A stretch of 64,000 nt of DNA, from assembly GCF_000377205.1 (NCBI RefSeq), contig NZ_KB897906.1, positions 92,272-156,271 of the forward strand, written 5' to 3'. The notes below the pieces were generated by a model, which worked only from the letters and a program-made list of their open reading frames with translations, did not search any database and was not told the DNA's origin. Each line of letters begins with the position of its first letter. Position 1 is the first letter of the stretch. This stretch comes from Thioalkalivibrio sp. ALJ3. Lineage in GTDB: Bacteria; Pseudomonadota; Gammaproteobacteria; Ectothiorhodospirales; Ectothiorhodospiraceae. A program made the translations under genes and the position numbers. Shown here piece by piece: positions 1 to 64,000 of this stretch.

Positions 1-43
1 GCTTTGCTATGCTGTGCGTTCACTTTGCGAACATGAAGAAGGC

Positions 44-538
44 ATGCAAAAGATTCGAGTGCTGATGGTTTGTCTGGGCAATATCTGTCGGTCGCCCATG
101 GCTCACGGTGTCTTCCAGGCACGTGTCCGCGCGCATGGTCTGGAGTCGGCCATCGAGGTGGATTCGGCTGGTACCGCCGGGTATCACGTTGGGGCGCGAC
201 CGGACCCGCGTGCACGCGAGGAGGCCCGCCGTCGAGGCTACGATCTAGACCCGTTGCGTGCGCGGCAGCTGGAGGCAGAGGACTTCGGGACGTTCGATTA
301 CATCCTGACCATGGACGAGGCCAACTATCGCAATGCCCAGCAGATCCAGCCGGATGGCGCCCGTGCGCGGCTGCACCGTTTCCTGGAGTTCGCCCAGGAC
401 CAGCCGGAACGCGAGGTACCGGACCCGTACTATGGCGGGCCGGATGGCTTCGTGCATGTGATGGATCTGGTCGAGGCCGCCAGCGATGGCTTGCTGGACC
501 ATATATGCCGGGAACACGCGCTGGAGCGCGTATCCTGA
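44..538 (+). CDS. Low molecular weight protein-tyrosine phosphatase
   Basis: This cytoplasmic phosphatase of 164 residues removes phosphate from phosphotyrosine. The signature C-x5-R-S loop is at C10 to R16 (VCLGNICRS), and the catalytic general acid is D127 in the DPYYGG motif, so the whole fold is present. The ATG at 44 was chosen because family members begin a few residues before the P-loop; an in-frame start further upstream (position 14) would add ten residues with no family support. An AAGAAGG stretch lies immediately upstream, unusually close to the ATG. In related genomes this gene sits near rne. The natural substrate cannot be told from sequence; partners are often tyrosine kinases of capsule export, and none is visible here. 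Confidence 0.9.
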   Translation: MQKIRVLMVCLGNICRSPMAHGVFQARVRAHGLESAIEVDSAGTAGYHVGARPDPRAREEARRRGYDLDPLRARQLEAEDFGTFDYILTMDEANYRNAQQIQPDGARARLHRFLEFAQDQPEREVPDPYYGGPDGFVHVMDLVEAASDGLLDHICREHALERVS

Positions 539-570
539 GGAACCCGGTCAGATGGCTCGGGCGTTTCCTG

Positions 571-613
571 CCGGCCGATAACGGGATCGCCGTTATCGGC
601 CGGTTTCTTTCTT
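571..613 (+). terminator. Rho-independent terminator after the phosphatase gene
   Basis: A perfect 13-bp inverted repeat (571-583 with 591-603) encloses a 7-nt loop and is followed by TTTCTTTCTT. It ends at the stop codon of the convergent rne gene. On the minus strand there is no U-tract, so it mainly serves the plus strand. Confidence 0.85.
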
Positions 614-3443
614 AATCGCGCGTCTTGTCGTCCGGGTTGCCCGTAGACTCGGCCGCCGGTTCCGGTTTGCGGGGCGGCTTGTCGGCCTGAGGTGCCGAGT
701 CTGGCTCGGAACGGGGAGCGCCGCTGACTTCGGCGGGCGACGGTTTCTCGGGTACCACCCCGGCATCGCTCTTCTTGTCGCGAGGGGCCTTCGACGCGGA
801 ACCATCATCAGGCGTGGCGGACTCGGAGGGGCGTTTCTCGGTGCCCGACTCGGAATCCCCCTTGCCCTTGGCACCACCCGCTTTCGACGACTGAGCACTT
901 CCCTTCGCCCGACGTGTACCGGATGAACCCTTTGGTGTGTCTCCCGTCGCTTTTTCGCCTGTTCCAGGCTCGCGGGATTTTTCTTCCTGGATCTTGGACT
1001 TTTTGCTTCCGGTGCCTTTTTCTTCAGGCGCTTTTGCGTCACTGCCGCCGGCTTCCTGGCCGGCGTCCTTGTCAGAGGATCTCGGCTTGGCGGCAGGCTT
1101 GGTCTCGCTGTCACCTGACTGGCTGCTATCGCCCTTGTCGGAACCCTTCACGGCCGACTGCTCAGGGGCCGCGCTCCCCGGGGGCGAGGAGGCAGACTTG
1201 GCGGTCTCCTTCTGGCTGGCGCCTTCCTGATGACTCCCGGAGTTGTCATGACCCGTGCTGTCGTCGCTGCTGCCGGAACGCCCGCGGCCACCCCGGCGAC
1301 GGCCACCCCGGCGCGAACGGCGCGAGCGGCTGCGGCCCTTGGCACTGTCGTCATCGCCCGTGGACATACCATCCCCGGATGGCGTTGGCTGTTCCTTGTC
1401 CTTCTTGGAGCTCTCTTCAGATTCCGCCTTCGGTTTTTCGGTTTTGGGTTCGGCTTCGCGGGTCTTGGCGGACGCGTCGCCGCCGCCACTGCCACGCCGT
1501 CGCGAACGACCCTTGCCGCCGCCATCGCCGCCGCTACCGCTACTGGAATCCTGACGGGTCTCGCTTTTGCCGTTGCCGGTACCCTTGGTTGCTTCGCGGT
1601 TGTCACTGCTTTCGTTTCGTGAACCCCGACGACGATTGGTTGCGCCGCCGCGGTTGTTGCTACCCCCGCGGCTGGAACGCTGCCCGCCTTTGCCTCGCTT
1701 TCGCCCCTCGTCCTGCTGCTCGGCTTCGACCTCCTGTTGGCGCCCGGCGTTGGGGAACAACGATGACCAGATTCGGGTAAAAAATCCGGGTTGCTGAACC
1801 GGTTCGCTCGGAGCTTGCGGGGCAGGGGAGTCGGCCATAGGGGCGGGGGCATTGACCTTTACGCCCTGAACCAGGGGTTTCTCCACCTTGCCCCGGCGTT
1901 CGCCGTGTGGGTCGGTGTCTTCTTCGACGGTCTCCACCAGTTCGTGCGAGCCGCGGCCACTGACCACTTCTTCACGCTCGTCCCCACGCACGCGCTGGAC
2001 TTCGAATCTGGGTGTCAGGTACTGCGGGTTCGGGACGATGCTGATGTCGACCCGGTGGCGCGCCTCGATCTCGTTGATCGAAGCGCGTTTCTCGTTCAGC
2101 AGGAAGGTGCCGACGTCGACCGGGACCTGGGCCAGCACGAGGCCGGTCCGGTCCTTCATGGCCTCTTCCTCGATCAGGCGCAGGATCGACAGCGCCAGGG
2201 ATTCGACGCTGCGGACCTGGCCATGCCCCTGACAGCGGGGGCAGGTGATCTGGCTGGATTCGCCGAGCGAGGAACGCAGGCGCTGCCGCGACATCTCGAG
2301 CAGTCCGAAGCGGCTGATGCGGCCAACCTGCACGCGCGCACGGTCGAGTTCCAGCGCTTCGCGCAGGCGGTTTTCAACCTCGCGCTGGTGCTTGTTGGCG
2401 TTCATGTCGATGAAATCGATCACGATCAGACCGCCGAGGTCCCGCACGCGCAACTGGCGCGCCACTTCTTCGGCGGCCTCCAGATTGGTGTGGAAGGCGG
2501 TTTCCTCGATGTCGCCACCCTTGGTGGAGCGGGCGGAATTGACGTCGATGGAGATCAGGGCCTCGGTATGGTCGATGACCAGGGCGCCGCCGGAGGGGAG
2601 CTGCACTTCACGGTCGAAGGCGCTCTCGATCTGGCTCTCGATCTGATAGCGATTGAACAGCGGGACGGGGTCGTCGTACTTCTTCAGCTTGCGCTGGCTG
2701 TTCGGCATCACCAGCCGGACGAAGTCTTCCGCCTGCTGGTAGACGGTGTCGTCGTCGATGATGACCTCGCCCACGTCGTTGCGCATGTGATCGCGCAGGG
2801 CGCGGATGATCACGTTGCTTTCCTGGTGGATCAGCGCCGGGGCATTGGCCTTTTCCGCCGCCTCGGTCACGGCCGACCACAAGGCCGTCATGTAATCGAG
2901 GTCCCACTGCAGTTCTTCCGTGCTGCGGCCCACGCCGGCGGTGCGGGCAATCACGCCCATGCCCTCGGGCATGTTCAGGCCGGACAGGGCCTCGCGCAGC
3001 TCCGCGCGGTCGTCGCCCTCGATACGCCGTGAAACGCCACCGGCCTTGGGATTGTTCGGCATCAGGACCAGGTAGCGACCGGCCAGGCTGATATAGGTGG
3101 TCAGCGCCGCACCCTTGTTGCCACGCTCTTCTTTCTCCACCTGGACAAGTAGCTGGGTCCCTTCCTTCAGCAGCTCGCGGATGGGCTTGTCACTGTCGGC
3201 CGGTGCGCCGACAGCGGAGGGGGCGATTTCCTTGAACGGCAGAAAGCCGTGGCGTTCAGCACCAAAGTTGACGAACGCGGCTTCGAGGCTTGGCTCGACG
3301 CGGGTGATCTTGGCCTTGTAGATGTTGGCCTTCTTGCGCTCGCGCGAAGGCAGTTCGATATCGAGGTCGTACAGCCGCTGGCCGTCGACCATGGCCACGC
3401 GCAGCTCTTCCGGCTGCGTGGCATTGATCAGGATGCGTTTCAT
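612..3443 (-). CDS. rne: Ribonuclease E
   Basis: RNase E is the endonuclease that starts mRNA decay and processes rRNA and tRNA; it organises the degradosome at the inner membrane. The 943-residue protein has the S1 RNA-binding domain at about residues 35-120, then the RNase H-like and 5'-sensor region. The catalytic aspartates are D300 (ISID) and D343 (VIDFIDM), and the zinc-link is C401-P-R-C404; all lie three residues before their E. coli counterparts. From about residue 500 the tail is low-complexity, rich in S, G, K, E and R, with an Arg-rich block ([15 protein letters not shown]) likely to bind RNA. No E. coli-like enolase or PNPase contact motif is recognisable. It is divergent from rluC, as in enterics and pseudomonads. 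Confidence 0.97.
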
Positions 3444-3876
3444 GCAATGGACTCGGTCGGTCGTCCTGTGCGTCGGTCACAAGACCGGGGCCTCGCGGTG
3501 TGGTGCGAAGGCGGCACGTCGACGTTTCAAGACGCATGCCCGCCATGGCGGCGCGAAGCGGAAGCCAACGCGCCAGCCAGGTGTTCACCAATAGCCACGG
3601 GACCAGCCGTCCGCGGGATGCGGGGCCGGGGAGACAGGACTGGGTTAGAAGAAATAGTGTCACAGGTTCGCTTTTCGGCGATGGCCGTCTGGTCGCATGT
3701 AGTCGCACAGTGCAGGACCAGATCGGCGGGTAATTCTGAGGTGCCCGGGCGCAATTCATGCCAGCGGGTACCGTGCGCCAATGTAGGGCATAAGCCCCCG
3801 TTTGGGCAAGTTTTTTCGTCGTCTCAAAGCCAGGGTACATGGTTCTGAAGGTGCGCCTGAGGTAGGATCGCGCCCG
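3444..3876. other. Divergent rne/rluC intergenic region, likely long rne leader
   Basis: This 433-nt stretch separates the start codons of rne (minus) and rluC (plus). No convincing ORF lies in it; the in-frame TTG extension of rluC from 3802 has no ribosome binding site. In E. coli the rne 5' UTR is about 360 nt and carries hairpins through which RNase E represses its own synthesis, so a comparable leader is plausible. I could not identify a clear promoter or a hairpin homologous to those of E. coli by eye. Confidence 0.5.
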
Positions 3877-4863
3877 ATGAAAGCACGCCCCAGTCAGCCG
3901 CAGCCTCCCTCTGGGCCTCGTACGCTCTCGGTCACCGAGCGCGGGGATGGCCAGCGCCTGGACAACTTCCTCCTGCGTGAGCTTAAAGGCGTGCCCAAGG
4001 GTCTGATCTACCGCCTGGTGCGCAAAGGAGCGATCCGGGTCGACGGGCGCCGCGCCAAGGTGACCCAGCGGCTGAGTGTCGGCTCGGAGGTGCGCGTACC
4101 GGGCCTGGACCGGCCCGAGGCCGTCGAGCGCGATATCCCCCCGGGGGTCCTGGACCGTCTGCGACGTTCGATCCTGTATGAAGACGACCAGGTTCTGGTC
4201 CTCGACAAGCCCTCGGGCCTTGCGGTGCATGGCGGCAGTGGCCTCGCATTCGGGATCATCGAGGCGATGCGCCAACTTCGTCCCGGCTCCGAGCTGGAAC
4301 TGGGGCACCGGTTGGACCGAGAGACCAGCGGCTGCCTGCTGCTGGCCAAGAACCGCGCGGGATTGCAGGACTTCCACGCGGCCCTGCGCGAGGGTCGGGT
4401 GGAGAAGCGCTATATGGCGCTGCTGGTGGGGGCATTTCCTGGCGATCAGCCCATTGTGTGCGAGGAGCCGATTGCCTCGAGCCGGGGGCAGGACGGCAAG
4501 CGCCGCATGCGTTCGGGGGAAGGCGCCGACCCGGAGAGTGCGCGTGCGGCCATTAGCGAGTTTGTGCCGCTGGAGCGTTATGGGTCGTTCCAGCTGGCCG
4601 AAGTCCGGATCGGTACCGGACGGACCCATCAGATCCGGGTCCATGGGCAGGCGCTCGGGCACCCCGTGGGCGGTGATCACGACTACGGACTGCCCGATGC
4701 GAATCGTGTACTGCGCCGTGCCGGCCTGAAGCGCCTGTTTCTGCATGCCCAGGCGCTACAGTACGAGGATTCGACCGGTGAGTCGCATGTGTATTCCGCA
4801 CCGCTCCCGGACGAGCTTCAGGCGGTCCTCGATACGCTCGCGACCCCCGAAACACTCGAATGA
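3877..4863 (+). CDS. rluC: 23S rRNA pseudouridine synthase RluC
   Basis: RluC isomerises uridines 955, 2504 and 2580 (E. coli numbering) of 23S rRNA. The 328-residue protein has an N-terminal S4 RNA-binding domain (about residues 20-80) and the RluA-family catalytic domain, whose HRLDRETSG motif places the catalytic aspartate at D147 (D144 in E. coli RluC). The ATG at 3877 was chosen: GGTAGGA lies about nine bases upstream and the length then fits the family (about 320). It is divergent from rne. Its stop codon overlaps the next start (ATGA), so it is translationally coupled to the downstream HAD phosphatase. Confidence 0.95.
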   Translation: MKARPSQPQPPSGPRTLSVTERGDGQRLDNFLLRELKGVPKGLIYRLVRKGAIRVDGRRAKVTQRLSVGSEVRVPGLDRPEAVERDIPPGVLDRLRRSILYEDDQVLVLDKPSGLAVHGGSGLAFGIIEAMRQLRPGSELELGHRLDRETSGCLLLAKNRAGLQDFHAALREGRVEKRYMALLVGAFPGDQPIVCEEPIASSRGQDGKRRMRSGEGADPESARAAISEFVPLERYGSFQLAEVRIGTGRTHQIRVHGQALGHPVGGDHDYGLPDANRVLRRAGLKRLFLHAQALQYEDSTGESHVYSAPLPDELQAVLDTLATPETLE

Positions 4864-5558
4864 ACACGCTGCTGCCGCCGGAGGGTGATGCCCTGCGCCT
4901 GGTCGTATTCGACTGGGACGGGACGTTGATGGATTCGCCACGCCGGATTGTTCATTGTCTGCAGCGTACCTGTGCGGCGCTGGGGCAGGAGACACCCCCG
5001 GAAAGCGCCTTGCGGGATATCATTGGGTTGGGCGTGGAGGCGGCCGTGCAGAAGCTGTTCCCGAGTGCGGACCCTGCGTTCGTGGCTGCGTTCGCCGCCA
5101 TCTATCGCCGGTGCTACCTGACCGCCACCGATGCGCCGGAGACGCCGATGTTCGCGCACGTCGCGCCCTTGCTTGACTGGCTGGACGAACGGGGCGTGCT
5201 GCTGGGCGTGGCAACCAGCAAGTCGCGGGCGGGGCTGGACCAGGCGCTGGAGGCTACCGGCCTGCAGGGGCGTTTTGTCGCGACAGCCTGCGGCGACGAG
5301 CACCCGTCCAAACCGAGTCCGGTGATGCTGGAGCATGTAATGCATCGCTGTGGAGTGGAACGCTCCCGGACGCGGATGGTCGGTGATAGCGTTTATGATC
5401 TGCGGATGGCCCGCGCCGCCGGTGTCCCGTCATTGGCCGTGGCGCATGGGGTCCACGATGACCGGCGCCTGGCTGACGAGCACCCGTTGGCCGTGGCCCG
5501 TGACCTGAAAGAACTGCTGGAACTCTTGCGGCAATCGGAGCCGCTTCCCGAGGATTGA
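4860..5558 (+). CDS. HAD-superfamily hydrolase (phosphoglycolate phosphatase-like)
   Basis: This is a 232-residue haloacid dehalogenase-type phosphatase. Motif I is DWDGTLMDS near residue 18, motif II lies at the VATSKS segment, the conserved lysine is in HPSKPSP, and motif IV is GDSVYDLRMARAAG. The helical cap sits between motifs I and II, so it belongs to the Gph/PGMB subgroup. It starts in an ATGA overlap with rluC, and sppA follows ten bases downstream; the same rluC-HAD-sppA order occurs in Pseudomonas. The substrate is not predictable from sequence: phosphoglycolate and other small phosphate esters are possible, and it may be a housecleaning enzyme. Confidence 0.85.
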   Translation: MNTLLPPEGDALRLVVFDWDGTLMDSPRRIVHCLQRTCAALGQETPPESALRDIIGLGVEAAVQKLFPSADPAFVAAFAAIYRRCYLTATDAPETPMFAHVAPLLDWLDERGVLLGVATSKSRAGLDQALEATGLQGRFVATACGDEHPSKPSPVMLEHVMHRCGVERSRTRMVGDSVYDLRMARAAGVPSLAVAHGVHDDRRLADEHPLAVARDLKELLELLRQSEPLPED

Positions 5559-5568
5559 GGACAAACGG

Positions 5569-6534
5569 ATGGGTTGGTCGAACGAGAACAAGCCGGGCTG
5601 GGAGCGCGAGACGCTGGAGCGCCTGGTCCAGGCCCAGGTGGTGGAACAGCGGCGAGCCCGGCGTTGGGGCATCTTCTTCAAGCTGCTGCTGTTCATCTAT
5701 CTGTTCGCCCTGCTGGTCCTGGTGCGGGGCGGTGATATGGGACTGTCCGCCTGGTTCGAGGATGATCGCGAGCCCGAGGAGCACGTGGCGGTGGTCGAGA
5801 TCGACGGGCTGATCGCGTCCGGTGCCCGGGCGAACGCCGAGGAACTGAACAAAGTCCTGGAAAAGGCGTTCGAGGCGGATGGGACCCGGGCTGTAATGCT
5901 ACGGATCAACAGCGGGGGCGGGAGTCCCGTACAGGCCGCCGCGATCCATGACGAGATCCTGCGGCTGAAGGACGAACACGAGGACATCCCGGTCTATGCG
6001 GTCGTCACCGATATCGGGGCCTCGGCCGCCTACTACATCGCCGTGGCGGCCGACGAGATCTACGCCAGCCAGGCCAGCATGGTCGGCTCGATCGGGGTGC
6101 GCCTGGACAGCTTTGGCGTGGTGGATTTGCTGGAGAACATCGGTGTCGAACGGCGGCTGTTCACCTCCGGGGAGAACAAGGCCCTGCTGGACCCGTTTCT
6201 GCCGCTCGACGAGGGGCACGTGCACCATATCCATGACCTGATGGACGGGCTGCACCAGCAGTTCGTCGATGTGGTCCGCCAGGGGCGGGGGGATCGTCTG
6301 GCCGAAAACGAGGAGCTGTTCGACGGCCTGATCTGGACCGGGCAACGCGCGGTGGATCTGGGTCTGATCGATGGTCTGGGGACGGATCAGTCGGTCGCAC
6401 GCGATGTGATCGGGATCGAGAAGATGGTCACGTTCAAGCCGCGCCGAGGCGCGCTGCAGCTGCTGTTCGAGGACCTGGGTATGTCGGCCCTGCAAAGCTG
6501 GCTGGCGATGGAGACCAAGCCCAACTGGCGCTGA
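5569..6534 (+). CDS. sppA: Signal peptide peptidase SppA-type, S49 family
   Basis: This is an inner-membrane serine protease of the short (36 kDa) SppA type, which degrades cleaved signal peptides. An N-terminal membrane anchor spans about residues 34-53. The S49 dyad is visible: S152 in the ASAAYY segment and K204 in GENKALLDPF. The 52-residue spacing equals that of Bacillus SppA. At 321 residues it carries a single S49 domain, unlike the duplicated 67 kDa E. coli enzyme. It is the last gene of the rluC-HAD-sppA operon and converges on the CsiV-like gene; the 39-bp gap contains only an imperfect short inverted repeat. Confidence 0.92.
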   Translation: MGWSNENKPGWERETLERLVQAQVVEQRRARRWGIFFKLLLFIYLFALLVLVRGGDMGLSAWFEDDREPEEHVAVVEIDGLIASGARANAEELNKVLEKAFEADGTRAVMLRINSGGGSPVQAAAIHDEILRLKDEHEDIPVYAVVTDIGASAAYYIAVAADEIYASQASMVGSIGVRLDSFGVVDLLENIGVERRLFTSGENKALLDPFLPLDEGHVHHIHDLMDGLHQQFVDVVRQGRGDRLAENEELFDGLIWTGQRAVDLGLIDGLGTDQSVARDVIGIEKMVTFKPRRGALQLLFEDLGMSALQSWLAMETKPNWR

Positions 6535-6573
6535 ACGGGAAAGCCGGCGGGGTACTGCCCGTTCCCGTCCGCG

Positions 6574-7236
6574 CTAGCTGTCCAGCCGCGTCACGCGGGC
6601 GATGATCCCGACCACCGGGTGGTCGAGGTAGAACAGCTGGCTGCCGGAGTTCATGCGCTGGTGGCCGCGCACGGTCACCCCGAGCGGCTCGGAGCCGTCG
6701 CGGTCGATGTGGTAGACGAGGTCGGTCTCCAGATGGAGGAACCGCCCGACCCATACCCGTAGCCGGCCCTCGAGTTCGTAGCGGTCCTCGTCCGCGACAA
6801 TCGGCTGGGCCGCGGCGGCCGTGTCGCCGAACACGGCTTGACGTGCCCCAAGGCGGCGGCCCTGTTGCACCTTCAGCCAGGGCGTCGCGCTATGGTCGCG
6901 GCCCAGCTGATCCCAGGCCAGACGCGCAATGACCCGTCCGGCACCGGAGTCCTCGACCCGGCTCGCGGCCCGCTGCAGTTCGAATCCGCGCCGGGAATCC
7001 TGGTAGATGCGTCCCCCCAGCTCCGATCCCGCCAGGTTCGGTTCGCGCGCGGAGGCGATCTCCTCCTGCAGGCGCCGGCTTTCCGCGGTCGTGTGTTCGA
7101 AGATGACCAGCTCGATGCGGTAGCGGCGGCCGACCTGGGCCGTGGCCGTCGTCCCCAGCCCGAGAAGCGGCAGGAGGGCGAGGCCGCTGACGAGCCTGCG
7201 GCGGTTCGGGTCGGGGCGATTGGTTTTGGCGTGCAT
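6574..7236 (-). CDS. CsiV-like exported (peptidoglycan-binding family) protein
   Basis: This is a 220-residue exported protein. The N-terminus has a charged region with NRRRLVSG, a hydrophobic core and a likely cleavage site near residue 34 (TATAQ). The twin arginines followed by L-V resemble a Tat signal, though Sec export is possible. The mature part begins with the RRYRIELVIFEH segment typical of the family named after Vibrio CsiV and ends with a strand-rich HPVVGIIARVTRL segment. The gene abuts mfd with no spacer, downstream in the same operon; the same pairing is seen next to mfd in Pseudomonas. The family name rests on resemblance and gene order; peptidoglycan binding was not shown here. 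Confidence 0.7.
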   Translation of the reverse strand: MHAKTNRPDPNRRRLVSGLALLPLLGLGTTATAQVGRRYRIELVIFEHTTAESRRLQEEIASAREPNLAGSELGGRIYQDSRRGFELQRAASRVEDSGAGRVIARLAWDQLGRDHSATPWLKVQQGRRLGARQAVFGDTAAAAQPIVADEDRYELEGRLRVWVGRFLHLETDLVYHIDRDGSEPLGVTVRGHQRMNSGSQLFYLDHPVVGIIARVTRLDS

Positions 7237-10200
7237 TCAGGCGGCCTGCTGTTTCGGGCTGATGGTGTGGATCAGACGCTGGACGGCCTGCGAGCGGGCC
7301 TCCAGGGTCTCCATTTCGGCATAAAAGCGGAAAGCCTTCTGGCCGTCCAGTTTGTAGGCATTCGGATCGGATTGCACCAGTTCAATCAGCGCGGCGATAT
7401 CGATTTCGGGATTCGGTCCGAAAACGAAGCGCCCGCCGGCCGGGCCCAGTTCCAGTTTCCGGATCCCCAGGGGCGTCAGCTTGAGCCGCAGGCGTGCGGC
7501 CTCGAACAGGGCCTTGGCCGGATCGGGCAGCAGCCCGAAACGATCCACCAGTTCCACCTCCAGCTCGCGCAGTGCATCGCTGTTCTCGGCGCTGCTGATG
7601 CGCTTGTAGAGGATCAGGCGTGTGTGCACATCCGGCACGTAGGCATCCGGGAGCAGGGCGGGCAGGCCCAGCTCGACCTCCGTTCCGGGTGTCTCCGGGG
7701 TCTCCAGTTCAGGCATCTTGCCGGAGCGCAGGGCGTTGACCGCGCGGTTGAGCAGGTCGTTGTACATCGAGAAGCCGACTTCCTGGATCTGGCCGCTTTG
7801 TTCGTCGCCCAGCAGTTCGCCGGCGCCCCGGATCTCGAGGTCGTGGCTGGCGAGGGTAAAGCCAACGCCCAGGTCCTCCAGCGAGGCGATTGCCTCCAGG
7901 CGTTTGCGCGCGTCGGCCGACATGGCTTTTTCCGGCGGCGTGACCAGGTAGGCGTAGGCCCGGTGATGGGAGCGTCCGACGCGGCCGCGAAGCTGGTGCA
8001 TCTGGGCGAGGCCCAGCTTGTCCGCGCGATTCATCACGATGGTATTCGCCGTGGGCACGTCGATGCCGGTCTCGATGATGGTGGAGCAGACCAGGATGTT
8101 GTAGCGCCGATGGTAGAAGTCGAGCATCACCTGTTCGAGTTCGCGCTCGCGCATCTGCCCGTGGGCGATGCCGATCCGCGCACCCGGCAGCAGCGCACGA
8201 ATCTGCTCCGCCATGCGCTCGATGGTGTTGACCTCGTTGTGCACGAAGTATACCTGGCCGCCGCGGCGGATCTCACGCAGGCAGGCCTCCTGGATGATCG
8301 CGTCGTTCCACTCGTTGACGAAGGTCTTGATCGCCAGGCGTTCGCGCGGCGGGGTCGTGATCACGGAGAGGTCGCGCAGCCCGGACAGGGCCATGTTCAG
8401 CGTGCGCGGGATCGGGGTCGCGGTCATGGTCAGCATGTCGACCTCGGCGCGCAGTCTCTTCAACGCCTCCTTGTGGCGCACGCCAAAGCGCTGTTCCTCA
8501 TCCACGATCACGAGCCCGAGGTTGGAGAAGTCCAGGTTCGACTGCAGCAGCTTGTGCGTACCGATGACGATATCGACCTTGCCTTCCTTCAACCCTTCCA
8601 GCACGGCGGCCTGCTGCTTGGCGCTGCGAAACCGCGACAGGGACTCGATGCACACCGGCCAGTCGGCGAAGCGATCGCTGAAGTTCTGGTGATGCTGCTG
8701 GGCAAGCAGGGTGGTCGGGACCAGCACGGCCACCTGGCGATTGTTCTGCACGGCGACGAATGCGGCGCGCATCGCGACCTCGGTCTTGCCAAAGCCGACA
8801 TCGCCGCAGATCACGCGGTCCATGGGCCGGGTGTCGGCCATGTCGGTCAGTACGGCGTCAATCGCCTGGAGCTGGTCGGCGGTTTCCTCGAACGGGAAGG
8901 CCGCGGCAAAGGCGTGATACTCGGGGGTCTCGGTCGCGAACGCCGTACCCTGCTTGGCGGCGCGCCGCGCATGGACCTCCAGCAACTCGGCGGCGACATC
9001 GCGCGCTTTCTCGGCGGCCTTGCGGCGGGCACGGTTCCATTGCTCGCTGCCCAGACGGTGGAGCGGGGCGTGCTCCGCATCGGCACCGGTATAGCGGCTG
9101 ATCAGGTGCAGCGAGGAGACCGGGACATAGAGCTTCGCGCCATCGGCGTACTCGAGCGTCAGGAACTCCGATGGCTGGCCGTTGAAGTCCAGCGTCTGCA
9201 GGCCCAGATAGCGGCCCACGCCTTGTTCCTCGTGGACGACTGGGGCCCCGATCGTGAGATCGCTGAGGTTCTGGACGACGGCGTCGGCATCGCGGGTGGT
9301 GCGGTTGCGCCGGCGTGATTGCCGTGCGCGTTCGCCGAGGATCGCCGACTCCGGGACGAGGACGATCCCGTCGGGCAGTCGGAATCCCTCGCTCAGTGCG
9401 CCGACGGTCACGCTCAGGCCGGGGTCGCCGGTCAAGAAGGTCTCCCAGTCTTCGACCGCGTGATGCGGCACATCCTGCTCGCGCAGCAGTGTGAGCAGTG
9501 CTTCGCGCCGGCCAGCGGACTCGGCGGTGAGCAGGATCCGCTCGTGTTCCTGCACAAAGTGCTTCAGGCGTTCGGCAGGGGCATCCTTGCCGTGTTCCAT
9601 GCCCAGCTCGGGCAGGGGATCGCAGGCGAAGGGCACGGTCCTCCCGCGATCTGCCGGCAGCGGCTGCGGCGGATCGCCACCCAGGGCAATGCCGGCGCGG
9701 GCACGCAGGGCCTCGTTCAGGGCTGATTCGTCGAGATAGAGGCGCTCCGGTGGCAACAGGGGGCGTTCCACCTGGTGGCCCAGCTGCTCGAATCGATCGG
9801 CGATCTCGCGGGAATACTCCTGCGCGGCGCCGGCGATATTGCCGACCTGTACCACCCGGGCCTGGGGGGCGTAGTCGAACACGCTGTCCATGCCCTCAAA
9901 GAACAGGGGCAGGTAGGCCTCGATGCCCGGGGGCACCAGCCCTTCGCTGATGTCTCGGTAGATCGGGTGGCGGCTGGGGTCGCCGCTGAACTGCTCGCGA
10001 TAGCGCGTGCGGAACGCGCGAATGGAGTCCTCGTTCAGCGGGAACTCGTGACTGGGCAGGATCTCGACGTGCTCGACCTTTTCGGTGGAACGCTGGGACT
10101 CCGGGTCGAAATGGCGCAACGAATCGATCTCGTCGTCCAGAAACTCGATGCGCACCGGCTGTTCGGCGCCCATCGGGAACAGATCGAGGATCTCCCCGCG

Positions 10201-10710
10201 CGCGGCAAATTCGCCGTGGCCGATGACCTGGTTGACGGCGCCGTAGCCCGCCTCGATCAGACGTTCCCGAAGCTGCATGCGATCCAGCCGCTGGCCGTTA
10301 TGCAGGGAAACGCCCTGGGTGGTCAGCCAGTCGCGCGGTGGCAGGCGTTGCATCAGCGTGGAGACCGGGATCAGGATGATCCCGCGTTCCAGGGAGGGCA
10401 GGTGATACAGCGTACGCAGTCGTTCCGAGATGATGTCTTCGTGCGGCGAGAAGACATCGAATGGCAGGGTTTCCCAGTCGGGGAGGCGCATCACGGGCAG
10501 GTCGAGCCCGTCAGCGAAGAAATCCCACTCCTCCTGCCAGCGATCCGCGGCCTCGTTCGATTCGACGACGACCAGCAGCGGCCATTCGGCCGATGCGGCG
10601 GCGCGTGCGAGTGCCAGTGGAGTGGCAGTGGTATTGAGCCCCGACCAGAGCTCGAAGCCATCGCCGGGAAAGCGGCCAGGGTTTAGCGGGTTGCGCGGCT
10701 GTTCGGACAT
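7237..10710 (-). CDS. mfd: Transcription-repair coupling factor
   Basis: Mfd is a 1157-residue DNA translocase that pushes RNA polymerase stalled at lesions off the template and recruits UvrA. Order: UvrB-like domains 1a/2/1b that bind UvrA (about 1-340), the RNA polymerase interaction domain (about 490-560, with VVHEEQGVGRYLGL), the RecG-like translocase core with Walker A GDVGFGKTE and DEEQ box VIVDEEQRFGV, the TRG motif region, and the C-terminal autoinhibitory domain. Full length for the family (1148 in E. coli). It is upstream of, and abuts, the CsiV-like gene. A perfect TATAAT lies 33 bases before the start. It would work with UvrB, also encoded in this window (42.8 kb). Confidence 0.97.
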   Translation of the reverse strand: MSEQPRNPLNPGRFPGDGFELWSGLNTTATPLALARAAASAEWPLLVVVESNEAADRWQEEWDFFADGLDLPVMRLPDWETLPFDVFSPHEDIISERLRTLYHLPSLERGIILIPVSTLMQRLPPRDWLTTQGVSLHNGQRLDRMQLRERLIEAGYGAVNQVIGHGEFAARGEILDLFPMGAEQPVRIEFLDDEIDSLRHFDPESQRSTEKVEHVEILPSHEFPLNEDSIRAFRTRYREQFSGDPSRHPIYRDISEGLVPPGIEAYLPLFFEGMDSVFDYAPQARVVQVGNIAGAAQEYSREIADRFEQLGHQVERPLLPPERLYLDESALNEALRARAGIALGGDPPQPLPADRGRTVPFACDPLPELGMEHGKDAPAERLKHFVQEHERILLTAESAGRREALLTLLREQDVPHHAVEDWETFLTGDPGLSVTVGALSEGFRLPDGIVLVPESAILGERARQSRRRNRTTRDADAVVQNLSDLTIGAPVVHEEQGVGRYLGLQTLDFNGQPSEFLTLEYADGAKLYVPVSSLHLISRYTGADAEHAPLHRLGSEQWNRARRKAAEKARDVAAELLEVHARRAAKQGTAFATETPEYHAFAAAFPFEETADQLQAIDAVLTDMADTRPMDRVICGDVGFGKTEVAMRAAFVAVQNNRQVAVLVPTTLLAQQHHQNFSDRFADWPVCIESLSRFRSAKQQAAVLEGLKEGKVDIVIGTHKLLQSNLDFSNLGLVIVDEEQRFGVRHKEALKRLRAEVDMLTMTATPIPRTLNMALSGLRDLSVITTPPRERLAIKTFVNEWNDAIIQEACLREIRRGGQVYFVHNEVNTIERMAEQIRALLPGARIGIAHGQMRERELEQVMLDFYHRRYNILVCSTIIETGIDVPTANTIVMNRADKLGLAQMHQLRGRVGRSHHRAYAYLVTPPEKAMSADARKRLEAIASLEDLGVGFTLASHDLEIRGAGELLGDEQSGQIQEVGFSMYNDLLNRAVNALRSGKMPELETPETPGTEVELGLPALLPDAYVPDVHTRLILYKRISSAENSDALRELEVELVDRFGLLPDPAKALFEAARLRLKLTPLGIRKLELGPAGGRFVFGPNPEIDIAALIELVQSDPNAYKLDGQKAFRFYAEMETLEARSQAVQRLIHTISPKQQAA

Positions 10711-10742
10711 GCGGGTTGGGTGATCCGGGAAAACGGGCCGGC

Positions 10743-10748
10743 ATTATA
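10743..10748 (-). promoter_or_regulatory. Probable -10 element of mfd
   Basis: Read on the minus strand this is a perfect TATAAT, 33 bases upstream of the mfd ATG in the 88-bp gap after aguB. No good -35 hexamer is seen at 16-18 bases, so only the -10 is called. Confidence 0.4.
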
Positions 10749-10798
10749 CGGATTCGGCCCCTTTCGCGGCGGGAACCCCGCTGGGGTGACGCTGAATT

Positions 10799-11698
10799 TC
10801 AGTCCACGCGGTCGATGTAGCGCTTGAGGATCGGGCCGTAGGCATCGATGCGACGGTCGCGCAGGAAGGGCCACATGCGGCGGACCGTCTCGGTGCGTCC
10901 CAGGTCCAGGTCGGCACGGAGGATCTCGGGCTGATCCTCGCGCGCCTGGGCCAGGATCTCGCCCTGGGGGCCCGCGACGAAGCTGTTCCCCCAGAACCGG
11001 GTCCCGGGGCTGCTTTCAGACGGGTCTGCTTCGTGCCCGGTGCGGTTGCAGGCAAGGACCGGCAGATTGTTTGCGACCGCATGGCCACGCTGGACGGTGA
11101 TCCAGGCCTCGCGCTGGCGCGCCTGCTCGTCGGCTTCGTCCCGCGGATCCCAGCCAATGGCGGTCGGGTAGATCAGGCATTGAGCCCCGGACAGGGCCAT
11201 GATGCGCGCTGCCTCCGGGTACCACTGATCCCAGCAGACCAGCACGCCCAGGCGCCCGACCGAGGTGTCGATCGGGACGAATCCGGTGTCGCCGGGGGTG
11301 AAGTAGTACTTTTCGTAGTAGCCGGGGTCGTCCGGGATGTGCATCTTGCGATAGAGACCGGCCGGGCGGCCATCCGCTTCGAAGACGATTGCGGTGTTGT
11401 GGTAGACGCCGGCCGCACGGCGCTCGAATAGCGAGGTCACGAGCACCACGCCGTTGTCCCTGGCGATCTCCCTCAGGCGTTTGGTGGACCGGCCGGGAAT
11501 GGGTTCGGCCCGGTCGAAGACGGCGGGGTCTTCGGTCTGGCAGAAGTAGGGGCCGGTATGCAGCTCGGCCAGCACGATCAGCCGGGCGCCCCCCTTCGCA
11601 GCATCGGCCACGGCCTGCGCGGTCGCGTCCAGGTTGGCCTCGACGCTCCCGGCATCGCGGTGCTGGATCAGTGCCACGGGAAGGGTATCGGTCGTCAT
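10799..11698 (-). CDS. aguB: N-carbamoylputrescine amidohydrolase
   Basis: AguB hydrolyses N-carbamoylputrescine to putrescine, CO2 and ammonia, the last step of the agmatine route to putrescine. The 299-residue protein is a nitrilase-superfamily enzyme with the complete Glu-Lys-Cys triad: E45 (LAELHTGPYF), K118 (YRKMHIPDDPGYYEK) and C155 (VLVCWDQWYPE). The residues around the lysine and cysteine match carbamoylputrescine amidases rather than other nitrilases. It lies six bases downstream of aguA, which makes its substrate, so the two form one operon. Confidence 0.94.
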   Translation of the reverse strand: MTTDTLPVALIQHRDAGSVEANLDATAQAVADAAKGGARLIVLAELHTGPYFCQTEDPAVFDRAEPIPGRSTKRLREIARDNGVVLVTSLFERRAAGVYHNTAIVFEADGRPAGLYRKMHIPDDPGYYEKYYFTPGDTGFVPIDTSVGRLGVLVCWDQWYPEAARIMALSGAQCLIYPTAIGWDPRDEADEQARQREAWITVQRGHAVANNLPVLACNRTGHEADPSESSPGTRFWGNSFVAGPQGEILAQAREDQPEILRADLDLGRTETVRRMWPFLRDRRIDAYGPILKRYIDRVD

Positions 11699-11704
11699 CG
11701 CAGA

Positions 11705-12772
11705 TCAGTCTTCGGGGATGCCTAGAGCACCTTTGGGATACTGCATGGTCAGGCAGTGCAGACTTCCACCCTGCCAAATGATATTTCGACAGTCGATTTC
11801 CACGATCTCGCGTCCCGGAAAGGCCTCGGTCAGACGATCCAGGGCTGTGGCGTCGGCGGGATCATCGTAGGCTGGCATCAGCACCGCATCATTGAGGATC
11901 AGGAAGTTCGCGTAGGTGGCGGGCAAGCGCTGGCCATCGCCACCGAACTGCGGGCGTGGCCAGGGCAGGGGGATCAGGCGGTAGGGCTCGCCGGAGGCCT
12001 GGCGCAGTGAGCGCAGTTCCTCTTCCATGGCGGCCAGTTCGGTGTAATGCGGATCGTCGCCGTCGTCGCACTGGACGTAGGCGATGGTGCCCGGGCTGCA
12101 GAAACGGGCAAGCGTATCGATGTGGCTGTCGGTGTCGTCGCCATCGAGATGCCCGTGTTCCAGCCACAGGATCCTTTGCGCCCCGAGATAGTCTTGCATG
12201 CGACGTTCGATGGCTGCCTTGTCCAGATCCGGGTTGCGCGTGGGCTGCAGCAGGCAACGCGTTGTTGTCAGGATGGTGCCGGCGCCATCGGATTCGATGC
12301 TGCCGCCCTCCAGCACCATTGGAACGGTCTCCGGGCTGTTGAGCCCGTAGACGCCCTGTTGGGCGAGGTTGGCGGTGATCGCATTGTCGCGAGCAGCCGG
12401 GAACTTGCCCCCCCAGCCGTTGAACGTAAAGTCGAGTATCCGGGGCCGGGGGCCTTCCACAACGGTGATGGGACCATGATCGCGGGTCCAGGTGTCATCG
12501 GAATCTGCCAGCGCGAACCACAGGCGGTCGTTGCGGATCGCCGCCTCCACCAGAAAGCCGGAGATTTCTTCGATGTGCTCCGGGTCGCGGGCAACGATTA
12601 CCACTGGCTCGAAGCGGCTAATCGCGGCCGCGAGCGTGGCAAAGACAGGATGGACCTGATCCAGTATTGGTGCCCAGTCCGTGCCGTCATGTGGCCAGGT
12701 CAGTTGAATCCCCGCCTGGGGTTCCCATTCCGCGGGCAGACGACGTTGGATGGAGAGCGGCCCCTTCGTCAC
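11705..12772 (-). CDS. aguA: Agmatine deiminase
   Basis: AguA converts agmatine to N-carbamoylputrescine and ammonia. The 355-residue protein belongs to the PPADI (guanidino-group modifying) fold. It starts with the family's LPAEWEPQAGIQLTWPH segment, carries TWTRDHGP and VLEGGSIESDG, and ends with the nucleophilic cysteine C340 in GGSLHCLTMQ. The start is GTG and overlaps the stop of the upstream small exported-protein gene (GTGA), so translation is coupled. AguB follows six bases downstream. The arginine decarboxylase that would supply agmatine is not in the window. Confidence 0.95.
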   Translation of the reverse strand: MTKGPLSIQRRLPAEWEPQAGIQLTWPHDGTDWAPILDQVHPVFATLAAAISRFEPVVIVARDPEHIEEISGFLVEAAIRNDRLWFALADSDDTWTRDHGPITVVEGPRPRILDFTFNGWGGKFPAARDNAITANLAQQGVYGLNSPETVPMVLEGGSIESDGAGTILTTTRCLLQPTRNPDLDKAAIERRMQDYLGAQRILWLEHGHLDGDDTDSHIDTLARFCSPGTIAYVQCDDGDDPHYTELAAMEEELRSLRQASGEPYRLIPLPWPRPQFGGDGQRLPATYANFLILNDAVLMPAYDDPADATALDRLTEAFPGREIVEIDCRNIIWQGGSLHCLTMQYPKGALGIPED

Positions 12773-13128
12773 GGTCGGCGCGGGGTCTGTTCGCCGTGCA
12801 CGATGCTGTGCAGAACGTATTCGCCCTCGAACACCACGGAAAAGTCCTCATAGTCCCAGCGCGTGATCGGCGGATCGCCGACCGTCGGGTGACGCTGGTT
12901 GGGTTCGCCATGCTGGTTGCGTACACCGGACTGGTTCTGGCCGCGTGATGGCAGGCCCTCGCGGGTCTGGACCTGGAAGTCTCCACCCGTGCCTCGCAGG
13001 ATCTCGGCATGCGCCTCGCCGGAGGCAAAGGTTGCGAATCCCGTGGCCGTGAGCAGACCCACCGTGGCGGAAACGGCGATCAGGCTGCGGGGACGAGTGA
13101 GCATGTGCTTTGCATGATTCCCTTGCAT
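12769..13128 (-). CDS. Small exported protein of unknown function
   Basis: This is a 119-residue protein with a clear signal peptide: positively charged start, a hydrophobic core at about residues 14-30 and a probable cleavage after SGEAHA. The mature part is short and polar, then ends with a conserved-looking segment PPITRWDYEDFSVVFEGEYV. I recognise such 'PPITRW.Y..F.V.FE' proteins as widespread short hypothetical proteins but know no function. The ATG at 13128 is chosen because GGAGA lies eight bases upstream and the signal peptide then has a normal n-region; a second ATG is at 13104. Its stop overlaps the GTG of aguA, and lolC is divergent. Confidence 0.75.
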   Translation of the reverse strand: MQGNHAKHMLTRPRSLIAVSATVGLLTATGFATFASGEAHAEILRGTGGDFQVQTREGLPSRGQNQSGVRNQHGEPNQRHPTVGDPPITRWDYEDFSVVFEGEYVLHSIVHGEQTPRRP

Positions 13129-13257
13129 GTGGCGAATCTCCGATGGCTCGCGGGCGATACGTGACATGGTAGCGTCATCCACTCGTGAGTGCCTCCCGTG
13201 CCGAAAGTCCGTCTCGCGGGGATAGGTTTGTCCGCGCAACTCTGGCATGATTTCTCG

Positions 13258-14508
13258 ATGTTCCGCCCGCTCCCGCTCGCCATCGGTCTGCGCTATACGC
13301 GCGCCAAGCGGCGTAATCACTTCATCTCCTTCATTTCGGTCGTCTCGATCCTCGGCCTGGTGCTGGGCGTGATGGCGCTGATCACCGTGCTCTCGGTGAT
13401 GAATGGCTTCGAGCGGGAGCTGCGTGATCGTATTCTGGGCATGGCGTCGCACGCGACCATCCAGGATGTGAATGGTGGCTTGCGCAACTGGGAATCACTG
13501 AAGGAACAGGTCGAGACCCTCGACGAGCGGGTGCTGGCGGCCGCGCCGTACGTGCAGGGCGAGGCGATGCTGAGCGCGACCGGCAACATCTCGGGCGCGA
13601 TGATTCGCGGCGTCGAGCCGGAGGCCGAGGAGCGCGTGGCGCGGATTGGCGAGCATATGACACAGGGCCGGCTCGGTCAGCTTGAACCGGGCGCCTACCG
13701 CATCGTGCTGGGCCGCGAGCTGGCAACGGAGCTGCGCGTGCGGGTGGGCGATTCGCTGATCCTCATGGCCCCGCAGGCCTCGGTGTCTCCGGCGGGTGTG
13801 ATGCCGCGTATGCGCCGATTCGAGGTGGCGGGGATCTTCGAGGTCGGGATGTACGAGTACGACCGCGGGACGGCATTCATTCACCTGGAGGATGCCCAGG
13901 CGGTATTCCAGACCGGCGAGAACGTGACCGGGCTGCGACTGCGCCTGACGGACATGATGCGGGCGGGTGTGATTTCGAGAGAGGTGGCCAGCCAGCTGGA
14001 CGGGCTGTTCCGGGTCTCCGACTGGACACGACAGCACGCAAACCTGTTCCGCGCGATCCAGATCGAGAAAATGGTGATGTTCATCATCCTGTCCCTCATT
14101 GTCGCGGTGGCGGCGTTCAATATCGTTTCCACCCTGATCATGCTGGTCACCGACAAACAGGGGGACATCGCAATCCTGCGAACACTTGGGTTGTCCCCCT
14201 CGGGAGTCATGCTTGTGTTTGTGGTGCAGGGGGTGGTGATCGGTGCCATTGGCATTCTGCTGGGATCCGTGGCCGGGGTGGCCCTGGCGCTGAATATCGA
14301 CGTCGTGGTGCCCTTTATAGAGCGCGCGATGGGGATCGAGTTTCTGGCCGCAGATGTCTACTATATCAGTGACTTGCCATCTGAACTGAAAGCATCCGAT
14401 GTCTTTCGTGTAGGCGGAATTGCGTTCTTGCTGACCGTCGTGGCGACGCTGTTTCCGGCCTGGCGCGCGGCACGCACCCAGCCAGCGGAGGCTCTGCGCC
14501 ATGACTGA
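13258..14508 (+). CDS. Lipoprotein-releasing ABC transporter permease (LolC/LolE/LolF family)
   Basis: This is the inner-membrane permease of the Lol system, which extracts mature lipoproteins from the inner membrane and passes them to LolA. It has 416 residues: one transmembrane helix near residues 22-48, a large periplasmic domain (about 50-270), then three helices (about 275-300, 315-350, 375-405) followed by the cytoplasmic [15 protein letters not shown] end, the typical MacB/FtsX-like layout. The ATG at 13258 fits the family N-terminus; ORF extension to 13189 has no support. LolD overlaps by 8 bp. Only one permease gene is present, so the transporter may be a homodimer (LolF type), unless a second permease lies elsewhere. 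Confidence 0.92.
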
Positions 14509-15244
14509 CGCGAACGTTCCGGTGCTGGAGGCGGTGGGCCTGGAGCGGCGCTTTCGCGACGGCAAGCTGGATGTGGCGGTGCTGCAGGGGGTCGATTTCC
14601 GGCTGGAGCCGGGCGACCAGGCCGCGATCATCGGCGCCTCTGGCTCTGGCAAGAGTACGCTGCTGCACCTGCTCGGTGGGCTCGATCGTCCTACTGCGGG
14701 CGAGGTTCGGCTACTGGGGCAGGAGTGGTCCCGCATGGGCGAGGCGAGGCGCGGCCGCATGCGCAACCAGCATCTGGGGTTCGTCTACCAGTTCCACCAC
14801 CTGTTGCCCGAGTTGACGGCCGTCGAGAACGTGGCTCTGCCTCTGTTAATCCGGGGGATATCCAGCCGCCGCGCCCGGCAGGAGGCGGAGCACTGGCTGA
14901 CACAGGTGGATCTTGGTCACCGTGGCCCGCACAAACCGGCGGAATTGTCGGGCGGCGAGCGGCAGCGTGTCGCGATCGCGCGGGCACTGGTGACGCGCCC
15001 GTCCGCGATCCTGGCGGACGAACCCACAGGGAACCTGGATCAGGAGCGAGCCCAGCATGTGTTCGCGCTGTTGCGGGAAATGAACCGGTCCACCGGTACC
15101 GCGCTGGCGCTGGTCACGCATGATATTACGCTGGCGCGCGAGCTGGACCGGTCGGTCCAGCTGGTGAAGGGACACCTTGAGCGCGAGCACTTCCACGGCC
15201 AGCTGGTAGACAACGGATCCGCCCGGTCCTGGAACGCTGAGTAA
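14501..15244 (+). CDS. lolD: Lipoprotein-releasing system ATP-binding protein
   Basis: LolD is the cytoplasmic ATPase of the lipoprotein release transporter. The 247-residue protein has Walker [10 protein letters not shown], signature LSGGERQR and Walker [13 protein letters not shown], in the order expected, plus the D-loop and the H-loop histidine in LVTHD. The [21 protein letters not shown] segment is characteristic of LolD. It begins inside the last codons of the permease gene (8-bp overlap). The C-terminus is about 15 residues longer than the E. coli protein. Confidence 0.95.
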
Positions 15245-15283
15245 CCGCTTGCTGGCTTGCGATCGGTCGTTACCCAGGGTTGT

Positions 15284-15850
15284 CTATCGGTTCGGATCGT
15301 CTTCTTCTGACTTTTCCCTTTCCCGCTCCTGACGCAACCGCCGCAGTGCGCGCCGGGTGCGCAGGCGTTGCACGACGTTGACCCGCCACAGCACGCGCAC
15401 CAGCAGATAGCCAGACAGACTGGCCAGGGTCGCGAACAGCAGGCTGCCGAGCAGTAGCGGCTGCCAGATGGTCAGCAGTTCGGTACTGAACCATTCCCAG
15501 CTCCAGTCGAGATGGACGTCGCGAGGCGGTTCTCGCAGCAGCTTGCGACCGACCGTATAGGCCATATACAACATGGGGGGCATGGTGATCGGGTTGGAGA
15601 TCCAGACCAGGATCACCGAGATGGGCAGGTTGACGCGCACAATCAGCGCGACGATTGCGGCGACCAGCATCTGCATGGGAATTGGCAGGAAGGTCACGAA
15701 CAGCCCAACGGCAAACGCACCAGCCACGGAGCGGCGGTTCAGATGCCACAGATCCGGAGACCGCAGGCGCGGCCCGAGCGGGGAAAGTGCGCGATGGCCG
15801 CGCACGCCCTCCATGCCGGGAAACAGCCTTCTGATGATGTGCTTTGCCAT
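15284..15850 (-). CDS. DUF2062 membrane protein
   Basis: This is a 188-residue inner-membrane protein of the DUF2062 family. The family core is visible: HLNRRSVAGAFAVGLFVTF, followed by PIPMQMLVAA and the SNPITMPPMLYMAY segment. Two to three hydrophobic helices occupy about residues 45-80 and 130-165, and the C-terminus is a highly charged Arg/Glu tail. The function is unknown. It lies on the opposite strand between lolD and comEC; a DUF2062 gene is found in the same place in Pseudomonas, so the association is conserved, but its meaning is not known. Confidence 0.85.
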   Translation of the reverse strand: MAKHIIRRLFPGMEGVRGHRALSPLGPRLRSPDLWHLNRRSVAGAFAVGLFVTFLPIPMQMLVAAIVALIVRVNLPISVILVWISNPITMPPMLYMAYTVGRKLLREPPRDVHLDWSWEWFSTELLTIWQPLLLGSLLFATLASLSGYLLVRVLWRVNVVQRLRTRRALRRLRQEREREKSEEDDPNR

Positions 15851-15948
15851 GTCTCTGGGTGCCTGTGGGACTCTCGCCAGCCCAATCCTGAGCGTGCATC
15901 CTACCTGCTGGGACTGACGGCTGGGGAGAGGATTCCTGTGCTCCCCGG

Positions 15949-18315
15949 ATGGTATCGCGTGCCATGATGGCCGCAGTACTGGCTCTGATCGCGGGGATAT
16001 GGTTTTTTCACCAACCCCCTTTGGTGCCTGCCGCTCTCGTGGGCCCGTTCACGGTGGTTCTGCCCCTGGCCGGGGTGCTGGCTACGCTTGCCTGGCTCTG
16101 GGCTGCCCGACGAGGTTCTCCATTCACATGGTTGCCGGCTGCCCTGCTGGGCTTGCTTGCGGGTGCGTGGCTGGCGCCCCCATACGCGGCGGACTGGTCG
16201 GACAAGGTTGTCGGTCCCGAGTGGTCGGGAAAAGATGTGTCGGTTCGGGCACAAGTGGTCAATTTGCCGGAGCACGGGGAGCGGCGCAGTCGCTTCCGTG
16301 TTCGCGTGTCGGAAACCGATCAGACAGCCTCCGGGCTGGCACTGGATGGACGCGAACTTCGGGTTAGTACCTTTCCGGCCCGACCGGCGATAGAGGCGGG
16401 TGACCGACTGCAACTGGGTCTGCGACTGCGTGGTGTGGAAGGGCCGCGTAACCCCGGGGGTTTCGATGTGGCGGGCTGGTTCTATCGCGAGGGGGTGCAC
16501 GGGAGCGCTGTTGCCCGCTCGGTGACACCATTGGCAGGCGTGCAGGAAGAGACGAGTGGCCGCGTAATCATGCACCGCCTGCGGGCTGAAATGCGGGATC
16601 GACTCGAGCGGGCGGCGCCCGATTTACGGCATCCGGGACTGGTGCAGGCCCTGGTTATCGGCCATCGCCAGGCCATGACCGAGAACGAGTGGCAGGCATT
16701 TCTCCACACCGGAACCAATCACCTGATGGCCATCTCGGGTCTGCACGTGGCCCTGGTCGCAGGGTTCGCAGGGGGTGTGGCCGGGTGGTTGTGGTCCGGG
16801 TTGGCACCGCTGCGACGGGTGCGGCGGTGGCTGTTCATGAGCGTCGCCGGTCTCCTGGCCGCCGCCGGCTATGCCATGCTGGCGGGGTTCAGCATCCCGA
16901 CCCAGAGGGCCCTGTTGATGCTGGTCGCGCTCACCCTGGCGCTGCTTTCCCGCCGCGAGGGTGTCGCATGGCGAGCGCTGGCACTGGCTGCCGCCATGGT
17001 TCTGATCGTGCATCCGCCAAGCGTGCTGGCCCCGGGCTTCTGGTTCTCGTTCGGCGCGGTCGCCGTGATTCTGCTGTTGTTGCAGGGGCGGATCGGGGCG
17101 ACCGGATGGCGTGAAGGATTGCGTATCCAGGTCGTTCTGGCGGTGGCGATGCTGCCGCTTAGTCTGGCCTGGTTTCAGCTGGGATCCTGGATCGCACCCG
17201 TGGCGAACCTGGTGGCGGTGCCCATGGTGACGCTGCTGATTCTCCCCTTGCTGTTGATCGGGGCCTTGCTCGCCGGGTGGTGGCCGGCCGGCGGGGGGCT
17301 GTTCCTGGGTGTGGGAGACGGCCTGCTGGCGCTGCTTGTAGTGACGCTCGAGGCGCTGGCCGGGATCCCCTTGCTGGTCGATCAGCGTCATGTGCCGGTG
17401 GCCGCGGCCCTGCTGGGTGCTGTGGCGGTGCTGCTGGCCCTGCAACCGCTAGCGCGGCGATTGATGCCGTGGGTCGCTGTGGCAGCAGTCGCGCTGGTGG
17501 CACCCTTGCGCCCGGATCTCGCAGCCGGGCAGTGGCGTGTTCAGGTGCTGGACGTGGGGGCCGGGCAGGCCACCATCGTGCAGACCCGAGGGCGCGCGTT
17601 GCTGATCGACGCGGGACCGGGGCGAGAGGGCGGTTTCAGTGCTGGCGACCGTGTTGTGGTGCCCGCCCTGCGCGCGAATGGCATCCGTTCGCTGGACGCC
17701 CTGTTGGTGACGCACGAGAACGCGGGGCATGCGGGGGGCGTAGTAGCCGTGCGCGAGCAAATGCCCGTGGAGCGCACGCTGCGGCGCAGTCCTGCGAAAA
17801 ACAGCGCCGATGATCCATGCGTAAAGGGGGAACAGTGGACCTGGGACGGCGTGCGCTTCGAGGTGCTCCATCCACCATCGGGGTGGAATGACGACTCTTC
17901 CGCGTCCTGCGTGCTCCGGGTGGAGGGCGAGGGTGCCACCTTATTGGTCATGGGTGGGCTGGATGGCCTGGGCGAGGCCGTGATGCGTCGGGAGAACCCG
18001 GGGTTTGCGGTCGATCTGCTGGTGGCCCCGAGGACATCGAACCCGCGCGCGCTACAGGGAGACTGGCTGGAGCAGTTCCCGCCCGGTCAGGTCTGGGCCG
18101 CGACCACCGAGAGCGGGGCCGGATTGCCGGCCGAGGTACGGGGGCGCTTGGAGCAGCGGGGCATCCAGTTGTTCGAGACGGGGCGGAGCGGGGCGCTGTC
18201 GGCGACAAGCACGAAACTCGATCAGGTACCCGCCATGGGGCAGGCACGTACGCGATTCTGGCATCCAATATCCTCCAAGCCCGAGCAGGACATCGGTGAA
18301 TCACGGCGGCACTGA
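15949..18315 (+). CDS. comEC: ComEC/Rec2-type DNA internalisation protein
   Basis: ComEC forms the inner-membrane channel for single-stranded DNA during natural transformation. The 788-residue protein has N-terminal helices and the DUF4131 OB-fold-like domain (about 30-190), the Competence domain (about 230-500) with GTNHLMAISGLHVALVAG and many membrane helices, and a C-terminal metallo-beta-lactamase-like domain beginning at DVGAGQATIVQ (about 530). In that domain the usual (S/T)HxDxDH metal motif reads T588-H-E-N-A-G-H594, so both aspartates are replaced and nuclease activity is doubtful. The start is uncertain: ATGs at 15949, 15964 and 15967, none with a good ribosome binding site. A ComEA-like protein is encoded at 34.4 kb. 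Confidence 0.92.
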   Translation: MVSRAMMAAVLALIAGIWFFHQPPLVPAALVGPFTVVLPLAGVLATLAWLWAARRGSPFTWLPAALLGLLAGAWLAPPYAADWSDKVVGPEWSGKDVSVRAQVVNLPEHGERRSRFRVRVSETDQTASGLALDGRELRVSTFPARPAIEAGDRLQLGLRLRGVEGPRNPGGFDVAGWFYREGVHGSAVARSVTPLAGVQEETSGRVIMHRLRAEMRDRLERAAPDLRHPGLVQALVIGHRQAMTENEWQAFLHTGTNHLMAISGLHVALVAGFAGGVAGWLWSGLAPLRRVRRWLFMSVAGLLAAAGYAMLAGFSIPTQRALLMLVALTLALLSRREGVAWRALALAAAMVLIVHPPSVLAPGFWFSFGAVAVILLLLQGRIGATGWREGLRIQVVLAVAMLPLSLAWFQLGSWIAPVANLVAVPMVTLLILPLLLIGALLAGWWPAGGGLFLGVGDGLLALLVVTLEALAGIPLLVDQRHVPVAAALLGAVAVLLALQPLARRLMPWVAVAAVALVAPLRPDLAAGQWRVQVLDVGAGQATIVQTRGRALLIDAGPGREGGFSAGDRVVVPALRANGIRSLDALLVTHENAGHAGGVVAVREQMPVERTLRRSPAKNSADDPCVKGEQWTWDGVRFEVLHPPSGWNDDSSASCVLRVEGEGATLLVMGGLDGLGEAVMRRENPGFAVDLLVAPRTSNPRALQGDWLEQFPPGQVWAATTESGAGLPAEVRGRLEQRGIQLFETGRSGALSATSTKLDQVPAMGQARTRFWHPISSKPEQDIGESRRH

Positions 18316-18327
18316 TAGAATGGAGGA

Positions 18328-19404
<1,077 letters not shown>

Positions 19405-19502
19405 CGAGCCAGAATCACCCCGTTTCACACGGGCGCACCTCTGCTGAGAGCCACAGAGGGGCGATTTCAGGCCCATTTGCTAGGTCCCAGTGGTTACCCC
19501 TG

Positions 19503-19511
19503 TGGTATGAT
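19503..19511 (+). promoter_or_regulatory. Extended -10 promoter upstream of gyrA
   Basis: TGG followed by TATGAT makes an extended -10 (TGnTATnAT) element 34 bases before the gyrA ATG. No canonical -35 is seen at 17 bases, which extended -10 promoters do not require. Confidence 0.5.
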
Positions 19512-19545
19512 CGCGAGCTTGTTCAGACGGACGGCGTAACTCTCG

Positions 19546-22158
19546 ATGGCTGAATTTGCCAAGGAAATCTTCCCGGTCAATCTCGAAGACGAGATGCAGC
19601 AGTCCTACCTCGATTACGCCATGAGCGTAATCGTGGGCCGGGCCCTCCCCGATGTCCGTGACGGTCTCAAGCCGGTCCATCGCCGCGTGCTCTACGCGAT
19701 GCGCGAGCTGGGCAACGACTACAACAAGCCGTACAAGAAGTCGGCGCGCGTGGTCGGTGACGTGATCGGTAAGTATCACCCGCATGGTGACTCCGCCGTC
19801 TACGACGCCATCGTGCGCATGGCACAGCCGTTCTCGATGCGCTACATGCTGGCCGACGGGCAGGGCAACTTCGGCTCCATTGACGGTGATTCCCCGGCGG
19901 CCATGCGTTACACCGAGGTGCGCATGGCGCGCATCGCGGCCGAGCTGCTGGCCGACATCGACAAGGAAACGGTCGACTTCATCGATAACTACGACGGCTC
20001 CGAACAGGAGCCGGCGGTCCTCCCGAGCAAGTTTCCCAACCTGCTGGTCAACGGCTCGGCCGGGATCGCGGTCGGGATGGCGACCAACATCCCGCCGCAC
20101 AACCTGGGCGAGGTGATTAACGCCTGCGTGGCGCTGATCGATGACCCGGACATCTCCATCGATGGCCTGATGGAGCACGTACCAGGCCCGGACTTCCCGA
20201 CGGCGGGGATCATCAACGGCGTGGAAGGCGTGCGCGAGGCCTATCGCACCGGCCGCGGTCGAGTGTTGATCCGGGCGCGGTCGCATGTCGAGCCGCTGGA
20301 AGGCGGCCAGCGCGAGGCGATTGTTGTCACCGAACTCCCGTACCAGGTGAACAAGGCCCGGCTGACCGAGAAGATCGCCGAGCTGGTCAAGGAAAAGCGC
20401 ATCGATGGCATCTCGGAGCTGCGCGACGAGTCGGACAAGGACGGCATGCGCCTGGTCATCGAGCTCAAGCGCGGCGAGATGGCCGAGGTGGTACTGAACC
20501 ACCTGTACATGCATACGCAGATGCAGAATGTCTTCGGCATCAACATCGTCGCGCTGGTCGACGGCCAGCCCAAGGTGCTGGATCTGCGTCAGGTGCTGGA
20601 GGCCTTCCTGCGGCATCGCCGTGAGGTGGTCACCCGCCGCACCATCTTCGATTTGCGCAAGGCGCGCGAGCGCGCCCATATCCTGGAAGGCCTCGCGATC
20701 GCGCTGGCGAACATCGACTCGGTCATCGAACTGATCCGTGCGGCCCCCAATCCGGCCGAGGCCAAGGCCGGCCTGTTGGCACGCAGCTGGCCGCTGGGAG
20801 TGGTCAGCGACATGCTGGACCGGGCCGGTGCCAGCGCCTCGCGGCCGGAAGACCTGGCGCCGGAATACGGCGTGGGCGACGACGGCTACCGCCTGTCCGA
20901 AGCCCAGGCCCAGGCGATCCTGGACCTGCGCCTGCACCGCCTGACCGGGCTGGAGCAGGACAAGATCCTCGACGAATACCGCGAGCTGTTGGACCTGATC
21001 GACGACCTGCTCGACATCCTGGGCTCGGGCAACCGGCTGCAGCAGGAGATCCGCAACGAACTGTTGGGCGTGGCCGAACAGTTCGGTGACGAACGCCGCA
21101 GCGAGATCCGCGAGCGCCAGGCCAACCTGACCCTGGAAGACCTGATCGGCGAGGAAGACGTCGTGGTGACGCTTTCCCACGCCGGCTATGTGAAGTACCA
21201 GCCAGTGGCCGACTACCGCGCGCAGCGCCGAGGCGGTCGCGGCAAGGCGGCCGCCAGCTTCAAGGAAGAGGACTTTGTCGACCGGTTGCTGGTGGCGAAC
21301 ACACATGACACGGTGCTGTGCTTCTCCAGCCGCGGGCGCGTCTATTGGCTGAAGGTCTACGAGTTGCCGCAGGGCTCGCGGGCCTCGCGAGGCAAGCCGA
21401 TCGTCAATCTGTTGCCGCTGGAATCCGACGAACGAATCAATGCGATCCTGCCGGTGCGCGAGTACGACCCGGATCATTACGTGTTCATGGTCACGGCGCG
21501 CGGCACGGTCAAGAAGACACCGCTGACGGACTTCTCGCGCCGGCGCTCCACCGGGATTATCGCGGTGGATCTGCGCGACGACGACTACCTGGTGGACGTC
21601 TCGCTCACCGATGGCCAGATGGACGTGATGCTGGTCACTACGGCGGGCAAGGCGGTGCGCTTCTCGGAGAACGACGTGCGGCCGATGGGGCGTACCGCCT
21701 GTGGCGTGCGCGGCGTGCGCATGGAACCGGAGCATCGCGTCATTGCGCTGCTGAATGTCGCCGAGGGTGCGGCCCTGCTGGCGACCGAGAACGGCTACGG
21801 TAAACGGACCCGCTTCGACGAATTCCCGGTCCACCGTCGGGGTGGCCAGGGCGTAATCGGGATCCAGACCGAGGGACGCAACGGACCGCTGGTCGGGGCC
21901 GCGCGGGTACTGGAAGACGACGAGGCGATGCTGATCACCACGGGCGGGACCCTGGTGCGTACGCCGGTGGACCAGATCCCGTTGATCGGGCGCAACACTC
22001 AGGGCGTGCGGCTGATCCGTCTGGACGAGGGCGAGCGCCTGGTGGAACTGGCCCGGGTGGAGCAGCTACAGGGCGAGGACGAAGATCTGGATGACGCGGG
22101 GGCGGAGAATGCCCCGGAACCTACTCAGAACACGACGGACAACGGAGATCCGGAATGA
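19546..22158 (+). CDS. gyrA: DNA gyrase subunit A
   Basis: GyrA cuts and rejoins DNA in gyrase, which introduces negative supercoils with GyrB. The 870-residue protein has the breakage-reunion domain (about 1-510) with catalytic tyrosine Y122 (MRYTEVR), and the C-terminal six-bladed DNA-wrapping domain carrying the GyrA box, seen as QRRGGRG around residue 565. The quinolone-resistance region has S83 and D87 (GDSAVYD), the wild-type residues of susceptible enzymes, in exactly E. coli numbering. The tail is acidic. The stop codon overlaps the serC start (ATGA), a coupling seen across gammaproteobacteria. Confidence 0.98.
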
Positions 22159-23240
22159 GCCGAGTGCATAACTTCAGTGCGGGGCCGGCAGCCCTGCCGC
22201 AGGCCGTCCTGGAACGGGCGCGCGACGAACTGATCGATTTCCATGGCGCGGGCATGTCCGTGATGGAGATGAGCCATCGCGGCAAGCCGTTCATGGAGGT
22301 CGCCGAGAAGGCCGAGCAGGACCTGCGCAAGCTGATGAACATTCCGGATAATTACAGCGTGCTGTTTCTGCAGGGCGGAGCGACCGGCCAGTTCGCGGCG
22401 ATCCCGATGAACCTGCAGCCGGGCGGCAAGCCGATGGACTACATCGACACCGGAGCCTGGTCGGGCAAGGCGATCAAGGAGGCCCAGAAGTTTGGTCCTG
22501 TGAATATCGTCGCCAGCTCGCAGGCCACTGGATATGCCTCGATCCCATCGCGCGAGAGCTGGAATCTCGACCCGAATGCGGCCTATGTGCATTACACGCC
22601 GAACGAAACCATCGGTGGCGTCGAGTTCCACGAGGTCCCGGATGTCGGCGGCGTACCGCTGGTGGCAGATATGTCCTCCACCATCCTCTCGCGTCCGATC
22701 GATGTGTCGAAGTTCGGCGTGATTTATGCCGGCGCGCAAAAGAACATCGGGCCCGCCGGGCTGACTGTGGTGATCGTTCGCAACGACCTGCTGGAGCAGG
22801 AATCGAATGCGAACCTTCCGGCAGTGGTCGACTGGGCCCTTCAGGCAAAGAACGACTCCATGTACAACACCCCGCCCACGTTCGGCTGGTACCTGGCGGG
22901 GCTGGTGTTCGAGTGGCTGCTGGAGCAGGGCGGACTGGAAAAGATGGCCGAGATCAACCAGCGCAAGGCCGAGAAGCTCTATCATTTCGTGGATAACTCG
23001 GCTTTTTATCGCAACCCGGTCGAGCCGGATGCGCGTTCGTGGATGAACGTGCCCTTCATCCTCGCGGATGACTCCCTGGACGGGACATTCCTGAACGAGG
23101 CCGATGCCGCCGGCCTGTCGTCGCTCAAGGGGCATCGTTCGGTGGGCGGTATGCGTGCAAGCATCTACAACGCGGTACCGGAAAGCGCCGTGGACACGCT
23201 GATCGAGTTCATGGCGGACTTCGAGAACCGCCACGCCTGA
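22155..23240 (+). CDS. serC: Phosphoserine aminotransferase
   Basis: SerC transaminates 3-phosphohydroxypyruvate with glutamate to phosphoserine, and also acts in pyridoxal phosphate synthesis. The 361-residue protein is a class V PLP enzyme: it starts with the family's [10 protein letters not shown], and the PLP lysine is K196 in [19 protein letters not shown] near the C-terminus is also typical. It overlaps gyrA by four bases. SerA, which makes its substrate, follows 35 bases downstream. Confidence 0.97.
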
Positions 23241-23275
23241 ACCTCGCGCTGGATAATCGATCACGGAGGGCCCGG

Positions 23276-24439
23276 ATGTATCGCATACAGACCTACAACA
23301 ATATCGCCGTACGCGGGCTGGACCGCTTCCCACGGGACCGTTACGAGGTCGCCTCGGACATTAACCAGCCCGACGCGTTGATGCTGCGCTCGTTCAACCT
23401 GCACGACGTGGAAATCCCGGATTCCGTACTGGCCGTCGGGCGCGCGGGCAGCGGGGTGAACAACATCCCGGTGGCGGCTCTGTCCGATCGTGGCGTCGCC
23501 GTGTTCAATGCCCCCGGGGCCAATGCCAATGCCGTGAAGGAGCTGGTAATCGCCGGGTTGCTGCTGGGCGCTCGCAACCTGTTGCCGGCGGCGGGGTATG
23601 TGCAGGAGCTGGATCCAAGCAAGGACGACTTCATGGCCGCAGTCGAGCACGGCAAGAAGCGCTTCACCGGGTTCGAGCTTCCCGGGCGCAAGCTCGCCGT
23701 GCTTGGGCTGGGCGCCATCGGTGTGGGGGTAGCCAATGCCGCCAAGGCCCTGGGGATGGAAGTGGTGGGCTTCGACCCCAAGGTGACCGTCGAGAACGCC
23801 TGGCGCCTCGATTCGGATATCGAACGCGCGCGCTCCGTGGAGGCGGCACTGGAAGGCGCGGACGCGGTGACGGTGCATGTTCCGCTGACCGAGAACACCC
23901 GCCATATCGTCAATGCCAAGGGGCTGGCCGGTATGAACCCGGGTGCAATGGTCCTCAACCTGGCGCGCGAAGGCATCGTCGATGACGAGGCCGTGCGCGA
24001 GGGGCTGGATTCCGAGCGCTTGCATGCCTACATCACGGACTTTCCGGTGCCGAACATGCTGAATCACCCGCGGGTGATTACGCTGCCTCACCTCGGTGCC
24101 TCGACGACCGAGTCGGAGGAAAACTGCGCGATGATGATTGCCGACGAGCTGCGGGACTATCTCGAGAACGGCAACGTGGTGAATTCGGTGAACCTGCCGA
24201 CCCTGGTACTCGACCGCAAGGGCGACACCCGGATCGCGGTCGTGAATCGGAATCTTCCAGATCGGGTGGCCCGGATTTCCCATGTACTGGGTGAATCCAA
24301 TCTGAACATCCTGCACCTGATGAACGATTCTCGTGGGGATCTGGCGTATACCCTGCTGGATGTGGACGGGACGCCGGATCCTTCTACGCTGGATGCGTTG
24401 TTGCAGATTGATGGCGTGCTTCGCGCGCGGGTGTTGTAG
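23276..24439 (+). CDS. serA: D-3-phosphoglycerate dehydrogenase
   Basis: SerA oxidises 3-phosphoglycerate to 3-phosphohydroxypyruvate, the first step of serine synthesis. The 387-residue protein has the substrate domain (about 1-90 and 285-310), an NAD-binding Rossmann domain with GLGAIGVGVANAA near residue 143, and a C-terminal ACT domain (about 318-387), the usual site of serine feedback. The catalytic Arg (LAREGIV) and His (LPHLGAS) are present. GGAGG lies six bases before the ATG. It is placed between serC and pheA, where many relatives have no serA. Confidence 0.94.
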   Translation: MYRIQTYNNIAVRGLDRFPRDRYEVASDINQPDALMLRSFNLHDVEIPDSVLAVGRAGSGVNNIPVAALSDRGVAVFNAPGANANAVKELVIAGLLLGARNLLPAAGYVQELDPSKDDFMAAVEHGKKRFTGFELPGRKLAVLGLGAIGVGVANAAKALGMEVVGFDPKVTVENAWRLDSDIERARSVEAALEGADAVTVHVPLTENTRHIVNAKGLAGMNPGAMVLNLAREGIVDDEAVREGLDSERLHAYITDFPVPNMLNHPRVITLPHLGASTTESEENCAMMIADELRDYLENGNVVNSVNLPTLVLDRKGDTRIAVVNRNLPDRVARISHVLGESNLNILHLMNDSRGDLAYTLLDVDGTPDPSTLDALLQIDGVLRARVL

Positions 24440-24442
24440 ATC

Positions 24443-25558
24443 GTGACGGACAAGGGGTCATCGCCGAAAGCCGTACCCGGGGCGGAAGACCTCGGTTCTC
24501 TGCGCGGCCGTATCGATGCACTGGACAGCCAGCTGCTTCAACTGCTCAGCGAACGAGCCCGCTGCGCTGAGGCCGTGGCGCAGGTCAAGCGCGAGGTCGA
24601 ACGGCACCCGGTGTTCTACCGCCCGGAGCGCGAGGCCGAGATCCTGCGTCGCGTGCGCGATGAAAACCCCGGGCCATTGTCCGGCGAGGCGGTCGCGCGG
24701 CTGTTTCGCGAGATCATGTCGGAGTGCCTGGCGCTTGAGCATCCACTGACGGTTGCCTATCTGGGTCCGGAAGGGACATTTACCCACCTGGCGACGCGCA
24801 AGCATTTCGGGCACGCGGTAGAGACGAGCCCGCTGACCTCGATCGATCAGGTATTTGGGGCGGTCGAGGCAGGGCGGGCGCAGTTCGGCGTGGTGCCGAT
24901 CGAGAACAGCTCCGAGGGCGTGGTCACGCACACCGTCGACTGTTTCCTGGATTCCCCGCTGCAGATTTGTGGTGAGGTCGTGACGCCGATCCATCATCAT
25001 CTGCTGGCACAGGCCGAGGACCTTGGCCAGATTCGCCGCGTCCGCGCGCATGCCCAGGCACTGGCGCAGTGCCGACAATGGCTGGATACCCACCTGCCGC
25101 ATGCGGAGCGCGAGGCGGTTTCGTCCAACGCGCGGGCCGCCGAGGTCGCGGCGAACGATCCTGACAGTGCAGCGATCGCCAGCCGCGTGGCCGCCGAGCA
25201 CTATGGCGTGCCCCTGCGGGTTCAGCATGTCGAAGATCGTGCCGACAACACCACCCGCTTTCTGATCATCGGGACTGCGGCGACCGAGCCGAGCGGCGCG
25301 GACCGGACCTCGATCATGCTCAGTACGGCGAACCGGCCCGGTTCGTTGTATTCACTGCTCAAGCCGATTGCCGAAGCGGGCATCAGTCTGAGCCGGATCG
25401 AGTCGCGGCCCTCACGCTGCACTCAGTGGACCTATGTGTTTTTCCTGGATCTGGTGGGGCATCAGAAGGATCCGGCAATCCGCGATTGTCTGGAACAGCT
25501 GCGACAGACCGCCGATACCGTCAAGGTGCTGGGGAGCTATCCTCAGGCCGCTACCTAA
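24443..25558 (+). CDS. pheA: Bifunctional chorismate mutase/prephenate dehydratase
   Basis: PheA makes phenylpyruvate from chorismate through prephenate. The 371-residue protein has an AroQ-type chorismate mutase domain (about 15-100), the dehydratase domain (about 102-280, starting at VAYLGPEGTFTH, with the catalytic TRF in DNTTRFLIIG), and an ACT domain (about 290-365, with the ESRPSR phenylalanine-binding motif) for feedback by phenylalanine. The start codon is GTG, three bases after serA ends. It supplies the branch whose last transamination could be done by the following hisC. Confidence 0.96.
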   Translation: MTDKGSSPKAVPGAEDLGSLRGRIDALDSQLLQLLSERARCAEAVAQVKREVERHPVFYRPEREAEILRRVRDENPGPLSGEAVARLFREIMSECLALEHPLTVAYLGPEGTFTHLATRKHFGHAVETSPLTSIDQVFGAVEAGRAQFGVVPIENSSEGVVTHTVDCFLDSPLQICGEVVTPIHHHLLAQAEDLGQIRRVRAHAQALAQCRQWLDTHLPHAEREAVSSNARAAEVAANDPDSAAIASRVAAEHYGVPLRVQHVEDRADNTTRFLIIGTAATEPSGADRTSIMLSTANRPGSLYSLLKPIAEAGISLSRIESRPSRCTQWTYVFFLDLVGHQKDPAIRDCLEQLRQTADTVKVLGSYPQAAT

Positions 25559-25570
25559 CCGAGACATTCC

Positions 25571-26728
25571 ATGGCTTCACGCAACCCCGTGTCCGACCAG
25601 AACCCGGGTGGCTTTGATGCCGCCGCGCTTGCCGTGGATGGCGTTCGGGGCCTGACGCCCTACCAGCCGGGCAAGCCAATCGCGACGCTCGAGCGGGAGC
25701 TGGGCATCCAGCAGGCGATCAAGATGGCCTCCAACGAAAATCCGCTGGGGCCCTCGCCCCAGGCGGTGGAGGCGGGACGCGCGGCGATGTGCGAGGCGCA
25801 TATCTATCCCGACGGGGCAGGTTTTGAACTGAAGGCCGCGCTGGCAGCCCGGCATGGTGTCGAACCGGACGCCATAACCCTTGGCAATGGGTCCAACGAG
25901 ATTCTGGAACTGATTGCGCGGGCGTGGCTGGCGCCCGGTCGGACCTCGGTTTTTTCGGCTCATGCCTTTGCGGTCTACCCGCTGGTTACCCAGGCAGTGG
26001 GGGCCGAGGCACGGGTGGTTGAGGCACTGCCTGCGACCGACCTCGAACAGCCCTATGGGCACGATCTAGCGGCGATGCAGAAAGCCGTGGATGACACCGT
26101 GCGGGTGGTGTTCGTGGCCAATCCGAACAACCCGACCGGGACCTGGGTCGGGCGTGCGGCGCTCGAGGCCTTTGTGGCAGCGATGCCGGCCACCACACTC
26201 GTGGTAATCGACGAGGCGTATGCGGAGTATGTCGAGCAGGAAGACTATCCCGACACCACCCAGTGGGTCGCGCGCTACCCGAATCTCATCGTGACCCGCA
26301 CGTTCTCCAAGATTCAGGGCCTTGCCGGCCTGCGCCTGGGGTATTCCATCAGTTCGGCCGCGGTCGCGGAGCTGCTCAATCGCGTGCGCCAGCCGTTCAA
26401 TGTGAATGCCGTCGCCCAGGCCGCGGGCCTCGCCGCGCTGGGGGACTCGGCCCATATCGAGCGTTCGGTGCGGGTGAATCGCGAGGGCCTGGCGCAGCTG
26501 GACGAGGGCCTGCGTGAGCGGGGGCTGCGCGCGATCCCGTCGGTGGGCAACTTCATCACCTTCGACACCGGACGTGATGCGGGGCCGGTGTACGAGGCGC
26601 TGCAACGCGAAGGTGTGATCACTCGTCCCGTGGAGAACTATGGGCTGCCCGGGCATTTGCGGGTGACGGTCTCCACGGCCGACGACAACGAACGCTTCCT
26701 GCAGGCACTGGATCGGGCCCTGGCATGA
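25571..26728 (+). CDS. hisC: Histidinol-phosphate/aromatic aminotransferase
   Basis: This is a 385-residue class I/II PLP aminotransferase of the HisC family; the PLP lysine is in TRTFSKIQGLAGLRLGY, and KMASNENPLGPSP is the typical N-terminal motif. HisC transaminates imidazole-acetol phosphate in histidine synthesis, but paralogues in this pheA-hisC-tyrA-aroA arrangement (hisC2) also serve phenylalanine and tyrosine synthesis. With no his genes near, an aromatic role is likely here. The tyrA start overlaps its stop (ATGA). Confidence 0.93.
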   Translation: MASRNPVSDQNPGGFDAAALAVDGVRGLTPYQPGKPIATLERELGIQQAIKMASNENPLGPSPQAVEAGRAAMCEAHIYPDGAGFELKAALAARHGVEPDAITLGNGSNEILELIARAWLAPGRTSVFSAHAFAVYPLVTQAVGAEARVVEALPATDLEQPYGHDLAAMQKAVDDTVRVVFVANPNNPTGTWVGRAALEAFVAAMPATTLVVIDEAYAEYVEQEDYPDTTQWVARYPNLIVTRTFSKIQGLAGLRLGYSISSAAVAELLNRVRQPFNVNAVAQAAGLAALGDSAHIERSVRVNREGLAQLDEGLRERGLRAIPSVGNFITFDTGRDAGPVYEALQREGVITRPVENYGLPGHLRVTVSTADDNERFLQALDRALA

Positions 26729-27606
26729 TCGAGCGCCTGGTCATCTTCGGAGTTGGCCTGATCGGTGGATCGCTCGCACTCGCCTTGCGCGAGGCGGGTG
26801 CGGTACGCGAGATCGTGGGCTGTTCGCGCAATGCGGACAACCTGCGCGAGGCCAAGCGCCTGGGCGTAATTGATCGCTGGACTACCTCGGTGGCGGAGGC
26901 CGCGGAAGGGGCAGATATCGGGGTACTGGCTGTGCCACTGGGGGCAATGGGCCCGCTGGCACGCGACCTGGCCGACTGCTGGCCGGACGACAGCCCATTG
27001 ACGGACGTCGGTTCGAGCAAGCAGGCCGTGATCGACGCCGTGACCGAGGGCTTTGGCACCACGCCACGCCAGTTCGTGCCCGGCCACCCGATCGCCGGGA
27101 CCGAGAAGAGCGGGGTGGCGGCGGCGTTCCCCAGTCTCTTTCGGGAGCGGCTGGTGATCCTGACTCCGGCGGATGCGACCAATCCGATGGCCAGCGATCG
27201 CGTTGCACAGATGTGGCAGGCGGCCGGTGCGCGGGTGGAATTCATGACACCCGCCCACCACGACCGGGTCCTCGCGGCTACGAGCCACCTGCCACATGTG
27301 CTGGCCTACACGCTGGTGGCGTCGCTCTCGGATATGAGCGAACGTGACGAGATCTTCCATTATGCGGCCGGCGGGTTTCGCGATTTCACGCGGATTGCCT
27401 CGTCGGACCCGGTCGTCTGGCGCGATATCTGTCTGGCCAACCGCGCGGCGATCCTCGAGGTCATCGAGCGCTATCAGGGTGACCTGGAACAACTGCGGGG
27501 GATGATCGAGTCCGCCGACGGGTCCGCGATCGAGGCGCGCTTTCGGCATGCAAAGGAAACCCGGGATCGCTTTTGCGACCCGGCGGATGCACAACTGGAT
27601 ACCTGA
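26725..27606 (+). CDS. tyrA: Prephenate dehydrogenase
   Basis: TyrA (293 residues) oxidatively decarboxylates prephenate or arogenate towards tyrosine. It has the nucleotide-binding GVGLIGGS at the N-terminus and the active-site GHPIAGTEKSGV segment with the catalytic histidine, followed by the all-helical dimerisation domain. It is monofunctional: there is no chorismate mutase or ACT domain. It overlaps hisC by four bases, and aroA starts three bases after its stop. In some relatives tyrA and aroA are fused; here they are separate. Confidence 0.93.
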   Translation: MIERLVIFGVGLIGGSLALALREAGAVREIVGCSRNADNLREAKRLGVIDRWTTSVAEAAEGADIGVLAVPLGAMGPLARDLADCWPDDSPLTDVGSSKQAVIDAVTEGFGTTPRQFVPGHPIAGTEKSGVAAAFPSLFRERLVILTPADATNPMASDRVAQMWQAAGARVEFMTPAHHDRVLAATSHLPHVLAYTLVASLSDMSERDEIFHYAAGGFRDFTRIASSDPVVWRDICLANRAAILEVIERYQGDLEQLRGMIESADGSAIEARFRHAKETRDRFCDPADAQLDT

Positions 27607-27609
27607 AAC

Positions 27610-28914
27610 ATGAAGACCTTTACCGTACAGCCGGGGGGCTCGCTCTCCGGTGTTGTCCGTGTGCCGGGCGACAAGTCGATTTCGCACCGCTCGATCATGC
27701 TGGGCGCGCTGGCCGAGGGCGAAACCCGCGTCAGCGGTTTTCTCGAAGGGGCCGACTGCCTGGCGACACTGGAGGCCTTTCGCGCGATGGGTGTGTCGAT
27801 CGAGCGCAAGGGTCCCGGCGAGGTCGTGATCCAGGGGCAGGGACTGCAGGGTCTTAAGGCGCCGGATCGCCCGCTGGACATGGGCAACTCCGGGACCGCT
27901 ATGCGGCTGCTCTGCGGGGTGCTTGCGGGACAGTCGTTTGATAGCGAACTGACGGGCGATGCATCCCTGACGCGTCGCCCGATGCGCCGGGTCACCGAGC
28001 CCCTGGCCCGCATGGGTGCGCAGATCGAGACCAGCGAGGCGGGTACCCCGCCTCTTCGCATTCATGGCGGGGCGCAGCTGCGGGGCACCGATCACGTGCT
28101 GCAGGTGGCCAGTGCACAGGTCAAGTCCGCGATCCTGCTCGCGGGGCTATGGGCAGAAGGGAAAACCTGTGTGACCGAGCCCGCTCCCACCCGGGACCAC
28201 ACCGAGCGCATGCTGAATGGTTTCGGGTGCGTCGTGACCCGGGATGGCCCAAAGGCGTGCGTTACCGGGGGTGGGCGTTTGCAAGCCGGTTTGGTCGATG
28301 TCCCGGCGGACATCTCCTCGGCCGCGTTCTTTCTGGTCGGGGCCAGCATCGCGGAGGGCTCGCAGATGCGCCTGGAACATGTGGGTATCAATCCGACCCG
28401 AACGGGCGTGATCGACATCCTGCGCTTGATGGGTGCGGATATCCGCGTGGAGAACGAGCGTGAAGCCGGCGGCGAGCCGGTGGCTGATATCGAGGTGTAC
28501 GCCACGCGCCTCAAGGGGATCGACATCCCGACCGAGCTGGTGCCGCTGGCGATCGACGAGTTTCCGGCCATCTTTGTGGCGGCCGCCTGTGCCGAGGGCG
28601 AGACGGTCCTGACCGGCGCGGAAGAGCTGCGGGTCAAGGAGAGCGACCGGATCCAGGTAATGGCCGATGGTCTTCAGGCGCTGGGCGTGCAATGCACGGT
28701 GCAGCCGGACGGGATTCGTATCCATGGCGGCGACGGCTTCTCGGGCGGGGAGGTGGACAGCCATGGCGACCATCGCATTGCAATGTCCTTCGCAATGGCC
28801 GGCCTGCGGGCCCGCGCACCAATACGCATCCGCGACTGTGCAAACGTCGCCACGTCGTTCCCCGGGTTCGTGGATCTCGCCCGTGCCGCCGGCTTGTCGC
28901 TGGAGGCCGCATGA
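27610..28914 (+). CDS. aroA: 3-phosphoshikimate 1-carboxyvinyltransferase (EPSP synthase, class II type)
   Basis: AroA joins phosphoenolpyruvate and shikimate 3-phosphate to EPSP, the sixth step of the shikimate pathway. The 434-residue protein has the two-domain inside-out barrel motifs. Four motifs characteristic of class II enzymes are visible: GDKS near the N-terminus, SAQVK near residue 173, RDHTE near residue 196 and NPTR near residue 261; GDASLTRRPMRR also fits. Class II EPSP synthases are usually poorly inhibited by glyphosate. The stop overlaps the cmk start (ATGA). Confidence 0.96.
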   Translation: MKTFTVQPGGSLSGVVRVPGDKSISHRSIMLGALAEGETRVSGFLEGADCLATLEAFRAMGVSIERKGPGEVVIQGQGLQGLKAPDRPLDMGNSGTAMRLLCGVLAGQSFDSELTGDASLTRRPMRRVTEPLARMGAQIETSEAGTPPLRIHGGAQLRGTDHVLQVASAQVKSAILLAGLWAEGKTCVTEPAPTRDHTERMLNGFGCVVTRDGPKACVTGGGRLQAGLVDVPADISSAAFFLVGASIAEGSQMRLEHVGINPTRTGVIDILRLMGADIRVENEREAGGEPVADIEVYATRLKGIDIPTELVPLAIDEFPAIFVAAACAEGETVLTGAEELRVKESDRIQVMADGLQALGVQCTVQPDGIRIHGGDGFSGGEVDSHGDHRIAMSFAMAGLRARAPIRIRDCANVATSFPGFVDLARAAGLSLEAA

Positions 28915-29618
28915 CGGCGGCAGTTCCGGTACTCGCCATTGACGGTCCCGGAGGCGCCGGCAAGGGGACCGTGTGCATGCGTGTCGCGGCGGCAATGGGA
29001 TGGCATCTGCTCGATAGCGGCGCGCTGTATCGGCTACTCGGTCTCGCGGCGCGTCAGCACGGGGTCGAGCTGACCGATATTGCCGGCCTGGAACGCCTGG
29101 CCGCGTCCCTGGATGTCAGCTTCGATATCGACCGCGATGCCACTCGGGTGACAACCCTGCTGGAAGGCCAGCCGGTGGACGTGCTGCTGCGCACCGAACA
29201 GGCCGGCTCCGACGCCTCGCAGGTCGCCGCGCTGCCCGCGGTACGTGAAGCCCTGCTGGACCGCCAACGGGGTTTTGCGCAGGCCCCGGGGCTGGTCGCG
29301 GACGGGCGCGACATGGGCACCGTGGTGTTCCCGGATGCGGACCTCAAGATCTTCCTCACGGCCTCGTCGGAGGAGCGGGCGCGCAGGCGTTACATGCAGT
29401 TGAAGGAACAAGGACTTAGTGCTAATCTTTCCGCCCTTCAGGATGAGATGGAGGCGCGTGACCGCCGCGACCGCGAGCGTAGCGTCGCCCCCCTCAAGCC
29501 CGCCGAAGATGCCTGGGTGCTGGATACTACGGAACTCGACATCGTCAGCGTGGTGGAAATGATCCTGGAGCGCCTCCGGGACGTACTCCCGGAACAAAGC
29601 CCCCGAATCGAGGGATAG
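28911..29618 (+). CDS. cmk: Cytidylate kinase
   Basis: Cmk phosphorylates CMP and dCMP. The 235-residue protein has the P-loop GPGGAGKGT at residues 11-19, the RDMGTVVFPDA segment and the lid arginines (EERARRRY). The ATG at 28911 overlaps the aroA stop by four bases; longer in-frame extension into aroA has no support. cmk-rpsA-ihfB order is conserved in gammaproteobacteria, and a hairpin-rich leader follows before rpsA. Confidence 0.96.
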   Translation: MTAAVPVLAIDGPGGAGKGTVCMRVAAAMGWHLLDSGALYRLLGLAARQHGVELTDIAGLERLAASLDVSFDIDRDATRVTTLLEGQPVDVLLRTEQAGSDASQVAALPAVREALLDRQRGFAQAPGLVADGRDMGTVVFPDADLKIFLTASSEERARRRYMQLKEQGLSANLSALQDEMEARDRRDRERSVAPLKPAEDAWVLDTTELDIVSVVEMILERLRDVLPEQSPRIEG

Positions 29619-29700
29619 CCTCGAAGCGGGTACATTAACGTTCAAACCCTCTTGTAGGAAGTTTCTTCAAGAGTTTGTTTAATCACAGGTTTTTAAATCC
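29608..29700 (+). promoter_or_regulatory. rpsA leader with two hairpins, candidate S1 autoregulatory region
   Basis: A 6-bp hairpin (29608-29613 with 29619-29624) spans the cmk stop codon. A second (CTCTTG 29649-29654 with CAAGAG 29668-29673) carries GGA in its loop. An AU-rich stretch then runs to the rpsA ATG, and no Shine-Dalgarno sequence is within the normal distance. E. coli rpsA likewise lacks a good Shine-Dalgarno, uses GGA-loop hairpins and is repressed by S1. A TACATT at 29631 may be a -10, but no -35 is seen. Confidence 0.5.
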
Positions 29701-31371
29701 ATGAGTGAAAGTTTCGCGCAACTGCTCGAAGAGAGCATGGCCTACACCCAGATGCAGCCGGGTGCCATCCTCAGTGCCACCGTCATTGAGGTCACCCCGG
29801 ATGTGGTCGTGGTCAATGCCGGCCTGAAGTCCGAGGGGGTCATCCCCACCGAGCAGTTCATGAACGACGAGGGCGAGCTCGAGGTCAAGGTCGGCGATGT
29901 CGTCGAAGTGGCCCTCGAGACCCCCGAAGACGGTTTCGGCGAGACGCGCATGTCGCGCGAGAAGGCCAAGCGGGCCAAGGCCTGGGATCGTCTTGAAGGT
30001 GCGATGGAAGAAGAGCAGTACGTCACCGGCAAGATCTCCGGCAAGGTCAAGGGCGGGTACACCGTCGAGCTGGGAGACATCCGTGCGTTCCTGCCCGGTT
30101 CACTCGTGGATGTACGTCCGGTGCGCGATACCGCGTACCTGGAAGGCAAGGAGCTGGAATTCAAGCTCATCAAGCTGGATCGCCGTCGCAATAACGTGGT
30201 TGTGTCGCGTCGCGCCGTGGTCGAGCAGGAGTACAGCGCCGAGCGCGAAGAGCTGCTGAAGAATCTGCAGGAAGGCGCGGTCGTGAAGGGTATCGTGAAG
30301 AACCTGACCGACTACGGTGCGTTCCTGGATCTGGGTGGCATCGACGGCCTGCTGCACATCACCGACATGGCCTGGAAGCGCGTGAAGCATCCGTCCGACG
30401 TGGTCGAGATCGGCCAGGAAGTCGAAGTCAAGGTGCTGAAGTTCGACCGCGAGCGCATGCGTGTGTCGCTGGGCCTCAAGCAGCTGGGCGAGGACCCGTG
30501 GGAGAACATCACCCGCCGTTATCCGACCGGCACCCGCATCTTTGGCAAGGTCACCAACATCACCGACTACGGCTGCTTCGTCGAAATCGAAGACGGTGTG
30601 GAAGGCCTGGTGCACGTGTCCGAGATGGACTGGACCAACAAGAACGTCAATCCGGGCAAGGTCGTGGCCATCGGCGACGAGGTCGAGGTGATGATCCTGG
30701 ACCTGGACGAAGAGCGCCGCCGCATCTCGCTGGGCATGAAGCAGTGCCAGTCGAACCCGTGGGACGACTTCGCCGCCAACCACAACCGTGGCGAGAAGGT
30801 TCGCGGCCAGATCAAGTCGATCACCGATTTCGGTGTGTTTGTCGGCCTGGACGGTGGCATCGACGGCCTGATCCATCTGTCCGACCTGTCCTGGCACGAG
30901 GCCGGTGAAGAAGCGATCCGCAACTTCAAGAAGGGCGACGAGGTCGAGGCCGTGGTGCTGTCGGTGGATCCGGAGCGCGAGCGTATCTCCCTGGGTCTGA
31001 AGCAGCTGGACCGCGATCCGTTCTCCAACTTCGTGGCCGAGCACACCAAGGGCAGCATCGTGAAGGGCACGGTCAAGGAAGTGGACGCCAAGGCCGCCGT
31101 GATCGAGCTGGCCGACGGAATCGACGGCATCCTGCGTGCGGCCGACATCTCCCAGGACCGTGTGGAAGATGCGCGTACCGTGCTGAACGTTGGCGAAGAG
31201 GTCGAGGCCAAGTTCATGGGTGTGGACAAGAAGACCCGTGCGATCAGCCTGTCGATCAAGGCGAAGGACCGCGCCGAAGAGGCGGAGATGGTCTCCGACT
31301 ACTCCAACAGCGGCGGCGCGACGACCTCCCTGGGTGATCTGCTTAAGGAACAGATGGGCAAAAACGACTAA
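29701..31371 (+). CDS. rpsA: 30S ribosomal protein S1
   Basis: S1 binds mRNA on the small subunit and is needed to start translation of most messages with weak Shine-Dalgarno sequences. The 556-residue protein has the standard six S1 repeats (about 87 residues each, the first starting near residue 20), each with the glycine-rich YGAFLDLGG or [10 protein letters not shown] type motif. The length is the same as in E. coli (557). Codon use is strongly biased (AAG, GAG, CTG), as for a highly expressed gene. A strong terminator follows 16 bases after the stop. Confidence 0.98.
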
Positions 31372-31386
31372 TTCGGTCACAATAAA

Positions 31387-31426
31387 GTCCACGGTATCCC
31401 TGTGGATGCCGTGGACTGTTTTTTTT
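31387..31426 (+). terminator. Strong rho-independent terminator after rpsA
   Basis: A 13-bp stem with one G-U pair (31387-31399 with 31404-31416) and a 4-nt loop is followed by TG and a run of eight T. It separates rpsA from ihfB, so ihfB probably has its own promoter or depends on read-through. Confidence 0.92.
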
Positions 31427-31471
31427 CCGCCTGTAGCGGGCTCCTCCTTACCTGTCTGTGACGAGCGTGAG

Positions 31472-31768
31472 ATGACCAAATCGGAATTGATCGAAAGCCT
31501 CGCCCAGAAATCGCCTCACCTGCCCGCACGGGATGTAGAGATGTGCGTGAAGGCGTTGCTGGAGCGCATGAGTCAGGCCCTGGCGCACGGCCAGCGAGTC
31601 GAGATTCGTGGTTTCGGCAGTTTTTCCCTGCATTTCCGTCCCCCGCGGTTGGGAAGAAACCCCAAGACCGGAGAAGGGGTCGCATTGCCGGGCAAGCACG
31701 TCCCGCACTTCAAGCCCGGCAAGGAATTGCGAGAACGGGTCAACACTCCCGCGCTCGTCGACGAGTAG
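31472..31768 (+). CDS. ihfB: Integration host factor subunit beta
   Basis: IHF beta (98 residues) forms the DNA-bending heterodimer with IHF alpha. The sequence starts [11 protein letters not shown], has the [11 protein letters not shown] beta-arm base and the GRNPKTGE tip whose proline intercalates into DNA. The ATG at 31472 is chosen because it gives the standard family start; the open frame extends back into rpsA but only as overlap. It sits about 100 bases after rpsA, the standard gammaproteobacterial place, and lapA follows five bases after its stop. Confidence 0.96.
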
Positions 31769-31773
31769 TCGGG

Positions 31774-32091
31774 ATGTCCGATCGAAGGCGCCAGCAGGTC
31801 CGGAACGCAGTCGCGTTTGCCTTGCTGATCATGATCTCGTCGGCGATCGGTATTCTTGTAGTGTTCAATGAGGGGCAGGTGACCCTCAGCCTGCCGTGGA
31901 TGGACGTACAGGCACCTTTGGTAGTCCTGCTGGGTATATCCGCGCTCGTAGGCGTGGTGGTTGCCGCGTCGATCTTGCTACTCCGCATTCGTCGACTGAA
32001 CCAGAAGATCGCGGATCTGCGTGCAGAGAATCGCGCACTGAAGACCGAGGTCGAGCAGATGCGTACGGCCCCGATGCGGGACTTCTACTAA
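31774..32091 (+). CDS. lapA: Lipopolysaccharide assembly protein A (DUF1049)
   Basis: LapA is a small inner-membrane partner of LapB in control of lipopolysaccharide synthesis. The 105-residue protein has two transmembrane helices (about residues 10-30 and 45-69) and a C-terminal coiled coil (RRLNQKIADLRAENRALKTEVEQ), the DUF1049 layout. The ATG at 31774 follows ihfB by five bases. The open frame extends upstream out of register with ihfB and was not used. Confidence 0.9.
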   Translation: MSDRRRQQVRNAVAFALLIMISSAIGILVVFNEGQVTLSLPWMDVQAPLVVLLGISALVGVVVAASILLLRIRRLNQKIADLRAENRALKTEVEQMRTAPMRDFY

Positions 32092-32311
32092 GGGGCCCTG
32101 AGCAAGGTGCAGGCCCGCGATGGAGAGCATCCTGTGCGCGGAAAAGGCACGGAGGGTGTCTTTCGGACCTGCTACATGAGCCCGGTACCTTGCGGTGGTC
32201 GGGCCGAATCGTATAGCCCTCAGCGCGTGCCTGCTTCGTCGACCCCATTGCCTTCTGGTGCACTAGCCGGAAGGCTGCATCTGCGTTGGTCGGCATCTCT
32301 GGGAGTACCCC
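32092..32311 (+). other. lapA-lapB spacer with a 9-bp hairpin
   Basis: Unlike most genomes, lapA and lapB are separated by 220 bases. No supported ORF is seen. A hairpin with a 9-bp stem (32250-32258 with 32267-32275, one G-U pair, 8-nt loop) stands 36 bases before the lapB start and has no U-tract, so it is not a typical terminator and may be a leader structure. Confidence 0.4.
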
Positions 32312-33538
32312 GTGATCAATGATTGGTTCTGGTTGCTGTTGCCCGTGGCCGCTGCGAGCGGCTGGTGGGTGGCGCGCCGTATCCACCCTGAAGACCAGGA
32401 GGACCAGGAACCCTCCCTTCATCGCTACCTGGAAGGTGTCCGGTATCTACTCGACGACCGGACGGATGATGCGCTGCAGGCGTTCATCGAAATGGTGGAG
32501 GTCGATCACGAAACCTTTGAAACGCATGTGATTCTCGGCCGATTGTTTCGACGCCGGGGTGAAGTGGATCGAGCCATACGGATTCATCAGAATCTGGTGG
32601 CACGCCCCTCGTTGAAGGACGAGCAACGTGCGCAGGCGCTGTGTGAACTGGGGCAGGATTTCCTGCTTGCCGGTGTGCTGGATCGGGCCGAAGCCGTTTT
32701 CCGCGAACTCGCGGACTCACCGCATCAGGCGGTAAGGGCTTTGAAGGGCCTGCAACACGTGTATGAGACCCAGCGGGAATGGGAGCGTGCGATCGAGGTG
32801 GGGACGCGGCTGAAATCGCTTGATGTGCCAAACGAACACCTGCTGATCGCGCACTATCATTGCGAGTTGGCCACCATTGCGCTGGAACGTGGCGATCGAA
32901 CGGTTGCGGCCGAGCGTGCCGCACAGGCGGAGGAGCTCGTTCGCGGTCTGTCGCGGGCCCTGCTGATTCAGTCCGAGATCGCTGAGCGGGAAGAGCGCAT
33001 TCCTGATGCGATCGCCTACGGGCGTGAGGCTGTCGCACGTACCCCACAGCTTGCTCCACTAGTGGTGCCGCGGCTCGAACGGCTGCACCAGGCTCTGCCG
33101 GGCGAAAACCGTCTGGGTCAGTTGGAGCAGACACTGGAGGATCTGGCGAACAGCCGTGGCATCACGGTCGCCCGCATCGCGCTGATGCGCCTGTACCGAC
33201 GTACGGGGCGACTGGACGCCGCGCTCTCAGAGCTCGGAATGATCCTGTCCCAGCGCCCGGTGCCGACTTCGGGCTTGCTCGAGGCCGTACGGTGGATGAA
33301 GATTCTCCCTGCGGTGCAGGACTACAACGTAGAGTTCGCCGCGTTCGAAAAGGCGCTATCCGATCAGCTGGGCAGTCAGCACCTGTATCAGTGCACGAAC
33401 TGCGGCTATCAGGGTCGCGCCCACGTCTGGCAATGTCCCAGCTGTCGCCGCTGGGATACCCTGCGGGGGCTGGATTTTGAACTCGACGCCAGCACCGAGG
33501 AAGCCGAAGATGCGCTGGTCCGGGAAGGGACACGCTGA
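32312..33538 (+). CDS. lapB: Lipopolysaccharide assembly protein B
   Basis: LapB (YciM) is an inner-membrane anchored TPR protein that adjusts lipopolysaccharide synthesis by guiding FtsH to degrade LpxC. The 408-residue protein has an N-terminal anchor (residues 5-21), TPR repeats from about 40 to 350, and a rubredoxin-like C-terminus with C361, C364, C375 and C378 (CTNCG and CPSCR), four residues after the E. coli positions. The start is GTG with GGGAG six bases upstream. pyrF follows, as in E. coli. Confidence 0.95.
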
Positions 33539-33561
33539 TACCCACACAAGCAGGAACATTC

Positions 33562-34293
33562 ATGCCAACAGTCGATCACTCGCCAGCGCCTCGCCTGATT
33601 GTTGCACTCGACTTTGCCGATGCCGACAGCGCCGTCGCACTCGCGCAGCGCCTCGATCCGTCGCTGTGCGCACTGAAAGTCGGATTCGAGCTGTTCGTCG
33701 TGGCCGGCCCCGATCTGCTGGGCAGGCTTCACGACCTCGGCTTCCGCGTTTTCCTGGACCTCAAGTTTCACGACATCCCCAATACGGTTGCCGCGGCTTG
33801 CCGCGCGGCGGCCCGTACCGGCGTGTGGCTGGTGAATGTGCACGCCAGCGGTGGCTTGCAAATGATGCAGGCCGCCCACGAGGCAGTCCGCGAGGTCAAT
33901 GATCACACCGCCGTTCTGGCCGTTACCGTCCTGACCTCCAGCGATGCGCAGACACTGCGCGAGACCGGGTTACAGCGAAGCCCGGAGGCGCACGTCCGCC
34001 TGCTGGGCAATCTGGCCATCGCCCAGGCCGGGCTCGAGGGGCTCGTATGCTCGGCCCAGGAGGCGAGTATGTTGCGCGAGGAACTGGGCTCGGGGCCGAT
34101 GCTGGTGACCCCCGGCATTCGACTCCCGGATGCCACAGGGGACGACCAGCGCAGGGTGATGACGCCCGAAAGTGCCCTCAAGGCCGGGGCCAGTGCCATT
34201 GTAGTGGGGCGACCCATCACCCGCGCAGCAGATCCGGCCGTGGCTGCGACCGAATTCGCACATCGCCTGGAGAGGGTTTTCGAGAGCCACTGA
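33562..34293 (+). CDS. pyrF: Orotidine 5'-phosphate decarboxylase
   Basis: PyrF makes UMP from orotidine monophosphate, the last step of pyrimidine synthesis. The 243-residue TIM-barrel protein has the catalytic D-x-K-x-x-D motif ([11 protein letters not shown]) near residue 72, the [10 protein letters not shown] strand and the C-terminal GRPITRA phosphate-binding motif. It lies 23 bases after lapB. Downstream a 7-bp hairpin (34312-34328) without a U-tract precedes the ComEA-like gene. Confidence 0.97.
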
Positions 34294-34356
34294 TCCCGTT
34301 AGGATGGCCTTGGCGCAAGGGTTGCGCCGGTCATTACTCAACATGGAGCAGTTACT

Positions 34357-34641
34357 ATGAAGAATGCGATCTACTGTGTGAAATGCTGGTTCTTTGCCGC
34401 CCTGTGCGTGCTGCCGCTGGCGCTGGTCACCGCTTCGGGGGGGCAGGCGCCGGTGGACGTGAACTCGGCGACGGCGGAGGAACTCGCGACGCTGGACAAC
34501 ATTGGCCAGGTCAAGGCCGAGGCGATTGTCGAACATCGTGAAGCTCATGGTCCGTTTGCCTCGGTTCAGGCGCTGACGGAGGTGTCCGGCATCGGCGAGC
34601 GCACGGTGGAGATGAATCTCGAACGCATCGAGATCGAGTAG
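34357..34641 (+). CDS. ComEA-like helix-hairpin-helix DNA-binding protein
   Basis: This is a 94-residue exported protein with a signal peptide (about residues 1-30) followed by the standard short ComEA form: VDVNSATAEELATL and two HhH motifs (LDNIGQVKAEAIVEHR and VSGIGERTVEMN). Such proteins bind double-stranded DNA in the periplasm and pull it through the outer membrane during transformation. GGAG lies eight bases before the ATG. It fits with comEC in the same window. A terminator follows directly. Confidence 0.9.
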   Translation: MKNAIYCVKCWFFAALCVLPLALVTASGGQAPVDVNSATAEELATLDNIGQVKAEAIVEHREAHGPFASVQALTEVSGIGERTVEMNLERIEIE

Positions 34642-34651
34642 CCCGATCGCG

Positions 34652-34680
34652 GGCGGCGGGCAGCACGCCCGTCGCCTTTT
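34652..34680 (+). terminator. Rho-independent terminator after the comEA-like gene
   Basis: A 10-bp GC-rich stem with one G-U pair (34652-34661 with 34667-34676), a 5-nt loop and TTTT. It stands between the comEA-like gene and galU. Confidence 0.75.
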
Positions 34681-34695
34681 CCGCCTGGAGCCAGG

Positions 34696-35586
34696 ATGAA
34701 CCCGAATATTCCGCCGATCCGTACCGCCGTCTTTCCTGTAGCGGGCATGGGCACCCGCTTTCTGCCGGCCACCAAGGCCAACCCCAAAGAGATGCTCCCG
34801 ATCGTGGACAAGCCGCTGATCCAGTATGCAGCGGAGGAGGCCGTGCGGGCTGGTATCGAGACGCTGGTGTTCGTGACCGGGCGTAACAAGCGTTCCATTC
34901 CCGACCATTTCGACAAGGCCTACGAGCTTGAAACGGAGCTCGAGGAACGCGGCAAGACCGAGATGCTGCAGCAAGTGCGCGACATCGTGCCGCCCAATGT
35001 CACCTGCGTGTACGTGCGTCAGGCGGAAGCGCTTGGGCTGGGCCATGCGGTGGCGTGTGCACGCCCGGTGGTGCGCAACGAGCCCTTCGCGGTGATCCTG
35101 GCGGACGACCTGATCGAGGAAGAGCAGGGTGGCGCCACCAAACAGATGGTTGATGCCTTTGCCGAGCATGGCTGCAGTGTGCTGGGCGTGGAAGAGGTTC
35201 CCGCGGACCGTACCCATCAATACGGCATCATCGATCCGGTGGAAACGGGTCCTCGTACCTGGGATGTGCGGGGGATCGTGGAGAAGCCCGAGCCGGCCGA
35301 CGCGCCTTCCAGTGTCGCGGTCGTGGGCCGCTATATCTTGACGCCGCGTATCTTCGAACTGCTGGCCGAGCAGGAGCCCGGGGCGGGTGGCGAGATCCAG
35401 TTGACCGACGCAATCGCGAAATTGCTTCAGGAAGAACGCGTAACAGCCTTGAATTTCGCCGGTCGTCGATTCGACTGTGGGAGCAAGCTGGGCTATCTGG
35501 AGGCCACAGTGGAGTTCGCGCTGATGCATCCGGAGCTCAAGGATGACTTTGCCGCCTATCTGAAATCCCGCGCCAGCGCCTCCTGA
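34696..35586 (+). CDS. galU: UTP-glucose-1-phosphate uridylyltransferase
   Basis: GalU makes UDP-glucose from UTP and glucose 1-phosphate, for lipopolysaccharide, exopolysaccharide and osmoprotectant synthesis. The 296-residue protein has the nucleotide-binding [18 protein letters not shown] motif near residue 16, [13 protein letters not shown], and the [11 protein letters not shown] segment near residue 235. It starts 16 bases after a terminator. It is convergent with the rhomboid gene; only four bases separate the stops. Confidence 0.97.
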
Positions 35587-35590
35587 AGGC

Positions 35591-36277
35591 TCACCACCAG
35601 AACCTTCGCTGGCGCGGACGGATCGGGAGTCTGCCGCGCCAGTACTGAATGGCGAGAAATCCGAACGCCATCCCGCCCAGATGTGCGAAGTGTGCGATCC
35701 CCGCGAGGGTGCCGGATATCCCCAGGTAGAGCTCCAGCGCGCCATAGGCAATGACGAAGTACTTCGCCTTGATCGGGATGGGCAGGAAGAACAGATAGAG
35801 CCGCTGGTTGGGAAACATCATTCCGAACGCCAGCAAGACCCCGAACACCCCCCCGGAGGCCCCAACGGTGGGGTAGACCATGCCATTATCGCCGTAGGCG
35901 GTGACCACGAGCTGTACGAGCCCCGCACCGATTACGCAGATCAGGAAGTACAACGCGAAGGTGCGAGATCCCCAGGCGTTCTCGATCTGCACCCCCAGCA
36001 TCCAGACGGCGAACATGTTCACCGACAGGTGGACCAGGCCACCGTGCAGAAAGCCGTAGGTCAAGAGCTGCCAGAGCTGGAAATCCGGGACACGCAGCCA
36101 CTGGCCGTCCTGGTGGATCATCGACGGCGTGCCGATGGGCCACAGGGCGAAATGGGTCATCAGCCATTCACCCAGCCAGGGCAAGGCGAGGAAAAGCGCG
36201 ACGTTGGTGATCAGCAAAAAGCCAATCACCGGCGGCATCATGCTGAAGTCGGGGTGGCGAGGGTCCGGGTGCGTCAT
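35591..36277 (-). CDS. Rhomboid family intramembrane serine protease
   Basis: This is a 228-residue inner-membrane protease with six hydrophobic helices. The catalytic dyad is S141 (GASGGVFG) and H199 (HFAHLGG), and the HxxxN motif in helix 2 (HLSVNMFA) is present, so it should be active. It resembles GlpG-type rhomboids without the N-terminal cytoplasmic domain. The C-terminus is a short basic tail. It lies 11 bases downstream of ilvD in the same direction. Its substrates are not predictable. Confidence 0.92.
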   Translation of the reverse strand: MTHPDPRHPDFSMMPPVIGFLLITNVALFLALPWLGEWLMTHFALWPIGTPSMIHQDGQWLRVPDFQLWQLLTYGFLHGGLVHLSVNMFAVWMLGVQIENAWGSRTFALYFLICVIGAGLVQLVVTAYGDNGMVYPTVGASGGVFGVLLAFGMMFPNQRLYLFFLPIPIKAKYFVIAYGALELYLGISGTLAGIAHFAHLGGMAFGFLAIQYWRGRLPIRPRQRRFWW

Positions 36278-36288
36278 CGGGGCCGGGG

Positions 36289-37974
36289 TTAGCGGAAGTC
36301 GTCGGTGACCGCGCCGCGACTGGCGGACCCGACTTGCCGGCTGTATTTCCCGAGGACACCTCGATCGAATCGCGGTGGGGGTGCCTGCCAGGCGCTGCGT
36401 CGCCGGGCCAGTTCGTCTTCCGGTATTTCGAGCGCCAGGCGATTGCAGCCGGCATCGACCTCGATGGTGTCGCCCTCGCGCACCAGGGCAATGGGCCCAC
36501 CTTGCGCCGCCTCGGGCGCTACATGCCCGACGACGAGGCCGTACGTTCCTCCGGAGAAGCGACCGTCGGTGATCAGCGCAACCGAGTCGCCAAGGCCCGC
36601 ACCGATGATTGCCGCCGTTGGCGCGAGCATCTCGCGCATTCCGGGGCCCCCGCGTGGGCCTTCATGGCGCACTACGATCACGTCGCCCGACTGAATCCTG
36701 CCTGACAGGATTGCGTCGAGGCATTCCTCTTCGGATTCGAATACCCGTGCCGGTCCCCGGATCGAGGTGGACTTGAGCCCGGTGATCTTGGCCACGCTGC
36801 CTTCCGGGGCCAGGTTGCCCTTCAGGATCGCCAAGTGTCCTTGCGGGTAAAGGGGCGCATCCAGCGTGCGGATAATGCTCTGGTCCGGAGGGGGCGCATC
36901 GGGTGTATCCGCCAGAACCTCGCGCAGGGTCTGGCCGGTAATGGTCAGACAGTCGCCGTGCAGCAAACCGCCGTTCAGGAGGATTTTCATGACCTGGGGG
37001 GTCCCGCCGACGGCATGAAATTCGGTTGTCACATGGCGGCCGGACGGTTTCAGGTCGCACAGGACGGGCGTTTGGCGGCGAATGCGCTCCACATCGTCCA
37101 GGCTCAACGACACGTTGGCACAGTGCGCAATGGCCAGCAGATGAAGCACGGCATTGGTCGAACCGCCCACGGCCATGACCACGGCCAGGGCATTTTCGAA
37201 AGCCTCGCGGGTCAGGATGTCCCGGGGCTTGCGGTCGGCGTGGATCGCCTCCAGCAGGACTTCGGCCGAACGGGCGGCGGACTCGGCTTTTTCCGGATCC
37301 TCCGCGGCCTGCGTCGATGAGCCGGGCAGGCTCATGCCCATCGCTTCGAAGGCGCTGGACATGGTGTTGGCGGTGAACATGCCGCCACAGGAGCCTGCGC
37401 CCGGACAGGCATTGCGTTCCACGCCGGCCAGATCCTCATCGGACAGCTTCCCGGCGCCATGTTGGCCCACCGCCTCGAATGCACTGACGATCGTAAGGTC
37501 CTGCCCCTTGTAGTGGCCTGGCTTGATCGTGCCCCCGTAGACGAAGATCGCGGGCACATTGAGCCGGGCGATGGCCATCATGGCACCGGGCATGTTCTTG
37601 TCGCAGCCGCCGGTGGCCAATAGCCCGTCCAGGCTCTGCCCGTTGACGACCGTCTCGATGGCATCGGCAATCACCTCGCGCGACACCAGTGAGTACTTCA
37701 TGCCGGGCGTGCCCATCGAAATGCCGTCGGAGATGGTGATGGTGCCGAAGGTCTGCGGCATGCCACCAGCCTTGCGAACGGCGTTTTCCGCACGCTCGGC
37801 GAGGGCCCCGATCCCGATATTGCAGGGCGTGATGGTGCTGTGGGCGTTTGCGATGCCGATGATCGGGCGGCGAAAGTCTTCGTCGCGGAAGCCTACCGCA
37901 CGCAGCATGGCGCGGTTGGGGGTGCGGCGTGGGCCTTCCGTGACGACGCGGCTGCGGCGGTTGTCCTGGGTCAT
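36289..37974 (-). CDS. ilvD: Dihydroxy-acid dehydratase
   Basis: IlvD dehydrates dihydroxy acids to the 2-keto acids of isoleucine and valine synthesis. The 561-residue protein carries the iron-sulfur cluster cysteines in [10 protein letters not shown] and [16 protein letters not shown], and the Mg2+-binding and active-site motifs around GRFSGGTYG. The start chosen is the ATG at 37974: AGGA lies six bases before it, and the upstream extension to 38046 has no family support. The length fits the plant/short type IlvD (about 560) more than E. coli (616). hspQ lies upstream and the rhomboid gene downstream on the same strand. Confidence 0.96.
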
Positions 37975-38015
37975 CGTTTGTCCTGGTCCTGTGGTTCGGC
38001 CGGAGAAGGGTGGAC

Positions 38016-38336
38016 TCAGTGGGTGCGCGAATTGCTCCCCCGGCAATAGCGCCCGTTGAGGAAATGATCGAAATACCGGCCGAGGGCCGGATGGTCGATC
38101 TGCTGACCGGAGGTGTCCGCCTCCAGGTGCCGTTCGGCGACATACGTACTGTGGGAATAGCCGTCCACCAGCACGTGGTACCAGGGCTGATCCTTGGGTG
38201 GCCGGCTTCTGGCCACTGTTTCATACCATTCGTCCGAGCCGGAAAAGACCGGATCAACCTCGACGATCACACCGCGGTAGCCGAACTTGCTATGGTGGAC
38301 GAGCTCGCCCACGGTGAACTGTGTTCCCTGTGTCAT
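38016..38336 (-). CDS. hspQ: Heat shock protein HspQ
   Basis: HspQ (YccV) binds hemimethylated DNA in vitro and acts as an adaptor or activator of Lon protease in enterics. The 106-residue protein matches the family: [33 protein letters not shown] and YVAERHLE. The ATG at 38336 is the first one giving the family start; the open frame upstream runs into the divergent Nudix gene. It is 41 bases upstream of ilvD. No sigma-32 promoter could be recognised. Confidence 0.93.
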
Positions 38337-38447
38337 CGCTGCCCCCTGGCGGCGGTTGTTACGTGAATCACTGTCTGTCAGAAAAGACCATCGCCCGGGT
38401 CTCACGTTCCGGCGCGTGGTCATGAACCCGCAAAGCGACCGTATACC

Positions 38448-38996
38448 ATGTCCCGTGACGCCAGCATCCCTCACCCCGAATTCCACCGGGCCGTGCCCGA
38501 GAATGATGATCGCGAACGCAAAATCTGTTCTCACTGTGGCTTCGTGGATTACGAAAACCCGCGGATCGTGGTGGGCGTCGTCGCCACATGGGCGGAGCGG
38601 GTCCTGCTTTGCCGCCGGGCGATTGATCCCCGCAAGGGGCACTGGACGCTACCTGCAGGATACATGGAGCTTGGCGAGTCGACAGAGCAGGGCGCCGAGC
38701 GCGAGGCCTGGGAAGAAGCGCGCGCCAAATTGCGTATCGATCGCCTTCTAGCCGTCTACAGCCTGCCGCATATTGGACAGGTGCAGATGATCTATCGCGC
38801 CGAACTGCTCAGTGAGGATGTCTCGCCGGGACCCGAGTCCGAGGAGGTCGCGTTGTTCGACTTCAATGACCTGCCCGAAGAGCTGGCATTTCCGTCGGTA
38901 TCCTGGGCCCTGCGGCACTACCAGCAAACGCGCCACCTGAATGAATTTGCGCCGATGAGCGCCCCGGAGTCTGCGAGCCCGCTGGGCGGATTGTAG
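38448..38996 (+). CDS. Nudix hydrolase
   Basis: This is a 182-residue Nudix protein with a short zinc-ribbon-like start (CSHCG, only one cysteine pair visible) and the Nudix box at about residues 70-92 (GYMELGESTEQGAEREAWEE), which binds the metal and diphosphate. The last glycine of the classic box is replaced by arginine (EEARAKL). Family members in this position (ADP-ribose or nucleoside-diphosphate sugar type) hydrolyse nucleotide pyrophosphates; the substrate cannot be named. The start has no Shine-Dalgarno; a GTG at 38493 is an alternative. It converges on the aldolase gene with one base between the stops. Confidence 0.85.
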   Translation: MSRDASIPHPEFHRAVPENDDRERKICSHCGFVDYENPRIVVGVVATWAERVLLCRRAIDPRKGHWTLPAGYMELGESTEQGAEREAWEEARAKLRIDRLLAVYSLPHIGQVQMIYRAELLSEDVSPGPESEEVALFDFNDLPEELAFPSVSWALRHYQQTRHLNEFAPMSAPESASPLGGL

Positions 38997-38997
38997 A

Positions 38998-39660
38998 TCA
39001 GCTGTTTTGCGCGGCCCGGGGCGGTCCGTAGTCCCGGAATTTCTCCAGTACGCGCGCCATCTCCTCGTCGCCGAGGAGCTGCGGGCCGCCAATCTGCAAA
39101 CTCAGCACATACTGCTGCGCAAGCAGCTCGACTTCCTCGGTGAGCCAAAGGGCGCGAGCAAGATCCGGGCCGGTCGCGATCATGCCGTGATTGGCCAGCA
39201 GGCACGCGAGGCGATCCTGCAACGCGTCCACTGCGTAACGTGACAACTGCTCCGTTCCGAACGTGGCATAGGGGGCACAGCGGATCGAGTTGCCCCCGGC
39301 GGCCGCTACCATGTAGTGCAGGGCGGGGATATCACGCCCCTGAATTGCGACAACACTGGCATAGGTCGAGTGAACATGCACCACGGCGTTCAATTCCGGG
39401 CGCGCCTGCAGGATGGCCCGATGAAAATGCCACTCGCTGGAAGGCTTCTGGTGGTCGGGCCAGTGGCCGCTGGCATCGACGGCGACTAGGTCCTCGGGGC
39501 CCAGGGATTCGTAGGGCATGCCGGACGGGGTAATCAGCATGCCATCGCCCAGGCGCGCGCTGACGTTGCCCGAAGTGCCCTGATTCAGTCCCCGCCGGTT
39601 GGTCTCGAGCGCGGTGTCGACAATCGCCTGGCGCAGGGCCAGTTCATCGGTGGCAGGCAT
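38998..39660 (-). CDS. Class II aldolase, L-fuculose-phosphate aldolase type
   Basis: This is a 220-residue zinc aldolase closely resembling E. coli FucA. All catalytic residues are there with a constant shift: E76 (SSEWHFH), zinc ligands H95, H97 (VVHVHS) and H158 (ANHG), Y116 (HYMVAAAGG) and Y211 at the C-terminus. FucA-type enzymes split sugar 1-phosphates into dihydroxyacetone phosphate and an aldehyde. No fucose genes are near. Since mtnA and a methylthionucleoside phosphorylase are in the same window, a role in cleaving 5-methylthioribulose 1-phosphate or 5-deoxyribulose 1-phosphate (Ald2 of the DHAP shunt) is an attractive inference. A dehydratase (MtnB) role is less likely. Confidence 0.88.
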   Translation of the reverse strand: MPATDELALRQAIVDTALETNRRGLNQGTSGNVSARLGDGMLITPSGMPYESLGPEDLVAVDASGHWPDHQKPSSEWHFHRAILQARPELNAVVHVHSTYASVVAIQGRDIPALHYMVAAAGGNSIRCAPYATFGTEQLSRYAVDALQDRLACLLANHGMIATGPDLARALWLTEEVELLAQQYVLSLQIGGPQLLGDEEMARVLEKFRDYGPPRAAQNS

Positions 39661-39761
39661 TGGGATCCTGGCGGATGGGTGAAAGCCGGATTGTATCGCG
39701 ACAGGCTCGAAGGATCGCTCGGGGAACACCCGCAATTTTATGGGGTCAATGTCGAGAGGTC

Positions 39762-39796
39762 GGCGTGATCGGGGCGTGAAGGCGCCGATGGCGTGA
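39762..39796 (+). repeat. Three GGCGTGA direct repeats upstream of the cytochrome c' gene
   Basis: GGCGTGA occurs at 39762-39768, 39773-39779 and 39790-39796, all on the plus strand with starts 11 and 17 bases apart, in the gap between the divergent aldolase and cytochrome genes. A TATATT (39813-39818) follows that could be a -10. It may be a regulator site; this rests only on the repeats. Confidence 0.35.
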
Positions 39797-39889
39797 ACGC
39801 CGCCTGGACATCTATATTGAAGGCTGTACCTGGCGGGCCGCGGCGGGTGTGCGGCTCTTTCGATGTTCCTGGAACAGGGAGGATACCCA

Positions 39890-40357
39890 ATGAAAAAACC
39901 GCTTCGATTCCTGACCGTGGCTTCAGTTGTCGGTACGCTGGCGCTGGGGCTGGGGGCCGTACATTCCGTGCACGCGTTTGACGAACACGAGGCAACCATT
40001 GATTACCGTCAGGGCGTGATGCGGGCGATCGGTGGCAATGTGGGTTCCATCGCCGCGGTGATTGTCGACGGCGCTGACTTTGGTGAAAACCTGGAGATGC
40101 ATACCAAGCATCTGGTGGACCTCACGGGCGATATTCCCGCGTTGTTCCCCGAGGGCAGTGACTTCCCGGATACTGATGCCAGGGAGGAAATCTGGGACGA
40201 CTGGGATCGTTTCCAGGAACTCGCCCAGGACACCAAGGAAGCGGCCGAGGAATTGCACGCAGCCGTGGAGGCCGGTGACGACGACGAGCTTCCCATTCGT
40301 TTTCGCAACCTTGGCCAGTCCTGTCAGGCCTGCCACGACGATTTCCGCCGCGACTGA
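39890..40357 (+). CDS. Cytochrome c' (periplasmic)
   Basis: This is a 155-residue precursor with a signal peptide cleaved near A29. The mature part is a four-helix bundle type with a single heme site close to the C-terminus, C145-Q-A-C148-H149, as in cytochrome c'. Such proteins bind nitric oxide or carbon monoxide and may protect against nitric oxide. The mature part is very acidic (32 Asp/Glu against 10 Lys/Arg), as expected for periplasmic proteins of halophiles. GGGAGGA lies seven bases before the ATG at 39890. The diheme cytochrome gene follows three bases after its stop. Confidence 0.92.
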   Translation: MKKPLRFLTVASVVGTLALGLGAVHSVHAFDEHEATIDYRQGVMRAIGGNVGSIAAVIVDGADFGENLEMHTKHLVDLTGDIPALFPEGSDFPDTDAREEIWDDWDRFQELAQDTKEAAEELHAAVEAGDDDELPIRFRNLGQSCQACHDDFRRD

Positions 40358-40360
40358 GCG

Positions 40361-41287
40361 GTGGTGGTGACTACAAGGCGTACAGGGCCGGCGGTCTGGC
40401 TGCCGGCCCTGGCCATTGCTGTCGTCGCATTGGGACCTGCCGTACAGGCAGATGTGGAAATCGGCGAAGCCGATCCGCAGGCGGGCGAGGAGGATCGCAT
40501 CGCCTACGGTGAGTATGTCTTGCGTGCCGGCGGCTGCGTGACCTGTCACACCGCAGAGGAGGGCGATTTCCTCGCCGGTGGGCGCCCCATCGAAAGTCCG
40601 TTCGGGGTGTTTTACGGCCCCAATATCACTCCGGACGAGGAGTACGGCATCGGTGGCTGGTCGGAGGACGACTTCAAAAAGGCGCTGAGAGAAGGGCGAA
40701 GCCCGAATGGGACTCACTACTACCCTGCGTTTCCGTACACTGCATACACCAGGATGAAGGACAAGGATGTGGAGGCGCTATGGGCCTATCTGCAGTCCGA
40801 AGTCGAGCCTGTGGCCAGGGAAAACACCCCTCACGATCTGGACTGGTTTGTACGCTTTCGGCCGTCGCTCAGCGTGTGGAAATGGTTGCATTTCGAGCCA
40901 GGAGAGTTCGAGGCCAATCCCGACGAATCCGAGGAATGGAACCGCGGCGCCTATCTGATTCAGGCCTTGGGCCATTGCATGGAGTGTCACACCCCGAGGA
41001 CGCGGACGGGCGGGCTTGATCTTGAGCGCCTGGGTGCCGGGGCACGAATGCCGGATGGAGACGTGGCACCCAATATCACGCCGGATCGTGAGACCGGTAT
41101 CGGCCGCTGGGGGGCACGCCATATTGCTCGCTACCTGGAAATGGGGATTACCCGTGACGGGGACTTCGCCGGTAGCAGCATGGCCGACGTAATCGAACAC
41201 GGAACGTCCTATCTGACCAGTGACGATCGGCGAGCAATCGCGGCCTATCTGCAGTCTCTGGAGCCCATCGAACACGAACCGGACTGA
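40361..41287 (+). CDS. Diheme c-type cytochrome
   Basis: This is a 308-residue exported protein with a signal peptide (cleavage near A30) and two cytochrome c domains, each with one CxxCH: C59-V-T-C-H63 and C206-M-E-C-H210. Each domain also has the GP(or AP)NITPD segment and a downstream methionine that may be the axial ligand. The layout resembles the cytochrome subunits of membrane dehydrogenases (alcohol or gluconate type), but no dehydrogenase is next to it. It is acidic like its neighbour. The start is one of three consecutive GTG codons. It is cotranscribed with cytochrome c', so the two may pass electrons to each other; that is an inference. Confidence 0.9.
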   Translation: MVVTTRRTGPAVWLPALAIAVVALGPAVQADVEIGEADPQAGEEDRIAYGEYVLRAGGCVTCHTAEEGDFLAGGRPIESPFGVFYGPNITPDEEYGIGGWSEDDFKKALREGRSPNGTHYYPAFPYTAYTRMKDKDVEALWAYLQSEVEPVARENTPHDLDWFVRFRPSLSVWKWLHFEPGEFEANPDESEEWNRGAYLIQALGHCMECHTPRTRTGGLDLERLGAGARMPDGDVAPNITPDRETGIGRWGARHIARYLEMGITRDGDFAGSSMADVIEHGTSYLTSDDRRAIAAYLQSLEPIEHEPD

Positions 41288-41305
41288 GCGCGAATGACAC
41301 GCATG

Positions 41306-41340
41306 AAAAAGGGCCAGGCTGCATTGCAGACCTGGCCCTT
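41306..41340. terminator. Bidirectional terminator between the cytochrome operon and tRNA-Asn
   Basis: A 10-bp perfect stem (41309-41318 with 41331-41340) encloses a small inner hairpin (CTGC/GCAG). On the minus strand it is followed by TTTTT and ends tRNA-Asn; on the plus strand the tail is GATCTTTG, a weaker U-tract after the cytochrome genes. Confidence 0.8.
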
Positions 41341-41350
41341 GATCTTTGTC

Positions 41351-41426
41351 TGGCTCCCCGGGACGGGCTCGAACCGCCGACCTAGTGATTAACAGTCACC
41401 CGCTCTACCGACTGAGCTACCGGGGA
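41351..41426 (-). tRNA. tRNA-Asn (GTT)
   Basis: On the minus strand the sequence folds as a full cloverleaf of 76 bases with encoded CCA: acceptor stem TCCCCGG/CCGGGGA, D-loop AGCTCAGTCGGTAGAGC, anticodon loop CTGTTAATC with anticodon GTT, and T-arm GGCGGTTCGAGCCCGTC. It stands alone, with a strong promoter just upstream and a terminator downstream. Confidence 0.97.
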
Positions 41427-41437
41427 ATAGGCCGCAG

Positions 41438-41466
41438 ATCGTAATGGGGGGCGTCGACCCCGTCAA
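41438..41466 (-). promoter_or_regulatory. Sigma-70 promoter of tRNA-Asn
   Basis: On the minus strand: TTGACG (41466-41461), exactly 17 bases, TACGAT (41443-41438), then a GC-rich discriminator (CTGCGGCC) before the tRNA. GC-rich discriminators are typical of stringently controlled promoters. It fits entirely between the aspC stop codon and the tRNA. Confidence 0.8.
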
Positions 41467-41479
41467 GCTTCAATGCCGC

Positions 41480-42682
41480 TCAGCGGTGGGTTGCGGCAAA
41501 CTTCCGCAGCCGCTCCAGCGCCTTGTTCAGCGTTTCGACACTGGTGGCGAACGAGACGCGCACATGACCGGGTGCCCCGAATGCGCTTCCGGGCACCAGC
41601 GCGACGCCAACCTCGTCCAGCAATTGCTTGCTCAGTGCCACGTCGGTATCGATATCGGCAGCCTGCATCAGCCCCGTTACCTGCGGGAAGCAGTAGAACG
41701 TACCGTCGGGCATCAGGCAGTCGATGCCGTCGATCGCGTTCAGCCCGTCCACCACGTGCCGGGCACGTTCGGCGAATGCGGAGCACATCGCGATCACGCA
41801 GCCCTGGTCGCCGTCCAGCGCGGCCTGTGCGCCAGCCTGGGCAATCGAGGTGGGATTGGAGGTGCTCTGCGACTGAATCTTTTTCATCGCCGCAATCAGA
41901 TTCTTTGGGCCCCCCGCGTAGCCGATCCGCCAGCCGGTCATTGCGTAGGCCTTGGACACGCCATTGAGCACGACAGTGCGCTCGAGCAGGTCGGGAGCAA
42001 CATTCACGATGTTCACAAATGGCGTGGAGCCGAAGAGGATGTGTTCGTACATGTCGTCGGTCGCAATGACCACCCGGGGGTGCTCGCGCAATACCTCGGC
42101 CAGTGCCTTCAGTTCATCGGCCGTGTAAGCAGCACCGGTGGGATTGGACGGGCTGTTGATAAACACCAGACGGGTATTTGGCGTGATCGCCGCCGCGAGT
42201 TGCTCGCCCGTGATCCGGAATCCCGCCTCCTGGGTGGCGCTGACCACGACGGGCCGCGCGCCGGCCAGAAGTGCGATGTCGGGGTAGGAGACCCAGTAGG
42301 GCGCCGGGATCACCACCTCGTCGCCCGGGTTCAGCAGGGCCTGACAGAGGTTGAAGATACTCTGTTTGCCGCCGGAGGAGACCAGGATCTGGTCGCGCTC
42401 GAACGAAAGCCCGTTGTCGCGATCAAACTTGCGGATAATGGCGTCTTTCAGCCCCGCGGTACCGTCCACCGGAGTGTACTTGGTCTCCCCGCGGGCAAGG
42501 GCGTCGATCGCCGCCTGCTTGATATGCTCCGGGGTATCGAAATCCGGCTCGCCGGCCCCCAGCCCGACGATATCGCGACCCTCGGCCCGCAGTTGTGCGG
42601 CCAGCGCGCTGACGGCCAGGGTAGGGGAGGGCTGGATGCGCTGAACGCGATCGGAGAGCTCGATATCCAAGGCGGGCCTCAT
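41480..42682 (-). CDS. aspC: Aspartate aminotransferase (class I)
   Basis: This 400-residue PLP enzyme of the Igamma aspartate aminotransferase group (Rhizobium/thermophile AspC type) transfers the amino group between aspartate and 2-oxoglutarate, sometimes also prephenate. The PLP lysine is in NGVSKAYAMTGWRIGY, and SNPTGAAY is the substrate and cofactor motif. The ATG at 42682 is chosen as it gives the common start before LSDRVQRIQPSPT; the ORF extends back to 42802 over the divergent uvrB start, which is unlikely. It is divergent from uvrB. Confidence 0.9.
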   Translation of the reverse strand: MRPALDIELSDRVQRIQPSPTLAVSALAAQLRAEGRDIVGLGAGEPDFDTPEHIKQAAIDALARGETKYTPVDGTAGLKDAIIRKFDRDNGLSFERDQILVSSGGKQSIFNLCQALLNPGDEVVIPAPYWVSYPDIALLAGARPVVVSATQEAGFRITGEQLAAAITPNTRLVFINSPSNPTGAAYTADELKALAEVLREHPRVVIATDDMYEHILFGSTPFVNIVNVAPDLLERTVVLNGVSKAYAMTGWRIGYAGGPKNLIAAMKKIQSQSTSNPTSIAQAGAQAALDGDQGCVIAMCSAFAERARHVVDGLNAIDGIDCLMPDGTFYCFPQVTGLMQAADIDTDVALSKQLLDEVGVALVPGSAFGAPGHVRVSFATSVETLNKALERLRKFAATHR

Positions 42683-42773
42683 GCGGGTTGGGCTGGGTGG
42701 ACGGCCAGACGCGAATGCATAACCGGCCGCAGAGTGGCGAAATAATACTGAAATCAGGCGCGGAGGATAAGGC

Positions 42774-44807
42774 GTGCAGCCAGAAGAGGCCGAACAATTC
42801 AAGGTGGTATCGCAGTATCAGCCCGCCGGTGATCAGCCGACGGCAATCCGCGAGCTGACCGATGGCATCGCGGCAGGGCTGGCCCACCAGGTGCTGCTGG
42901 GCGTAACCGGGTCCGGCAAGACGTTCACCATCGCCAATGTGATCCAGAACCTGCAGCGCCCGACCATCGTACTGGCGCCGAACAAGACCCTGGCCGCACA
43001 GCTGTATGGCGAGTTCAAGGAGTTCTTCCCGAACAACGCGGTGGAGTACTTCGTCTCGTACTACGATTACTACCAGCCGGAGGCTTACGTCCCGTCTTCG
43101 GATACCTATATCGAAAAGGACGCCTCGATCAATGACCACATCGAGCAGATGCGCCTGTCCGCGACGCGTGCCCTGCTGGAGCGCCGCGACGCGATCATCG
43201 TGGCCTCGGTGTCCGCCATATACGGCCTGGGCGACCCGCGAAAGTATCTGTCGATGGTGCTACATCTGCAGCGCGGGGACCGTATCGACCAGCGTGACCT
43301 GCTGCGCCGTCTGGCCGAGCTGCAGTACACCCGCAACGATACCGAACTGCGTCGCGCCACCTACCGGGTACGCGGGGAGGTCATCGACATCCACCCCGCC
43401 GAATCCGAGATCGAGGCCGTACGCATCGAGTTGTTCGACGACGAGATCGAGCGCCTGTCGTACTTTGATCCGCTGACTGGCGAGCAGCTGCGCACGGTTC
43501 CGCGCCTGACCATCTACCCGAAGACACACTACGTGACCCCGCGCGAGACGCTTCTGGGTGCGGTGGACCAGATCCGCGACGAGCTCAAGGAACGCCTCGA
43601 CTTCCTGCGCAAGGAGGATCGGCTGGTCGAGGCACAGCGACTGGAGCAGCGCACGCTGTTCGACCTGGAGATGATCCTCGAGATCGGCTACTGCAACGGT
43701 ATCGAGAACTACTCGCGCTATCTCTCCGGCCGGGCACCCGGCGAGCCTCCCCCCACGTTTTTCGACTACTTGCCCAAGGACGCGCTGCTGGTGATCGACG
43801 AGTCGCATGTGTCGGTGCCGCAGGTGGGGGGGATGTACAAGGGCGACCGCTCGCGCAAGGAGACGCTGGTGGAATACGGCTTTCGCCTGCCATCGGCGCT
43901 GGACAACCGCCCGCTGCGCTTCGAGGAATTCGAGGCCCTGCAGCCGCAGACCATCTACGTCTCCGCCACGCCGGGGCCGTACGAGCGCGAACATGCCGGG
44001 GCGATTATCGATCAGGTCGTCCGGCCCACCGGGCTTCTGGATCCGATTCTCGAGGTACGCCCGGCCGGCAGCCAGGTCGATGACTGCCTGTCCGAGGTGC
44101 GCGAGCGGGTGGAGCGTGACGAGCGCGTACTGATCACCACTCTGACCAAGCGCATGGCCGAGGACCTGACCGACTATCTCTCGGAGCACGGTGTGCGGGT
44201 GCGCTATCTGCATTCGGATATCGATACCGTCGAGCGCATGGAGATCATCCGCGACCTGCGACTGGGCGAGTTCGATGTCCTCGTGGGAATCAACCTCCTG
44301 CGCGAGGGGCTGGATATGCCCGAGGTCTCGTTGGTGGCGATCTTCGACGCCGACAAGGAGGGCTTCCTGCGCTCCGACCGCTCCCTGATCCAGACCATCG
44401 GGCGCGCGGCGCGCAACGTGAACGGCAAGGCGATCCTGTACGCGGACAAGGTCACCGGATCGATGCAGCGGGCCATGGACGAGACCGAGCGCCGCCGGGA
44501 CCGGCAGATCGCCCACAACGAGGCGCATGGCATCACTCCGCAGGGGATTCGGAAGAACGTTGCGGACATCCTCGAGGCGCGCAACGCCACGCCGGGTTCC
44601 GGGCGCCGTCGCGGCCAGAAGAAGGTCGCAGAGGACGCACCGGACTACATCGACGCCCCGGAGAACGCCGCCAGGGAGATCGAGAAGCTCGAGCAGGAGA
44701 TGTTCCAGAAGGCCCGCGACCTGGAGTTCGAAGAGGCCGCACGGATCCGCGATCGCATCGAGAAGCTCAAAACACTCGCATTCCGTCCCGAAGCCTCGCT
44801 ATCCTAA
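42774..44807 (+). CDS. uvrB: UvrABC system protein B
   Basis: UvrB verifies damage and is the helicase-like core of nucleotide excision repair. The 677-residue protein has Walker [10 protein letters not shown] (about residue 40), the damage-probing beta-hairpin ([12 protein letters not shown] about residue 95), helicase motifs II-VI through [12 protein letters not shown], and a C-terminal UVR domain ([22 protein letters not shown]) that binds UvrC. The start is GTG with GGAGG seven bases upstream. No LexA box (CTGT-N8-ACAG) is visible in the gap to aspC. nagZ follows. Confidence 0.97.
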
Positions 44808-44849
44808 AAGGATTGCTCGGGTCACGAGCGCCAGTTGAGTACCGATTCA

Positions 44850-45893
44850 ATGGCTTCTCCCGTATCCCTGCCCCTGGGGCCTGTCATGCTCGATGTGACC
44901 GGTCTGGAACTGACCCCGGAAGATCGTGAACGCCTGCGGCATCCGGCCACGGGCGGCGTCATCCTGTTCGCCCGCAATGCCGGCACGCCGGAGCAGGTGA
45001 GGGCGCTCACCGATGCGATACGCGCCGAGCGACCCGGCATTCTCATTGCCGTGGATCAGGAGGGCGGGCGTGTCCAGCGTCTGCGGGATGGCTTCACCAG
45101 GCTTCCGCCCATGCGGGATCTGGGGCAGGTCGATGACTACGACCGCAACAAGGCCTGCGAGCTGGCCCATGCCACTGGGGAACTGCTGGCACTGGAGTTG
45201 CGCGAAGCTGGGATCGATTTCAGTTTTGCCCCCGTCCTGGACCGCGACATTGGCGTGAGCGAGGTCATTGGGGATCGGGCTTTTCATCATGACCCGGACG
45301 TCATCGCACGCCTGGCCGGCGAGCTCATTCGCGGCCTTGCGGCAGGCGGAATGGCCAGCGTAGGGAAGCATTTTCCGGGGCACGGGGCCGTAAAGGCGGA
45401 CTCCCATGTTGCTCTGCCGGTCGATGATCGTCCTCTGGCCGAGATCGAAGCGGACGACATCGCCGCTTTTCGCCCCGTCCTGGGTGATCTGGATGCCGTG
45501 ATGCCCGCGCACGTGCTGTACCCCCAGGTGGACGACCAGCCCGCCGGTTTTTCGCGCATCTGGCTACAGGACATCCTGCGCCGGGAGCTCCGTTTTCGTG
45601 GGGCCATTCTGAGCGATGACCTGGCTATGGCGGGCGCAGAAGCCATCGGCAGTCCCGCCGAGCGTGCGAAGGCCGCCCGCGCGGCGGGTTGCGACATGGT
45701 GTTGATCTGCAATGAGCCGGCTCAGGCCGATTCGATCCTTGAAGCCCAGCAAGAGAAACCCCTCGATGCCCAGGCGTTGCGGCGTATCGAGGCCTTGCGC
45801 GCCCGGACGGTGGAACAGCCACCGAGGCGGATACAGGCGCTTCGGGCTCAACTGCATCAATGGCTCGAAGCGCAACAGGCAGCGACTGCCTGA
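44850..45893 (+). CDS. nagZ: Beta-N-acetylhexosaminidase
   Basis: NagZ removes N-acetylglucosamine from anhydro-muropeptides in the cytoplasm during cell-wall recycling. The 347-residue protein is a single-domain family 3 glycoside hydrolase with GVILFARN, the DQEGGRVQR motif, KHFPGHGAVKADSH (catalytic His-Asp loop) and the nucleophile region AILSDDLAMAGA. The ATG at 44850 is chosen; a TTG at 44835 and an ATG at 44886 are possible. In Pseudomonas nagZ is next to the methylthioinosine phosphorylase gene; here the DsrE-like and hpt genes lie between. Confidence 0.95.
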   Translation: MASPVSLPLGPVMLDVTGLELTPEDRERLRHPATGGVILFARNAGTPEQVRALTDAIRAERPGILIAVDQEGGRVQRLRDGFTRLPPMRDLGQVDDYDRNKACELAHATGELLALELREAGIDFSFAPVLDRDIGVSEVIGDRAFHHDPDVIARLAGELIRGLAAGGMASVGKHFPGHGAVKADSHVALPVDDRPLAEIEADDIAAFRPVLGDLDAVMPAHVLYPQVDDQPAGFSRIWLQDILRRELRFRGAILSDDLAMAGAEAIGSPAERAKAARAAGCDMVLICNEPAQADSILEAQQEKPLDAQALRRIEALRARTVEQPPRRIQALRAQLHQWLEAQQAATA

Positions 45894-45935
45894 GGACCGT
45901 GTTCCTCCGGGACGAGAATGATGGTGGGCGGTGCA

Positions 45936-45965
45936 TTGGCGCCCAGGCGCTGGCACGCCTATAAT
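45936..45965 (+). promoter_or_regulatory. Sigma-70 promoter of the DsrE-like gene
   Basis: TTGGCG (45936-45941), an 18-base spacer and a perfect TATAAT (45960-45965), 66 bases before the DsrE-like ATG. It gives this small gene its own strong promoter. Confidence 0.7.
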
Positions 45966-46031
45966 GCGCCACCGGTTTGCGCTTGAGCAGCTGTTAATAT
46001 TCACACTCACCACTGAAGTTGGAGATCAAAA

Positions 46032-46400
46032 ATGGCCGACAAGCTCCTGATCGTCATGGTTAACACCGATCCGAGCAGCCCCTCCGAGCTGGGCGCCCCG
46101 TTTTTCCAGGCCACTGTGGCCGCCGCGATGGAATATGACGTCGAGGTCGTCATGACCGGCCGTGCCGGCGAACTGGCCAAGAAGGGCGTTGCCGAAAACC
46201 TGTATGTCCAGGAAGGCTCCAGCAAGAGCGTGTACGACTTCATCAAGGATGCCCACGAAGCCGGCGTCGTGATGAAGGTCTGCACGCCGACCCTGGATCT
46301 GTGGGGCAATGACCTGATTCCGGAAATCGAGGAAACCGTGGGCGGCGCCTACGTGATTTCCGAAGCCATGGATGACGACACCGTGACCTTTACCTACTAA
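46032..46400 (+). CDS. DsrE/TusD-like sulfur-relay family protein
   Basis: This 122-residue cytoplasmic protein has the alternating beta-alpha DsrE/F fold: the LLIVMVNTDP strand, AAAMEYDVEVVMTGRAGEL, and VMKVCTPTLDLWG with a single cysteine, C84, near the position of the sulfur-carrying cysteine of TusD and DsrE. Such proteins carry persulfide sulfur or, in some branches, have no known role. No dsrF, dsrH or tus partners are next to it. GGAG lies seven bases before the ATG, and a strong promoter and terminator frame it, so it is a well-expressed single-gene unit. Confidence 0.8.
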   Translation: MADKLLIVMVNTDPSSPSELGAPFFQATVAAAMEYDVEVVMTGRAGELAKKGVAENLYVQEGSSKSVYDFIKDAHEAGVVMKVCTPTLDLWGNDLIPEIEETVGGAYVISEAMDDDTVTFTY

Positions 46401-46424
46401 GGGTTCACACATCCGTTGCTTTGC

Positions 46425-46461
46425 CAACCGGCCGGCCCTTGCGCCGGCCGGTTGCGTTTGC
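46425..46461 (+). terminator. Rho-independent terminator after the DsrE-like gene
   Basis: A perfect 12-bp GC-rich stem (46425-46436 with 46443-46454) and 6-nt loop, followed by CGTTTGC. The U-tract is short, but the stem is very strong. Confidence 0.7.
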
Positions 46462-46557
46462 ACGGCCTGAGTCCTCCATACACCCCGGAGTCAGGCCTTG
46501 CCGTCGGCCAGCCACTCGGCCAACATCCTTCCTCTCAAAACCACATCAGGACCTTTG

Positions 46558-47109
46558 ATGAGCCCGGAACAGGCCCGCGCGACGCTCCGAGATGCCGATT
46601 GCCTCTATAGCCGTGACGCGGTTGAAACCGCGATCGATCGCTTGGCCGAACGAACCGCGCAGGTGCTGAAGGACCGCAACCCCCTGGTCCTGGGCGTGAT
46701 GAACGGTGGTGTGGTGCTGATGGGGGGGCTTCTAACTCGCTGGTCGTTTCCCATGCAGGTGGACTATCTGCATGCCACGCGTTATCGCGGTGGCACCCGG
46801 GGAGGGGAGCAGTTGCACTGGCTGGCGCGGCCGCAGACACCGATTCGTGGGCGTACCGTCGTAATCGTGGATGACATCCTGGACGGCGGTATCACCCTTG
46901 AGGGGATCCAGGCGTTCTGCGAAGAGCAGGGCGCCGAGAAGGTGTATTCGGTGGTCCTTGTGGACAAGGCCAACCCCGAACGCGATCCCGCGATCACGGT
47001 CGATTTTGCCGCCCTGGAGGTGCCGAATCGCTATGTGTTCGGCTACGGGATGGATTACCAGGACTACCTTCGAAACGCACCCGGCATATTTGCCGTCGCA
47101 AACCACTAG
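46558..47109 (+). CDS. hpt: Hypoxanthine-guanine phosphoribosyltransferase
   Basis: This 183-residue type I phosphoribosyltransferase makes IMP or GMP from hypoxanthine or guanine and PRPP. The PRPP loop is VVIVDDILDGGIT (about residues 101-113), with the NGGVVLMGGL loop before it and the K-x-x-x purine-site lysine in LVDKANP. The ATG at 46558 has AGGA seven bases upstream; the in-frame extension to 46498 has no support. It lies 14 bases before mtnP, whose reaction is predicted to release hypoxanthine. Confidence 0.9.
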   Translation: MSPEQARATLRDADCLYSRDAVETAIDRLAERTAQVLKDRNPLVLGVMNGGVVLMGGLLTRWSFPMQVDYLHATRYRGGTRGGEQLHWLARPQTPIRGRTVVIVDDILDGGITLEGIQAFCEEQGAEKVYSVVLVDKANPERDPAITVDFAALEVPNRYVFGYGMDYQDYLRNAPGIFAVANH

Positions 47110-47123
47110 GGACACAAAGATTT

Positions 47124-47876
47124 ATGTCGACACCCCGTCTTGCCGTGATCGGCGGCACCGGCCTGACCCAGCTGAAATCCCTGGAAATCACCCGCAGGCA
47201 GGTGATGCACACTCCCTATGGAGAGCCTTCTGGGCCATTGGTGTTCGGCCGTCTGAATGATACGGAAATTGTCTTTTTGCCACGTCACGGGGCCCGCCAC
47301 ACGATTCCGCCGCATCAGGTGAATTACCGGGCTAACATCTGGGCGCTGAAGAATGCCGGGGTCGACAACGTAATCGCCGTGGCCGCGGTAGGCGGGATCA
47401 CGGAAGGCATGAAGCCGGGCATGATTGCCATCCCCGATCAGATCATTGACTACACCTGGTCGCGCGCCAATACCTTTTTCGAGGGGGGCGATCTCGATGC
47501 CGTCACCCATATCGACATGACCTGGCCTTACAACCAGGGTGTCCGGGAGACACTGCTGAATGCGATTGACGATCTCCGCATCGAGGCCGCGGACCGGGGA
47601 ACGTATGGCGCGACCCAGGGCCCGCGCCTGGAGACGGCGGCCGAAATCGATCGTATGGCAAGGGATGGCTGCGATCTGGTCGGCATGACGGGGATGCCCG
47701 AGACGGCGCTTGCCCGCGAGCTGGACCTCAACTACGCCTGCTGTGCCGTCATCGCGAATTGGGCGGCGGGACGTACCGAAGGCGAGATCACCATGGACGA
47801 GATCGGGCGCAATCTGGATGAGGGCATGGCACGGGTGAAGGACGTGCTCATACACGTGATCGAGACGCTCTCTTGA
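47124..47876 (+). CDS. mtnP: S-methyl-5'-thioinosine (or -adenosine) phosphorylase
   Basis: This 250-residue PNP/MTAP family enzyme splits the methylthionucleoside with phosphate, giving methylthioribose 1-phosphate and the purine. It has IGGTGLTQL at the start, the phosphate-binding PRHG, HQVNYRANIWALK, TQGPRLET and VGMTGMPETALARELDL. It resembles the Pseudomonas aeruginosa methylthioinosine phosphorylase from end to end, and N212 (ANWAAG) stands where adenine-specific enzymes have aspartate, which favours a 6-oxopurine. With hpt directly upstream, recycling of hypoxanthine fits. It connects to MtnA at 18.3 kb. Confidence 0.88.
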   Translation: MSTPRLAVIGGTGLTQLKSLEITRRQVMHTPYGEPSGPLVFGRLNDTEIVFLPRHGARHTIPPHQVNYRANIWALKNAGVDNVIAVAAVGGITEGMKPGMIAIPDQIIDYTWSRANTFFEGGDLDAVTHIDMTWPYNQGVRETLLNAIDDLRIEAADRGTYGATQGPRLETAAEIDRMARDGCDLVGMTGMPETALARELDLNYACCAVIANWAAGRTEGEITMDEIGRNLDEGMARVKDVLIHVIETLS

Positions 47877-47940
47877 CCATTATTACGGGGGAGAGGCCGG
47901 GCGCCTGGCCGAGCACGCAACCCCTTGTTCCATGACTTAA

Positions 47941-47956
47941 CATAATATGTATTATG
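47941..47956. promoter_or_regulatory. AT-rich inverted repeat, candidate operator
   Basis: CATAATA, two bases, TATTATG: a perfect 7-2-7 inverted repeat in GC-rich surroundings, between the converging ends of mtnP and the 95-residue gene. The loop is too short for a hairpin, so a protein-binding site is more likely than a terminator. No gene starts next to it. Confidence 0.3.
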
Positions 47957-47989
47957 CGTCATGTATGGGTGGGCCTAGAAGTCCGATCG

Positions 47990-48277
47990 CTATCGGATCC
48001 TGAGATTCATCGCGCTGTTCAGGCCGTGGCTACGTGAACGCGTGGCATGCCCGTTCTTGGTCAGGACCAGGTCCAGATACCCGGGACCGCTAAGCTGTAC
48101 GACCCGGCAGTCCACCCCGATACCTTCGAACTCCACTTCCAGTGGCACGACTCCCTCGAACTCCACTTCCTCGACCTCGTGCGTCCTGGTGACTGTGCAC
48201 GTAATCGAGTATGCGGTGCCCTCGGGCCCGGAGGCTTGCAGAGTAATACGCGATTCCTTGGGCGATGATGTCGACAT
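47990..48277 (-). CDS. Hypothetical 95-residue beta-rich protein
   Basis: I do not recognise this gene with certainty. The protein has no signal peptide or membrane helix. It reads as alternating polar and hydrophobic strands (RITLQASG, AYSITCTVTR, VPLEVEFEGIGVDCRVVQL, YLDLVLTK) with two cysteines (27 and 57), so a small beta-sandwich is likely. GAGG lies about ten bases before the ATG. It lies about 480 bases downstream of the CsgD-like regulator on the same strand, in a gene-poor, more AT-rich segment. That the frame is real is supported by its protein-like composition; it could still be spurious. Confidence 0.6.
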   Translation of the reverse strand: MSTSSPKESRITLQASGPEGTAYSITCTVTRTHEVEEVEFEGVVPLEVEFEGIGVDCRVVQLSGPGYLDLVLTKNGHATRSRSHGLNSAMNLRIR

Positions 48278-48755
48278 CGCATGAGTACCTCAGGCCAAGG
48301 GCAATCCGACCAGGATCGCCATGAACGTGTCTCGCTATGGGGAGCCACAGGGAGTCACGGGGATCCTTGAACCGGTGCATCCGCGAAAGAGTACCGACCG
48401 GCCTCGCCTGCCAGGCTCGATAGTCCTGAGAGTCCGACGCGCGATGATGCGTAGCGGCTGGATCCAGAGTGCAGTATGGCGGCGGAACCCTGGGTGGACA
48501 TCAGAATAACGGGTGGTTTTTCGGGAGAGGTTTGTCGGTCGTTATCACGTGACAAGTATTAGCCGACTGATTGTGTAGCGATGGTGTATGACGGCACTCG
48601 GCAATACGTTGTACGTGTCTCCGTCGCAGGCGCTTGGTGGTATAGCACTGATCCTGCTTCGTTACGGCGTTACACACGGCCGAAGCGCGCACCCATGCCA
48701 AACACGGGGCGCGCATACCACAAGGTAGCTGCAGGGAACGGCCGACGCCCAGGGT
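48278..48755. other. 478-bp stretch without a supported gene
   Basis: Only short frames with TTG starts or unprotein-like composition are present (for example one of 66 codons at 48355-48555, minus). I see no tRNA, known riboswitch core, insertion sequence end or long repeat. It may hold the promoter of the 95-residue gene, but no clear -10/-35 pair was found. Confidence 0.4.
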
Positions 48756-49457
48756 CTAGACGGCGCGAGCCTCCGCCCGGCGTCGTCGCCACATAACCTG
48801 CGGAGGGGGTGCTCCCAGGTGGTCCTTGGCCCAATTGATCGCCTGGGTGCGATTCTTGACCTCGATCTTCCTGAAGATGTTGTACAGGTGAGACTTGACC
48901 GTATGCTCACTGATGAACAGCTGCTTCGCGATATTCATGTTGGTCTCGCCCGAGCCCAGCATCGCCAGGATTTCCAGTTCGCGTTGAGTCAGCCCACAGG
49001 CCGGGCGGTAGGTGTTCGTGCGCTGTTGGCGGTACAACCTCACCAGTCGGGTCATCAGGTGGCGGGACATCCAGAAGTCTCCGTTCAGGAGGCAGACAAC
49101 GCCCTTGCACAAGAGGTCAAGCTGATCGGTCTTGTAGAAAATCCCCTGCAGATACAACACGTCGAGCAGGCGCAGTGCTTCGTCTTCACTGGGAATGTTG
49201 AACCCTGCGAAGACGGTTTTGGCACCATCGGCAACGGCTTGCTGGACGTGACCAATATCACGTTCGTCCAGTGAACTGGCATCAAAAAGAGCGAGGCTGT
49301 AGTCCCTGAGTGTTTGCGAGACCCTTGGAGATCCGGGCTCTAGCCCTGTTACGGCGCACCCGGTTTTTTCGGACACATATTCGATGAACAACGCCGACTG
49401 CGGTGACGCTGGCGTCACGATCAGTACTTCTCCCAAATCATCGTTTAGATCACTCAT
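48756..49457 (-). CDS. CsgD-like LuxR-family transcriptional regulator
   Basis: This 233-residue regulator has an N-terminal receiver-like domain (about 10-135) and a C-terminal LuxR helix-turn-helix (about 160-225: LTQRELEILAMLGSG, NMNIAKQLFISEHTVKSHLYNIFRKI, VKNRTQAINWA). The HTH and the linker (YLQGIFYKTDQLDLLCKG, GDFWMSRHL) look like E. coli CsgD, the master regulator of curli and biofilm matrix, more than NarL. A phosphorylation pocket is not clearly complete, as in CsgD. The ATG at 49457 has AGGTG six bases upstream; upstream extension to 49520 was not used. No csgBA or cellulose genes are in the window. Confidence 0.82.
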   Translation of the reverse strand: MSDLNDDLGEVLIVTPASPQSALFIEYVSEKTGCAVTGLEPGSPRVSQTLRDYSLALFDASSLDERDIGHVQQAVADGAKTVFAGFNIPSEDEALRLLDVLYLQGIFYKTDQLDLLCKGVVCLLNGDFWMSRHLMTRLVRLYRQQRTNTYRPACGLTQRELEILAMLGSGETNMNIAKQLFISEHTVKSHLYNIFRKIEVKNRTQAINWAKDHLGAPPPQVMWRRRRAEARAV

Positions 49458-49491
49458 AACGTCACCTGCTCTCCGTGTTTTCGCAGTTACT

Positions 49492-49520
49492 ATTGGAAAG
49501 ACGAGGCACGCCTGAGTCAA
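49492..49520 (-). promoter_or_regulatory. Probable sigma-70 promoter of the CsgD-like gene
   Basis: On the minus strand TTGACT (49520-49515), 17 bases, TCCAAT (49497-49492). It lies 35 bases before the regulator's ATG. The whole gap to bioA (49458-49700) is more AT-rich than its surroundings. Confidence 0.5.
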
Positions 49521-49700
49521 CGGACTAGATTTTCCAGACTTACCCCAGATGCCCTTACGATGGGCGTAATACTGATCTGGTGTGCATGATTAATGGAAAG
49601 TATATAGGCCCTGACTAGCGGCCAGTCAAGCACGGATGGATGAAAGTAATGCGACAGGTACGAAGAATCCGAAATGCGTGCGCGGGCGCACATATTTGAG

Positions 49701-51062
49701 TTAGATGCCGTCCGTTGCTCGATCGATCCCCTCGCCCATGACGTCAACGAGAAAATCGATCTGCTCCGGCGTAATCACATAAGGGGGCATCAGATAGGAG
49801 ACATTGCCCAGTGGCCGTAAAAGCGCACCTCGGCTAAGGCCATGTCGGTAAATTGTCAGACCCCGGCGTTCCTGCCATGGGTAGGGTTTTCGGGTTTGTT
49901 TGTCCTGAATCAGCTCGATGGCGGCGATCATGCCGTGCTGGCGGACGTCGGCGACGTGGGGGTGGTCGGCCAGTGGGGCGAGTCGCCTGGCCATATGTTC
50001 GGACAGCGCCTTGTTCCGTTCCAGTACGGGGTCGGATGAAAAAATATCAAGCGTGGCCAGTGCCGCACGACAGGCCAAAGGATTACCTGTGTAGGAATGT
50101 GAGTGTAGAAACATATTGAGTTTCTCATAATCGTCGTAAAAGGCGTTGTAGATCTCTTCTGATGTCACAACGGCGGCCATCGGCAGATAGCCGCCGGTCA
50201 GGCCCTTTGAAAGGCACATAAAATCCGGGACGATCGGTCCCTGCTCACAGGCGAACATGGTCCCGGTGCGTCCGAATCCCACCGCGATCTCGTCGGCGAT
50301 CAGGTGCACGCCATGGCGGTCACAGGCGTCCCGAAGCAAGCGCAGGTATTCAGGGTCATACATGCGCATGTGGCCCGCACACTGGACCAGGGGCTCCACG
50401 ATTACGGCACAGACCTCATCCGCGTGTTCGGCGAGTGCGGCCTCCATGTGGGCGAACTGTCGCCGTGCCACGTCGGCACAGCTCTCCCCTGCTTCGCGCT
50501 CGTAGCAGTCCGGTGCGGGGACAGTGATCACATCCAGCATCAGGGGCTTGTAGGTGGCGCTGTAGAGTGGCACATCGCTGACCGAGAGTGCCCCCAGGGT
50601 CTCGCCGTGGTAGCTGTTGGACAGGCGGATGAATCGAGTCTTCTCGCCCCGGCCGGTGTTGAGCCAGTAGTGGAAGCTCATCTTGAGCGCCACCTCCACC
50701 CCGGCACTGCCATTGTCCGCCAGGAAGACCCGGTCGAGCCCTTCGGGGGTAAGGTCGATCAGCCGTTCGCACAGCTCCACGACAGGTTCATGCGTACAGC
50801 CCGCCAGGATCACGTGCTCGAGCTGGTCCAGCTGGTCGCGAACGGCGGCGTTGATTCGCGGGTTGGCATGGCCGAACAGGTTGACCCACCAGGAGCTGAT
50901 GGCATCGAGGTATCGATTGCCGTCGAAGTCGTACAACCAGACGCCTTCCCCGCGCTGGATCGGGAGCAACGGCAGGGTCCCCTCCTCTCCGTAATCCTTC
51001 ATCTGGGTACAGGGGTGCCAGAGGGCACGCAGGTCCCGGCGTTTGAGTTGTTCGTTATCCAT
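49701..51062 (-). CDS. bioA: Adenosylmethionine-8-amino-7-oxononanoate aminotransferase
   Basis: BioA makes 7,8-diaminopelargonate using S-adenosylmethionine as amino donor, the antepenultimate step of biotin synthesis. The 453-residue class III aminotransferase has the WHPCTQM start typical of BioA, the AISSWWVNLFGHANP motif, DEIAVGFGRTG and the PLP lysine K286 (LSKGLTGGYLP). The ATG at 51062 is chosen from the family start. No other bio genes are near, so it is separated from bioB, bioF and bioD. Confidence 0.94.
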   Translation of the reverse strand: MDNEQLKRRDLRALWHPCTQMKDYGEEGTLPLLPIQRGEGVWLYDFDGNRYLDAISSWWVNLFGHANPRINAAVRDQLDQLEHVILAGCTHEPVVELCERLIDLTPEGLDRVFLADNGSAGVEVALKMSFHYWLNTGRGEKTRFIRLSNSYHGETLGALSVSDVPLYSATYKPLMLDVITVPAPDCYEREAGESCADVARRQFAHMEAALAEHADEVCAVIVEPLVQCAGHMRMYDPEYLRLLRDACDRHGVHLIADEIAVGFGRTGTMFACEQGPIVPDFMCLSKGLTGGYLPMAAVVTSEEIYNAFYDDYEKLNMFLHSHSYTGNPLACRAALATLDIFSSDPVLERNKALSEHMARRLAPLADHPHVADVRQHGMIAAIELIQDKQTRKPYPWQERRGLTIYRHGLSRGALLRPLGNVSYLMPPYVITPEQIDFLVDVMGEGIDRATDGI

Positions 51063-51240
51063 GTGGTGGACTCTCGGGCGCTGTGGCCCCTTTGCGCTTG
51101 AAAGGCGCCAGAGGGGCGAAGTTTGCAATGCGCGGAAAGTAGCAGGGGGCCCCTGACCGGACAAGGCATCCCGCGAGCGCCTCGGGATTCAGCCTGCCCG
51201 CCCTTCTGAGGTACTCTTTGCTACCGGCCAGGAGGATCGC

Positions 51241-52359
51241 ATGCACCCCGAATTCCCGCATCAGGACATCATCCATCTCAACCACGCGGCGGTTGGCGCC
51301 TGGCCGAGGCGTACCGAGGAGGCGGTTTGCCAGTTCGCTCGCGAGAACGTGCGCCAGGGCTCGAAGGACTATGGACGGTGGCTCGAGCGTGTGGATGCGA
51401 CGCGCGAGCTGGCACGCGCCGTGATCGGGGCCCGCGACGCCGCGGATATCGCCTTCGTCAAGAACACCTCGGAAGCGCTTTCCATGGTGGCGTTCGGACT
51501 CCCCTGGTCGGCGGGTGACAACGTGGTATTCCCGGCCGGAGAATTCCCCTCCAATCGCGTCGTCTGGCACGCGGCGGGTGAGCGGTTCGGTATTGAGGTG
51601 CGCGAGGTCGAGGTGAGCGATGAGCCCGAACGCGACCTGCTGGCCGCCTGCGACCGCCAGACGCGGATGGTCGCGACCAGCGCGGTGCGTTATGACTCGG
51701 GCATTCGCGTGGATATCCAGGCGCTCGGGGCAGAGCTGCGTGCCCGGGGCATCCTGTTTTGCGTCGACGCGATCCAGCACCTGGGGGCGTTGCCCTTCGA
51801 CGCCCCGGGTTGTCATGCGGATTTTGTGATGGCGGATGGCCACAAGTGGATGCTGGCACCGGAGGGAATCGGGATCTTCTACGTCAATCCCGAGATTCGC
51901 GATCAGCTCCGGCTACTGGAGTACGGGTGGAACATGCTGGCGCATGCCGGTGATTTCTCGAATCCGGAGTTGACCCCCGCCCCCTCGGCACGTCGCTTCG
52001 AACCCGGTAGCCACAACATGCTGGGTATCCATGCGTTGCATGCCAGCCTTTCCTTGCTACTGGAGGTGGGGATCGAGAATATCGATCATGATATTTGTTT
52101 CCACTGGCACCACCTGGCCGAGGAGCTGGAGGCGATGGGATGCGACGTGTTGACGCCGCGTGGCCGCCGTGCAGGCATCCTGACCTTTCGCCCACCTGCG
52201 GCGGATCTCGACGCCGTCTATGCGCGGCTCCAGGCCGGTGGGGTGTTGTGCGCGGTACGTGGTGGGGGCATCCGCTTTTCGCCGCACTACTACCTGACGG
52301 ATCAGCAGATCGAGCGGGCCTTGGATCAGGTGCAGAAAGCGCTCGGGATCGCGGCCTGA
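51241..52359 (+). CDS. Class V aminotransferase fold PLP enzyme (cysteine desulfurase-like)
   Basis: This 372-residue PLP protein has the class V fold: IHLNHAAVGAWPRRT at the start, FVKNTSEALSMVAFGL, the cofactor aspartate region FCVDAIQHLGALPFD, and PLP lysine K202 in ADGHKWMLAPEGIG. The family includes cysteine desulfurases and isopenicillin N epimerase-like proteins. I see no conserved active-site cysteine loop of the SufS/IscS type, so desulfurase activity is uncertain. AGGAGG lies just before the ATG. It is divergent from bioA and convergent with pilZ. Confidence 0.82.
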   Translation: MHPEFPHQDIIHLNHAAVGAWPRRTEEAVCQFARENVRQGSKDYGRWLERVDATRELARAVIGARDAADIAFVKNTSEALSMVAFGLPWSAGDNVVFPAGEFPSNRVVWHAAGERFGIEVREVEVSDEPERDLLAACDRQTRMVATSAVRYDSGIRVDIQALGAELRARGILFCVDAIQHLGALPFDAPGCHADFVMADGHKWMLAPEGIGIFYVNPEIRDQLRLLEYGWNMLAHAGDFSNPELTPAPSARRFEPGSHNMLGIHALHASLSLLLEVGIENIDHDICFHWHHLAEELEAMGCDVLTPRGRRAGILTFRPPAADLDAVYARLQAGGVLCAVRGGGIRFSPHYYLTDQQIERALDQVQKALGIAA

Positions 52360-52379
52360 CGGTTGCAGTGCTCAGATGC

Positions 52380-52718
52380 TCAGAACGTGTGGGTCTTGCG
52401 ATCCGAGTTGAGCATCCCGCCCAGGTGTTCCTCGATCCGGCGGTGCGTGACGCCCTTGTCGGACTTGTTGAACTGCACGCCGATGCCGCGCAGGCGGTTG
52501 CCCTGAGCCCTGGGCGGGGTAATCCAGACTACCGTGCACGGGGTCGGCAGGCGGTCGGAATCGTCCAGTAGCGACAACAGCAGGAAGACCTGGTCGCCGA
52601 GTTTGTAGGACTTGTCCGTGGGGATGAACAGCCCGCCGTTGGTCACGAAGGGCATGTACGCGGCGTACAGCGCTGGTTTTTCCTTGATTGCCAAGGTCAA
52701 CATGCCCTGCCCGGCCAT
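52380..52718 (-). CDS. pilZ: Type IV pilus assembly protein PilZ
   Basis: This 112-residue single-domain PilZ protein is the canonical pilus type: LTLAIKEKPALYAAYMPF at the start, NGGLFIPT, and VVWITPPRAQGNRLRGIGVQF. The RxxxR and (D/N)xSxxG motifs that bind cyclic di-GMP are not present, as in Pseudomonas PilZ, which acts through PilB and FimX instead. GGGAGG precedes the ATG. It is the last gene of the fab-holB operon, its usual place. Confidence 0.92.
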   Translation of the reverse strand: MAGQGMLTLAIKEKPALYAAYMPFVTNGGLFIPTDKSYKLGDQVFLLLSLLDDSDRLPTPCTVVWITPPRAQGNRLRGIGVQFNKSDKGVTHRRIEEHLGGMLNSDRKTHTF

Positions 52719-52799
52719 GTTCCCTCCCGCGACGGTGTCTGGACTAGCGAGTATCCCTCATCCTGGCTGGCACGCGCCACCCCCTGTTGCGAGACACTG

Positions 52800-53777
52800 T
52801 CAGCGTCTCCCCAGCGCCAGTGCGATCGCCTCGCTGCGGAGCGCGGGGCTCAGGTTGGCGCTATTCTGGCGCTGCCATTCCAGCGACTGCTGCGCCAGCC
52901 ACGCCAGCCGACGTGCGCCACGCGCGCGGGCGAAGTCCAGCAGTTGGGTGCGCGGGAATTGTTCGCCGAAGGCATCCAGTTGCCCCACCAGCAACAGCCG
53001 CTGCGCCGACAACAGCAGGGCCTGAAGGCGCGGGAACAAGCGTTCCGGCACGCTGCGCTGAAGTGCGGCAGCGCTGGAATGCAGGTTGGATGCGTCCAGC
53101 AGGTTTGTCAGGATCTGACGGTCGGTTTCCCAGGCCTCCAGGGCCGCCGCATCGGTCAGGATTTCCCGTGCCAGCAACGGACGGTTGAGGCTTGCGGCAT
53201 AGGCCTCCGCCACGCGTTCCGGCTGGTCGGTGTCCGCCGCGAGCCAATCGTGGACTTCGTTGATGGTGGGGCTGGCGATGTCGACTTGCTGGCAGCGGCT
53301 GCGAATGGTGGCGGGCAGACTGGCCGGCCGCGCGGCCTCGAGAAACAGAGATGCCCCGGCGGGTGGCTCTTCCAGCGTTTTGAGCAATGCGTTGGCCGCA
53401 TTCAGGTTCAGGGAGTCGGCGGGCCGGATGACCAGGGCCCGCAATGTGCCCGCCGAGCCGCTCAGGGTCAGAAACTCCGCGGCATCGCGTACGGCATCGA
53501 CCAGGATGTCCTTGCCGGGTTCGGCCGGTTCCAGCAACCTCACCTCCGGATGCACCCCCCCTTCCAGGCTGCGGCAGGCGTTGCAGTCGCCACAGCCGGG
53601 TTCGTCGCCGGATGACCGCTGGCATAACAGGCTCTGGACGACGCTGGTCGTCAACAGTGCCTTGCCGATGCCGGGGCTGCCGCTGATCAGGATCCCGCTG
53701 GGGAGGCGACCACCCCGCCCGCGTCGCACGAGCTGCTGTCTGACGGGTTCGAGCCAGGGTGGTTGTAACGGCATCAT
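52800..53777 (-). CDS. holB: DNA polymerase III subunit delta prime
   Basis: HolB is part of the clamp loader that places the beta clamp on DNA. The 325-residue protein has the P-loop-like SGSPGIGKALL (near residue 32), a zinc module with four cysteines (CQR...CGDCNAC), and the SRC sensor (RSRCQQ) of clamp loader subunits. The ATG at 53777 overlaps the tmk stop (ATGA); a second ATG follows immediately. It is translationally coupled to tmk. Confidence 0.93.
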   Translation of the reverse strand: MMPLQPPWLEPVRQQLVRRGRGGRLPSGILISGSPGIGKALLTTSVVQSLLCQRSSGDEPGCGDCNACRSLEGGVHPEVRLLEPAEPGKDILVDAVRDAAEFLTLSGSAGTLRALVIRPADSLNLNAANALLKTLEEPPAGASLFLEAARPASLPATIRSRCQQVDIASPTINEVHDWLAADTDQPERVAEAYAASLNRPLLAREILTDAAALEAWETDRQILTNLLDASNLHSSAAALQRSVPERLFPRLQALLLSAQRLLLVGQLDAFGEQFPRTQLLDFARARGARRLAWLAQQSLEWQRQNSANLSPALRSEAIALALGRR

Positions 53778-54445
53778 GTGCCCCGAGGCATGGGGTTGGT
53801 TCGCCACTCGTGCACCGCCCGGCCGACCGCGTCGGCCACCTGCTCGGGAGTGGCATTTCCATCAATGATACGGTAGCGATCCGGGTAGGTCCGTGCCCGC
53901 TCCAGATAGGCCTCGCGCACCCGCGCGAAGAATTCCAGTGCCTCACGCTCGATGCGATCACGACGCCCCCGTTGTACAGCCCGTTCGAGCCCTGTTTTGG
54001 GGTCGATGTCCAGCAACAGGACCAGATCGGGTCGCAGATCGCCCTGGACCCAGTGTTCCAGTTGGGCCACGCGCTCCATTCCCAGCCCCCTCCCTGCACC
54101 CTGATAGGCGAAGCTGGCATCGGTGAAACGATCGCTGATTACCCAGCGCCCGGCCGTGAGCGCAGGGCGAATTACAGAGTCGAGGTGCTGCGCGCGGGCG
54201 GCAAACATCAACAGGAGCTCAGCCTCTGGACACATACCGGGAAGATCAGGGTCGAGCAGTAACCCCCGCAGTCGTTCTCCCAGCGCCGTACCACCCGGTT
54301 CCCGTGTGCACTCGGGTTCGATCCCCGTCATGCGCAAAGCCTCCACCACGGTGGCCAGCTGGGTGGATTTGCCCGAGCCCTCAATGCCTTCCAGCACCAC
54401 GAAGCGGGCGTCGGTGGACGCGATTGTGGCTGAGGGCGTAGTCAT
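53774..54445 (-). CDS. tmk: Thymidylate kinase
   Basis: Tmk phosphorylates dTMP. The 223-residue protein has the P-loop EGIEGSGKST near residue 19, the DR(F/Y)TDASFAYQGAGR substrate motif and a lid region with basic residues (RGRRDRIE). It overlaps both neighbours by four bases (mltG upstream, holB downstream), so the trio is translated as a coupled unit. Confidence 0.96.
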   Translation of the reverse strand: MTTPSATIASTDARFVVLEGIEGSGKSTQLATVVEALRMTGIEPECTREPGGTALGERLRGLLLDPDLPGMCPEAELLLMFAARAQHLDSVIRPALTAGRWVISDRFTDASFAYQGAGRGLGMERVAQLEHWVQGDLRPDLVLLLDIDPKTGLERAVQRGRRDRIEREALEFFARVREAYLERARTYPDRYRIIDGNATPEQVADAVGRAVHEWRTNPMPRGT

Positions 54446-55479
54446 TGTCGGTTCCGGATGCCGTAGCGGGTACCATCACCACCGAGCTGATAGCGAATCA
54501 CCGCTTGGCGATGTTCGCGGTACGTCTCGGAGAAGTGATGCGTCCCATCGCCCCTGGAGACAAAGAACAGATCGTCCGTCTCCGCCGGGCGCGCGGCGGC
54601 TTCGATGGCCGCCCGCCCCGGTAGTGCTATTGGGGTTGGTGGCAGCCCGGGCCGGGTGTAGGTGTTGTAGGGATGATCCCGTTGTAACTCGGCTCGGGTC
54701 AGGCGCTGCACTCCGGGTTCCTGGACGTAGAGCAGTGTGGGGTCGGTCTGCAGCAACATCCCGCGGCGCAGTCGGTTTACGAACACGCCCGCGACCCGAT
54801 CCCGCTCTTCGCCACGCCCGGTCTCGCGTTCAATGATCGACGCAAGGATCAGCAATTCGTATGGCGATTCGACCGGGTGACCGTCAACGCGCGATTCCCA
54901 TGCCGCTTGTAACGCCGCATCCATCGCGCGGTACGCGCGACGCAAGACGTCCAAAGCATCCGTGCCGGAACCGAAGAAGTAGGTATCCGGGAGAAACCAG
55001 CCCTCGGGATGCCCCAGTTCTTCGAGGTCCATCGCCTCCAGCAGGTTGTCGACTCCAACAGATTCTGGCGGTGGATTGATCTCTGGATGCTGCCGCAGGG
55101 CGCGCAGGGCCTGTGCGATCGTCCAGCCCTCCGGGACGGTCAGTCGGTGCTGCACCACCTCGCCGCGCGCCATGGCGTGTAACAGGCTGCGCGGGGTTGC
55201 CCCGGCATCCACCGCGTACTCGCCCGCCTGCAGCCGGGGGGCCAGGCCCTGGCGCCGACCGTACAGCTCGACCATCCAGGCCTGCTCGACCCAGCCGCGT
55301 TGCGCGAACTCCCGGCTCACCTGGCGTAGCCCCTGTCCCCTTTCGAGCTGGAACCGCTCCGTCTGATCCAGTGCCAGTGGCTGGTTCAGATCCTGGTGAT
55401 AGCGATCAGCGAACCACCAGCCTCCAGCGGTCACGCCGACCAGCAAAATCCCGATTATCAGACCACTAATCCGCTTCAT
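54442..55479 (-). CDS. mltG: Endolytic murein transglycosylase
   Basis: MltG cuts nascent glycan strands and may end peptidoglycan chains. The 345-residue protein has one N-terminal membrane helix (residues 5-24), a LysM-like region, and the YceG catalytic domain with E217 in LASIIERETGR (E218 in E. coli), followed by YNTYTRPGLPPTPI. It begins inside the end of pabC (14-bp overlap). The pabC-mltG-tmk-holB order is conserved. Confidence 0.95.
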   Translation of the reverse strand: MKRISGLIIGILLVGVTAGGWWFADRYHQDLNQPLALDQTERFQLERGQGLRQVSREFAQRGWVEQAWMVELYGRRQGLAPRLQAGEYAVDAGATPRSLLHAMARGEVVQHRLTVPEGWTIAQALRALRQHPEINPPPESVGVDNLLEAMDLEELGHPEGWFLPDTYFFGSGTDALDVLRRAYRAMDAALQAAWESRVDGHPVESPYELLILASIIERETGRGEERDRVAGVFVNRLRRGMLLQTDPTLLYVQEPGVQRLTRAELQRDHPYNTYTRPGLPPTPIALPGRAAIEAAARPAETDDLFFVSRGDGTHHFSETYREHRQAVIRYQLGGDGTRYGIRNRQ

Positions 55480-56275
55480 GGAGCGCCATACTCAGAACCC
55501 GAACCGGGTCATCCTGCCATGCCGTGTCCGGCATGTCCGTTTCGATCAGACGCGCTGGGTGTAATCCCAGGCGCGCATTGCTGACATAAAGTCCGTCTAC
55601 CCGGTGCAATGCCCGTGGTTCCGCGCTCTGCTCGTGCACGGCCAAGCCGTGGGCAGCCGCATGGTCGAACACCCACGCCCTGCGTGTGCCAGCGATCCCC
55701 GCCTCGTCCACCGGGGGTGTGAACAGGCACTTTCCCCTGCGCCACCAGAGATTGCCTTGTGTAGCGCTGGCCAGACGCCCGCGAGTATCGCAGACGACGG
55801 CCTCGTCCCATCCGGCTTCCCAGGCTTGCCGAATCACCACCTGCTCCAGACGGCTCGTGTGCTTGAGCCCTGCGAGTGCGGGCTGAATCGCCATGGCTAT
55901 CCGCGACCAGCCCATGCGCAGCGGTTCCGGGTCGGTACCGTCGGGTGGCGCGAGCGCGGGACCACCGGACACAATCCGCGTTATCGCAACGTCGTCGGGC
56001 GGCGCATAACCACGGGGCCCTTCACCACGAGTCACGGTAATGCGTGCCATACAGCGTCCCTCTGGCGCGACTTGTTGCAATTCATCGCGCAGCTGCGCTT
56101 CATCGACGAGCGGAAATCCCAGTCTGTTCAGCCCCCGTTCCAGCCGTGCGGCATGATAAGACCACAAGCGTGGGCGGCCAGCGTCCATCAGGACCGTCTC
56201 GAACAGCCCGTCGCCCAGCAACAGGCCCCGGTCGCTACCCGGAACGCCGGACCTGGCGCCATTGACCAGGATCAC
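55466..56275 (-). CDS. pabC: Aminodeoxychorismate lyase
   Basis: PabC splits aminodeoxychorismate to p-aminobenzoate and pyruvate in folate synthesis. The 269-residue class IV PLP enzyme starts with DRGLLLGDGLFETV, has the PLP lysine in LAGLKHTSRLEQV, and ASATQGNLWW. The start codon is GTG, overlapping the pabB stop (GTGA). Both folate genes are thus inserted between fabF and mltG. Confidence 0.93.
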   Translation of the reverse strand: MILVNGARSGVPGSDRGLLLGDGLFETVLMDAGRPRLWSYHAARLERGLNRLGFPLVDEAQLRDELQQVAPEGRCMARITVTRGEGPRGYAPPDDVAITRIVSGGPALAPPDGTDPEPLRMGWSRIAMAIQPALAGLKHTSRLEQVVIRQAWEAGWDEAVVCDTRGRLASATQGNLWWRRGKCLFTPPVDEAGIAGTRRAWVFDHAAAHGLAVHEQSAEPRALHRVDGLYVSNARLGLHPARLIETDMPDTAWQDDPVRVLSMALHEAD

Positions 56276-57603
56276 GCCTGACCTCCTAGTGCATCCAGCA
56301 GCCCGTGGGCCTTGTGGCGGGTTTCGGCGAGCTCGCGATCAGGATCCGAGTCCGCCACGATGCCCGCGCCCGCGCGAAAGCGAAGTTCGTTACCGCGCAG
56401 CACCAGGGTCCGGATCAGGATGTTGGTATCCATGCGCCCGTGCCGACTCACGTATCCACAGGATCCGGTGTACGCCCCGCGGGCCGCACCATGTTCCAGT
56501 TCCTGAATGATCTGCATGCTACGTATCTTGGGGCACCCGGTAATGGTGCCCCCAGGGAAAACAGCTCTCAGCACATCGCCCGCAGTCGCGCCCGGCCTCA
56601 GCCTTCCAACGATACTCGACACAATATGGTGCACCCGGCGGTAGCTTTCCACGGTCATCAGCTCGGCTACCCGTACACTCCCCGCGGACGCCACTCGGCC
56701 GATATCATTCCGCTCAAGGTCGACCAGCATTACATGTTCAGATCGTTCCTTAATGTTTCCCCGTAATTCACTAAAAAGACGAGAGTCCTTTTTCGAGTCT
56801 TCATCCCGGCGACGCGTGCCGGCGATAGGGCGGGTCTCGATCTCGCCACCTTCTACCGACACCAGCCGTTCTGGAGACGAACTGATCACCTGCCCCTCGG
56901 GAAACTGCAACCAGGCAGCGAATGGTGCGGCATTCGCATTCCTGAGCCGCGCATAAAGCGCAGCCCCGTTAAGTGTCTCGTCGCTGGTCACCTTCCATTC
57001 GCGAGACAGATTCACCTGAAAGGTATCGCCCGCGCGAATGTACTCAAGCCCCTGCCTGACCGCAGCGCGATAGCGATCGGGTTCTTCCTCGTCGATCACG
57101 AGATCCGGCAACGCCCCTGGCCCCAGCACATCCTCTCGGCATACCTCGAGGTCCGCGCGCATGGAGGCAATTTGGTCGGTGCCCTCCTCGCTTACCAAAA
57201 GCGTCTGGTCGTCGTGATGATCCACGATGATGGCTGCGGGAAAGCGGATGGCTCGTGCAGTCGGCAGCCAGGGGTCCTCACGGCAGCTACCCAAGGCCGG
57301 CTCCAGGTGCCAGGCCCACTCATAACCCAGATAAAGAAACCAGCCGCCGAGAAAAGGCAGGTGGCTATAACCCGGCTCGCCTTCCGTGTCGGGCCTTGAG
57401 TCGCTCAGGTCCTGGTCGAGAACGGCTAACAGATCGGCATCCGCATTCGCATCGACCGTGGCGCCCGGAAAGGCGAATAGTATGGAATAACGAGCCGGCG
57501 CCTGACCAATCAGCGCCGACTCGAGCAGGTGTGGATAGCGCTCCGGAAAGCGCCGGGCCAGGGGCGCCAGGTCGATCCCGCGCCCCAGCCGTTCGACTGC
57601 CAT
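56272..57603 (-). CDS. pabB: Aminodeoxychorismate synthase component I
   Basis: PabB makes 4-amino-4-deoxychorismate from chorismate with ammonia from PabA. The 443-residue chorismate-binding enzyme has the FQVNLSREW segment, PERLVSVEGG, TRPIAGTRRR and PGGTITGCPKIRSMQII, all family hallmarks. The ATG at 57603 comes four bases after the fabF stop and gives the usual N-terminus; the ORF extends 15 codons upstream into fabF, without support. pabA is not in the window. Confidence 0.93.
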   Translation of the reverse strand: MAVERLGRGIDLAPLARRFPERYPHLLESALIGQAPARYSILFAFPGATVDANADADLLAVLDQDLSDSRPDTEGEPGYSHLPFLGGWFLYLGYEWAWHLEPALGSCREDPWLPTARAIRFPAAIIVDHHDDQTLLVSEEGTDQIASMRADLEVCREDVLGPGALPDLVIDEEEPDRYRAAVRQGLEYIRAGDTFQVNLSREWKVTSDETLNGAALYARLRNANAAPFAAWLQFPEGQVISSSPERLVSVEGGEIETRPIAGTRRRDEDSKKDSRLFSELRGNIKERSEHVMLVDLERNDIGRVASAGSVRVAELMTVESYRRVHHIVSSIVGRLRPGATAGDVLRAVFPGGTITGCPKIRSMQIIQELEHGAARGAYTGSCGYVSRHGRMDTNILIRTLVLRGNELRFRAGAGIVADSDPDRELAETRHKAHGLLDALGGQA

Positions 57604-57607
57604 ATGC

Positions 57608-58846
57608 TTAGAGAGTGCGAAACACCAGGGTGCCGTTCGTGCCCCCAAAACCGAAGGAATTCGAAAGGCCTACCTTCGTGTTCATCTCACGTGCTTCGTT
57701 GGCCACATAGTCCAGATCGCAGCCTTCGCCGGGGTTGTCGAGATTGATCGTCGGAGGCGAGACCTGATCCCGAAGCGCCAGTGCCGTGAACACCCCTTCG
57801 ATGCCGCCGGCCGCACCGAGCAGGTGCCCGGTCATCGACTTGGTGGAATTCACCAGCAGCTTGTAGGCGTGATCGCCAAAGGCCTTCTTGAGCCCCTGTG
57901 TCTCCGCCAGATCACCCGCAGGCGTGGAAGTCCCGTGGGCATTGATGTAGCCCACTTCTTCGGGATTCACGCCCGCATCGTTCATCGCGCGGAGCATGCA
58001 CTTGGCAGCACCCCCGCCATCCTGAGACGGCTGGGTCATGTGGTGGGCATCGGCGTTCCAGGCAAAGCCGGCTACTTCACAGTAGATGTGGGCACCGCGC
58101 GCCTTCGCGTGCTCGTACTCCTCAAGCATCATCACGCCAGCACCGTCACTCAACACAAAGCCGTCCCGATCCTGGTCCCAGGGCCGGGAGGCTCGCGCCG
58201 GATCGTCGTTGCGGGTCGAAAGTGCACGCGCGGCTGCAAAGCCGCCGATCCCCAGCGGCGTCGTGGCCATCTCGGCACCGCCGGCCACCATGGCGTCGGC
58301 ATCGCCATAGGCGATCATGCGGGCCGCATCGCCAATGTTGTGCGTAGCGGTTGCACAGGCCGAAACAATCGAGATGTTCGGGCCCTGCAGGTTGCGCATG
58401 ATGGAGAGATTCCCGGCGACCATGTTGATGATTGCGCTGGGCACGAAGAACGGGGAAATCTTGCGCGCACCACCTTTCAGATAGGCGGCGTAGGAACGTT
58501 CGATATAGGGCAGACCGCCAATCCCGGAACCAATCGCTACGCCGATACGTTCCGCGTTCTCCTCGGTTACCTCCAGACCGGAATCGTCCAGCGCCTGGAT
58601 CCCGGCGGCCAGCCCGTAGAGGACGAAGGTGTCCATCTTTTTCTGGTCTTTCGTGGGGACGTAGTCATTGGCGTCGAAGTCCCGCACGGCCCCGGAAATC
58701 TTGACCGGCATGTCCGATGCATCAAACACATCAATGGGAGAGATGCCGCTCTTTCCGGCCTTGATGTTGGACCAGGCCTTGTCGATGGTAGAGCCGACCG
58801 GAGACACGATGCCCAGTCCGGTAATCACGACACGTCGCTTAGCCAA
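57608..58846 (-). CDS. fabF: 3-oxoacyl-ACP synthase II
   Basis: FabF elongates acyl-ACP with malonyl-ACP. The 412-residue thiolase-fold enzyme has the catalytic cysteine C164 ([14 protein letters not shown]) and the two active-site histidines (HGTSTPAGD and [10 protein letters not shown]). The only start giving the family N-terminus is a TTG at 58846, with GGAG eight bases upstream. It follows acpP by 110 bases, and pabB starts four bases after its stop. Confidence 0.97.
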
Positions 58847-58956
58847 TGAAGTTCTCCTCGGAAAGACTGAAATACGCGCTCAACGAAACGACGAAGGGCC
58901 ACTCTGCTCGCAGAGAGGCCCGTCCGTGTCCTGTGCGAGCGCCCGGGGGCGCCCGA

Positions 58957-59196
58957 TCAGTCCTTCATGTGCTCGTTGATGTAGTCGATCGCCTGCTGCA
59001 CCGTGGTGATCTTTTCCGCCTGCTCGTCCGGGATTTCCGTCTCGAACTCTTCTTCGAGCGCCATCACCAGTTCCACGGTGTCCAGCGAGTCGGCACCCAG
59101 GTCGTCGACAAAGGCGGCACTGTTGGTGACGTCCTCTTCCTTGACGCCCAGCTGCTCGACAACGATCTTCTTGACGCGTTCTTCAATGCTACTCAT
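58957..59196 (-). CDS. acpP: Acyl carrier protein
   Basis: AcpP carries the growing acyl chain on a phosphopantetheine attached to serine. The 79-residue acidic protein has S37 in [11 protein letters not shown], exactly the E. coli position. A 130-base gap to fabG upstream may hold its own promoter, as is usual for this very abundant protein. Confidence 0.98.
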
Positions 59197-59245
59197 GGTT
59201 CAGAAATCCCCTTCCAATTGAGGCGGCTTCGTTTGAAGGTTCGCC

Positions 59246-59274
59246 ATTCTAGAGAAAAGCCCGGCCGCGTTCCA
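59246..59274 (-). promoter_or_regulatory. Possible acpP promoter
   Basis: On the minus strand TGGAAC (59274-59269), 17 bases, TAGAAT (59251-59246), 49 bases before the acpP ATG. The -35 match is weak. Confidence 0.35.
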
Positions 59275-59326
59275 GGGACACGCGAACCTCTAGGGCTTGC
59301 GCGGGACCTCGGGCCCCACGGGTTGA

Positions 59327-60064
59327 TCAGTGCATGAACATCCCGCCGTTCACATGCAGCGTTTCGCCGGTTATGTAGCCCGCCTCTTCGGAGGCCAGGA
59401 AGCCCACCGCCGCGGCGATTTCCTCCGGCGCGCCCAGGCGCCCCAGCGGGATCTGGCCCAGCAGTTGTTCCTTGGTCTCGTCTCCGAGTTCGCGGGTCAT
59501 GTCGGTATCAATGAAACCCGGGGCCACGGTATTCACGGTGATGTTGCGGCTGCCGACCTCCCGCGCCAGCGAGCGGGCGAACCCTGCGAGTCCGGCCTTG
59601 GCGGCCGCATAGTTCGTCTGGCCGGCGTTTCCGGTGGAACCCACCACCGAGCCGACCAGGATGATACGCCCGCGGCGAAGCTTCATCATGCCCTTCAGCA
59701 GGCGCTGCGTCAGGCGCGCGGCGGCGGACAGGTTGGTGTTGATGATGGCATCCCACTCCTCGTCCTTCATCCGCATGAACAGGTTGTCGCGGGTGATGCC
59801 GGCGTTGTTCACCAGCACCTCCACCGGTCCTTCCTGCTCCTGGATGCTGGCGAGCCCAGCCGCGACCGAATCCGTGTCGGTCACATCCATGGCGATACCG
59901 CGTCCGTTCCATTCGGACAGCGCCTCGGTAATGCGTTGGGCACCGGATTCGCTGGTAGCGGTTCCCACGACCTGCAGGCCCTGCTCCGCCAGACGGCGCG
60001 CAATGGCCGCGCCAATACCGCGGCTGGCCCCGGTCACCAGAGCCACTCGTTTGTTATCGGACAT
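59327..60064 (-). CDS. fabG: 3-oxoacyl-ACP reductase
   Basis: FabG reduces beta-ketoacyl-ACP with NADPH. The 245-residue short-chain dehydrogenase has the cofactor motif TGASRGIG (residues 11-18), NNAG (86-89) and the catalytic S139, Y152 and K156, each as expected. It lies 46 bases after fabD in the fab operon. Confidence 0.97.
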   Translation of the reverse strand: MSDNKRVALVTGASRGIGAAIARRLAEQGLQVVGTATSESGAQRITEALSEWNGRGIAMDVTDTDSVAAGLASIQEQEGPVEVLVNNAGITRDNLFMRMKDEEWDAIINTNLSAAARLTQRLLKGMMKLRRGRIILVGSVVGSTGNAGQTNYAAAKAGLAGFARSLAREVGSRNITVNTVAPGFIDTDMTRELGDETKEQLLGQIPLGRLGAPEEIAAAVGFLASEEAGYITGETLHVNGGMFMH

Positions 60065-60110
60065 CTTTCGCCTTCTTTATTTGGACTTGCTCGGACTCGA
60101 GTGTAGAGGG

Positions 60111-61055
60111 TCAGCCAGCCTTCAGTCGGCTCACGGTGGCGTTCAGCGTGTCACGATCGGCCACGTCGAACAGTTCCAGCCCGCGATCGATCCGTTTGGC
60201 CAGGCCGGTCAGCACGCGCCCGGGTCCGCATTCCACCTGTATCGCAGCACCCTGGCCGCGAAGCCCCTGGATGGTCTCCACCCAGCGTACCGGCCGGTAG
60301 AGCTGAGCGGCCAGATTGGCCCTGATCGCCTCCGCTGTCTCGGCAGGCGCCGCGGTTACATTTTGCCAAACGGGGATTTCCGGCGCCGCAAAGGTCGTCG
60401 TGTCGAGAACCGACTGCAGACGCTCGGCGGCCGGGCGCATCAGCGCGCAATGAGACGGCACGGACACGGGCAGCTTGAGCGCCCGCTTCGCCCCGGCGTC
60501 TTTCGCCGCACCGACCGCCCGGTCGACCGCTGCGGCCGCACCCGCGATCACTACCTGCCCGGGGGCATTCAGGTTGACGGCCTCAAGGACCTCGCCACTC
60601 GCGTTCGCCGCACACAGTTGCTCGACCGCGGCATCATCGAGACCGAGAATGGCAGCCATCGCGCCCTCGCCCTCGGGTACGGCGGCCTGCATGGCGCGGG
60701 CTCGTTCGGCTACCAGCCGCACTGCATCGGGGAAGCGCAGTACGCCCGCTGCGACCAGCGCGCTGTACTCGCCGAGGCTGTGGCCAGCCACCGCAACGGG
60801 ACGCGCATCCGTCTGTTGCGTCAGCAGTCGCCAGGTGGCCACGCCGGCCGCGAGCATGACCGGCTGGGTCCATTCGGTCTGGTTCAGTTGTTCGACCGGG
60901 CCGTGCTGGCACAAGCTCCACAGGTCCGCATCCAGGCAGTCCGAGGCTTCCTGAAAGGTATCGCGTACGACCGCATGGTCGTCGCCCAGATCGGTGAGCA
61001 TGCCGGTGGACTGGGAGCCCTGCCCCGGAAAGACTGCGGCCCAGGTAGTGGTCAT
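60111..61055 (-). CDS. fabD: Malonyl-CoA-ACP transacylase
   Basis: FabD transfers malonyl from CoA to ACP. The 314-residue enzyme has FPGQGSQ at the start, the nucleophile S93 in GHSLGEYSAL and the catalytic histidine in VPSHCALM. It is the first gene of the operon here; the usual upstream genes rpmF, plsX and fabH are missing, and infA is divergent instead. A good promoter stands 35 bases before the ATG. Confidence 0.97.
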   Translation of the reverse strand: MTTTWAAVFPGQGSQSTGMLTDLGDDHAVVRDTFQEASDCLDADLWSLCQHGPVEQLNQTEWTQPVMLAAGVATWRLLTQQTDARPVAVAGHSLGEYSALVAAGVLRFPDAVRLVAERARAMQAAVPEGEGAMAAILGLDDAAVEQLCAANASGEVLEAVNLNAPGQVVIAGAAAAVDRAVGAAKDAGAKRALKLPVSVPSHCALMRPAAERLQSVLDTTTFAAPEIPVWQNVTAAPAETAEAIRANLAAQLYRPVRWVETIQGLRGQGAAIQVECGPGRVLTGLAKRIDRGLELFDVADRDTLNATVSRLKAG

Positions 61056-61089
61056 TCGCTAATCGTCTCGCGCGTGAAAAAGCGGGCGT

Positions 61090-61118
61090 AGTGTAGGCCC
61101 TCGGGACAATGGCGGCAA
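61090..61118 (-). promoter_or_regulatory. Sigma-70 promoter of the fabD operon
   Basis: On the minus strand TTGCCG (61118-61113), 17 bases, TACACT (61095-61090). It would drive fabD-fabG-acpP-fabF and the genes behind. Confidence 0.5.
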
Positions 61119-61197
61119 ACGGCCCCTCGTTCGTCGAAAACTTCACTCGCTTGGCGATCCGCAAGGGTCCCTATTGCGCCGGAAACCCCGTGTTGAC

Positions 61198-61225
61198 TTG
61201 TGTTCGCGCGTGGCATCCGGATAAT
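61198..61225 (+). promoter_or_regulatory. Probable sigma-70 promoter of infA
   Basis: TTGTGT (61198-61203), 16 bases, GATAAT (61220-61225), 33 bases before the infA ATG. An alternative -35, TTGACT at 61193, would have a 21-base spacer. Confidence 0.45.
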
Positions 61226-61257
61226 GTCGCCACCGAATTCAATACGCGAGGAACTGC

Positions 61258-61476
61258 ATGGCGAAGGAAGACGAAATCGAGCTGGAAGGAACGGTGGTGG
61301 AGACCCTGCCGAATACGACGTTCCGTGTAGAGCTCGAAAACGGGCACACCATCACCGCCCATATCTCCGGCAAGATGCGCAAGCACTACATCCGCATCCT
61401 GCGTGGCGACAAGGTGATCGTGCAGATGACCCCCTACGACCTGAGCAAGGGCCGTATCGTCTACCGCAACAAGTAG
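61258..61476 (+). CDS. infA: Translation initiation factor IF-1
   Basis: IF-1 (72 residues) blocks the ribosomal A site during initiation. The sequence is the typical single OB fold: [29 protein letters not shown] and the C-terminal RGRIVYRNK type end (here KGRIVYRNK). GAGGA lies six bases before the ATG. The gene is next to clpA as in E. coli, but convergent with it. Confidence 0.98.
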
Positions 61477-61546
61477 TTCCGCGACAGGGCTGCATGCCCG
61501 CTCGCAAGATCCGAGCGCAATAATCCAAGGGGCCCACCCCCGAATG

Positions 61547-61582
61547 ACGAAGCCCCGGCTGGACCGGGGCTTCGTGGTTTCT
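61547..61582. terminator. Terminator between infA and clpA
   Basis: A perfect 12-bp stem (61547-61558 with 61564-61575) with a 5-nt loop, followed on the plus strand by GGTTTCT. It lies between convergent genes and may serve both, though neither strand has a long U-tract. Confidence 0.65.
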
Positions 61583-61599
61583 GAAGGCTGGGTTTCGTC

Positions 61600-63867
61600 T
61601 CAGGAGACCGCCGGCTCGCGAATATCGAGCTCAAGCCCGGACTCGCTCACCCGGACCACGACCTCGCCACCCTGCGCCAGACGCCCGAACAGCAACTCGT
61701 CGGCCAGCGGCTTCTTGATGTGCTCCTGTAGCGTGCGTGCCATCGGGCGCGCGCCCATCTTGACGTCGTAGCCATGCTCGGCCAGCCAGGCCCGGGCATC
61801 CGGTTCCACCGTCAGGTGCACCTTCTTCTCGTCCAACTGGGCCTGCAGCTGCGTCAGGAACTTGTCCACGACGTTCAGGATGGTCGCCTCGTCCAGCGGA
61901 CCGAACTGGATGGTGGCATCCAGACGGTTACGGAACTCCGGCGTGAAGGTCCGCTTGATCGCCTCTATGGAATCGCTGGAGTGATCCTGCTGGGTAAAGC
62001 CCACGGACGGGCGGCTGGCCTGCTCCGCACCGGCATTCGTGGTCATCACCAGGATCACGTTGCGGAAGTCCACCTCGCGGCCATTGGCGTCCGTCAGCGT
62101 GCCGTGGTCCATCACCTGCAGCAGCACATTGAACACATCCGGATGAGCCTTCTCGATCTCGTCCAGCAGCAGCACCGAATGCGGATGCTTGAGGATCGCG
62201 TCGGTCAGCAGCCCGCCTTCGTCGTAGCCGACATAGCCGGGCGGCGCTCCGATCAGGCGCGAAACCGTATGGCGCTCCATGTATTCCGACATGTCGAAGC
62301 GCGCGAGGTGAATCCCCAGCTGCTGGGCAAGCTGACGCGTGACCTCGGTCTTCCCGACCCCGGTCGGCCCTGCGAACAGGAACGACCCGATCGGTTTGTC
62401 CATGTCGCCCAAACCGGAACGCGCCATCTTGATCGAGGTCGCGAGCGTCCCGATCGCCTCGTCCTGGCCGAAGACGGTCATCTTCAGGTTGCGTTCGAGG
62501 TTGCGCAGCGTCTCCTTGTCGGAGCTGGAGACCGATTTCGGCGGGATGCGCGCGATCTTGGCCACGATCGTCTCGATATCCTGCACGCCAATGGTCTTCT
62601 TGCGCTGACTCATCGGCAGTAGCTGCCGGCTGGCGCCGGCTTCGTCGATCAGGTCGATCGCCTTGTCCGGCAGGAACCGGTCGGTGATGTAGCGATCCGC
62701 CAGTTCCGCCGCGGCGCGCAGCGCCGGACGCGTGAAGCGAACATTGTGGTGTGCCTCGAAGCGAGACTTCAGCCCGCGCAGGATCTGCTCGGTCTCGTCC
62801 ACGGTCGGCTCCGGGACTTCGATCTTCTGGAAGCGACGGGCCAGGGCGCGGTCCTTCTCGAAGATGCCGCGATATTCCTGATAGGTCGTCGAGCCGATGC
62901 ACTTGAGTTCGCCCGAGGCGAGCATCGGCTTGATCAGGTTGGAGGCGTCCATCACGCCGCCGGAGGCGGCACCCGCACCGATAATGGTGTGGATCTCGTC
63001 GATGAACAGCACCGCGCCGGGTTCCTTCTTCAGTTGCGCCAGCACACCCTTCAGACGCTTCTCGAAGTCACCGCGATACTTGGTGCCCGCGACCAGCGCA
63101 CCCAGGTCGAGGGCGTAGACGGTTGCGGACTCGATCGCCTCGGGCACCTGCTCGTCGACGATGCGCCGCGCCAGGCCTTCGGCGATCGCGGTCTTGCCGA
63201 CTCCGGCCTCGCCCACCAGCAACGGGTTGTTCTTGCGCCGACGGCACAGGATCTGGATGGTCCGCTCGATCTCGTGGTCGCGCCCGATCAGCGGGTCGAT
63301 CTCGTCCTTGCTCGCCTTCGCGTTGAGATTGGTCGCGTACAGCTGCAGGGCGTTGGTTTTTTCTTCCCGCTCGCCCTCGACCGGCTCTGGCTGTGGTTCG
63401 TTCGGGTTCTGCTGCCCCCCCAGTTCGTCTTCCCCGACCTTGGAGATGCCGTGGGAGATGAAATTCACGACGTCCAGGCGGCTGATGTTCTGCTGCCCGA
63501 GTACGTAGAGGGCCTGGCTGTCCTGTTCGCCGAACAGGGCGACCAGCACGTTCGCTCCGGAGACCTCCTTGCGGCCGCTGGACTGCACATGGAACACCGC
63601 TCTTTGCAGGACCCGCTGGAATCCCAGTGTCGGCTGCGTCTCGCGCGAGTCATTCGGCGGGATGCGCGGGGTGTTCTCGTCGATGTACACCTCGAGCTCA
63701 TCGCGGATGCGGTCGAGATCGCCCCCACAGGCGCGCAACACCGTCGCGGCACTGGGGTTCTGCGCCAGCGCCATCAGGAGGTGCTCCACGGTCACGAACT
63801 CGTGGCGCTTCTCCCGCGCTTCCTTGAAGACCATGTTCAGGCTGAATTCGAGTTCCTTGTCGAGCAT
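61600..63867 (-). CDS. clpA: ATP-dependent Clp protease ATP-binding subunit ClpA
   Basis: ClpA unfolds proteins and feeds them to ClpP; ClpS directs N-degron substrates to it. The 755-residue protein has the ClpN double repeat (about 1-145), AAA domain 1 with Walker A GEAGVGKTAIAEG, AAA domain 2 with Walker A GPTGVGKTEVTRQ, and a D2-small C-terminus. The ATG at 63867 is chosen: the family start is MLDKELEFSLN, with GGAGGAGG ten bases upstream; the ORF extends nine codons further back into clpS. It starts five bases after the clpS stop. Confidence 0.97.
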   Translation of the reverse strand: MLDKELEFSLNMVFKEAREKRHEFVTVEHLLMALAQNPSAATVLRACGGDLDRIRDELEVYIDENTPRIPPNDSRETQPTLGFQRVLQRAVFHVQSSGRKEVSGANVLVALFGEQDSQALYVLGQQNISRLDVVNFISHGISKVGEDELGGQQNPNEPQPEPVEGEREEKTNALQLYATNLNAKASKDEIDPLIGRDHEIERTIQILCRRRKNNPLLVGEAGVGKTAIAEGLARRIVDEQVPEAIESATVYALDLGALVAGTKYRGDFEKRLKGVLAQLKKEPGAVLFIDEIHTIIGAGAASGGVMDASNLIKPMLASGELKCIGSTTYQEYRGIFEKDRALARRFQKIEVPEPTVDETEQILRGLKSRFEAHHNVRFTRPALRAAAELADRYITDRFLPDKAIDLIDEAGASRQLLPMSQRKKTIGVQDIETIVAKIARIPPKSVSSSDKETLRNLERNLKMTVFGQDEAIGTLATSIKMARSGLGDMDKPIGSFLFAGPTGVGKTEVTRQLAQQLGIHLARFDMSEYMERHTVSRLIGAPPGYVGYDEGGLLTDAILKHPHSVLLLDEIEKAHPDVFNVLLQVMDHGTLTDANGREVDFRNVILVMTTNAGAEQASRPSVGFTQQDHSSDSIEAIKRTFTPEFRNRLDATIQFGPLDEATILNVVDKFLTQLQAQLDEKKVHLTVEPDARAWLAEHGYDVKMGARPMARTLQEHIKKPLADELLFGRLAQGGEVVVRVSESGLELDIREPAVS

Positions 63868-63872
63868 GGGAG

Positions 63873-64000
63873 TCAGACCTCCTCCATCGAGCAAAGCAGT
63901 GGATGCTGGTGGCTACGGGCGTAATCGTTCACCTGTGCCACCTTCGTCTCGGCCACATCCCGGGTATAGATGCCGCATACTCCTTTGCCGCGTGTATGCA
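63873..64000 (-). CDS. clpS: ClpS adaptor, C-terminal part (runs off the window)
   Basis: Only the last 41 codons are in the window. The translation reads [15 protein letters not shown], then [18 protein letters not shown] and the stop, matching the end of ClpS (the E. coli protein ends with a very similar ETKVAMV...HPLLC segment). ClpS binds N-degron substrates and hands them to ClpA, encoded five bases downstream. The 5' end is missing because the sequence ends at 64000. Confidence 0.9.

Follow-up and report, generated by a model that had tools for sequence, protein, structure and literature searches.

Why does a Thioalkalivibrio chromosome keep a CsgD-type regulator next to a small beta-rich protein at a place where no curli genes are seen? 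The question is raised by a segment of the Thioalkalivibrio sp. ALJ3 genome (G000) at positions 47877-49700 of the window, by which we mean the whole stretch of 64,000 nucleotides that was analysed. A first reading of the letters alone (the sequence-only reading) had described this segment as gene-poor and low in GC and had proposed an acquired or fast-evolving locus for biofilm or surface control. The components of the locus are of known kinds and it is their combination that is unusual.

A thinly coding segment between two conserved genes

The segment lies between two genes that are themselves convergent and conserved. To its left is a gene that we take, from its sequence, to be mtnP (47124..47876, plus strand), which has a match in 47 of 58 genomes, and to its right is an aminotransferase gene that is presumably bioA (49701..51065, minus strand), with a match in 54 of the 58. 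Between them stand two open reading frames, both on the minus strand, which code for the regulator and for a protein of 95 residues, and 834 of the 1824 bp (46%) are non-coding. The thin coding and the long gaps were therefore as first described, with both reading frames where they had been placed, and the low GC content was borne out as well: the segment has 56.9% GC, where equal-sized windows over 360 kb of the contig average 63.9% (sd 2.7), and a value as low is reached in 2.1% of such overlapping windows. The lowest values belong to the spacer before bioA (49.8%), the spacer adjoining mtnP (54.0%) and the regulator gene (56.7%), while the small reading frame (59.7%) and the gap separating the two genes (59.6%) are nearer to normal. 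An unusual composition, proposed as something to check by GC and codon bias together, holds for the GC of the segment but does not extend to the codons of its genes. The GC3 of the two genes is 0.72 and 0.77, close to that of mtnP (0.76) and bioA (0.74), and their codon usage is the third and fifth lowest among the 31 reading frames of the window that were taken as genes, which is within the range of that set.

The predicted dif site

The spacer adjoining mtnP carries a feature that the sequence-only reading had overlooked, a predicted XerCD recombination site of 28 bp at 47935..47962 on the minus strand; this is dif, at which a chromosome's two arms are resolved. It is composed of an XerC arm (ATGACGCATAA), the centre TACATA and an XerD arm (TTATGTTAAGT), where the boundaries of the arms are set by analogy with the arm consensus of the E. 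coli dif site. A 22-base pattern of the dif core, with up to two mismatches allowed, gave exactly one match per genome in 27 of the 30 genomes of the genus; the three genomes in which it is absent (G005, G018 and G028) are represented by assemblies that are 80, 66 and 58% complete, and the reversed pattern, used as a control, matched in none of the 30. In all 23 junctions available dif lies downstream of mtnP, and its distance to the mtnP match is 49-260 bp in 21 of them.

The position of the site also agrees with that of the replication terminus. Over the 360 kb of contig analysed, cumulative GC skew has its maximum at window position 53437, 5.5 kb from dif, and the polarity of the KOPS motif GGGNAGGG flips at dif, with orientations in a ratio of 32:5 to its left and 9:31 to its right. 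A XerD gene is present in the genome (389.5 bits compared to a cut-off of 329.6). The site has in common with the known chromosomal dif/XerCD system its length, its place at the terminus, its single copy and the KOPS polarity, and it differs in the central hexamer, which is TACATA here and TGTATA in E. coli. By its sequence and position, 47935-47962 is almost certainly the chromosomal dif. The presence of dif in the spacer beside mtnP would explain both the thin coding and the variability of this junction. The dif locus of Thioalkalivibrio stands out as a variable insertion site. In the literature searched, no paper treats Thioalkalivibrio together with a dif site.

Restriction of the gene pair to one clade

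Close relatives of both genes are found in the same five of the 58 genomes, the window's own included, which are five of the 30 genomes of the genus. These carriers are G000, G001, G020, G025 and G029, of which G029, G025 and G001 are closely related, and among them the regulator is 91-92% and the small protein 90-93% identical. Neither gene has a close relative in the 25 other genomes of the genus or in seven further genomes of the same family, so that the pair is no family-wide feature of this place; among the genomes examined its presence is clade-specific. In ten close non-carriers the distance from dif to bioA is 63-139 bp in eight and 350 and 604 bp in two, and it is 6-9 kb in six more distant members of the genus. 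A tree of mtnP and bioA with 21 rows, built from 21 of the 23 junctions (G015 and G027, with no bioA in the stretch covered, were left out), unites the five carriers in one clade with support of 100/99, and a single change on this tree suffices to account for them.

This restriction to one clade supports the first part of the early proposal, that the locus was acquired, and the second part, that it is fast-evolving, is contradicted by the substitution rates. With N-terminal codons left out, dN/dS is 0-0.033 for the small reading frame (81 codons) and 0-0.026 for the regulator (214 codons), and values of about 0.02 indicate that both genes are real and under strong purifying selection. The dS of the small gene is similar to that of mtnP and bioA and the dS of the regulator is similar to that of the flanks or higher, which suggests vertical inheritance of both genes since the insertion. 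A regulator dS that equals or exceeds that of the flanking genes would also fit a pair that was ancestral to the genus and lost outside the clade, but the lack of any close relative in the 32 other genomes of the genus and family, together with the sufficiency of one change on the flanking-gene tree, makes such an origin improbable.

A regulator with the contact residues of VpsT

Profiles, a tree and an alignment all assign the regulator (48756..49457, minus strand) to the VpsT/CsgD type of LuxR regulators. Its first possible start would give 48756-49520, and the ATG at 49457, which gives a protein of 233 residues, is kept in all five carriers. Among Pfam models it matches PF00196 (GerE, the LuxR HTH) with 77 bits and PF21155 (VpsT-like_REC) with 31.1 bits at a cut-off of 27, the latter match covering only profile positions 70-124. 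Its score with the NCBIfam CsgD equivalog NF007505 is 138 bits, under the cut-off of 250, a cut-off that is missed also by the CsgD of another genome of the class, G398 (143 bits), despite the full curli locus there; the NarL model gives 52 bits. In the regulator tree, which takes in a GerE protein of the same genome and from which the empty rows G034, G045 and G038 were dropped, the CsgD-type rows, that of the window among them, stand apart from the NarL-type rows at 96/98, and the window's regulator groups with relatives from G398 and G306 at 92/96, with several long branches. The name CsgD-like had first been given with a NarL-like identity as the alternative, and the split in the tree and the difference between 138 and 52 bits agree with the name and not with the alternative.

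The closest solved relative of the regulator is VpsT of Vibrio cholerae (3kln/3klo; phmmer E 6e-28). The c-di-GMP contacts of VpsT are given in PMC7288161 as K120 and W131-L132-T133-R134, with the motif K + W[F/L/M][T/S]R, and PMC3359988 states that VpsT R134A does not complement. Here these residues align to K118 and W129-M130-S131-R132, which are invariant in the five carriers, and the CsgD of an E. coli plasmid has YFSQ at the position of WMSR. The regulator therefore has in common with VpsT a receiver-like domain, a LuxR HTH and the contact residues of the motif, and it differs in its setting, as it adjoins dif and no vps genes are seen nearby. Its AF2 model is poor (pLDDT 49.6). As the VpsT-type contact residues and the LuxR HTH are both kept, the regulator is most likely a promoter activator that binds c-di-GMP in dimeric form, and its control by c-di-GMP, judged from these residues, is likely. 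Matches to GGDEF number 37 in the genome at E 1e-10, and in the mechanism that we propose c-di-GMP from many such cyclases would dimerise the regulator, which would then activate promoters.

Relatives of both genes at a curli locus

In a sample of 369 genomes of the class, the regulator has matches at E 1e-22 or better, besides the query, in G306 and G398 only, and the small protein has a match, besides the query, in G398 only (E 1.3e-5). In G398, a distant gammaproteobacterium, 3.7 kb separate csgD from the gene of the small protein. CsgE, CsgF, CsgG (263 bits) and two curlin-repeat proteins are coded in this interval, such that the small-protein homologue stands beside a curlin gene. The regulator of the window is 46% identical to the CsgD of G398, and the small protein is 29% identical over 99 residues to its homologue there (pairwise E 8e-6), which begins, by eye, with a signal-peptide-like stretch. 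The orientation of the small gene differs between the two: in G398 it converges on the csg operon, and in Thioalkalivibrio it is codirectional. These alignments show that both genes are homologous to genes found at a curli locus, a relation missed by the sequence-only reading; for the small protein the link comes from one genome, G398.

The earlier statement that no curli genes are near the regulator was correct: there are none at the locus, and CsgG has no match at E 0.001 anywhere in the genomes of the five carriers. CsgG was the one Csg protein searched genome-wide; for the others a tblastn search covered the gaps and 360 kb of a single contig. Weak matches to the CsgG family are present in two of the 30 genomes of the genus (G005 and G015), away from csg genes. 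Remnants of csg genes were sought by tblastn with 13 queries (seven proteins of L201 and six of L204) on the gaps between the two genes in the five carriers. A CsgE match appeared in G020 only, with E 0.004, or 0.036 without composition correction, and 17 residues of CsgB were matched in G029, G025 and G001 with E 0.10-0.71, none reaching 0.2 without the correction; since neither is convincing without composition correction, both were judged to be chance.

On an Aeromonas plasmid the genes follow one another in one direction as LuxR regulator, csgE, csgF, csgG, a hypothetical gene (curlin-like by eye), curlin and csgH, and the two csg operons have the same direction in Aeromonadales and Oceanospirillales, according to PMC3521004. 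In a one-direction order of this kind, the places of csgD and the small gene of the carriers, which are separated by a gap of 455-526 bp, correspond to the two ends of the locus. The likeness of the window locus to these curli loci (csgDEFG and csgBA in one direction) consists of a CsgD-type regulator and of a small protein with a curlin-adjacent homologue, and the difference is that csgE, F, G, B and A are lacking from it, as is a CsgG match from the genome. Descent of the pair from a curli locus is, on this evidence, likely. As the best explanation of the whole we lean towards a relict of a curli locus at dif, kept as an orphan regulator with a c-di-GMP signature and a small protein. The ancestor of one clade would have gained, between dif and bioA, the two outermost genes of a curli locus, with csgEFG and csgBA missing; the core csg genes would have been lost, and we infer both this loss and its timing. 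Several points tell against this explanation: the best-scoring relative of the regulator is in G306, where no csg gene is seen in the stretch examined, the link of the small protein comes from one genome in which its gene has another orientation, no csg remnant in the gaps was convincing, and a published survey (PMC3521004) considers horizontal transfer a minor force in the spread of curli.

A different history, possible but rather unlikely, is that a finished cassette of two genes, an orphan regulator of the CsgD/VpsT type with its target next to it, landed beside dif and had never been in a curli locus of Thioalkalivibrio. Such a cassette would agree with the lack of convincing csg remnants in the gaps and with G306, the genome of the best-scoring relative of the regulator in the class sample (235 bits compared to 214 for G398), which has a pair of CsgD-type genes and, over the 16.5 kb examined there, no visible csg gene. 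It would also agree with the size of the CsgD family, which PMC3521004 describes as very large, so that CsgD by itself cannot mark curli. What weighs against it is that in G398, the one genome besides the carriers in which the small protein turned up, its gene borders a complete curli cluster, and that a hydrophobic, signal-like frame lies upstream of the small reading frame in the carriers.

The carriers offer a natural example in which a master regulator of the curli type and an accessory gene linked to curli are held under strong selection without a curli exporter, and with it a test case for what CsgD-type regulators do after the loss of the amyloid. In the literature searched, Thioalkalivibrio and curli occur together only in work on Variovorax.

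CsgD-type genes were also seen in other settings. The two in G306 (C1; L202 7506-11656) are 3 kb apart and have WMSR and WLSR, with SulP transporter-like and carbonic anhydrase-like genes (by eye) between them, and in G043 (C16; L008) a CsgD-type gene with WLPR is followed by a reading frame that by eye is CsgE-like.

The small beta-rich protein

The 95-residue protein (47990..48277, minus strand) has no match to any family model searched, CsgC and CsgH models or known members included, no match at E 0.001 or better in BFVD, and no plasmid-borne relative by the searches made; sequence searches of solved structures gave only low-complexity-like or chance rows. AF2, given five sequences, produced five models; the best has a pLDDT of 72 and shows a sandwich of eight strands, and the other four have values of 37-52. 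The best fold match is MmpS5 (8em5, 9mvz; Foldseek E 0.03; Z 10.3 and 2.2 A over 84 residues with 12% identity), followed by DUF4425 (Z 9.6). The likeness to MmpS5 is that of a best fold match to a model of middling confidence, and the small protein differs in having no visible membrane anchor; such a likeness of fold implies no function.

CsgC and CsgH, the amyloid-inhibiting chaperones, are absent among the 50 fold matches listed. What the small protein shares with them is that it is small and beta-rich and that its gene, in G398, closes a curli locus, as csgH does on the Aeromonas plasmid. Their fold has seven strands; the model, of middling confidence, has eight. Homology to CsgH was considered and rejected, as there is no sequence similarity to the Aeromonas CsgH, a protein that, although annotated as CsgH, itself falls under both Pfam cut-offs and passes NCBIfam only.

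Upstream of the small reading frame, at 48278..48337 on the minus strand, the same frame reads in G000, G020, G025 and G029 as a short run of hydrophobic residues that ends in GxHA. It is interrupted in G000 by an in-frame stop (TGA), and the hydrophobic part lies in another frame in G001, which leaves it open in three of the five carriers. The GAGG ahead of the ATG of the small reading frame is kept in all five, so that the simplest reading, for G000 and G001 at any rate, is that translation starts at this ATG and the product is not exported. The upstream frame resembles a signal peptide that has decayed. While the homologue in G398 is apparently exported, the small protein of the window is probably cytoplasmic, with no usable signal peptide, and in the three carriers with an open frame it may be exported.

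These features make the small protein a candidate for a new curli-linked protein family. A more far-reaching idea, which we offer as speculation with few odds in its favour, is that it represents a family of beta-sandwich proteins of curli loci, not described before, that handle amyloid in a CsgC/CsgH-like manner. Such a protein would have outlived curli in one clade, lost its export signal and come to serve in the cytoplasm as partner or output of a CsgD orthologue that reads c-di-GMP and is fixed beside dif, where the dose of a gene is at its minimum and coupled to replication termination.

Possible targets of the regulator

Alignment of the carriers reveals a conserved non-coding block at 48472..48548 (minus strand), upstream of the small reading frame, which is a candidate promoter or operator and has no Rfam match at E 1. 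If the regulator acts as proposed, its first target would probably be the small reading frame, by way of this block. Elsewhere, in the 360 kb of the contig and in two exporter stretches, L188 and L189, only partial matches of 24 bases with 4-6 mismatches to the block were found. Their number in the 360 kb is 36 at a step of 1, compared to 1-22 at a step of 4 for ten shuffled elements, and since they resemble the matches of shuffled elements we place them at chance level. No targets beyond the locus were found. Two Poly_export matches are present in all five carriers and in five of 25 other genomes (Fisher p 0.0018, or 0.026 in a close group of 15), an association that is confounded by shared ancestry. 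That the regulator has other targets among matrix or surface genes is a guess, and so is matrix polysaccharide as its wider target; control of the biofilm or the surface by the locus, as first proposed, is plausible.

A second polysaccharide-export cluster is located near a contig end of the same genome (L188 9118-16979; G000:C5), with YjbH-, Wzc-, Wzb- and Wza-like genes by eye. L188 contains three of the chance-level partial matches to the block, and one of them, 18 of 24 bases at L188 9005, is about 90 bp upstream of the first reading frame of this cluster and is at most a lead.

Variation at the dif junction

An insert that adjoins dif could be a Xer-dependent integrative element (IMEX) or its scar, and the variability of the junction across the genus would be in keeping with this, as an island of 15.7 kb in G025 and a remnant of 0.94 kb in G022 both lie between mtnP and dif. 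The search for a second site speaks against it: in the 12-kb junctions of G000, G001, G020 and G029 no site besides dif and its own palindrome agrees at 13 or more of 20 positions, a threshold that a more decayed site would escape, and G025 has one 13-of-20 site at about 40 bp from dif. Furthermore, the two genes match no phage or mobile family, their matches of this sort being generic helix-turn-helix ones, and we give an origin by IMEX little credence.

Other genes occupy the junction in several relatives. In G009 (C1; L145), 6.3 kb between dif and bioA include MoxR ATPase-, vWA-, rhodanese- and DsbA-like genes (by eye). The island of G025 (C2; L134 1610-17320) codes for a Ser/Thr kinase and, by eye, a second one, two PP2C phosphatases, FHA proteins, a vWA-like protein, a MotA/ExbB-type protein and an M4 peptidase-FHA fusion, and the XerD arm of the dif site in this genome is TTATGTAAA. 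In G022 (C4; L135 890-1830) the 0.94 kb contain pieces of the vWA-like gene of the G025 island and reach dif; this genome probably once had the island, which was later deleted up to dif.
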